A stretch of DNA of 37,482 nucleotides, from the NCBI GenBank assembly GCA_020723435.1, contig DYIV01000013.1, forward strand, positions 1 to 37,482. The letters run 5' to 3'. The stretch comes from Slackia heliotrinireducens (GTDB taxonomy: Bacteria > Actinomycetota > Aquicultoria > DYIV01). Positions 1 through 37,482 of this stretch are shown piece after piece; within the stretch, counting starts at the first letter, position 1, and the number at the start of each line of letters is the position of its first letter. The position numbers and the translations under genes were made by a program. The notes beneath the pieces are model-generated. The model had not been told where the DNA came from. It worked only from the letters and a program-made list of their open reading frames with translations, and made no database searches.

Positions 1-153
1 ACGGTAAACGAGGCCAAACTGAAAGGCCTCCCGACCAGCCGTACCTTCTACTTGGCGATCGCCAAGCGGCCGCAGACGCGGGCCACCGAGGCCTTCCTGG
101 AATACCTTGCCGACGCGGACATGAGACGCGCGCCCGGCCGGCGCAAGAGCTAG
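1..153 (+). CDS. C-terminal fragment of a regulator or periplasmic-binding-like protein (LysR substrate-binding-like end)
   Basis: Open frame from the window edge ending in TAG at 153 (TVNEAKLKGLPTSRTFYLAIAKRPQTRATEAFLEYL...); resembles LysR/PBP C-termini; partial. Confidence 0.4.
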   Translation, partial: TVNEAKLKGLPTSRTFYLAIAKRPQTRATEAFLEYLADADMRRAPGRRKS

Positions 154-167
154 ATGTACCGCGGGTT

Positions 168-383
168 CTATCCCTCTTCTGCTTCTTCTTCCTCTTCGTC
201 CATGGAGATCGCCGACGTGGGGCACTCGTCGATGGCTTCCTCGATCTTCGCCATGATTTCGGGGCTCTCCTCGAAGGCGATCACGTAGGCGAGACCGTCG
301 TCACGCAGCTCGAAGACCTCCGGGCAGATGTTCTCGCAGATCCCGTCTCCGATGCACTCGTCATGGTCGATAGTGACCTTCAT
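168..383 (-). CDS. Small ferredoxin, single [4Fe-4S] type (CIGDGICENICPEVF...CP)
   Basis: CxxxxxCxxxCP plus distal CP motif; start MKVTIDHDEC at 383 preceded by AAGGAGGA; acidic C-terminal tail. Confidence 0.88.
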   Translation of the reverse strand: MKVTIDHDECIGDGICENICPEVFELRDDGLAYVIAFEESPEIMAKIEEAIDECPTSAISMDEEEEEAEEG

Positions 384-624
384 CTTCGCGCGTCCTCCTT
401 CTTCTGGGCAAAGCGGTCGGGCCAAGACTCGACGGCCTCAGAGGTGCGACACCGTCGCGCGAACCGGCCGTCGGGCCGGAACTTGCGGACATTATAGGTT
501 AAGCCCCAAGTGGTTGCCACCAGAATCGAGAATGAGCTCAAGCAGGCTGTTTGTCGACCTCGGCCCCGGGTATAGTAGCCGCGGGGCCCGCGTCGGCGGG
601 TCCGCGACCGACGGAGGTGGAGCG

Positions 625-963
625 ATGTTCTTCGACAGGGTGCATGAGCCGACCGAGGTTCTCGACCTCGACGAGGGCAGGCTGCTCCTGTCGCGAGCGA
701 CCAACGGTGACAAGGTCGCTGTGGCCAAGGTCGACGGGGAATACTACGCGGTCAAGGACCGATGCGTCCACCTCGGCTGCTCGTTGGCGAAGGCTCGAAT
801 CGAGGGAGCCACGATCACGTGCCATTGCCACGGCAGCCAATACGACGTGCGCACCGGGGAGCTCCTTCGCGGGCCGGCAACGCATGGTGTAGACTCGTAC
901 GCAGTTCTCGTGGACGGTGAAACCGTGTCGATCGAGCCTGCTGCGCGGCGCGAGGCCGTGTAG
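625..963 (+). CDS. Rieske-type [2Fe-2S] protein
   Basis: CVHLGC...CHCHGSQYD Rieske motif; ATG at 625 preceded by GGAGGTGGAGCG. Confidence 0.88.
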   Translation: MFFDRVHEPTEVLDLDEGRLLLSRATNGDKVAVAKVDGEYYAVKDRCVHLGCSLAKARIEGATITCHCHGSQYDVRTGELLRGPATHGVDSYAVLVDGETVSIEPAARREAV

Positions 964-1080
964 GGACGAGATGGCACCGGCGCACGCCGTGCCCCAGCCG
1001 CCGCACCGCACCCACGAGGTCGTCATCTGACCGGTCGGTCGCCCTCTCGCGGCGAGACAAGTGACGAAGTTGGTGTCTGT

Positions 1081-1821
1081 GTGAGCAACCTCATAGTGAT
1101 GCCTGTCTACAACGAAGAGGTTTCGGTTGGGACGGTCTTGATGCACGTGAGACAGATCACCCATGACCCGATCTTGGTTGTCGATGACGGCTCGACGGAT
1201 GGCTCCGCTCAAGTTGCGGCCGGTGTGGAGGGCGTTGACGTCCTCCATCACGAGCGAAACGAAGGCTACGGTAGATCGCTGATCGATGCGTTTGCCCGCG
1301 CCTGCGCCGGCGACTTCTCGTCGGTGGTCACGCTCGACTGCGACGAGCAGCATGACCCATCGTTGATCCCTCTCTTCTCAGAGATGGTGATGGAGTGGGA
1401 CATAGTAAGCGGCACCCGATATGCGCCGGAGAGCATCGCGATAGGCCGGGCGCCGGACGGCAGGCGCAGGATCAACGAAACGATCACCGAGGTCATCAAC
1501 GATCTCACCGGCCTTGGCCTTTCCGACGCGTTCTGCGGTTTCAAGGCGTACAGGACCGAGGCGTTATCGAAGCTCCAATTGAGTGAGCCCGGCTACGGCA
1601 TGCCCCTGCAGCTGTGGATACAGGCCGCCCGCGCCGGGCTGCGCATCGTCGAGCTTGCCGTCCCGCGCATCTATCACGATGCGGATCGCAGTTTCGGTCT
1701 GGACCTTGACGCGCCGGAGCGCCGACTGGACTATTACCGTCGAGTCATTGATGAGGAGATGAGAGTGGCCGGCGGAGGTCAGCGGCAGGCCGAGCCACGG
1801 CCGCGCGCAGCCGGTCCGTAG
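1081..1821 (+). CDS. Family 2 glycosyltransferase (DPM1-like)
   Basis: LIVMPVYNEEVSVGTVL...ILVVDDGSTDGS...VTLDCDEQHDP; GTG start. Confidence 0.85.
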   Translation: MSNLIVMPVYNEEVSVGTVLMHVRQITHDPILVVDDGSTDGSAQVAAGVEGVDVLHHERNEGYGRSLIDAFARACAGDFSSVVTLDCDEQHDPSLIPLFSEMVMEWDIVSGTRYAPESIAIGRAPDGRRRINETITEVINDLTGLGLSDAFCGFKAYRTEALSKLQLSEPGYGMPLQLWIQAARAGLRIVELAVPRIYHDADRSFGLDLDAPERRLDYYRRVIDEEMRVAGGGQRQAEPRPRAAGP

Positions 1822-1824
1822 TGG

Positions 1825-3462
1825 ATGGAGAAAGGCGTGCCCGAACCGGACTACTCGATCCCGGAGGTCCCGAGCGGCCTCGTAGCCGTCCCGAGCTTGG
1901 CCGGCGCGGCCGACATCGATCGGGCCAACCGCCAGCTTCGCGCGGGCTGGCGCTTCGACGTGGGGGAATCGAGCGCCCAGACGTTCGCGGCCGCCGCGCG
2001 TGAGGCGGTGATGGGCGCGGCGCGCCGGTACGCTTCCGTCCGCTCGATAGCGTTTGAAGAACGGCCGGGCCCGCTGATAGTGACGGGTCATCAGCCCGTG
2101 CTCTTTCACCCCGGAGTGTGGACGAAGAACTTCACCGTCGATGGACTTGCCCGGCGACTGGGCGGCACCGGACTCAATCTCGTTGTCGACAACGACGCTG
2201 CCGGGGATGTGGGTATCGACGTCCCGAGTTGGGACGGCCGCCGGCTGAATCTGTCCCCCCTCCATCTAGCGGGCGCGTCGCCGCCGGACGCGCCTTTCGA
2301 GACGATCGAGGCGCCGGCCGAGACGGATCTGCGCGCCGTGACCCGCGCGGTCATGAGCGGTCTGAGCACGCTGAAGGAGCCGGCGCCAGCCCGCAACTTC
2401 GGCGCCTTCGCAGAGGCGCTGCTGGACGTGCGGGACGCGGAGGATCTCGGCGATCTCCTGACCCGCGCGAGACGCACATATGAGGCAAACGCCGGTACCG
2501 AGGCAATCGCCGGCACCGCCTACGGCGAGTTGCCAGTGTCCAAGGCGTGCGGCACCGATGAGTTCCTCACCTTCTTCCTTTCCGCAGCCGAGCGGATCGA
2601 GTCCTTCCGCGACGTCTACAACACGTCGCTTGCGCAGTACCGGGCAGCGCGCGACATACGTTCCGGCGCGAATCCATTCCCCGACTTGGCCGTCGACGGC
2701 GACTTGGTCGAGACGCCGTTCTGGCTGATGGACGGGAGGGGCTTGAGGGCGACGTTGTGGCTCAAGCGGGTCGGCGCGCTGTCGATGGTCTGCCACGCGA
2801 ACGGCTGCAGGGTCGAACTATCGAGGGGCCGCTACGCGGATAACATCGCCGCTCTGCGGCGAGAGGGAATCGAGATCCGGCCCAAGGCCCTAGTCCTGAC
2901 GCTCTTCGTTCGGATGTTCGTGGCGGACCTGTTCATTCATGGCATCGGCGGGGCCAAGTACGATCGCGTGACCGACGACATCATTCGCGGCCTCTACGGA
3001 GTGGAGCCGCCGGGCTACTTCGCGGTGACCGCCACAATGTGGCTGCCGACCGGCGTCGACGTGTCGGGAGGCGAGGCCATCTCGGAGCTGAAGCAGCGCC
3101 TGCACGCTCTTGAGCACAACCCGGACAGGTTTGCCGAAGACCCGGCACTGCCTCCGGCGACGCGGCCGCGGATCCGCGAGTTGGCGGCTCGGAAGGCGGT
3201 GCTGGTGGCGGCCATCGGACGAGAGGGCGCCGACAAGAAGCAGATTGGCGCCCAGATTCGCGAGGTCAACGCCGGCCTCTCGGAGCTTCTGAGCTCCCTC
3301 CGCGCGCAGACGGAGGAGAAGATAGCCGCCGCTGAGCGGGCTGAGGGGTCCAGGCAGGTCGCCCGGCACCGAGACTTCCCCTACTGCTACTGGCCGCCAA
3401 GCGCTGTCCAGTCGCTCGTCCATGAGGGACTCGACGCGGCGGACATTCCTGCCGGGAGGTGA
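1825..3462 (+). CDS. Conserved protein, possible remote BshC (bacillithiol synthase)-like
   Basis: 545-aa ORF with coding-like composition; LIVTGHQPVLFHPGVWTKNF resembles the BshC N-terminal motif; family call is weak. Confidence 0.5.
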   Translation: MEKGVPEPDYSIPEVPSGLVAVPSLAGAADIDRANRQLRAGWRFDVGESSAQTFAAAAREAVMGAARRYASVRSIAFEERPGPLIVTGHQPVLFHPGVWTKNFTVDGLARRLGGTGLNLVVDNDAAGDVGIDVPSWDGRRLNLSPLHLAGASPPDAPFETIEAPAETDLRAVTRAVMSGLSTLKEPAPARNFGAFAEALLDVRDAEDLGDLLTRARRTYEANAGTEAIAGTAYGELPVSKACGTDEFLTFFLSAAERIESFRDVYNTSLAQYRAARDIRSGANPFPDLAVDGDLVETPFWLMDGRGLRATLWLKRVGALSMVCHANGCRVELSRGRYADNIAALRREGIEIRPKALVLTLFVRMFVADLFIHGIGGAKYDRVTDDIIRGLYGVEPPGYFAVTATMWLPTGVDVSGGEAISELKQRLHALEHNPDRFAEDPALPPATRPRIRELAARKAVLVAAIGREGADKKQIGAQIREVNAGLSELLSSLRAQTEEKIAAAERAEGSRQVARHRDFPYCYWPPSAVQSLVHEGLDAADIPAGR

Positions 3463-3469
3463 GGACAGA

Positions 3470-3952
3470 TTGGATCTGGATGAGTCGAAGAAGCAGACTC
3501 GCAATGCCTTCGTCAATCGGGCGATGCTCTACTTGTATCTCTATGACGAGATGCGCGCGGCGATGGGGCCGGAACGGGCCAAGGACGTATTCGTGCGCGC
3601 CGTGCGCCGCCGAGGCGCGGACATCGGGGTCAAGTACGCCAATGCCGCGAAGGCCGGGGACTTCGCCTCCGTGGCCGGGACATTCGTCGGCGATTCTCCC
3701 TGCGAGGGGGAGCTTTTCGAGCCCGCCGCGGTCGAGGTAACGGCCGATAGCTGCACGTTGACGATGTCGGCCTGCCCGCTCGTGGACGCGTGGCGCGATG
3801 CCGGCGTCGATGATGATGAGGTCGCGCTCATGTGCCGCCTTGCGGCCGAGATCGACTTCGCCACCTTCGAATCGGTCGGACTGGCGCTTCAGATGGATGA
3901 GAAGATCGGGGAGGGCGCCCGCTCCTGCAGGCTCATGCTGCGACGAGGCTAG
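3470..3952 (+). CDS. L-2-amino-thiazoline-4-carboxylic acid hydrolase-like protein
   Basis: MLYLYLYDEMRAAMGPERAKDVFVRAVRRRG...CPLVDAWRDAG...MCRLAAEID...IGEGARSCRLMLRR pattern; TTG start preceded by GGAGGTGAGG. Confidence 0.6.
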   Translation: MDLDESKKQTRNAFVNRAMLYLYLYDEMRAAMGPERAKDVFVRAVRRRGADIGVKYANAAKAGDFASVAGTFVGDSPCEGELFEPAAVEVTADSCTLTMSACPLVDAWRDAGVDDDEVALMCRLAAEIDFATFESVGLALQMDEKIGEGARSCRLMLRRG

Positions 3953-3993
3953 CCGGTCGCTGCTACTCCTAGGTGCTAGAATGATACTGGCAG

Positions 3994-5424
3994 GTGAAGA
4001 AGTATATGGCGGACGGCCTAGACCTTCGAGGGAAGGTCGAGCTCAGACAGAGACAGATACTCGCCCCGCAGGTCTTCCAGAGCCTACGGGTGCTTGGCTT
4101 GCCCGCTGTGGAGCTGCGCGCTCTAGTCGAGACCGAGCTCAACGAGAACCCGGTCCTCGAGGTCGAGGACTTCTCGGAACGCGACGACGAGGAGTCATCC
4201 GCCGAGGAAGAACCCACAGCCGACGAGGAGCCGCCCGGAGAAGAGGAGATGGCCTGGGAGGAGTTTGCCGAGCACCTGGACGCAGGTGAACCTCCACCGG
4301 CGGGCGTGGCGGCGCGTGATTCGGAGACTGTCGACGCGGCAAGCCTGATAGCTCAGCCGACGACTCTGCAGGATCACCTGATCTTCCAACTTCACCTAAG
4401 CGACTTGACGGCCGAAGAGGAGAAGATCGGCGAAGCCATCATCGGCAGCGTCGACGACGACGGCTACTTCACGCGCAACATCACGGAGATCGCAGCGACG
4501 TACAAGGTCGACGAGGAGCGCGTGGAGAGGGCCCTTGCGGTAATCCAAGGATTCGATCCGCCCGGGGTGGCGGCTCGCGATCTGACGGAATGTCTCAGAA
4601 TCCAGCTTATCTACCTGGGCATCGAGGATGAGAGGGTCTCGGCTATCGTCACCGATCATCTCGACGACTTGGCGCGCAAGCGCTATGAGGTCATCGCGCG
4701 GCGCCTGAAGGTGAGCGTCGAGACGGTTCGCGACTACGCCGCGCTGGTTCGGTCCTTGTCCCCCAAGCCGGGCGCTCTGTTCCGGACTTCGTCGGCGACC
4801 CAATACATCATGCCCGACGTTGTCGTCCGCGAACTCGACGGGCGACTCACGGTTCTCGGCAACGATGAGGCCGTTCCGACCCTGCGCATCAGTCCTCTCT
4901 ACCGGAGGCTGCTGGCTGCCGGCCAGGCCGACGATCAGACGCAGCAGTACGTGAAGGGCAAACTCAAGTCGGCGATGGAGTTGATCAAGTCACTCGACCG
5001 GCGCAAGGACACGCTGGTAAGGATCGCGAAGCTAATCGTCTCACACCAGCGCGACTTCTTCGTGGAAGGCCCGCGGGCCCTGCGGCCGCTCACCCGCGCG
5101 CAGGTGGCGCGCGAGCTTCAGATGCATCCCTCCACCGTCAGCCGAGCGCTTGCGGGCAAGTACATCGCCACGCCGTTCGGGACGTTTGAATTCAAGTACT
5201 TCTTCGCCGGCGGCTATCAGCTGGTCTCCGGAGAAGACGTCTCCGCGACGTCGGTCAAGAAGCACATCCGCGACCTGATCGAGGCCGAGCCCGCCGGCAA
5301 GCCGCACAGCGATCAAAAACTGGCCGAGCTGCTACGCTCTCAAGGATTCGAGATCTCGCGCCGCACCGTGGCGAAGTATCGCGACGAGCTGAGGATAGAG
5401 CCGTCCTATCGCAGGAAGAGGTGA
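3994..5424 (+). CDS. rpoN: RNA polymerase sigma-54 factor
   Basis: Gln-rich region I (LRQRQILAPQVFQSLRVLGLPAVELRALVETELNENPVLE), core/HTH regions and the RpoN box (SRRTVAKYRDEL). Confidence 0.95.
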   Translation: MKKYMADGLDLRGKVELRQRQILAPQVFQSLRVLGLPAVELRALVETELNENPVLEVEDFSERDDEESSAEEEPTADEEPPGEEEMAWEEFAEHLDAGEPPPAGVAARDSETVDAASLIAQPTTLQDHLIFQLHLSDLTAEEEKIGEAIIGSVDDDGYFTRNITEIAATYKVDEERVERALAVIQGFDPPGVAARDLTECLRIQLIYLGIEDERVSAIVTDHLDDLARKRYEVIARRLKVSVETVRDYAALVRSLSPKPGALFRTSSATQYIMPDVVVRELDGRLTVLGNDEAVPTLRISPLYRRLLAAGQADDQTQQYVKGKLKSAMELIKSLDRRKDTLVRIAKLIVSHQRDFFVEGPRALRPLTRAQVARELQMHPSTVSRALAGKYIATPFGTFEFKYFFAGGYQLVSGEDVSATSVKKHIRDLIEAEPAGKPHSDQKLAELLRSQGFEISRRTVAKYRDELRIEPSYRRKR

Positions 5425-5473
5425 CGGCCGCCTGAGCTCGATCGCTTCCCAGCGGGGCCAGACGCGTGACGTC

Positions 5474-6976
5474 GTGATCATCGCGGCGATGATGTTCTTC
5501 ATCACGCTGCTGCACTACTACACCGATTTCAACGCGACGGCGCTGCATATTCTATATCGTCGTCTGTACTACATCCCGATCATCTACGCTTCGTTCCGCT
5601 TCGGCTTACGCGGCGGCGTCGCCACCTCGATCGCGGCGAGTCTCCTGTTCGCGCCACACGTGGCGTTGGGCATCGCCACCGAGGGCGCGGAGATTGACAA
5701 CTGGCTGGAGATAATCCTCTTCAACGGAGTCGCGATCGTCGCCGGCGGGCTGGTGGAGGCCGAGCGCCGCCAGATGGCCAACTACAATGCCGTCTCGTCT
5801 CAGCTGGAGACGGCCTATAGGAAACTCGAGGAGCGGGCCCTCGCCCTGTCGAGCCTTCAGAACTACACGAAGAGCATTCTTGAGTCGACCACCAGCGGCG
5901 TGCTCTCAGTCGACGTCGACATGCGCATCGTCGCCTGCAACAAGGCCGCCTCCGAGATCTTCGGCATGGACGAAGCGGACATCATAGGGAGCAGACTGTT
6001 CGAGCTGTGCAAGGGCGACACCGACATGTGCCAGCAGGTGCAGCGCGTCGTCGACGGGGAGCGCGAGCGCGTCGACACGGAGATGACCCTGACCAACGCG
6101 CAAGGGCGCATCATTCCGGCCACGGTCAGCGTCGCCCCGCACAAGGATCTGGGCGGCGGCAAGATCGGGGCGGTCGTGACGGTGGAGGATCTGACGGAGA
6201 TCCGCGAGCTGACCGAGCAACTTCTGCGTGCTGATCGCCTCGCGGCAATGGGGGAACTGGTCGCGGGCGTCGCGCACGAGGTCCGCAATCCCTTGGGCAC
6301 CATCCGAGCGAGCATGCAGCTGATCGAGGACGAGAAGGCGCAGGCGGCTTCCGTTGCCGAGCTGGCGCCAATCGTGATGCAGGAGATCGACCGGCTCGAT
6401 CGCGTGATCAGGACGCTGCTCGACTTCGGACGTCCGTCGAAGCCCGTCTTCAAGAAGGCCGATTTGAAGGGAATCATCGATGACGTGATCCTGTTCGTCG
6501 GCAACTACGCACGGGGCGCCCGCGTCACAATCTCGGCGAAGACCGCCCGCGACGTGCCGCTGGTGTGGGCCGACGGGGAGCGGCTCAAGCAGGTCTTCAT
6601 CAACCTGATATTCAACGCCGTACAATCGATCTCGGACGGCGGTCGCGTTGAGATAACGGCGGAGCCGGACGACGCCTTCGTCCGCGTGCAGGTGCGCGAC
6701 AACGGCCTGGGGATTCCCGCGGACGCGCTGCCCAAGATCTGGGACCCGTTCTATACGACTCGTGAGGACGGTACCGGGCTCGGGCTGGCCATCGTTCACA
6801 GAATCATAGACGAGCACAGCGGGTATATCAGCGTCGAGAGCGAAGCGGGCAAGGGCAGTGTCTTCACCGTGCGCCTTCCGATCGAGCCTCGCGGTAGGAC
6901 CGCGGAGGTGGCGCGCAAACCCAGCGAAGAGGCGGCCGAGGCTTCGCAGTCGAAGAAGAGCCCGCGAGAAACGTAG
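5474..6976 (+). CDS. PAS-domain membrane sensor histidine kinase (NtrB/AtoS-like)
   Basis: N-terminal TM region, PAS, HisKA (GVAHEVRNPLGTIRASMQL), HATPase (DNGLGIPAD...GTGLGLAI). Confidence 0.9.
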   Translation: MIIAAMMFFITLLHYYTDFNATALHILYRRLYYIPIIYASFRFGLRGGVATSIAASLLFAPHVALGIATEGAEIDNWLEIILFNGVAIVAGGLVEAERRQMANYNAVSSQLETAYRKLEERALALSSLQNYTKSILESTTSGVLSVDVDMRIVACNKAASEIFGMDEADIIGSRLFELCKGDTDMCQQVQRVVDGERERVDTEMTLTNAQGRIIPATVSVAPHKDLGGGKIGAVVTVEDLTEIRELTEQLLRADRLAAMGELVAGVAHEVRNPLGTIRASMQLIEDEKAQAASVAELAPIVMQEIDRLDRVIRTLLDFGRPSKPVFKKADLKGIIDDVILFVGNYARGARVTISAKTARDVPLVWADGERLKQVFINLIFNAVQSISDGGRVEITAEPDDAFVRVQVRDNGLGIPADALPKIWDPFYTTREDGTGLGLAIVHRIIDEHSGYISVESEAGKGSVFTVRLPIEPRGRTAEVARKPSEEAAEASQSKKSPRET

Positions 6977-6991
6977 GAGCCGGGACGGACT

Positions 6992-8359
6992 ATGCCAAAC
7001 GAGAAGCTGCTCATCGTCGATGACGAGAAGAACATGCGGACAGTGCTGCGGCGTGCGCTGTCGGCCGAAGGCTACGAGGTCTTCGAGGCGGCCACCGGCA
7101 AGGAAGCGCTGGACGTGCTCACCGACGTCATGCCCGATCTGATCGTGATGGATCAGAAGATGCCGGAGATGGACGGCCTCACGGCGCTGAAGAAGGTGAA
7201 GCGCCTCCTGCCGTCTCTGCCCGTCGTCATCCTCACGGCGCACGGCAACGTGCAGAGCGCGGTAGAGGCCGTGAGGGCGGGAGCCACCGAGTATCTGACC
7301 AAACCTTTCGACCTCGACGAGCTGAAGCTCGTCGTCTCCAAAGCCCTCGGCGTGCGGGACCTGTTCCGAGAGGTGGACACTCTCCGAGCGGAGCTGAAGA
7401 GAGAGTACGATCTGGCGACGATAGTCGGCCAGAGCGACCAGATGCGCGACATCTATGACGTTGTGAAGAAAGTAGCGACGACCAACGCGACGGTCATGGT
7501 CTACGGCGAAAGCGGAACCGGCAAGGAACTCGTGGCCCGCGCGGTGCACGAGTACTCGAGGCGGTCGAAGAAGCCGTTCATTCAGGTCAGCTGCGCCGCG
7601 CTGCCGGAGACTCTGCTCGAGAGCGAGCTGTTCGGCTATGAGAAGGGCGCCTTCACCGGCGCCAACACGGCGAAGAAAGGTCGCTTCGAGCTGGCGGACG
7701 GGGGAACGCTCTTTTTGGATGAGATCGGCGACATCTCACCGGCGATCCAGGTCAAGCTGCTGCGTGTGCTTCAAGAGAAGACCTTCGAGCACCTCGGGGG
7801 GACCAAGACGATCAAGGTCGACGTTCGGATCGTCGGAGCCACCAACCGCGATCTGCAAGAGGCGATCGCCGACGGCACCTTCCGTGAGGATCTCTACTAC
7901 CGCCTCAACGTGGTGCCGATCACCGTCCCGCCGCTTCGCGATCGAAAGGAGGACATACCGCTGCTCGTCGCCCATTTCCTGGAGAAGCTGGGAAGCAAGC
8001 GCAAGATGAGCAAGGAAGCGATGGCGCGGCTGGTCGCCTACGGGTGGCCCGGCAACATACGCGAGCTGGAGAATACGATCGAACGAGCGGTGATCCTCGG
8101 CTCGGGCGACGTGATCTTGCCCGAGCACCTGCCGGCCGAGCTGCGGGCGGAACCCGTCCCGGGCGGTCCGCCGGTCCCTATCGAGCTGCCGTCGGAGGGG
8201 ATCGTCCTGGAGAATCTGGAGAAGGACCTCCTCGAGCAGGCGCTGCGCCGCGCGGGGTCCAACCAGACGAAGGCGGCGAAGCTGTTGGGCATCAGCCGTC
8301 ACGAGCTGCTCTACCGGATGGAGAAGTTCGGTTTGCACGGTCCCGCCAAACGGTCCTAG
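6992..8359 (+). CDS. Sigma-54-dependent response regulator (NtrC family)
   Basis: Receiver domain, AAA+ with GESGTGKE and GAFTGA loop, Fis-type HTH at the C-terminus. Confidence 0.95.
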   Translation: MPNEKLLIVDDEKNMRTVLRRALSAEGYEVFEAATGKEALDVLTDVMPDLIVMDQKMPEMDGLTALKKVKRLLPSLPVVILTAHGNVQSAVEAVRAGATEYLTKPFDLDELKLVVSKALGVRDLFREVDTLRAELKREYDLATIVGQSDQMRDIYDVVKKVATTNATVMVYGESGTGKELVARAVHEYSRRSKKPFIQVSCAALPETLLESELFGYEKGAFTGANTAKKGRFELADGGTLFLDEIGDISPAIQVKLLRVLQEKTFEHLGGTKTIKVDVRIVGATNRDLQEAIADGTFREDLYYRLNVVPITVPPLRDRKEDIPLLVAHFLEKLGSKRKMSKEAMARLVAYGWPGNIRELENTIERAVILGSGDVILPEHLPAELRAEPVPGGPPVPIELPSEGIVLENLEKDLLEQALRRAGSNQTKAAKLLGISRHELLYRMEKFGLHGPAKRS

Positions 8360-8415
8360 AATTGGCGGTGCCCCACGGTTGAGACAAAGACCCGTCCTGG
8401 GCAGCGGGTATCAAG

Positions 8416-8432
8416 TTGGAGCGATACTTGCT
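8416..8432 (+). promoter_or_regulatory. Candidate sigma-54 (-24/-12) promoter
   Basis: TTGGAGCGATACTTGCT versus YTGGCACGRNNNTTGCW: 15/17 positions, invariant GG-N10-GC intact; 67 bp upstream of the M23 peptidase start. Confidence 0.75.
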
Positions 8433-8498
8433 CGATACTTCGAGTGCCGGCAGGGCGCGACCGGCCAGAAGTGACAGCAGGACGTCTAGGAGCGCGTC

Positions 8499-9584
8499 GT
8501 GCTACGCAGACACAAGAAGCTATGCATCGCAGTAAGCCTGTTGGTGGCGCTCACATCCATTCCCTCGCCGGCCGGCGCGGCCACGCTTGCCCAAAGGAAG
8601 GCCGAGGCGAAGATCGTTGCCGACCGCCTCGTCTCCATGGACGCGAGTCTCACCGCGATCACCAAGGAGTATGAGGCGGCCTACGCGCGTCACGAGGAAT
8701 TGTCCGTTCGCGTTGAGGAGCTGCGGCGACAGCTCTCCATGACTGAGCGGGAGCTTCTTGTCGATCAGGACCGGCTCAATAACCGCGTCGCCGACATCTA
8801 CAAGTCCGGCAAGATCAATCTGATCGACGTTATCGTCGGCGCCAACAGCTTCGATCAGTTCGTGACGCGTCTCCAGTTCCTGGCGAGGATTGTGGAGCTG
8901 GACGCCGAGACGGTGCGCAACGTCGAGCTGCTGAAGTCAAGTATCGCGTCGGCCGAGGCGTCGGTAGTCGCGCAGCGCGACGAGCAGCGCGTGCAGTTGG
9001 TGATAGCACAGTCAAAGAGCCAAGAGATCGAGCAGCGGCTCAAGGACGAGCGCGTCTTGCTGACCAAGATCAAAGCCGACATCAAGAAGCTGGCCGAGGC
9101 CGAACTGGCGAGAAGACGCGCGCTGGCCGCCGCGAAGTACAGCACGCAATCGAGCGCAAAGGTGGGCGCCGATTTCGTCTTCCCCGTCGCCTTCCCATAC
9201 AGCTGGTCCGGCGACGACTGGCACGCCCCGCGCGTGGGCCATCTCCATCAGGGCACGGACATCTTCGCGGCGAAGGGCACGCCACTCTACGCCGTCGTTA
9301 GCGGCGAGATCCAGCGTGCGCACCATACCGAGCACGGACTTGGCGGCATAACGCTGTGGGTCTACGGCGACGACGGCAACCACTACTACTACGCCCACAT
9401 GGACAGGATCAAGTCCGGCATCTCAGATGGCGTGCGCGTTCGAGCCGGTGACGTGGTCGGCTGGGTCGGCAAAACAGGCAACGCGCGGACGACGCCGCCG
9501 CACGTGCACTTCGAGATCCATCCTGGCGGTGGCGACGCGATAAATCCGATCCCCATCCTCAGCAAGTACGGGCGACTCTCCTAG
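8499..9584 (+). CDS. Coiled-coil M23 family metallopeptidase (murein hydrolase/activator)
   Basis: Signal sequence, coiled coil, HLHQGTDIFAAKGTPLYAVVSGEI...PPHVHFEIHPGG. Confidence 0.9.
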   Translation: MLRRHKKLCIAVSLLVALTSIPSPAGAATLAQRKAEAKIVADRLVSMDASLTAITKEYEAAYARHEELSVRVEELRRQLSMTERELLVDQDRLNNRVADIYKSGKINLIDVIVGANSFDQFVTRLQFLARIVELDAETVRNVELLKSSIASAEASVVAQRDEQRVQLVIAQSKSQEIEQRLKDERVLLTKIKADIKKLAEAELARRRALAAAKYSTQSSAKVGADFVFPVAFPYSWSGDDWHAPRVGHLHQGTDIFAAKGTPLYAVVSGEIQRAHHTEHGLGGITLWVYGDDGNHYYYAHMDRIKSGISDGVRVRAGDVVGWVGKTGNARTTPPHVHFEIHPGGGDAINPIPILSKYGRLS

Positions 9585-9601
9585 CTCCCGCCGTTCCGGA
9601 G

Positions 9602-10783
9602 TCACAGCGAGGTCGCACCGTCTCCGGCTCGCGCAAGAGCTTGCCTGACATCCTCCAGCAGGTCGGTCTCATCCTCTATCCCAACCGACAGTCGCACCAG
9701 GTCGGGCGTGATGCCCAGCCTTGAGCGCAGTTCCGGCTCGAAGCACGCGTGTGTCATGGCAGCCGGGAGGCACGCGAGCGACTCGACGCCGCCCAGACTT
9801 TCCGCCAGCGAGAAGAGGCGCAGGTTCTCCAGAAAGGCGTGGGCGGCGGCCTCTCCACCTCGTATTCTGAAAGAGACAATCCCGGACGATCCGCTCATTT
9901 GCCGTGAGACAAGGACGGCGTCGTTGCCGGCGACATGGCTCGGATGGTAGACGGCGAGCACGCAGTCTTGAGCCGCGAGGAAGTCCGCGACAACACGCGC
10001 GTTCGCCTCGTGGGCCTCCATTCGAAGCGCGAGCGTCTTGATTCCCCGGATCGTGAGGTAACAGTCGAAGGGCGAGGGCACGGCGCCCGCCGCGTTCTGA
10101 ATGAACTTCAGGGACTGGTAGCTGTCGTCGTCGCTGGTGGCGACTAGTCCTCCCACGACGTCGCTGTGGCCCGCCAGGTACTTCGTCGAGCTGTGCACGA
10201 CGATGTCGGCGCCGAGGTCCAGCGGCCGTTGGAAGTAGGGCGTGGCGAACGTGTTGTCGACGACGACCAGCACGCGTTCCCCGACAGCCCGCTTCAGGGC
10301 CGCGATGTCTGCGATCTTGAGCAGCGGGTTGGTCGGGGTCTCAAGGAAGAGCATTCTCGTCGATTCGCTGACTAGCGCGCCGACCGCCTCCGGGTTCGAC
10401 GAGTCGGCAAGCGTGAAGGCAACGCCGCGTCTCACCATGTCCTGCGTGACGAGACGATACGTTCCGCCGTAGACATCGCCGGAGAGTATCAAGTGGGATC
10501 CGGCAGGAAGCAGCGAGAAGACGGCATGAGTCGCCGCCATACCCGAGGCGAATGCCAGACCACGTTCGGCGCCCTCGAGGGCGGCGATAAGCTCCTCGAG
10601 CGCCGCGCGCGTGGGGTTCGCGGTGCGCGAATACTCGAACCCTTGGTGACGTCCCACCCCATGCTGCGTGTACGTGGTGCTCAGATGGATCGGGGGGATG
10701 GTGTCTCCGGTGCCCGGATCGGGGTCCTGACCGGCATGGACGGCCCTCGTGCGGAACCGCATGCGGGACGGCTCGGCGCTCAT
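9602..10783 (-). CDS. Cys/Met metabolism PLP enzyme (cystathionine gamma-synthase/lyase or methionine gamma-lyase type)
   Basis: AVHAGQDPDPGTGDTIPPIHLSTTY...VVHSSTKYLAGHSDVVGG; ATG overlaps the upstream gene stop (ATGA). Confidence 0.88.
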   Translation of the reverse strand: MSAEPSRMRFRTRAVHAGQDPDPGTGDTIPPIHLSTTYTQHGVGRHQGFEYSRTANPTRAALEELIAALEGAERGLAFASGMAATHAVFSLLPAGSHLILSGDVYGGTYRLVTQDMVRRGVAFTLADSSNPEAVGALVSESTRMLFLETPTNPLLKIADIAALKRAVGERVLVVVDNTFATPYFQRPLDLGADIVVHSSTKYLAGHSDVVGGLVATSDDDSYQSLKFIQNAAGAVPSPFDCYLTIRGIKTLALRMEAHEANARVVADFLAAQDCVLAVYHPSHVAGNDAVLVSRQMSGSSGIVSFRIRGGEAAAHAFLENLRLFSLAESLGGVESLACLPAAMTHACFEPELRSRLGITPDLVRLSVGIEDETDLLEDVRQALARAGDGATSL

Positions 10784-11922
10784 TCGACCCCTCCGAGTCG
10801 CAGGGCGTCGTGCAGCAAGGAGTTGCCATCGCACTTGAAGCAGTGGTTCTCCGTTCCCGATGGAAGGCCGGCGGCGTGGACGATGTCGGCCGCCTCAAGA
10901 ACGGTATCGACGTACCAGTTGGCGCTCGGCGCACGGTGGCCCGCCAGCCTGGAGCCCGGATTCGGCGACCACACGAACGGGACGACGTTGGCTCCGATCT
11001 CAGTGAGGCGCCGGACTCCCCGCAGGAAGGTGTCTCGGGGCTCCAGGCCCATGACGAGCACCCCGTAGACGTTGCCGGCTCCGAATACATCGACGGCGGT
11101 CACAATCGAATCGACGAACTCGGCGTGGCTCATCGCGTCGGACTTGCCCGGGCAGATGGCGCGATAGAGCGCATCGTCCCATATCTCCATCGAGAAGCCG
11201 ATCGCCCCGATGCCGCTCGCGTGGTAGGCGCCGATCTCGTCCGGCGTGCGCGCGGGGGAGGGCAGGATCGTGCCCGGGATGGTCTCGCGCCCGGTCCTGT
11301 CGCGCATGGCGGACAGAATCCGTTCGATTAGCCTCATCTCCGTTTCTCGTTTGAAGCAGCCCCCGGTGAGCAGGACGTGATTGACGGCTCCGTCATCGAA
11401 GCCGGCCCTCGTCACTTCGCCGATCTCATCGACGCCTTTCTTCTTGATGACCGAGTCGTAGGTGTCCGATGTCGATACGAGATTGCAGAAGAGGCACTGA
11501 CGGCCCCGGGCGAAATGGCTGCAGTAGTTCTGGTAACAGAAGAAGAGGCAATCCTCGCCTCCGATCTGGCCGACAGTGGCCATACGATGCCCGGCGCTTG
11601 TGAGGTCCTCGTAGAACCCGGGCCTTGGAAGCCACCTGATCTCGCATGCCCGCTCTCCGTTGGAGGACAGCACGAGGCGGCCGTCTTGACTGTCGACCAG
11701 ATGAGGAGATCGGCTGTTCTGCCGGAACTGTACGATCGTGCCGTCGGGCAGAACGAAGTCGTCCGGCAGGTAGGTTCCGGAGTGGTCTTCAAAGTCCCAT
11801 CCGAACAGGCCGTGGTTCTGCTCCTTGTAGTGCACACCAACCTCTAGCAGGGCTTCGGTTGTGGCCCTGACCCCTTCCACCAGCAGTTCGGCCTTGAGCC
11901 GAAGATAGCCCGCCGTGTCCAT
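10780..11922 (-). CDS. Radical SAM protein with atypical Cys spacing, unknown function
   Basis: CYQNYCSHFARGRQCLFC (Cx4Cx8CxxC), GGCF, SAM-barrel-like features; start MDTAGYL at 11922 with AGGAGA RBS. Confidence 0.75.
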   Translation of the reverse strand: MDTAGYLRLKAELLVEGVRATTEALLEVGVHYKEQNHGLFGWDFEDHSGTYLPDDFVLPDGTIVQFRQNSRSPHLVDSQDGRLVLSSNGERACEIRWLPRPGFYEDLTSAGHRMATVGQIGGEDCLFFCYQNYCSHFARGRQCLFCNLVSTSDTYDSVIKKKGVDEIGEVTRAGFDDGAVNHVLLTGGCFKRETEMRLIERILSAMRDRTGRETIPGTILPSPARTPDEIGAYHASGIGAIGFSMEIWDDALYRAICPGKSDAMSHAEFVDSIVTAVDVFGAGNVYGVLVMGLEPRDTFLRGVRRLTEIGANVVPFVWSPNPGSRLAGHRAPSANWYVDTVLEAADIVHAAGLPSGTENHCFKCDGNSLLHDALRLGGVE

Positions 11923-11936
11923 GTCGTCTCCTCTCC

Positions 11937-12917
11937 CTAGCATGGCGACTGCGCTCGCGACTCTTCGATGCCTCGGAAGCCGTTTGCGCCAAGCCAGTCC
12001 TCATCGAAGATCTTGCTCAAGTAGTTGCGACCCGTGTCGGGCATCATCACGACTGCGGTGCCGCCCGTGTTGGCGCCGCGCATATGCTTCAGCGCGGCCG
12101 CCATCGCGGTGCCGGAGGAGCCGCCGACGAGCAGGCCTTCATCGGTGGCAAGCGCCCGCGCGGCCTGGAACGATTCGTCGTCGGTCACGCGCACGTAGTG
12201 ATCTACGACCTTGGCGTCGAAAGTATCGGGGAAGAAGTCCTCGCCGATTCCTTCGACCTTCCAGGAACCGGAGTCGCCTCCCGATAGGATAGAGCCGACC
12301 GGATCGGCAACGACGACGCGCACCGAGGGCCTGCGCTCCTTCAGGTATCTGCCCACCCCCGATACGGTTCCGCCGGTGCCGACGCCCGCGACGAAGAGGT
12401 CGATCTCTCCTTCGGTGTCCGCCCAGATCTCGGGGCCGGTGGTGAGGTAGTGGGCCTCGGGGTTCGCCACGTTCGTGAATTGGCTTGGCAGGAAGGAGTT
12501 GGGAATCTCGCGGGCGAGCCTCCTGGCGACTTCGTTGTAGTTGTCGGGATCGTCGGGCGCGACGTTCGTGGGCGTGATAACAGTGCGGGCCCCGTAGGCC
12601 TCCAGGAGTCGCACCTTGTCGACGCTCATCTTGTCCGGCAAGACGAAGACGCACTTGTACCCGCGGATCGCCGCGACGAGCGCGAGCCCGGTGCCGGTGT
12701 TGCCGGCCGTCGCCTCGATGATCGTCGTCTCGGCGTTGATGAGTCCCCGCTCCTCGGCCTTGAGGATCATTGCCAGCGCTATTCGATCCTTGACGCTGCC
12801 GCCGGGATTGAAGTACTCGATCTTTCCGTAGACGGCCGCCGCCAGGTCAGCCGTCGTCCGGTTCAGCCTGATGAGCGGTGTGTTACCTACCGTCTCCAAG
12901 ATGCTTGTGTATCTCAT
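11937..12917 (-). CDS. cysK: Cysteine synthase (O-acetylserine sulfhydrylase)
   Basis: ETVGNTPLIRLN...FNPGGSVKDRIA...EATAGNTGTGLA. Confidence 0.9.
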   Translation of the reverse strand: MRYTSILETVGNTPLIRLNRTTADLAAAVYGKIEYFNPGGSVKDRIALAMILKAEERGLINAETTIIEATAGNTGTGLALVAAIRGYKCVFVLPDKMSVDKVRLLEAYGARTVITPTNVAPDDPDNYNEVARRLAREIPNSFLPSQFTNVANPEAHYLTTGPEIWADTEGEIDLFVAGVGTGGTVSGVGRYLKERRPSVRVVVADPVGSILSGGDSGSWKVEGIGEDFFPDTFDAKVVDHYVRVTDDESFQAARALATDEGLLVGGSSGTAMAAALKHMRGANTGGTAVVMMPDTGRNYLSKIFDEDWLGANGFRGIEESRAQSPC

Positions 12918-13509
12918 CCTCTCCTCCTGACAGCACGAAGATGCCGAGTGTCGCCGTTGCGTTGGCCAGCAGCCGTGAGCGCTTCCGGTTGCGGTGTGTC
13001 ACGTGCACCTCCTTCTCGATGTGAAAGCCTTTGAGCTCGCAGAAGCGCTCGAAGTCGCGAATCGTCGTGTGACGGATGTTTGGCGTGTCGTACCACTCAT
13101 AGGGCAGAGTCCGCGTGACCGGCATGCGACCGCGCAGCAGCTGCCACCTGAGAGAGTAGTGTCCGAAGTTGGGTACCGAGACGATGGCCCGGCGCCCAAC
13201 GCGGAGCATCTCGCCTATGACGAACGCCGGATCGCGGGTCATCTGTAGCGTCTGGCTCAAGATGACGTAGTCAAACGAAGCGTCGGCGTAGGTCCCGAGC
13301 CCCTCCTCAATGTCACCGTGGTGAACCACGAGCCCCTTGCCCAGGCAGCTTGCCACGGCTCCGGCTTCTATCTCGATTCCTTGCCCGGTGACGCCTTTGG
13401 CGCGCGCCAGCTCGCGCAGCAGCTCGCCGTCACCGCATCCCAAGTCCAGTGCGCTGGAGCCGGCCTCGATCAGGTCGCGGACTATATGTAGATCGACTCG
13501 ACCGGCCAC
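12883..13509 (-). CDS. metW: MetW-like methyltransferase-fold protein
   Basis: VLDLGCGDGELL-like SAM motif (ALDLGCGDGELLRELA), MetW-like C-terminus, adjacent to metX. Confidence 0.85.
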   Translation of the reverse strand: MAGRVDLHIVRDLIEAGSSALDLGCGDGELLRELARAKGVTGQGIEIEAGAVASCLGKGLVVHHGDIEEGLGTYADASFDYVILSQTLQMTRDPAFVIGEMLRVGRRAIVSVPNFGHYSLRWQLLRGRMPVTRTLPYEWYDTPNIRHTTIRDFERFCELKGFHIEKEVHVTHRNRKRSRLLANATATLGIFVLSGGEDEIHKHLGDGR

Positions 13510-14630
13510 GTCCGCGCCTCCTGGTTTCGCAGGAATGCTCTGATGATCGGCGTCTGTGCTGTGGCTTCGAGCAGGAAGGCGTCATGACCGTAGTCCGACG
13601 GCACCTCGAAATAGGAGGCGCTCCTGCCGGCAACGCGCGCCGCCTTGAGAAGCTCTTTCACCGTGGATGGGGGATAGAGCCAATCGGACGAGAAGGCTAT
13701 CGCCAGCAGCTCCGCCTCCGAGGCCGAAAACGCCCGCACCGCGTCGGCGTGCTCAGCGGCGAAATAGTCGATTGCCTTGGTGATGTACAAGTACGAGTTC
13801 GCATCGAAGCGCTTGACGAATGACAGGCCCTGATGCTCCAGGTAGCTCTGCACCTCGAACTCCTCGGAGAAGTCGAAAGCGTAGCTGCCGCCGTTGTTGC
13901 GCAGGTTTCTGCCGAACTTCGACTGCATCGACTTGTCGCTGAGGTATGAGATGTGGCCCACCATCCGCGCGACCGCGAGTCCCCAGGAGGGGGTCGGCCC
14001 GCCATAGTAGTTGCCCCCTCGCCAGTTCGGGTCGGAGATGATCGCCTGCCTGCCGACTTCGTGAAGCGCGATGTTCTGCGCGCTCTGGCTGAGGGACGCG
14101 GCGATGACGATCGCCGAACCGACCTTCCTCGGGTAGCTCAACAGCCACTGGATCGCCTCCATGCCGCCCATAGAGCCGCCGGTGACGGCGAGCAGCCGGT
14201 CGATCCCCAGGTGCTCGACGAGCAGATTCTGCACCATGACCATGTCGCGAATGGTGATGACGGGAAAGGACGCGGCGTAGGGCAGGCCGGTCTTGGGATC
14301 CGTCGATGACGGGCCCGTCGTCCCCTTGCATCCACCCAACACGTTCGAACAGATGACGAAGTACCGGTCGGTGTCGAACGCCTTGCCAGGTCCGATCATG
14401 CTGTCCCACCAGCCGGGCTTGCGGTCGGTCGGCAGATTGCGCCCGGCGGCGTGGGCGTCTCCCGACAGAGCGTGGAGCACGAGCACAGCGTTGCTTCGCG
14501 CCGCGTTGAGCCGGCCGTAAGTCTCGTAGGCAACACAGATGCGCTCAAGACGCCTGCCTGAGTCGAGCTCGGGCGGCCGGTCTATCTCTAACCGCTCGGT
14601 CCTGACGAGACCGACACCATGGGTCTCCAT
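13482..14630 (-). CDS. metX: Homoserine O-acetyltransferase
   Basis: VLVLHALSGDAHAAG...TGGSMGGMEAIQW nucleophile elbow; C-terminal YGHDAFLLE. Confidence 0.92.
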   Translation of the reverse strand: METHGVGLVRTERLEIDRPPELDSGRRLERICVAYETYGRLNAARSNAVLVLHALSGDAHAAGRNLPTDRKPGWWDSMIGPGKAFDTDRYFVICSNVLGGCKGTTGPSSTDPKTGLPYAASFPVITIRDMVMVQNLLVEHLGIDRLLAVTGGSMGGMEAIQWLLSYPRKVGSAIVIAASLSQSAQNIALHEVGRQAIISDPNWRGGNYYGGPTPSWGLAVARMVGHISYLSDKSMQSKFGRNLRNNGGSYAFDFSEEFEVQSYLEHQGLSFVKRFDANSYLYITKAIDYFAAEHADAVRAFSASEAELLAIAFSSDWLYPPSTVKELLKAARVAGRSASYFEVPSDYGHDAFLLEATAQTPIIRAFLRNQEARTWPVESIYI

Positions 14631-14633
14631 CGT

Positions 14634-15977
<1,344 letters not shown>

Positions 15978-16029
15978 TCATGGGCTCGATCGGGCTGGTG
16001 GGCTTCCGGCTCATCGGCCGAAATGAAGA

Positions 16030-16059
16030 AAGGCCGAACGCGTCGATGCGCTCGGCCTT
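16030..16059 (-). terminator. Candidate attenuator/terminator hairpin in the metY leader
   Basis: 8-bp stem AAGGCCGA/TCGGCCTT, followed on the transcript by TCTTCATTT, about 95 nt before the metY start. Confidence 0.6.
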
Positions 16060-16076
16060 CACCACCACGGGAAAGG

Positions 16077-16106
16077 TCAGGCGCGCATTCGGGTGTCCAT
16101 ACACAT
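16077..16106 (-). promoter_or_regulatory. Candidate leader peptide MCMDTRMRA
   Basis: 10-codon ORF (3 Met, 1 Cys) ending 17 nt before the hairpin; no clear Shine-Dalgarno. Confidence 0.35.
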
Positions 16107-16369
16107 CGTGAGACAGGCGAGAATGGCTCGGCGGAGCGCTCCGCGAGCCTCGGTGGCTCTGCTGATCTGCGGTTTCACAAGCAATAACCGGTCATTCATA
16201 AAACAACACAAACCCCATCGGAAATATGACCTTTTCATCCTAGCTCATCGGAAGTGAGTGTGTCAAGCATGATCTCGAAGGTCGCGCGGCAGGCCCGGCG
16301 GACCCCCCCATCCCGCACGATCCAGCGCCGTTTCGATGTCGGCGTTTGGGACGTCGAACGGGCCACATC

Positions 16370-16386
16370 TTGGCATGAGGATTGCT
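16370..16386 (+). promoter_or_regulatory. Candidate sigma-54 (-24/-12) promoter
   Basis: TTGGCATGAGGATTGCT matches YTGGCACGRNNNTTGCW at 16/17 positions; exact GG-N10-GC. Confidence 0.8.
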
Positions 16387-16543
16387 CAATACGTATCCCG
16401 ACTGCCTCCCCCACGGCGGTCCTCGGCAAAGGGGGTGGACAACTATGAGGTTGGGGAAGCCAACATCGGCACAGACATACTCGGCGGGTTTCGATTCGCC
16501 GGCTCGGACGGCAAGGACACCCTACGCGCATGACCCCGCGTCC

Positions 16544-16569
16544 CCTGGCGCAACCCGACACGCGCCAGG
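16544..16569 (+). terminator. Hairpin, possible terminator of a short sigma-54 transcript
   Basis: Perfect 8-bp stem CCTGGCGC/GCGCCAGG with a 10-nt loop, followed by CCTCTTCCTC (only moderately T-rich). Confidence 0.4.
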
Positions 16570-16945
16570 CCTCTTCCTCATCGTTGCCGACCGGGTAGCC
16601 ACGTCACGCCGGTGTGGCACCCCATACGTCTCAGTACCAGATCGAAGCAACCTCAGCGTCCGCCCCCTTGCCGAATTCTTCTCAGGGGAAGTGTCGGTTG
16701 GCGCGCCGGCCGTGTAGGCGGCTGGACGGCGTGATAACGATTGTGTCCACTTGGCCGCCGCGGTTCTTCCGTGCAGAGCTGTGGCGGCCAATACAAGTGA
16801 AGGGCGTTGCTCGGCGAGGTCGCCGCGGGACGGAAGGAGCGGCCACGCGTGGTGGCGAAGAAGGGCTCCATCAGGTAGTATGTCTGTTTCGAAGACCGCT
16901 TGCTGGACCAGAGGGCGGTCAGCGAGCGCAAGGAAGTAGTGCAAG

Positions 16946-17134
16946 ATGGCAACGATAGACCCGATCGGCAAAGTTCTCTTCAATGAGAATGGCACACTCC
17001 GCGGCGACGATGAAGATATCGACGCCTACACGAACTTGTGGCTGATGTACAACTTCTACCTGTCGGCCGTGGCCAGCTCCGCACAACTCGCGGGCACGCC
17101 GGAGGACGTCTTCAAGGCCGGGCGGGCCAACTAG
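16946..17134 (+). CDS. Small conserved-looking protein of unknown function (62 aa)
   Basis: ATG with upstream AGGAAG; 17 bp before the selenoprotein gene, same strand. Confidence 0.55.
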   Translation: MATIDPIGKVLFNENGTLRGDDEDIDAYTNLWLMYNFYLSAVASSAQLAGTPEDVFKAGRAN

Positions 17135-17150
17135 GGGCTCCGGAGCACTC

Positions 17151-17594
17151 ATGCGCAAGCACGTCTCCATGATCTCGCTCATCGCCGTGCTGCTGGCGCT
17201 CGTGGTCGCCGGATGCGTCGGAGCCGGCGACAGCGACACGAGCGGCGGGGGAATCGCCTGGGTCAAGAACGATCTGACGAAGGGCTTGGAGCAGGCTCGC
17301 AGCGAACAGAAGAAGATATTCCTATACTTCGGCGCCGGCTACTGACCGTCGTGCCGGGAGATGGACGAGAACACCTTCCCGGACTCGCGCGTGCGTGAGA
17401 CGATCGAAAAGAGCTTCATCCCGGTCAGAATCGACACCACCGAGGACCAGCAGACGCCGAGCAAGTACGGCATCAACGCGATTCCCACCATGTTCGTGAC
17501 CGACGAGACCGGGCGCGTGATCGATCAAGCCGTCGGTTTCGTTCCGCCCGACAGTCTCATCCAGCTCCTCAACGGCTCGCTGACGAAGGGATAG
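17151..17594 (+). CDS. Thioredoxin-like lipoprotein, predicted selenoprotein (UPSC active site, in-frame UGA at 17343-17345)
   Basis: Two ORFs in one frame separated only by TGA: ...KKIFLYFGAGY-U-PSCREMDENTFPD...INAIPTMFVTDETG. TGA sits at the first Cys of CxxC; lipobox LVVAGC; stem CCGGGA/TCCCGG just downstream of the UGA. Confidence 0.85.
17354..17382 (+). promoter_or_regulatory. Candidate bacterial SECIS-like stem-loop
   Basis: 6-bp stem CCGGGA/TCCCGG (plus a G-U closing pair) beginning 8 nt after the UGA codon, inside the coding sequence. Confidence 0.5.
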
Positions 17595-17600
17595 ACGCTG

Positions 17601-18314
17601 ATGGCGGGCGGCCTGTCCATAGTTGCCGTCTTCTTCGCGGGCGTTCTCTCATTCGCTTCACCATGCGTCGCCGCTCTCGTCCCGGCCTACGTCTCCTACC
17701 TGTCGGGAGTATCCGTCACCGAGCTCGGCGAGTCGCGCAACTTCGCGAAAGTCGTCGCCAACGCCTTGCTCTTCTGCCTCGGCTTCGCTGCCGTCTTCGT
17801 AGCGTTGGGCGCATCGGCCAGCGCTCTCGGAGGATTCCTCTCCGCTAACAAGATCTGGCTCGCCCGCATCGGCGGGATCGTCGTGGTGCTGCTCGGTCTG
17901 CACGTTCTGGGGGTCCTGAGGATCCCGTTTCTGGCCAAGGAGGCCAGGCCCATGTGGGGGAGACTGGGCGGCGGCAGCTACCTCCAGTCGCCGTTCGTGG
18001 GGATGTCGTTCGCGGTCGGCTGGACGCCGTGTCTCGGGCCCGTGCTGTCCGGTGTTCTGCTACTGGCCAGTCAGGCGAAGACGATGGGGCAGGGGGCCCT
18101 CCTGCTGGGAGTCTACTCTCTCGGCCTCGCCGTGCCGTTCGTTCTCGTTGCGATGGCGCTGGCGAAGGGGCTGGATATGTCGTTCATGCGAAAGCACGCG
18201 CGCGCCATCGAGGTCACGAGCGGCGTGCTGCTAATCGTATTCGGAGTCCTCATCTTCACCGGCCGCCTCGCCGTGCTGACGGGACAGTTGAGCAGGTTCG
18301 TTCCGGGTCTCTGA
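17601..18314 (+). CDS. ccdA: CcdA/DsbD-type cytochrome c biogenesis transmembrane protein
   Basis: Multiple TM helices, FASPCVAALVPAYVSYLSG and GWTPCLGPVLSG Cys-Pro motifs. Confidence 0.92.
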   Translation: MAGGLSIVAVFFAGVLSFASPCVAALVPAYVSYLSGVSVTELGESRNFAKVVANALLFCLGFAAVFVALGASASALGGFLSANKIWLARIGGIVVVLLGLHVLGVLRIPFLAKEARPMWGRLGGGSYLQSPFVGMSFAVGWTPCLGPVLSGVLLLASQAKTMGQGALLLGVYSLGLAVPFVLVAMALAKGLDMSFMRKHARAIEVTSGVLLIVFGVLIFTGRLAVLTGQLSRFVPGL

Positions 18315-18340
18315 GGACCACGGTGGGCCGGCGTCGCGGC

Positions 18341-19681
18341 CTAGTAGTCCGGATAGGTGTGCGTCGTCTCATCGGGCAGATTCACGTCGCCCGGCTGGTC
18401 GCCGAGCTGGGAATCATCGGGAGGGGCGGTCGTCGGCTCCGTACTCGGGGCGCTCGTGCCGTCCTCGTCGGTCTCATCGGGCGGTGGTTCTTCCTCGACG
18501 GCGGGATCTTCGACCACGTCGCTCCCACTCTTCTCGCCGCCGGCCGAGGTTGGCTGCAGTGTCATCCCGGGACGGACATCGGTGACGGCCGGCCTGGGAG
18601 TCACGTCGGGTCCAAGCGTGCTCGTCAGGCCGAGAACGACGCCCAGAATCGTCCCGGCGACAATCACGAGGCTCGCAATGGCGATCAGCGCCTTCTGCGT
18701 CGGTGTCAGGGCGGCGATGAAGCGTTTGAGCGCTTCTCGAGCGCCCCGCCGCTTTGCCGATTTCTTCACGCGCCGCGCGGCGCTCTCAGAGACCGTGTCC
18801 ATCCGCGCCGCCGGCTCGCCTCCACCGACGCCACCCTCGGCACCTTCCGGCATCTCCGACGCCGGTTGGCCCTCGCCGCCGGTGGTGCTGCCGTGCGGCA
18901 TCTGAGCCAGTCTGTCGAGCACCCCTGCCCTGAGCGCGGCGGGCGGGATGAGGGGGATGATACCGCGATAGCTCTTGGAGGCCTCGGTCATCTCCTCCAT
19001 CGCCAGGCGGCATAGCGGGCACTCAGCGAGGTGAGCCTCGACGGAAGCCCTCTCATCGTTGGAGAGCTCATCGTCAATGTAGGCCGAGATGAGCGGCAAC
19101 ATGCTCTTGCATTCACTTGTCAGCTTGTCTACGTCAACCGCGGACATACGAAACGCCCCCTTGAACTTCAGGCGTGCGCGCGAGAGAAGCACTCCCACGG
19201 TGTTCTTCGGCATGTCGAGGACCGCCCCGATCTCCTCGTAGGACATGTCTTCGAGCTCACGCAGCGTGAGGATTTCCCGGTGTTCGTCGCGCAGAGCAAA
19301 GGCGGCGCCACGGACCTGGCCTTGCTGCTCCCTGAGCAGTGCCACTCTCTCGGGGTCGGCCGCCAGATGTTCGTCGAGCGCGAACTCGAGTTCCTCAGGA
19401 CCGTCGAAGCGGCTCCGGGCCTTGGCGCTGTCGATCGCGGCGTTGTGGGCCGTCCGGTACAGGTACGCCGAGAATTTCAACTCGCCCTCGATCCTCGGCA
19501 AGGCCTCGAAGACCCTTATGAAGGCATCCTGGGCGATGTCCTTGGCGTCCTCGGTATTGCCGCAGATACCGTAGGCGTAGTTGTAGAGCTTGGAATGGTA
19601 GGCTTCGAACAGCTGCTCGTAGGCGCTCGCGTCACCGCCGCGTGCCGCCTCGACAAGCATGTTCTCGTCCGCGGCTCTCAT
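18341..19681 (-). CDS. ECF sigma factor fused to zinc-finger anti-sigma domain and a TM/extracytoplasmic tail
   Basis: Sigma70 r2/r4-like N-terminus (AYEQLFEAYHSKLYNYAY...DIAQDAFIRVFE; MSYEEIGAVLDMPKNTVGVLLSRARLKF), then HLAECPLC zinc finger, then TM helix ALIAIASLVIVAGTILGVVLG. Confidence 0.88.
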   Translation of the reverse strand: MRAADENMLVEAARGGDASAYEQLFEAYHSKLYNYAYGICGNTEDAKDIAQDAFIRVFEALPRIEGELKFSAYLYRTAHNAAIDSAKARSRFDGPEELEFALDEHLAADPERVALLREQQGQVRGAAFALRDEHREILTLRELEDMSYEEIGAVLDMPKNTVGVLLSRARLKFKGAFRMSAVDVDKLTSECKSMLPLISAYIDDELSNDERASVEAHLAECPLCRLAMEEMTEASKSYRGIIPLIPPAALRAGVLDRLAQMPHGSTTGGEGQPASEMPEGAEGGVGGGEPAARMDTVSESAARRVKKSAKRRGAREALKRFIAALTPTQKALIAIASLVIVAGTILGVVLGLTSTLGPDVTPRPAVTDVRPGMTLQPTSAGGEKSGSDVVEDPAVEEEPPPDETDEDGTSAPSTEPTTAPPDDSQLGDQPGDVNLPDETTHTYPDY

Positions 19682-19890
19682 CTGCATCTCACCCCGCAGT
19701 CTTGATATGACCGTAGCGCGCCGTGGCCCTGGGTGCAAGGTCCCCAAGACGTGCCGCGGGCGCCGCACGGTACCCGGTCTCTACTCTAGTAACGGGGAAG
19801 GGTGCGCGATTATTACGGATGGGCGAGAAGTCCCAGGAATCGAAGCTCCGCGCGCCAACTACGCAGGCGAGCCGATTGGGCAGGGCGGCG

Positions 19891-20868
19891 CTACAGGCGT
19901 CCCGGTTGCGACAGGCCGTTGACGTGGCACGTCGCGCAGAACGTCAGCGAATGGCAACGGACGCAATCGTATATGCCGTTCTTCCTGACTATCTGGAAAT
20001 GCTGCCGCACCCAGGATCCTTTGCGGGCGTCGTAGCCCTTGTGGTGGCACGTAGAACAGAAGTCGCGCTGGGTATGGCAGCGGACGCAGATGAGGGGTGC
20101 TTTGACGCCCGCCTTGGCGTGGCGGTTGAGCGTCGGTCCGGCCCAATCCCTTGGGTGCGGCATGGCAAGTTGATGGCACTTGTCGCAGAACGTCTTGAAG
20201 TGGCACATCGCACACGGTCTGCGGTCCTTGCGCGCCGACGCCCCGTGGTTCTTGCGTGCCCAGACCTTCGACCGGTGAGTGCGGGGCTTCAGGTCGAAGG
20301 TTGAGGGGTGGCACTTGCCGCACTGCCCCGTGGCCTTCGCGCCGGGCTGTACGCCGTGACAGCGGAAGCACGCATCCATCTTGAGGAAGTCGCGGCGGCC
20401 GGATAGACCGGGATGGCTTACGCGATTGTGACACTGCGTGCACGCCATCTTCTGCTTCGTGTGGACGACGTGGTCGATGCGTATGCCCTTCGTCGGCGTG
20501 ACTACTCGCTTCGGGGTATGGCAGTTCAGGCACGTCTCGTTCGTGATCCTCTCCGCCAGGGCGCCTCTCTTGTTGATCGGTTCGCCATAGAGACGCGTCA
20601 CGTGCCGATAGACGAAGGCCACAAGATCGGTCTTGGCTCGGACGAAGGCGCCCAGCCCCGTTCCGCCGTGACAGGCATAGCAGTTGACCTCGGCATGAGG
20701 AGAGATCGAGTAGGCACGGACTTCCGCGCTCATCTCGTGACAGAGTCCGCAGAAGAGCGGGTGCGAAGTTGTCGCCGCCGCGAGCCACAGGAAGGAGAAC
20801 CACATGACCAGCGCGCATGCGACAATCATCGGTACGCGGTACTTGAGCAGCGCCTCGCGCGTGAACAT
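19891..20868 (-). CDS. Membrane-anchored dodecaheme c-type cytochrome
   Basis: N-terminal TM helix, 12 CXXCH motifs; ATG at 20868 just after the previous gene stop. Confidence 0.9.
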   Translation of the reverse strand: MFTREALLKYRVPMIVACALVMWFSFLWLAAATTSHPLFCGLCHEMSAEVRAYSISPHAEVNCYACHGGTGLGAFVRAKTDLVAFVYRHVTRLYGEPINKRGALAERITNETCLNCHTPKRVVTPTKGIRIDHVVHTKQKMACTQCHNRVSHPGLSGRRDFLKMDACFRCHGVQPGAKATGQCGKCHPSTFDLKPRTHRSKVWARKNHGASARKDRRPCAMCHFKTFCDKCHQLAMPHPRDWAGPTLNRHAKAGVKAPLICVRCHTQRDFCSTCHHKGYDARKGSWVRQHFQIVRKNGIYDCVRCHSLTFCATCHVNGLSQPGRL

Positions 20869-20870
20869 CT

Positions 20871-21491
20871 CTAGTGCACCCCCGGCGGCAGTTTCGTCAC
20901 GGGTTTCGTGTGGCAGTAGTCGCAATCGTCCATCTTGTCCTTGTGGCACTCGCTGCACAGCTCGCGAGGGGGAATCAAGAATCGCTTGCCGACGCCCTTG
21001 TGCGCGGCGCCGGGATGGCACTTCACGCAGGACAGACGCGCCCGGATGACGTGCTCGCGGTGGCTTATGCGCAGCTCCGCGGAGGTTGACACGACTCTGT
21101 TGAGCGAGTGGCAACCGGATCGTCGGCACGACTCCACGCCCGGCACCATGACGCCGATCGGCTTGCCGTCGATGCCTGTCACCTGGGCGAATATCTCCCA
21201 ATAGAAGAGAATGCGGTACGCGAAGAGGTTGAATACGCCCTGGCGCACGTGGCAGGACGTGCAATTGGACGCGGCGGTGGCGTGAGAGGAGGCCTTCCAG
21301 CTGTCGTAGTAGGGTTTCATCGTGTGGCACGACGCGCAAGCCTGCGGGCTCGAGGTGTAGTAGTAGGGGATAGCGTAGACGACTACCGCAGCCACAATGG
21401 CTATCAGTGCGATCCTCCTGTAGTTCCTGCCGCCGGATGCGCCCGCCTCGTCGGTGGCGCCGGCGTCGTGGGGTGTGGGCTCCACACCCAT
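20871..21491 (-). CDS. Membrane-anchored hexaheme c-type cytochrome (one CX4CH)
   Basis: TM helix, CASCH, CTSCH, CRRSGCH, CVKCH, CSECH, CDYCH. Confidence 0.88.
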   Translation of the reverse strand: MGVEPTPHDAGATDEAGASGGRNYRRIALIAIVAAVVVYAIPYYYTSSPQACASCHTMKPYYDSWKASSHATAASNCTSCHVRQGVFNLFAYRILFYWEIFAQVTGIDGKPIGVMVPGVESCRRSGCHSLNRVVSTSAELRISHREHVIRARLSCVKCHPGAAHKGVGKRFLIPPRELCSECHKDKMDDCDYCHTKPVTKLPPGVH

Positions 21492-21495
21492 ACGT

Positions 21496-22383
21496 CTACT
21501 GCACAAACTTCGGCGCCTTCTCTATGTTCAGCTGCGGCACTTCACCGTGACAGCGCACGCAGAACGGCCGCGGATGGCAGGCCTCGCAGTTGCGGCGCGC
21601 TCTCACCTTGTACTGGTGGAGCGTTCGCCACCGATCGCCGTGCGACCGGGGTTTGCGCTCGTGGCACTCGCGGCACCAGGCCTTGACCCACCCATGACAA
21701 CTGCGGCAGTCGACCTTCTTGGTTTGGGAAGGATGAATAACCAGCCAGGTCGCCGATCGATGGCTGACCGGGAATGTCTTCTTCTTGTGACAAGAGGTGC
21801 AGGCGTTCTTGGCCTTCTTGCCGTCGTGACAGACGAGACAGGTGGCCATGCGTGGCGTATGGGTGCCTTCCGGGTTCTTGAAGTGGACGACGTACTTGTG
21901 GCAGTGAACGCAGGCCAGTTTGAGCACGATGACGTGCGCGCGGTGCGGGATCTTCAGGTCGCCCGACGGTGAGACGGTGCGGTTGGTCCCGTGGCAGTTG
22001 GCGCATGCCGCGTTGGGTGGCGCCTTGAACAGCGTGGGCCTTCGACCGGCCGAAACGACCGAAAGGTAGAACTCCCCGACCATCCGGGCGTTGAAAGCAA
22101 GCTGGGAGAGCCTGTCCGGCTTGATGTGGCAGCTCTGGCAGCTCACCTCAGCGTGCGTCGAATGGTTCCAGGTCGAGTAGAACTTCTGGGTGTTGGAGAA
22201 GCGGTTCATGAAGGTCGGCTGCGAGGCTATGAAGCCGGGCAAAGCGACGGTCAGCGCAAACATCGCCGCGAAAAGGCCAGCGGCGAGAAGCCATGGGCTG
22301 CGTCTCGCGACGGCCCGCACGTGGTCGCGGAACCGATCGATCATCCTTGCGATGCGCCCCTTCGGCGCCGCTTCTTTGGTCAC
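21496..22383 (-). CDS. Membrane-anchored nonaheme c-type cytochrome
   Basis: TM helix, 9 CXXCH motifs. Confidence 0.9.
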   Translation of the reverse strand: MTKEAAPKGRIARMIDRFRDHVRAVARRSPWLLAAGLFAAMFALTVALPGFIASQPTFMNRFSNTQKFYSTWNHSTHAEVSCQSCHIKPDRLSQLAFNARMVGEFYLSVVSAGRRPTLFKAPPNAACANCHGTNRTVSPSGDLKIPHRAHVIVLKLACVHCHKYVVHFKNPEGTHTPRMATCLVCHDGKKAKNACTSCHKKKTFPVSHRSATWLVIHPSQTKKVDCRSCHGWVKAWCRECHERKPRSHGDRWRTLHQYKVRARRNCEACHPRPFCVRCHGEVPQLNIEKAPKFVQ

Positions 22384-22387
22384 CGGC

Positions 22388-23239
22388 TCATCCCTGCTTC
22401 AGACGGTTGAAGATCGACTTGTCGTGACACTTGAGGCAGAACGGCTTTCCGCCGTGACAGAAGAGGCACCCCTTGCCGCGCTCTCGAGCGCGGACTCGGT
22501 GGAGCTTCTTCCAGTTGCCGCGATGCGTCGTTGGTCGCTTAACGTGGCAAGCTTGACACAGCCTGGGCGCCCAGCCGTGACACGTGCCGCAGTTGATCTC
22601 GGCCGTCCGCCGCCCGTGCGTCGCCAGCCAGCCGCGGTGCTTGTGGTTCGGCGGCACCTGCTTCTGCGTGTGGCACTTCGCGCACTTGTCCGTCGCCTTC
22701 TTGCCGTTGTGACAAGACGCGAGGCAGAACGTCATCTTCGGCCGGTTGTAGCCCTCGACGTTCCTGTAGTGGACGAGACGCTGGTGGCACATCACACACT
22801 TGAGCTTGAGAACCAGCACGTGAGCCCGGTGAGGGATTCTGAGGTCACCACCGGGTGATACCGTGCGATATGCTGTGTGGCACTGCTGGCACGCCTGATT
22901 CGTCGGCAGTCCGAGCAGATTCGTCTCGTTTGGACCGGCGACGATCTGCTCGTAGAAGGCTGGAATCGACTTCAGGGCGAAGGACGCCTGATTCTCCAGA
23001 CCGGGGCCAACGTGGCAGGCCGCACAGCTCCATACTGAGTGGGTCGACCCGCGCCAGTTGACCATGCGTGACCTCAAGGCCGGGTAGCGTTCGTAGTAGG
23101 CCGGCTGCAGCGCTGAGAAGACCGGCCAGAAGACTGCGAAGACACAGAGCGCGACCAGGGCGGCAATCACGACCCTCCTGGTCGACCGCGGCTTCTCGTC
23201 CTTCTTCTGTTGCGTCTCGGGCGTAGTCTCGTCAGCCAT
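22388..23239 (-). CDS. Membrane-anchored nonaheme c-type cytochrome (one CX3CH)
   Basis: TM helix, 8 CXXCH plus CLASCH; paralogous to the neighbour at 21496-22383. Confidence 0.9.
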   Translation of the reverse strand: MADETTPETQQKKDEKPRSTRRVVIAALVALCVFAVFWPVFSALQPAYYERYPALRSRMVNWRGSTHSVWSCAACHVGPGLENQASFALKSIPAFYEQIVAGPNETNLLGLPTNQACQQCHTAYRTVSPGGDLRIPHRAHVLVLKLKCVMCHQRLVHYRNVEGYNRPKMTFCLASCHNGKKATDKCAKCHTQKQVPPNHKHRGWLATHGRRTAEINCGTCHGWAPRLCQACHVKRPTTHRGNWKKLHRVRARERGKGCLFCHGGKPFCLKCHDKSIFNRLKQG

Positions 23240-23378
23240 AGCAGCCTTGGGACTCTGTTGGCGAGGTGATCTTCCCCTGCCGGCTCAGACCGGTGCCGCC
23301 CGCGCGGCGTGTCCGCGGCGTGCCGGGCTCGACTAGACCGGTGTCGCACGCGAAACGGGTGAGGACGCCTGCTGCCGC

Positions 23379-24404
23379 CTAGCGTCCTTCCTTGAACACC
23401 CTGTGACAGTCATTGCAGTCTTTCTTCACGTGGCAGGCGAGGCAGCGGGCTTCCTTCTTGCCCTTGCCCAGCTTCTGGTGTCTGCCCAGCCACGTGGATT
23501 TCGGTCCATGGAACGCCGGTCGCCTGGAGTGGCAGTCCTTGCAGGCCTCGGCGGAACCGTGGCAGTAGAAGCACCGCTCTTCGTCCGCCTGCGCCTCCTG
23601 GCCGTGGACGGTATCCCAGTTGCTCGCCGAGTGCTTGGCGATGAGGCCTGTCAGCCTCTTGGGGGCCGTGCCCTTCTCCTCGAACGGGTTCTTGCCCGTC
23701 TCATGGCAGGTGCGGCACTGCGCAGGCTTGTGGCAGTAGTCCATGCAGTTGTTCTCGCCTCGCCGGTCCACTACGGATGGGTGCCTCTTGCGCCAGTCGG
23801 CCGGCTTGAAGGACTGCGTGTGATGGCAAAGCTTGCATTCGTCCTTCTTCTTCGTGCCGGCGTGGCAGCCGAATGAGATGCAAATGCCGGTGAAAGGCAT
23901 TGTCGTGTGGCGCTTCTGGTACTTCTCGCTGTGGGCGACCCATTTGTGGCACGAGATGCAGTCCCTCGTCTCTTTCGCAAGATCGGGATGGGCCGGGTGC
24001 GGCACCTGCATGAGACGTTTGACGTTGAATGCGCGCTCGTTCTTGTGGCAATTGCGGCAGCCGGCGGAGGAGGCTGGCGGCAGGGTGGCGATGGCGGGTC
24101 GTAGCGCATTGGGCTTGGAGCGATAGTACTCGCCGACGAGGCCGGCGTTTCGCACGACGGCGTTGTCGGAGCCGACGTGACACTGCATGCAGGCCACGTC
24201 CTTGTGCGAGGATGTCTTCCAGGCCTTGTATCGATCGGCGTAGCGCTGGTAGCGGCCGTAGAACGTCGGATCGCTCGTGGCGTACAGCGGCACGGCGACC
24301 GCGCCCAGCACAACGAGAGCGCTTGCCGCGGCGGCGATGATTCGCCAGGGTATTCGGCGCCCGCGAGGGGCTTTCAGTTGAGACCTCTTTGGCCGCTCAG
24401 TCAT
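23379..24404 (-). CDS. Membrane-anchored undecaheme c-type cytochrome (one CX3CH, one CX4CH)
   Basis: TM helix, 9 CXXCH plus CISFGCH and CMDYCH. Confidence 0.9.
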   Translation of the reverse strand: MTERPKRSQLKAPRGRRIPWRIIAAAASALVVLGAVAVPLYATSDPTFYGRYQRYADRYKAWKTSSHKDVACMQCHVGSDNAVVRNAGLVGEYYRSKPNALRPAIATLPPASSAGCRNCHKNERAFNVKRLMQVPHPAHPDLAKETRDCISCHKWVAHSEKYQKRHTTMPFTGICISFGCHAGTKKKDECKLCHHTQSFKPADWRKRHPSVVDRRGENNCMDYCHKPAQCRTCHETGKNPFEEKGTAPKRLTGLIAKHSASNWDTVHGQEAQADEERCFYCHGSAEACKDCHSRRPAFHGPKSTWLGRHQKLGKGKKEARCLACHVKKDCNDCHRVFKEGR

Positions 24405-24425
24405 CTTGTTTCCTTCGTGCGTTTC

Positions 24426-25676
24426 CTAGACGTGCGTTGTGGCTTCGGCTTGCAGCGCCGCCGCGGGCACGTCCTCGTGACCGTTATCACTCGCCTGGGT
24501 GGCATTCTCGCCGTGCGGCGCCGATTCCATCGGCAACAGCTTCACCGCCATGGTGAAGATGAGAATTCCGAGCGCCCAGATGCCGGCGGTGATCGCCACC
24601 TCAGGCACCGTCGGCAGGTAGCTGGCGTCGAACGGTCCGAGAACCGAGACGCCGAATCCCATCGCCAGCAATGCGAAGCGCTTCAAGAAGATCCCAATGA
24701 CGATCAGCACGCAGGCCGTTGCCAGCGTCCAGACCTTGCGGCGGGTCTTCGGGAAGAGCAGCAGGAAGAAGGGCAGTGCGCCGAATACCGTCAGCTCGGG
24801 GACGAAGAACTTGGCGTAGGGGCCCCATAGCAGCAAGCCCAGCCGCGTGGCGTGGCCCGGCGTTCGCGACGGCGGCCAAAAGGTCGTCATGATCTCCACG
24901 AAGAGGAAGAACAGATCGACGAAGACAACCGTCCCCAGCACTTTGCCGAGGGTGAAGAACATGTCGTCGGGCAGTTTCATCTTCGCGAAGTAGCGCAGCG
25001 CCATCCCTATCAGAATCAGCAGGGCGATGCCCGAAGCCATTGCCGACGACAGGAACAGAGGGGCCATTAGCGCGGAATGCCACAGCTCTCTGGTCTTGGC
25101 GAACGACAGGATCCACGCGGTAACGGTGTGGACCCCGACCGCAGCCGGGAACGAGATCAGTGTCAGCTTGAACTCCAGGCTGTGTCCGCCCTTGCCCGTG
25201 ATCATGACGTACAGGTCGATGACGCAGAGCACCAGGTAGAGATTGAGGATGGTCGCGTCCCAGAACAGCGTCGCCTGAGGATTCGGCGACGTGATGAACT
25301 GGTAGGCCCTCCAGGGAATGCCGATGTCGGGAATGATGAACAGCGCCGCGAGGAGGTTACAGACGAATGCCTGCAGCACCGCGATGCGTGCGATCGGCTC
25401 GAACTTCTTCGCGCCGAACAGCTGGATGCTCGCGTAGGTGACCAGTCCGCCGGCCGAAAGCCCGACGAAGTACATGAAGTTCTGGATGTAGAGGCCCCAC
25501 GGGAATGCGTCGTGCAGTCCGGTCACTGCGAGACCGTTGCGAAGCTGGAGCACGTATGCGTAGCCGGCTATGACGAGCAGAATGACGAAGGTACTCACCC
25601 AGGCCCAGAACCAGGGTGTCGACTTCTTCAGCTCGTCGATTCGGATTTCTACGCCGGCTAGGTTTGGATTGGCCAT
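24426..25676 (-). CDS. NrfD/PsrC-family integral membrane subunit
   Basis: About ten hydrophobic helices; GLYIQNFMYFVGLSAGGLVTYASIQLFG typical of NrfD family. Confidence 0.88.
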   Translation of the reverse strand: MANPNLAGVEIRIDELKKSTPWFWAWVSTFVILLVIAGYAYVLQLRNGLAVTGLHDAFPWGLYIQNFMYFVGLSAGGLVTYASIQLFGAKKFEPIARIAVLQAFVCNLLAALFIIPDIGIPWRAYQFITSPNPQATLFWDATILNLYLVLCVIDLYVMITGKGGHSLEFKLTLISFPAAVGVHTVTAWILSFAKTRELWHSALMAPLFLSSAMASGIALLILIGMALRYFAKMKLPDDMFFTLGKVLGTVVFVDLFFLFVEIMTTFWPPSRTPGHATRLGLLLWGPYAKFFVPELTVFGALPFFLLLFPKTRRKVWTLATACVLIVIGIFLKRFALLAMGFGVSVLGPFDASYLPTVPEVAITAGIWALGILIFTMAVKLLPMESAPHGENATQASDNGHEDVPAAALQAEATTHV

Positions 25677-25682
25677 CTTCGC

Positions 25683-26561
25683 TTACCCCACGTAGTAGAT
25701 GTTGGGCTCAGTGCCCAGCTCCTCTTTGAGCCTGAACAGCAGCCGCCGGTTCTTCAGCATCTGAGCGACCTCGCTCTTCGGATCGAGCACGTTTCCGAAC
25801 TTGCGAGCTCTGACCGGACAGACCTCCGTGCAGCGCGTCTCCGCCTTGCCGTCGCGGATGCGATGAATGCAGAACGTGCACTTCTCGACGACTCCTGTCG
25901 GCCGAATCGGCACTGCCGGGTTGCGATTGATCTCCTTGGCGGGTATCACCGGTTTCTTCCAGTTGAAGTGGCGCGCGTGGTAGGGGCAGTTGATCATGCA
26001 GGCGCGGCAGCCGATGCACTTGCGGTAGTCCTGGATGACCAGGCCGTCGGCCTCTTTGCGGGTGGCCCGCACGGGGCAGTTGAGTACGCATGGAGGGTCG
26101 TCACAGTGCATGCACTGGACGGGCATGTACCACTTCCCCGGGTCGCCGCCCTCGGTGTAGTAGGGGTTCGCCGTCTCCAGCTCGATCTTGCCCGCTTCCA
26201 TTTCCAGAAGCTGGATGTAGGTGAAACCCGAGTCGCGGCCGATGTTGTTCTCCGACACGCACGCCCAGGCGCATTTGCGGCAACCCACGCAGGCTTTGAC
26301 ATCGATGACCATGGCCCACTTCGTGTGAGCGGGAGCGGGCTTGGCGTAGTAGACCGGATTCGGGTCGAACGCGAACTCGTGTCCCTCGCCTTGAGGTCCC
26401 TCCGCGGTCTCGGCAAGGGGGCCGCCGTTCTCCTCGGCCGCGAACGCGGACAGCATGGGAAAGGCGCCCAGGGCGATTCCGCCAACGGTCAGGCCGGCGG
26501 CCTTCAAGAAGTCACGTCGCGAGACGTCGCCGGCGCGCTCTTTCTCGCTAGAGTTGGCCAT
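25683..26561 (-). CDS. Tat-exported 4x[4Fe-4S] ferredoxin-type electron transfer subunit (NrfC/DsrO/HybA-like)
   Basis: SRRDFLKAAG Tat motif; CVGCRKCAWAC, CMHCDDPPCVLNCP, CIGCRACMINCPY, CTFC...CTEVCP clusters. Confidence 0.92.
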   Translation of the reverse strand: MANSSEKERAGDVSRRDFLKAAGLTVGGIALGAFPMLSAFAAEENGGPLAETAEGPQGEGHEFAFDPNPVYYAKPAPAHTKWAMVIDVKACVGCRKCAWACVSENNIGRDSGFTYIQLLEMEAGKIELETANPYYTEGGDPGKWYMPVQCMHCDDPPCVLNCPVRATRKEADGLVIQDYRKCIGCRACMINCPYHARHFNWKKPVIPAKEINRNPAVPIRPTGVVEKCTFCIHRIRDGKAETRCTEVCPVRARKFGNVLDPKSEVAQMLKNRRLLFRLKEELGTEPNIYYVG

Positions 26562-27270
26562 GATGCCTCCGTCTCCTCAGGATGGGAAGGGCCCAGACGC
26601 CCGCGATGCCGAGAAGCCCGAGCAGCGACAGGACGTTCATAGACAAGAACACGGGCGGATCGGGTATCGGCGGCGGTCCGGGGAGAGCCGCAAAGCGCTC
26701 GCGCTCTCCGACCGCCTTGATCTCAATAGTCGTCCCGACGTAGGGAAGGAGAGGGGATATCCCAATCCAGCTCGGCGCGTGCGGGTTGTGGCATCCCATG
26801 GCGGAGCAGCTCGGCTTCTTGCCGTGAAAGCCCGCCCTCCACGCGTTGTATTTGTCCTCGTGACAGCGGAAGCAGACCAGTGACGTGTTGCCCTTTATGT
26901 CGACGAGCCCTCCGTCTATCAGCTTCAGCTTGCCGGGATTGGCGTTGCGCGACGAGTGGCAGACCAGACACGCGGTCTTGCCCTTGCCGAGCACGTCGTG
27001 AACCTCAAGCTTGATTCGATGGCCCTTGAATCCGTTCGGCCGGGAGGAGGCAGGATTGGCTCCGGTCGGATGGCATCTCGTGCAAGGGTAGAAGACCAGA
27101 GCACCCGTGCTCGCGCGACCGGCGGATGCGGTTCGAGGCGTGAGCAGGGTGACAAGGAGCAGGGCTGGGACGAGTGCTCCCAGGATCTGGAGATTGCGTT
27201 TCGGGGCTTCGCTTGCGCTTCCGTCGGAATGTGCCTGCGTGATGCCCCTAGCTGCCGTTTCTGTCACCAT
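26548..27270 (-). CDS. Tetraheme c-type cytochrome with C-terminal TM helix (one CX4CH)
   Basis: CTRCH, CLVCH, CFRCH, CSAMGCH; C-terminal helix and RRRRHH anchor; start codon (27270 or 27333) uncertain. Confidence 0.82.
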   Translation of the reverse strand: MVTETAARGITQAHSDGSASEAPKRNLQILGALVPALLLVTLLTPRTASAGRASTGALVFYPCTRCHPTGANPASSRPNGFKGHRIKLEVHDVLGKGKTACLVCHSSRNANPGKLKLIDGGLVDIKGNTSLVCFRCHEDKYNAWRAGFHGKKPSCSAMGCHNPHAPSWIGISPLLPYVGTTIEIKAVGERERFAALPGPPPIPDPPVFLSMNVLSLLGLLGIAGVWALPILRRRRHHGQL

Positions 27271-27380
27271 TCTCAAACGTCTTGTTCCCTGGATCGTGGC
27301 TCGTGAATCCGTTCTCTTGGGACCGCTCGCCACATCCTTGAGAGGTCCGAAATGCCACTTACTAGGATGACGCCCGTTTA

Positions 27381-27448
27381 TTAAGAGCGGATTGAGCGCA
27401 TCTTAAGGGTTGATTAAGGACGTGGGGATTGTTAAGGGTGGGCTTAAG
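27381..27448 (-). promoter_or_regulatory. 11-bp-period direct-repeat array (OmpR/PhoB-type operator candidate) upstream of the cytochrome operon
   Basis: TTAAG/TTGAG/TTAAG/TTAAG starting at 27381, 27392, 27403, 27414 (exact 11-bp steps), plus TTAAG at 27432 and 27444. Confidence 0.65.
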
Positions 27449-27584
27449 ACGGTTAGGCAGGACGGCTGCTTGTCTCAAAGTGCTCGGGGCGCCCGTGCGG
27501 GCCCGCGGGCGATACGGTCCGCGTCTGGCGAACCTTGAATCTCCTCAGCAGAGCGGTGTTGGAGACTACCGTCAGCGAGCTGAG

Positions 27585-29924
27585 TTACATGGCGGCCGCG
27601 GCGATCATCGGATTGAGCAGTCCGAACGCGGCGATCGGGATTGCGGCGGTGTTGTAGAAGAGTGCCCAGAAGAGGTTCTGCTTGATCTTACCCATCGTCG
27701 CCTTCGAGAGCTTGATGCTGCCAGCTACGTCTCGTACGTCGTCGCGAACGAGAATGATGCCGCCGGTCTCCTTGGCGACGTCGGAACCGCTGCCGATGGC
27801 GATACCGATGTCGGCCTGCGCCAGCGCCGGCGCGTCGTTGATGCCGTCGCCGACCATGCTGACGGTCTTTCCCTCGGCCTGGAGGCTCTTGATGGCGCCC
27901 GCCTTCTCCCACGGCAGCACGTTGGCCAGCACGCGCTCGATGCCGGCCTGGCGAGCGATCGCCTTCGCGGTGCGCTCGTTGTCGCCGGTGAGCATGATGA
28001 CCTCAACTCCCATCGCTTTAAGCTCGGCCACGGTCTCGGCGGCATGGTCCTTGATGGTGTCGGCGACCGCGACAATCCCGGCGAGTGCGCCTTCGACGGC
28101 GAGTAGCATGGCCGTCTTGCCGGCCGTCTCCAACTCGACGAGCAGTCGCTCCGCGTTCGCCGACGGACCGGCGTCGGACTCCCTGCCGCGGTTCCGTTGG
28201 GACTTGTCGCGCCCGAATGACCGGGTATCGCGAACGATCTCGATGCCTGCCTCCGCCAGAAGCTTGCGGTTGCCCAGCAGCAGTCTCTTCGAATCCACAG
28301 TGACTTTGACGCCCTGACCGGGAACGGCCTCGAAGTGCTCGGGCTTCTCAACGGTGAGTCCGCGCGACTTCGCTGCTTCAACGATCGCCTCTCCTAGGAC
28401 GTGTTCCGACGCCAGCTCCGCCGCCGCTGCATAGGCCAGCACCTGATCCTCGCCGACTCCGTCGAGCGCAATGACGTCTGTCAGCGACGGCTCGCCTTTG
28501 GTCAGCGTGCCGGTCTTGTCGAAGACGACGGCCGTAAGCCTCTGTGCCTTCTCGAGGTACTCGCCGCCGCGAATGAGAATGCCCATCTCGGCGCCCTTGC
28601 CAACGCCAACGGCGAGGGCCGCCGGGGTGGCGATGCCCAGCGTGCAGGGGCAGGAGATGATGAGAACCGCGATGAAGCTCAGCAGGCCGAGCGTGAAGTT
28701 GCCAGCCACGGTCCATCCAATGAGAGCGGCGAGCGCCGCAAGGATCACGCCGGGAACGAAGTAGGCGCTCACAGTGTCCGCGAGCCGCTGGATCGGCGCG
28801 CTTGAGGCCTGCGCCTCCTCAACCATCTTCACGATCTGCATCAGCGTTGTGTCCCATCCGACGCGAGTCGCGCGGAACTTCAGCGAACCGACCTTGTTGA
28901 TGGTGGCGCCGATCACCTCATCGTCAACGTTCTTCTCCACGGGCAGCGATTCCCCGGTGATCATCTTCTCATCGATGGACGAATGGCCCTCGACGACGAC
29001 GCCATCCGTCGGAATCTTCTCGCCCGGGCGAACGACGACGACGTCACCAACGACGACCTGCTCCGCCGGCACCTCGATCTCGGCGCCGTCACGAACGACG
29101 CGTGCGGTGGCCGGCTGGAGATCCATCAGTCTGCGAACCGCCGCGGAGGAGCGCTTCTTGATCGCTTCCTCCATGTACTTGCCGACGAGAACGAACGCGA
29201 TGATGACCGCGGAGACCTCAAAGTAGACGTGCGTTTCCTTGAAGGGAAGCAGCGAGGGGAAGAAGACGACCACGGTGCTGTACAGATATGCCGTCGAGGT
29301 GCCCAGGGCGATCAGGACGTCCATGTTGATGCGTCTGCCGGCAAGGGCCTTATAGGCGCCGGAGTAGAATCCCCAGCCGCCGATGAACTGCACCGGCGTC
29401 ACGAGCAGGAAGAGGATGACGCCCCCGTTCAGTCCGGGCAGCACCTTCTCGAAGGGCACCCATGAGAGGACCGACGCGCCGGCGGCGAGACCGACGAAGA
29501 GCCCCGCTCTGAGGATGGCGGCGAGCAAGACGCCTGTCATGGCGATCGTCATCCGCCGCTTCATCGCTTTCAGTTCGGCCTCCGGCGCCTCAAATGTGCG
29601 GGCGCAGCTCTCCATGCAGAAGTAGTAGTCGCGGCCGCCGATCGTGCGCTTGATCGAGGAGTCCTTGTCCACGAGCATGCCGCAGACCGGATCGACCGCC
29701 TTGTTGGCGCGCTCCTTGGCCGACCACGCAGCGGCCTCGTCGCTCACGCCGGACATCGTGCCGTGGGTTCCCGCGGCCGCCGCCGCGATGTAGTGCTCGG
29801 GATCGGTCTCGAACCGCTGCTTGCACTTGGGATTGCAGAAGTAGTAAGTATCGCCCTTGTACTCCGAGGTCGCGGCGGGATTTGCCTCATCCACCGTCAT
29901 CCCGCAGATTGGATCTATCGCCAT
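27585..29924 (-). CDS. copA: Copper-type P1B ATPase with two N-terminal YHS domains, C-terminus truncated by in-frame TAA
   Basis: DPICGM/DPVCGM YHS repeats, [29 protein letters not shown]; homology-like frame continues past TAA at 27585-27587 to 27453. Confidence 0.9.
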
Positions 29925-30083
29925 GCCGGCACTTTCTCTTCGGTCGGTGTCTGTCTCGTTCTACCCACGTACGTGCTCACACCATCGTGGCTGTCTCGCG
30001 GTGCGGGCCAGGTTTGTGCACGATCTCGCACCCTCGGATCGGCCGGGAGCGAGTCACCGCAAGGACGATGGCCACGGTTGCTA

Positions 30084-30103
30084 TACCATACGGGGGTATG
30101 GTA
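30084..30103. promoter_or_regulatory. CsoR-type operator palindrome
   Basis: TACCATAC-GGGG-GTATGGTA perfect 8-bp inverted repeat between copA and csoR. Confidence 0.7.
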
Positions 30104-30224
30104 GCATGCTCGGGAGGGCGCTGCAAGGCAGCCTTTCCCGACAAAGGACAAACGCTTCCCAAGCATGGGGAAACGGTTCGAGTCGGGCGCGCCCCGCGCA
30201 GATGGCGGTCAAGAAGGGGGAAGC

Positions 30225-30488
30225 ATGGTACCTGCGGTCAAGAAGGACGCAACGACGCGTCTCAAGCGAATTGCCGGCCAGATCGGCGGGATTCAACGAA
30301 TGGTCGACGAGGACAAGTACTGCATCGACATACTGACGCAGATCGCCGCGGTGCGAGCGGCGCTCGACAAGACGGGAATGGTCATTCTGAAGTCGCACCT
30401 GCAGAACTGTGTTGCCGACGCGGTGCGAGAGGGTAAGACCAACGAAGCCGTCGAAGAGCTCGATCGCATCCTCACGAAGTTCATCTGA
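30225..30488 (+). CDS. csoR: CsoR/RcnR-family metal-sensing repressor
   Basis: LKRIAGQIGGIQRMVDEDKYCIDILTQIAAVRAAL...HLQNCV; conserved C-H-C pattern; RBS AAGGGGG. Confidence 0.9.
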   Translation: MVPAVKKDATTRLKRIAGQIGGIQRMVDEDKYCIDILTQIAAVRAALDKTGMVILKSHLQNCVADAVREGKTNEAVEELDRILTKFI

Positions 30489-30698
30489 CCGGGAGCCCGA
30501 TCCCGCTTGGGACAAAAACAGCACTCCTGAAGTGCACGTATGGCTTGTGCACTAGTTCACACTTGCCTTGTGTAGCACGTGATGTTGGCGTAGGCTGTAG
30601 AGGAAGGCGGACGCGTCGGGTCAGGATTGTCGGCACAGCCGGTGAGTCCCGCCCTCGGTCTTCCCCGATAGGCCTGGAACACAGCGAGGTGTGGCAGG

Positions 30699-33413
30699 AT
30701 GGAGCGGATGAACCTCGACGACGCCGTGAATGCCGCCGGGTCGTGGAGCGCGGATGCCGGCCACGCGAGACTCTTCCAGCGGTTCACGGACATTCTTCTG
30801 TCCGCGCGGACTTTGCCGGCGTTCTGCGAGGAACTGCTCGAGGAGCTGGCTGATGCGGCCGGCGCTTCCGCCGGCGTGTTGTTCATGGCGGATGCGGAGG
30901 AGGCCCTGGCTTCCTTCGCCGATGTCGGGCCGATCGACGTCATGCAGATCGAGAGCTTTCTCGAGCCGGGCGGAGCCGTGACCGTTGCGGTTCGCAGTCG
31001 CAATCTCGTCGTGGCCGGTGGAGACGAGTGCGCGCGGCTCATGCCGGGGCAGGAGGGGACCTGCCAGGATTCACCGATCACGGGCGTCTGCGCCGCGGCT
31101 CTGAGGACGGAGGAGCGTCTGGTCGGTGCGGTCGTGATGGTGACGACGATGCCCGCGGGTTTTGGGTTATCGGCGCGCCATGCCATCGAGACGCTGGACC
31201 CAGTCCGTCTTGCGAGGGCGATAGAGGTCGTCGGTACGACCAGTCGCGCGATCGCCAGGCGGCACGAGGACGACGCTCGGGCGAACGCAAGCCGCGTGCT
31301 CCAGTCGGTCGCCGATCCGCATCAGCGCGTGGGGCACCTGGCGGAACAGATGGCCCGCGTCGCCGGAGTATCTCGCTGCTTCATCTTCGAGCTTGTGGAC
31401 GGTGCGCAGCAGCTGGTAGGTGCGAGCGGGGCCACTCAGCAACAACTGGAGGCGGCGCGGCGCGGCCTGGAGGGACCTCTCGGCGAGATCGGTCCCGAGC
31501 TCCAGCGCATTGCCGACGGGCAGCGTCCAGGGCTCGTTACCCAGGACGACGTGCCGTCCCAAGAGGCATTTGGCGGGGAATGCGAGATGGTCTCCGCTCT
31601 GGTCGTACCCCTCTCCTACGGTGGCCGCGTGACCGGTTTGGCGTACTTGGACGAGCCGGGTCGTCGAAGCTCTTTCAACGAGAACCAGCTGGCGGCTCTT
31701 GACGCTCTCACCGACATCGCGGCGGTGGGCGCCCACTCCGCTCAGATCCAGCGGCGGGTCGCCGAGCGGGTGGCCATGCAGCGGCACCAAGATCGCCTCT
31801 CGGCCATGCATCACATCATCAACCAGGTCCGTATCCATCTAGAGGAGTCCGAGCTGCTCAGCTCCTTGCCTCGGCTCATCTCCGACGGGCTTGGCTATGA
31901 CCGTGTCTATATCTATCTAATCGAAGACGACGAGTTCACATTCGCCGGCGGGTACTTCCGGCGTCACGAGAAGGAGTGCGAGCGGTTTGACGCGTGCGCC
32001 CGCGGGCATCCTCCCCGCACGGGCGAGCCGTCCATCGAAGTTGAGGTATACCGTCATGGGATTGCCCAGGTCGTAGCCGATCCCTCCGCGGACCCGCGCG
32101 TCATCCGGCAACACCAGAAGTTGCTGCGATCACCGTCGGCTGCATTTGTCCCGTTGTGGGGACCACAGTCCGTCTTGGGCGTGCTCTTCGCCGACTACAA
32201 GTACCAAGAGATGGCTGTATCGGAGGAGGACACGAGTCTACTGTCGGTTCTGGGGACGGGAATCGGGACGGCCCTGGAGAACGTGAGGCTCTACGCGGAA
32301 GCCCGCAGCGATCGCGACAAGCTGTCGACGCTTCTGGCCAACTCCGATGACGCCATCATCATAGTCGACCGAGACCGGAACATAGTGGCGTTCAACAAGG
32401 CGTCCGAGCGCCTCAGCGGCGTGACGGCGGCGGACGCGGTTGGAAGCAACTGTCAGGAAGTGTGGCGTTGCTGTGACGAGCGAGGCCGGGTTCTCGGCGA
32501 ACAGTCGTGCCCCGTCGCCGCGCGGATCGCCGGCCTGCGCCGCGATCAGGCGACCTATAGCGAGCACACGATTCGAACGAACGACGGGAGAGAAGTCGAG
32601 GTCGCCTCGACCTTCGCGTACGTGGAAGGGCCTGACGGCACCGTTGAGCAGGGGATGGAAATCCTGCGAGATCTAACCGAACACAAGCGATGGCTGCGCG
32701 AGCGCCACATCGCCGATACGCTTCAGAAGGCGCTTCTGCCGGTGGTTGCCCAGGCCGACCTCGGCATCGATGTGGGCGTCCACTATGAGTCGGCGACGAT
32801 ACAGGCCGCAGTGGGAGGGGACTTCTACGACTTCATCAAGCTGGATGACGGACGTGTTGGAATCGCCATCGGTGATGTCTGTGGCAAGGGGATCGACGCG
32901 GCACACCACGCGACGATGACCAAGTTCACCCTGCGCGCGTATCTGCTGGAGGGCGCGTCCCCCGCGGCGCTGATGTCACGACTGAACGACGCCGTGGCGG
33001 CGCAGCTTCACCCTGGCGAGTTCATCAGCATGTGCTTCGGTTTGCTCGATCCGACCAGCGGCTCGTTCACATATGCCAACGCGGGACATCCTCGCCCGCT
33101 GCTTGGGCAGGAGGGCAAGGGGTGGCGCAGCCTCGATAAGAGTGGAATCGTGCTTGGCGTAGTCACAAATCAGTCCTACGAGGAAGAGACCGTCGAGCTT
33201 GGCCCGGAAGATACCCTCTTGTTTTATACCGACGGACTGGTAGAAACTAGACGCGGCCCGACGTGCTTTGGCGAAGAACGGCTAATGCAGTTCTTGTCGC
33301 GCTGCCGGGTGACCGGAGCCCAGCAATTCGCGGAACGTGTCCACCAACGCAGCGCGAAGTTTTCCGGCGGCCATCTGCTCGATGACGTCGCCGTCGTCGT
33401 GGTGCGTCGCTAG
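30699..33413 (+). CDS. GAF/PAS-domain SpoIIE-type PP2C phosphatase
   Basis: GAF-like regions, PAS (LSTLLANSDDAIIIVDRDRNIVAFNKASERLSG), SpoIIE domain (VGGDFYDFIKLDDGRVGIAIGDVCGKGIDAA...LLFYTDGLVE). Confidence 0.9.
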   Translation: MERMNLDDAVNAAGSWSADAGHARLFQRFTDILLSARTLPAFCEELLEELADAAGASAGVLFMADAEEALASFADVGPIDVMQIESFLEPGGAVTVAVRSRNLVVAGGDECARLMPGQEGTCQDSPITGVCAAALRTEERLVGAVVMVTTMPAGFGLSARHAIETLDPVRLARAIEVVGTTSRAIARRHEDDARANASRVLQSVADPHQRVGHLAEQMARVAGVSRCFIFELVDGAQQLVGASGATQQQLEAARRGLEGPLGEIGPELQRIADGQRPGLVTQDDVPSQEAFGGECEMVSALVVPLSYGGRVTGLAYLDEPGRRSSFNENQLAALDALTDIAAVGAHSAQIQRRVAERVAMQRHQDRLSAMHHIINQVRIHLEESELLSSLPRLISDGLGYDRVYIYLIEDDEFTFAGGYFRRHEKECERFDACARGHPPRTGEPSIEVEVYRHGIAQVVADPSADPRVIRQHQKLLRSPSAAFVPLWGPQSVLGVLFADYKYQEMAVSEEDTSLLSVLGTGIGTALENVRLYAEARSDRDKLSTLLANSDDAIIIVDRDRNIVAFNKASERLSGVTAADAVGSNCQEVWRCCDERGRVLGEQSCPVAARIAGLRRDQATYSEHTIRTNDGREVEVASTFAYVEGPDGTVEQGMEILRDLTEHKRWLRERHIADTLQKALLPVVAQADLGIDVGVHYESATIQAAVGGDFYDFIKLDDGRVGIAIGDVCGKGIDAAHHATMTKFTLRAYLLEGASPAALMSRLNDAVAAQLHPGEFISMCFGLLDPTSGSFTYANAGHPRPLLGQEGKGWRSLDKSGIVLGVVTNQSYEEETVELGPEDTLLFYTDGLVETRRGPTCFGEERLMQFLSRCRVTGAQQFAERVHQRSAKFSGGHLLDDVAVVVVRR

Positions 33414-33511
33414 GCGGGATCGGCGCCGCCCGCAGTCGGGCCAAGTAGGATGGGCGCGACGGAGTATCCGCCGCAGCCGTCACTGGGACCCTATCGAAAG
33501 CGCCGTAGCGA

Positions 33512-35269
33512 ATGAAGTACACTCTCCGTTTCTGGCTGACCCTACTCTTCGTCGTCGTGGTGTTCACGGCGATCGTGGTGCTCTCGCTGAAGCTGCTGTC
33601 CTCGCTGTCGAGAAGCATCGCTGCCAACACCGGAGCTGAAGTGGCTCACCAGGCGACGCTGCTGCGCAGTCTGGTTGAGCCGGGACTCGCGAGGATAGCG
33701 AGTGATGAGCGCGAACAGCAGCCGGTCGTCGATTTCGCCGGCAGCTTCCAGGATGATGTCTGGATCTACGGACCCGGCGGAAGGCTGGCCTTCAAGGCAC
33801 AGAACTTCACGCAGCCAGGATCCCTCCTCGAGCAGGCGCGAAAGGCGGCGCTGCAAGGTTTCCCATTCCGCCACGCCGAGCTGAGCGCAAGTCGCCAAAT
33901 CGTCATGGCGGCCGAGCCGATCAGGCAGGGGGGCTCGGTGGTGGGGGCTGTCGTCGTCGCCAACAACGGCAGCGACTCCCTGGCCATCGTCGCGGAGACG
34001 CGCGACCGACTCTACGTGGCCGCGGCACTGGCTCTTCTGGTCGCCGGCACCTTGGGATCCTTCTTCTCCGAGATAATCGCGCGCCAGGTGGCCGGATTGC
34101 GGAAAGGCTCCTTGGCGATGGCGGAGGGCAACTTCGATCTCAGGCTCAAGGGCCTCTTCCCCGACGAGATCGGGGAGTTGGTCAATTCCTTCAACACAAT
34201 GGCGGAACGTCTGGGCAGCGTCTTCTCCGCCCTGCGGGCGCAACAGGAGGAGATGTCGACGGTAGTCGAGACGATGGGCGAGGGGCTCGTCGCTGTCCGC
34301 GCCGACGGCTCCCTTCTATTGGCGAACTCAGCCGCATACGAGCTGCTGGGGCCGCCCCTCCGAACACTCGTGACGAAGCCGGCGGGTGTCGCCTTCGCCG
34401 GGACGCGCCTGGCGGGGGCGATCAACGACGCGCTGTCCTGCAAGCACGTGGTCGAGACGGCCGAGATCGGCGATAGGGTGGTCCTGATGCACGCCAGTCC
34501 GACCATGGATGACGGCACTTGCGACGGCGTCGTGCTGATCTTCCGAGACGTGACCAGGCAGACGAAGCTCGAGCGCGCGCAGCGCGACTTCATCTCAAAC
34601 GCGTCCCATGAGCTGCGCACCCCCGTCTCAGCGCTCAAGGGATTCCTCGAGCTCCTCGGCGAGGGCGCCAGCGAGGACCCGGCCATCCGAGACAAGTTTC
34701 TGGGGACGATGGAGATGGAGATCAACCGCCTGGAGCGCCTAGTAGATGAGCTGTTCACCCTATCGCAGCTCGATTCGGAGCAGATCTACCTCAAATTGGC
34801 CCGCTGCGAAGTAGCGGACATCATCCACAATGTCGCCACGATCGCCGGCCCGCTGGCCGAGGCGAGTGAGACAACGATCAAGACCGAGGTCGACCCGTTC
34901 TCGCCGCTGGTATGGTGCGACCGCGATCGCATCGTCCAAGTGCTGCTCGGCTTTGTCGACAACGCCATGAAGCACTCGCCGTCGGGGTCCCCCATTGTGC
35001 TCTTTGCCCGCCCGGACGTTGGCGGCGTGCGCGTGGGCGTGCGTGACGCCGGCGAGGGGATTCCCACCGGCGAGCTGAATAAGATCTTCGAGAGATTCTA
35101 CCGACTGACCGTGAAATCCGAAGACGAAAAGCGCGGTGCCGGTCTCGGTCTGTCCATCGCCAAGGAGATCGTGGAGGCTCACGGAAGCAGCATTCGCGTG
35201 GAGTCCGTTCCCCAGGAGGGCTCAACCTTCTCGTTCGTCCTGCGCCTGGCGGAGGAATCCTCCACCTAG
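33512..35269 (+). CDS. HAMP/PAS sensor histidine kinase (PhoR-like)
   Basis: Two TM helices with extracytoplasmic sensor, HAMP, PAS, HisKA (FISNASHELRTPVSALKGFLELL), HATPase (GAGLGLSIAKEIVEAHG). Confidence 0.92.
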   Translation: MKYTLRFWLTLLFVVVVFTAIVVLSLKLLSSLSRSIAANTGAEVAHQATLLRSLVEPGLARIASDEREQQPVVDFAGSFQDDVWIYGPGGRLAFKAQNFTQPGSLLEQARKAALQGFPFRHAELSASRQIVMAAEPIRQGGSVVGAVVVANNGSDSLAIVAETRDRLYVAAALALLVAGTLGSFFSEIIARQVAGLRKGSLAMAEGNFDLRLKGLFPDEIGELVNSFNTMAERLGSVFSALRAQQEEMSTVVETMGEGLVAVRADGSLLLANSAAYELLGPPLRTLVTKPAGVAFAGTRLAGAINDALSCKHVVETAEIGDRVVLMHASPTMDDGTCDGVVLIFRDVTRQTKLERAQRDFISNASHELRTPVSALKGFLELLGEGASEDPAIRDKFLGTMEMEINRLERLVDELFTLSQLDSEQIYLKLARCEVADIIHNVATIAGPLAEASETTIKTEVDPFSPLVWCDRDRIVQVLLGFVDNAMKHSPSGSPIVLFARPDVGGVRVGVRDAGEGIPTGELNKIFERFYRLTVKSEDEKRGAGLGLSIAKEIVEAHGSSIRVESVPQEGSTFSFVLRLAEESST

Positions 35270-35279
35270 ACGGACGCTC

Positions 35280-35328
35280 TTAACAATCCCTTTCCCAACA
35301 CTTAACCGAATGATAACTGCGTCTTAAC
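35280..35328 (+). promoter_or_regulatory. 11-bp-period direct-repeat array (OmpR/PhoB-type operator candidate)
   Basis: TTAAC at 35280, 35302 and 35324 and ATAAC at 35313: all on one 11-bp register. Confidence 0.65.
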
Positions 35329-35413
35329 CCACTCGGCCGAAACAGAGGGTAGGATTGGGTCACGGTGCAATGCACAAGCGCGCCGGAGTTCAACCGGAAA
35401 GGAGGACCAGGTA

Positions 35414-35575
35414 ATGAGCGTAGTGTTGGTTGTGGGATACGTGCTCCCCGTTGTCGGTCTGTTCGTAGCCGCCGCTGTCATCGCTGGGATTGTGGGCCTC
35501 TCCGGCCTGACTCTGTACGAGTCGATGAGCGAGCGGCGGGTAACCGCCACCGAGGTCGCCAGAGCATCTCTGTAG
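35414..35575 (+). CDS. 53-aa predicted single-span membrane protein
   Basis: AAAGGAGGACCAGGTA-ATG; MSVVLVVGYVLPVVGLFVAAAVIAGIVGLSGLTLYESMSERRVTATEVARASL. Confidence 0.65.
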   Translation: MSVVLVVGYVLPVVGLFVAAAVIAGIVGLSGLTLYESMSERRVTATEVARASL

Positions 35576-35720
35576 CATTCGCTCATGCGTAGCCGCGCGC
35601 CGCGACGGGCAGGGTCTCCGATTCCCGTGCGTAGCGGAGGCGCCGTATTCGCGCAGGCGGCTGCCGACTTAAGCTTTCCTCGCAAGTTCCGGGAACGCTC
35701 CTCATATCTTGGTCCAAGCC

Positions 35721-35747
35721 TTAATGGAACCCTAACAACTCCTTAAT
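35721..35747 (+). promoter_or_regulatory. 11-bp-period direct-repeat array upstream of cytochrome b
   Basis: TTAAT 35721, CTAAC 35732, TTAAT 35743 at exact 11-bp steps. Confidence 0.55.
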
Positions 35748-35858
35748 CCGTCGCTCACCTGGGGCCAATACAGTGAATGTAGCTGGTTTGGCTGCGGCGC
35801 AACGGGTTCGGAGCGGACGCGACACACGGCCTCCGGCGGTGGACGCAAGGAGGTCCGC

Positions 35859-36521
35859 GTGAATGTCTACGGAAGGGTGGCCAGACCCTTCGATGATCGG
35901 TTCGATCTCACCAATCGACTGCACGCCGCATTCCTCGACAGAACGGTTCCGGAACACGCTCGCAGGTACTACTTCTGCTTTGGCGGCATAGCGTTTCTGC
36001 TGATTCTCATCGAGATAGTCACGGGTGTCATTCTGACCTTCTATTACGTTCCGACCCCGGAAGAGGCGTACGCCAGCACCTATTACATCTCCCACTTCGT
36101 GAACTACGGGTGGCTGGTGCGTTCCGTACACTACTGGGCGGCCCAGCTGATGGTCGTCTTCGTCATCGGACACATGTTGCGCGTCTACTTGACCGCCTCG
36201 TACAAGCGCCCGCGGGAGTTCAATTGGGTGATCGGCGTCGGCCTTTTCGCCCTCACGATGGCTTTCACGCTTACAGGTCACCTCCTGCCCTGGGATTCCG
36301 GCGCCTATTGGAGTACTACCGTGACGCTGTCGCTGGCCGACAAGATCCCAGTCATCGGCAGTTCGATCTCGTATCTAATGATGGGTGGAGAGGGCGTTGG
36401 GGCGGGGACCCTCACGCGGTTCTTCTCGGCTCACATCATGCTGCTCCCCGCGGCGCTGGCGCTGTTTCTGGGGGCCCATTTCTGGATGATTCGCAAGCAA
36501 GGGATCTCGGGCCCGCTGTAG
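35859..36521 (+). CDS. Cytochrome b N-terminal (b6-like) subunit
   Basis: Four TM helices with paired His (VHYWAAQLMVVFVIGHMLRVY; LTGHLLPWD; FFSAHIMLLPAALALFLGAHF); AAGGAGGTCCGC-GTG start. Confidence 0.9.
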   Translation: MNVYGRVARPFDDRFDLTNRLHAAFLDRTVPEHARRYYFCFGGIAFLLILIEIVTGVILTFYYVPTPEEAYASTYYISHFVNYGWLVRSVHYWAAQLMVVFVIGHMLRVYLTASYKRPREFNWVIGVGLFALTMAFTLTGHLLPWDSGAYWSTTVTLSLADKIPVIGSSISYLMMGGEGVGAGTLTRFFSAHIMLLPAALALFLGAHFWMIRKQGISGPL

Positions 36522-36547
36522 GGTCCGCGTCTGTCGCATGGAGGAGG

Positions 36548-37189
36548 ATGAAGTTGCCGGCTGACTGCGCGCTCTGCGGGGCGCCACTGGAAGGGACAGG
36601 TCACTCAATCTGCCCCGCGTGTCGCGGCATGGCCCCCTCACGTATCGTTGTCGGCCCTGATGCGATGCGGTCGCGGGAGGGCGCCACGTCCGGCCGGCTG
36701 GGAGGCACCGTCACGCTGCCGGCCAACCGCGGACCGGCCACACGCCGCCGGCCCGTCGTAGCGCCCTTTGCGATTCCCGAGCCTCCCGCGCCGAAGCCGG
36801 AACTTGTCGTCGACCGGGGACAGGAGGGAGTGCCGTTCTATCCAAACCAGGCGATCTCGTCGCTGACCGCGTCATTCATCATCATGAGCCTTCTGACGGT
36901 ACTCACCATCTTCTTGCCTGCCGGGCTGCAGGCAAAGGCCGATCCGAACCTCACCCCGGCCCACGTGAAGCCGGAGTGGCCCTTCCTCTTCCTCTACGAA
37001 TTCCTCCATTTCGTGCCGACGATCATCGGGCTACTCGCACCCCTGGCCGCGATAGCCGCGTTGGTCGCGCTGCCGTTTCTGGACCGCAATCCCGAGCGGG
37101 CGCCTCGCAAGAGGCTGCTCGCCATCGCCGGTTGCTTCGTCGTGGTGTCCGTCATCGGCCTTGCCACTGTGAGCGGCTACCTGGAGTAG
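36548..37189 (+). CDS. Cytochrome b C-terminal (subunit IV-like) protein with N-terminal zinc ribbon
   Basis: CALCGAPLEGTGHSICPAC then VPFYPNQA...PAHVKPEWPFLFLYEFLHFVP (PEWY-like PEWPFL); RBS GGAGG. Confidence 0.85.
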   Translation: MKLPADCALCGAPLEGTGHSICPACRGMAPSRIVVGPDAMRSREGATSGRLGGTVTLPANRGPATRRRPVVAPFAIPEPPAPKPELVVDRGQEGVPFYPNQAISSLTASFIIMSLLTVLTIFLPAGLQAKADPNLTPAHVKPEWPFLFLYEFLHFVPTIIGLLAPLAAIAALVALPFLDRNPERAPRKRLLAIAGCFVVVSVIGLATVSGYLE

Positions 37190-37192
37190 GTC

Positions 37193-37482
37193 ATGCCCAA
37201 ACGCGACAGGAGTCTCAGGTCCTCCAAGGCGAAGCTGGCGGCGGCGGTGTTCGCGCTCAACGCTCTCATCATCGCTACGGTCCTGACGTCCACACCGACG
37301 GTTTCTCCGGCCAGTACGTGGATCGTCGCCGCCAACAGGGTGCTGTACTCGGCGAACCTGAAGCGAAGCGGGAGCCTGAGCGAGCTGCACGCGAAGGCCT
37401 CGATGCTGTCGAAGGAGGACTGCATCGCCTGTCACGGCACGATGAAGGGACACAGGCTGGCGCTCCATCGGATCCACCTTAC
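37193..37482 (+). CDS. N-terminal part of a c-type cytochrome (runs off window)
   Basis: TM/signal segment then CIACHGTMKGH; ATG 4 bp after the preceding stop. Confidence 0.75.
   Translation, partial: MPKRDRSLRSSKAKLAAAVFALNALIIATVLTSTPTVSPASTWIVAANRVLYSANLKRSGSLSELHAKASMLSKEDCIACHGTMKGHRLALHRIHL

Follow-up and report, generated by a model that had tools for sequence, protein, structure and literature searches.

The window, by which we mean the whole 37,482-nucleotide stretch of DNA analyzed here, encodes a run of multiheme cytochromes on the minus strand. In minus-strand order, a small cytochrome is followed by a DsrO-like FeS protein, a DsrP/NrfD-like protein, and then cytochromes C, B, A, D, and E. 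From the small cytochrome to E the gaps between genes are short, or the genes overlap, and A, B, and C apparently share one operon with the NrfD/FeS quinone module. A CcdA/DsbD-type thiol protein, belonging to a type that serves cytochrome c maturation, is encoded nearby. The genes are as follows:

26548..27333, minus strand: small four-heme cytochrome, three CX2CH motifs and a CX4CH motif (CSAMGCH) at the last heme
25683..26561, minus strand: DsrO-like ferredoxin subunit with a Tat signal
24426..25676, minus strand: NrfD/DsrP-like integral membrane quinone subunit
23379..24404, minus strand: cytochrome C, 341 aa, 11 hemes, family heme 1 gone
22388..23239, minus strand: cytochrome B, 283 aa, 9 hemes, family heme 1 gone
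21496..22383, minus strand: cytochrome A, 295 aa, 9 hemes, all CX2CH, family heme 1 gone
20871..21506, minus strand: cytochrome D, six-heme NapC/NrfH-like, CX4CH (CRRSGCH, 21108-21128) at the third heme
19891..20868, minus strand: cytochrome E, twelve-heme NrfH-like, all CX2CH, heme 1 kept
17601..18314, plus strand: CcdA/DsbD-type transmembrane thiol protein

Downstream of the cytochrome genes, positions 18341-19768 encode an ECF sigma factor with a C-terminal zinc-finger domain of the anti-sigma type.

Cytochromes A, B, and C differ in the spacing of their heme-ligating cysteines at one site, hereafter the variable site, and C has a second non-standard motif:

21826..21840, minus strand: variable site in A, CLVCH (CX2CH)
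22709..22726, minus strand: variable site in B, CLASCH (CX3CH)
23862..23882, minus strand: variable site in C, CISFGCH (CX4CH)
23730..23747, minus strand: second non-standard site in C, CMDYCH (CX3CH)

A preliminary description of this DNA had reported the first three motifs, and both the motifs and their coordinates proved exact on the minus strand. It had also taken them to be homologous in position, which was borne out by three-way, 59-row, and 141-row alignments, each with Cys...Cys-His in one column. When A, B, and C are aligned with one another, both cysteines and the histidine share columns, and the CX2CH motifs before and after them are in register. Heme sites around the variable site are almost all CX2CH in the 141-member alignment, and those immediately flanking it show no change of spacing in any of the three alignments. 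The same description called the site the fourth heme. This is true of A, B, and C, but in the family it is the fifth site, since these three proteins have lost heme 1. In c7 numbering it aligns with heme III, which is the central one in each c7 module of 3ov0 and has a CX2CH motif there (CGACHNGKDA).

We rejected homology between the CX4CH motifs of C and D, as that of D sits in another heme column. The D motif, like CMDYCH of C, was absent from the preliminary description. Six-heme NapC/NrfH-like proteins of the window's class (L043-L053) commonly have CX4CH at the third heme (CQRxGCH and similar).

All three proteins match the cytochrome c7-like module PF14522 above its cut-off of 24.8 bits (A, 41.7; B, 37.0; C, 28.1). 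The NapC/NrfH family PF03264 (cut-off 24.1 bits) is matched by C (38.8 bits) and D (44.2 bits), and A and B have no match to it. A combined profile of A, B, and C matches NrfH (2j7a) at 2.9e-05, and a 24-member family profile matches the Geobacter c7 polymer 3ov0 at 2e-21 and 2j7a at 2.8e-15. The best solved-structure sequence matches are 3ov0 for the c7-like module and 2j7a for the N-terminal part. These matches are best explained if A, B, and C combine NapC/NrfH-type and c7 parts and serve as relay cytochromes anchored in the membrane.

In nearly all relatives the CXXCH of the first, quinol-linked heme, usually CXXCHxM, adjoins the membrane segment. It is present in 55 of 59 aligned rows, D and E included, and missing in A, B, C, and L056. 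Where relatives read, for example, QPVFCNTCHI, the corresponding residues of A, B, and C are QPTFMNRFSN, QPAYYERYPA, and DPTFYGRYQR; the loss is total, with both cysteines and the histidine gone. Because this motif is missing, A, B, and C are not filed as PF03264 quinol dehydrogenases. The shared loss favors local duplication, by which the three genes probably arose after the NapC/NrfH heme 1 had disappeared. It would be explained if the NrfD/FeS module had taken over contact with quinol, which would have left A, B, and C as relays. From the anatomy of these proteins, we infer that the module did replace heme 1 in this role in the window lineage, and electrons would then pass from NrfD/FeS into A, B, and C. 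In the stretches retrieved from other genomes, no NrfD or FeS relatives accompany the tandem cytochromes.

Relatives were gathered from genomes of the window's class and phylum but of other orders, and 141 family members were aligned. Most are 10- or 12-heme proteins, frequently encoded as tandem pairs. A scan of named genomes with B as the query returned one weak, distant match only. Among the 1496 heme motifs of the 141 members, 1465 are CX2CH, 10 are CX3CH, and 21 are CX4CH. At the variable site, 131 of 140 aligned proteins have CX2, six have CX3, and three have CX4. This one site accounts for 9 of the 31 non-CX2CH motifs, including 6 of the 10 CX3CH motifs; outside it, 22 of 1356 motifs are non-CX2. 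Thirteen CX4 motifs occupy the third heme position, most of them in six-heme proteins of the D subfamily, and each remaining site has zero to two exceptions.

In the alignment, CX3 occurs at the variable site in B, G037 (CMKSCH), G013 and G005 (both CWEKCH), and two paralogues of G007 (CMQNCH and CMRNCH), and CX4 in C, G021 (CAQRDCH), and G031 (CAGSGCH). Scanning 397 genomes for the pattern revealed a seventh CX3 case, which alignment confirmed; the motif is CKKRCH, and the protein, from G013, is NapC-like. A further CX3 match, in G290, was left out of the counts. Beyond B and C, six relatives thus have CX3CH at this site and two have CX4CH. CWEKCH is common to two families (G005 and G013) and CM[QR]NCH to the two G007 paralogues and, to judge from these sequences, the expanded spacing is retained across substantial divergence. 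By a count made by hand, the variable site holds 3-4 of about 7-8 origins of CX3 and 6-7 of 17-18 origins of any change (binomial p ~0.001-0.02, values that are post hoc and rough). Even so, the variable site resembles a hot spot of length change. In one relative, a 35-heme protein (L131:7852-10248) adjoins a protein whose variable site is CX4CH.

Such recurrence could reflect adaptive tuning, in which a longer loop changes the redox potential or docking of the heme in each relay. The changes recur at one of twelve sites, and G005 and G013, like the window, have CX2 and CX3 paralogues next to each other, both of which would fit tuning. However, plain loop tolerance accounts for the recurrence equally well. 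An Asn following the His in eight of nine expanded sites, versus 43 of 131 CX2 sites, would also speak for tuning, but relatedness among the proteins confounds this, and the tenth expanded case has Asp. For the same two reasons we rejected this Asn as a marker of the expanded loop. We regard tuning as unlikely. Equally doubtful, if not slightly more so, is the idea that the CX2, CX3, and CX4 tandem paralogues are kept for differing potentials or partners, which would make the operon a graded relay set.

A maximum-likelihood tree was built without the columns of the variable site itself. The best tree joins A and C as sister rows (92/93) and places B, together with a relative, L048, that also has CX3CH, in the same small group as A and C, along with CX2 relatives (95/93). 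The spacing state at the variable site changes at least five times on this tree. A single clade for all CX3 and CX4 rows was rejected by the AU test (p=0.006), and one for all CX3 rows was weakly rejected (p=0.031). Alignment and tree together indicate that CX3CH and CX4CH arose at this site more than once in the family. AU tests did not reject A+B (p=0.49) or B+L048 (p=0.35). Quick trees paired A with B (69) when C was left out and A with C (78) when B was left out, in both cases with L048 beside the pair, and without two long rows A+C was recovered at 90. The long branches of B (1.2) and C (2.5) leave the relationship among A, B, and C unsettled.

The preliminary description had proposed an ordered series in which, after duplication, single residues were inserted stepwise from CX2 (A) through CX3 (B) to CX4 (C). 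The three genes are adjacent and share the loss of heme 1, and neither a single A+B+C clade (p=0.58) nor a pairing of B with C (p=0.37) was rejected, all of which would suit such a ladder. The best tree and two of the quick trees nevertheless tend to pair A with C, and the same change occurs elsewhere in the family without such a series. Moreover, L048 lies in or beside the trio, and CX3 may therefore predate A. Given this neighbor, A may as well have lost a residue as B have gained one, and with CX3 as the ancestral state of the trio, a single shortening in A plus a single lengthening in C would be as economical as the ladder. The order put forward earlier was thus not sustained: a stepwise series is one of several orders that these data allow and not the favored one, and we consider it improbable.

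Another possibility is that the expanded sites have decayed and no longer hold heme. Loss of heme is known in the family, at heme 1 of A, B, C, and L056. However, the loss of heme 1 from A, B, and C took all three of its ligands with it, whereas at the variable site 140 of the 141 proteins in the alignment retain theirs. The expanded state also persists between diverged relatives, and the histidines outside the motifs equal the hemes in number in both B (9 for 9) and C (11 for 11). Decay is therefore very unlikely, as the preliminary description had also judged. The ligating cysteines and histidine and their surroundings are retained, and an in-frame change of length that spared these ligands fits best. 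Heme is likely present at the expanded sites of B and C, as their ligands and spare histidines suggest. B was modeled with AlphaFold2 together with its paralogues from the window, but the result (mean pLDDT 42.7, pTM 0.25) was too poor for ligand assignment.

Identification of the cytochrome c synthase type, a check proposed in the preliminary description, yielded a System I*-like set. The genome encodes a CcmE with CPSKF in place of the usual heme-binding histidine motif (L146:1941-2339; CcmE profile, 75.5 bits), and CcmF follows it (L146:1941-4362 for the pair; CcmF_C profile, 108 bits). The CcmH profile had matches in four control genomes and none in this genome, a 94% complete draft from which CcmH could be absent by chance. 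We rejected System II (ResB/CcsBA), as no ResB was found above the cut-off in the genome and the one weak match is the C-terminus of CcmF. System I* has been described previously, and the F variant of its CcmE motif is rare (PMC3601427). In System I*, CcmF is present and CcmH is often absent, as found here, and the predicted maturation set of the window genome fits a System I*-like type. The Ccm set of Methanosarcina acetivorans, with a CXXXY CcmE and no CcmH, makes cytochromes c (PMC9084895), and in MmcA of that organism heme was detected by a 615.17-Da mass shift on CXXCH, CXXXCH, and CXXXXCH peptides (PMC11024163). We infer that the maturase of the window genome is likewise permissive toward longer spacing. 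Further multiheme cytochromes of this genome (L058:3133-11197) have CX3CH motifs (CSSSCH, CFETCH, and CFWFCH).

The reading we favor, and hold to be fairly probable, is that the variable site is a recurrently length-variable, functional heme loop that keeps its heme, served by a permissive System I*-like Ccm machinery, in proteins that act as relays. Under this reading, the NapC/NrfH heme 1 would have been lost first, and local duplication would then have yielded A, B, and C. The loop between the cysteine pair of the c7-like heme III would tolerate one or two added residues, and several in-frame changes of loop length would have occurred in the family, through gain and perhaps also through loss. 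The heme would stay bound to the two cysteines, with the neighboring histidine as its ligand, its attachment at the longer spacing being possible because the proposed Ccm machinery is permissive.

CX3CH and CX4CH hemes are already known. MmcA resembles the window proteins in carrying covalent heme on all three spacings, in a host with a Cys-type CcmE and no CcmH (PMC11024163), but it is archaeal and its three spacings lie at different hemes of one protein, whereas here they lie at one homologous heme in three paralogues. Homologues of ImcH and CymA are likewise NapC/NrfH-type membrane cytochromes with an atypical CX3CH (PMC6295460). Their CX3CH adjoins the membrane segment, whereas that of the window belongs to a c7-like module further downstream, as its heme III. 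In cytochrome c3 the CX4CH hemes are II and IV. This protein of sulfate reducers shares a related multiheme fold and has CXXXXCH at two hemes (PMC10454114), but the variable site of the window aligns with c7 heme III, which is normally CX2CH. The Geobacter protein 3ov0 differs in having no membrane part and in its aligned heme III sites, which are CX2CH, and NrfH 2j7a differs from A, B, and C in keeping heme 1.

Heme attachment at CX3CH and CX4CH motifs is little understood, and such motifs are usually met in unrelated proteins. Cytochromes A, B, and C are a natural matched set, in which spacing differs at one homologous heme within one apparent operon and under one maturation system, and they allow direct tests of the tolerance of the maturase and of the effect of spacing on the heme. 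Counts based on CXXCH motifs only underestimate the number of hemes in the group to which A, B, and C belong.
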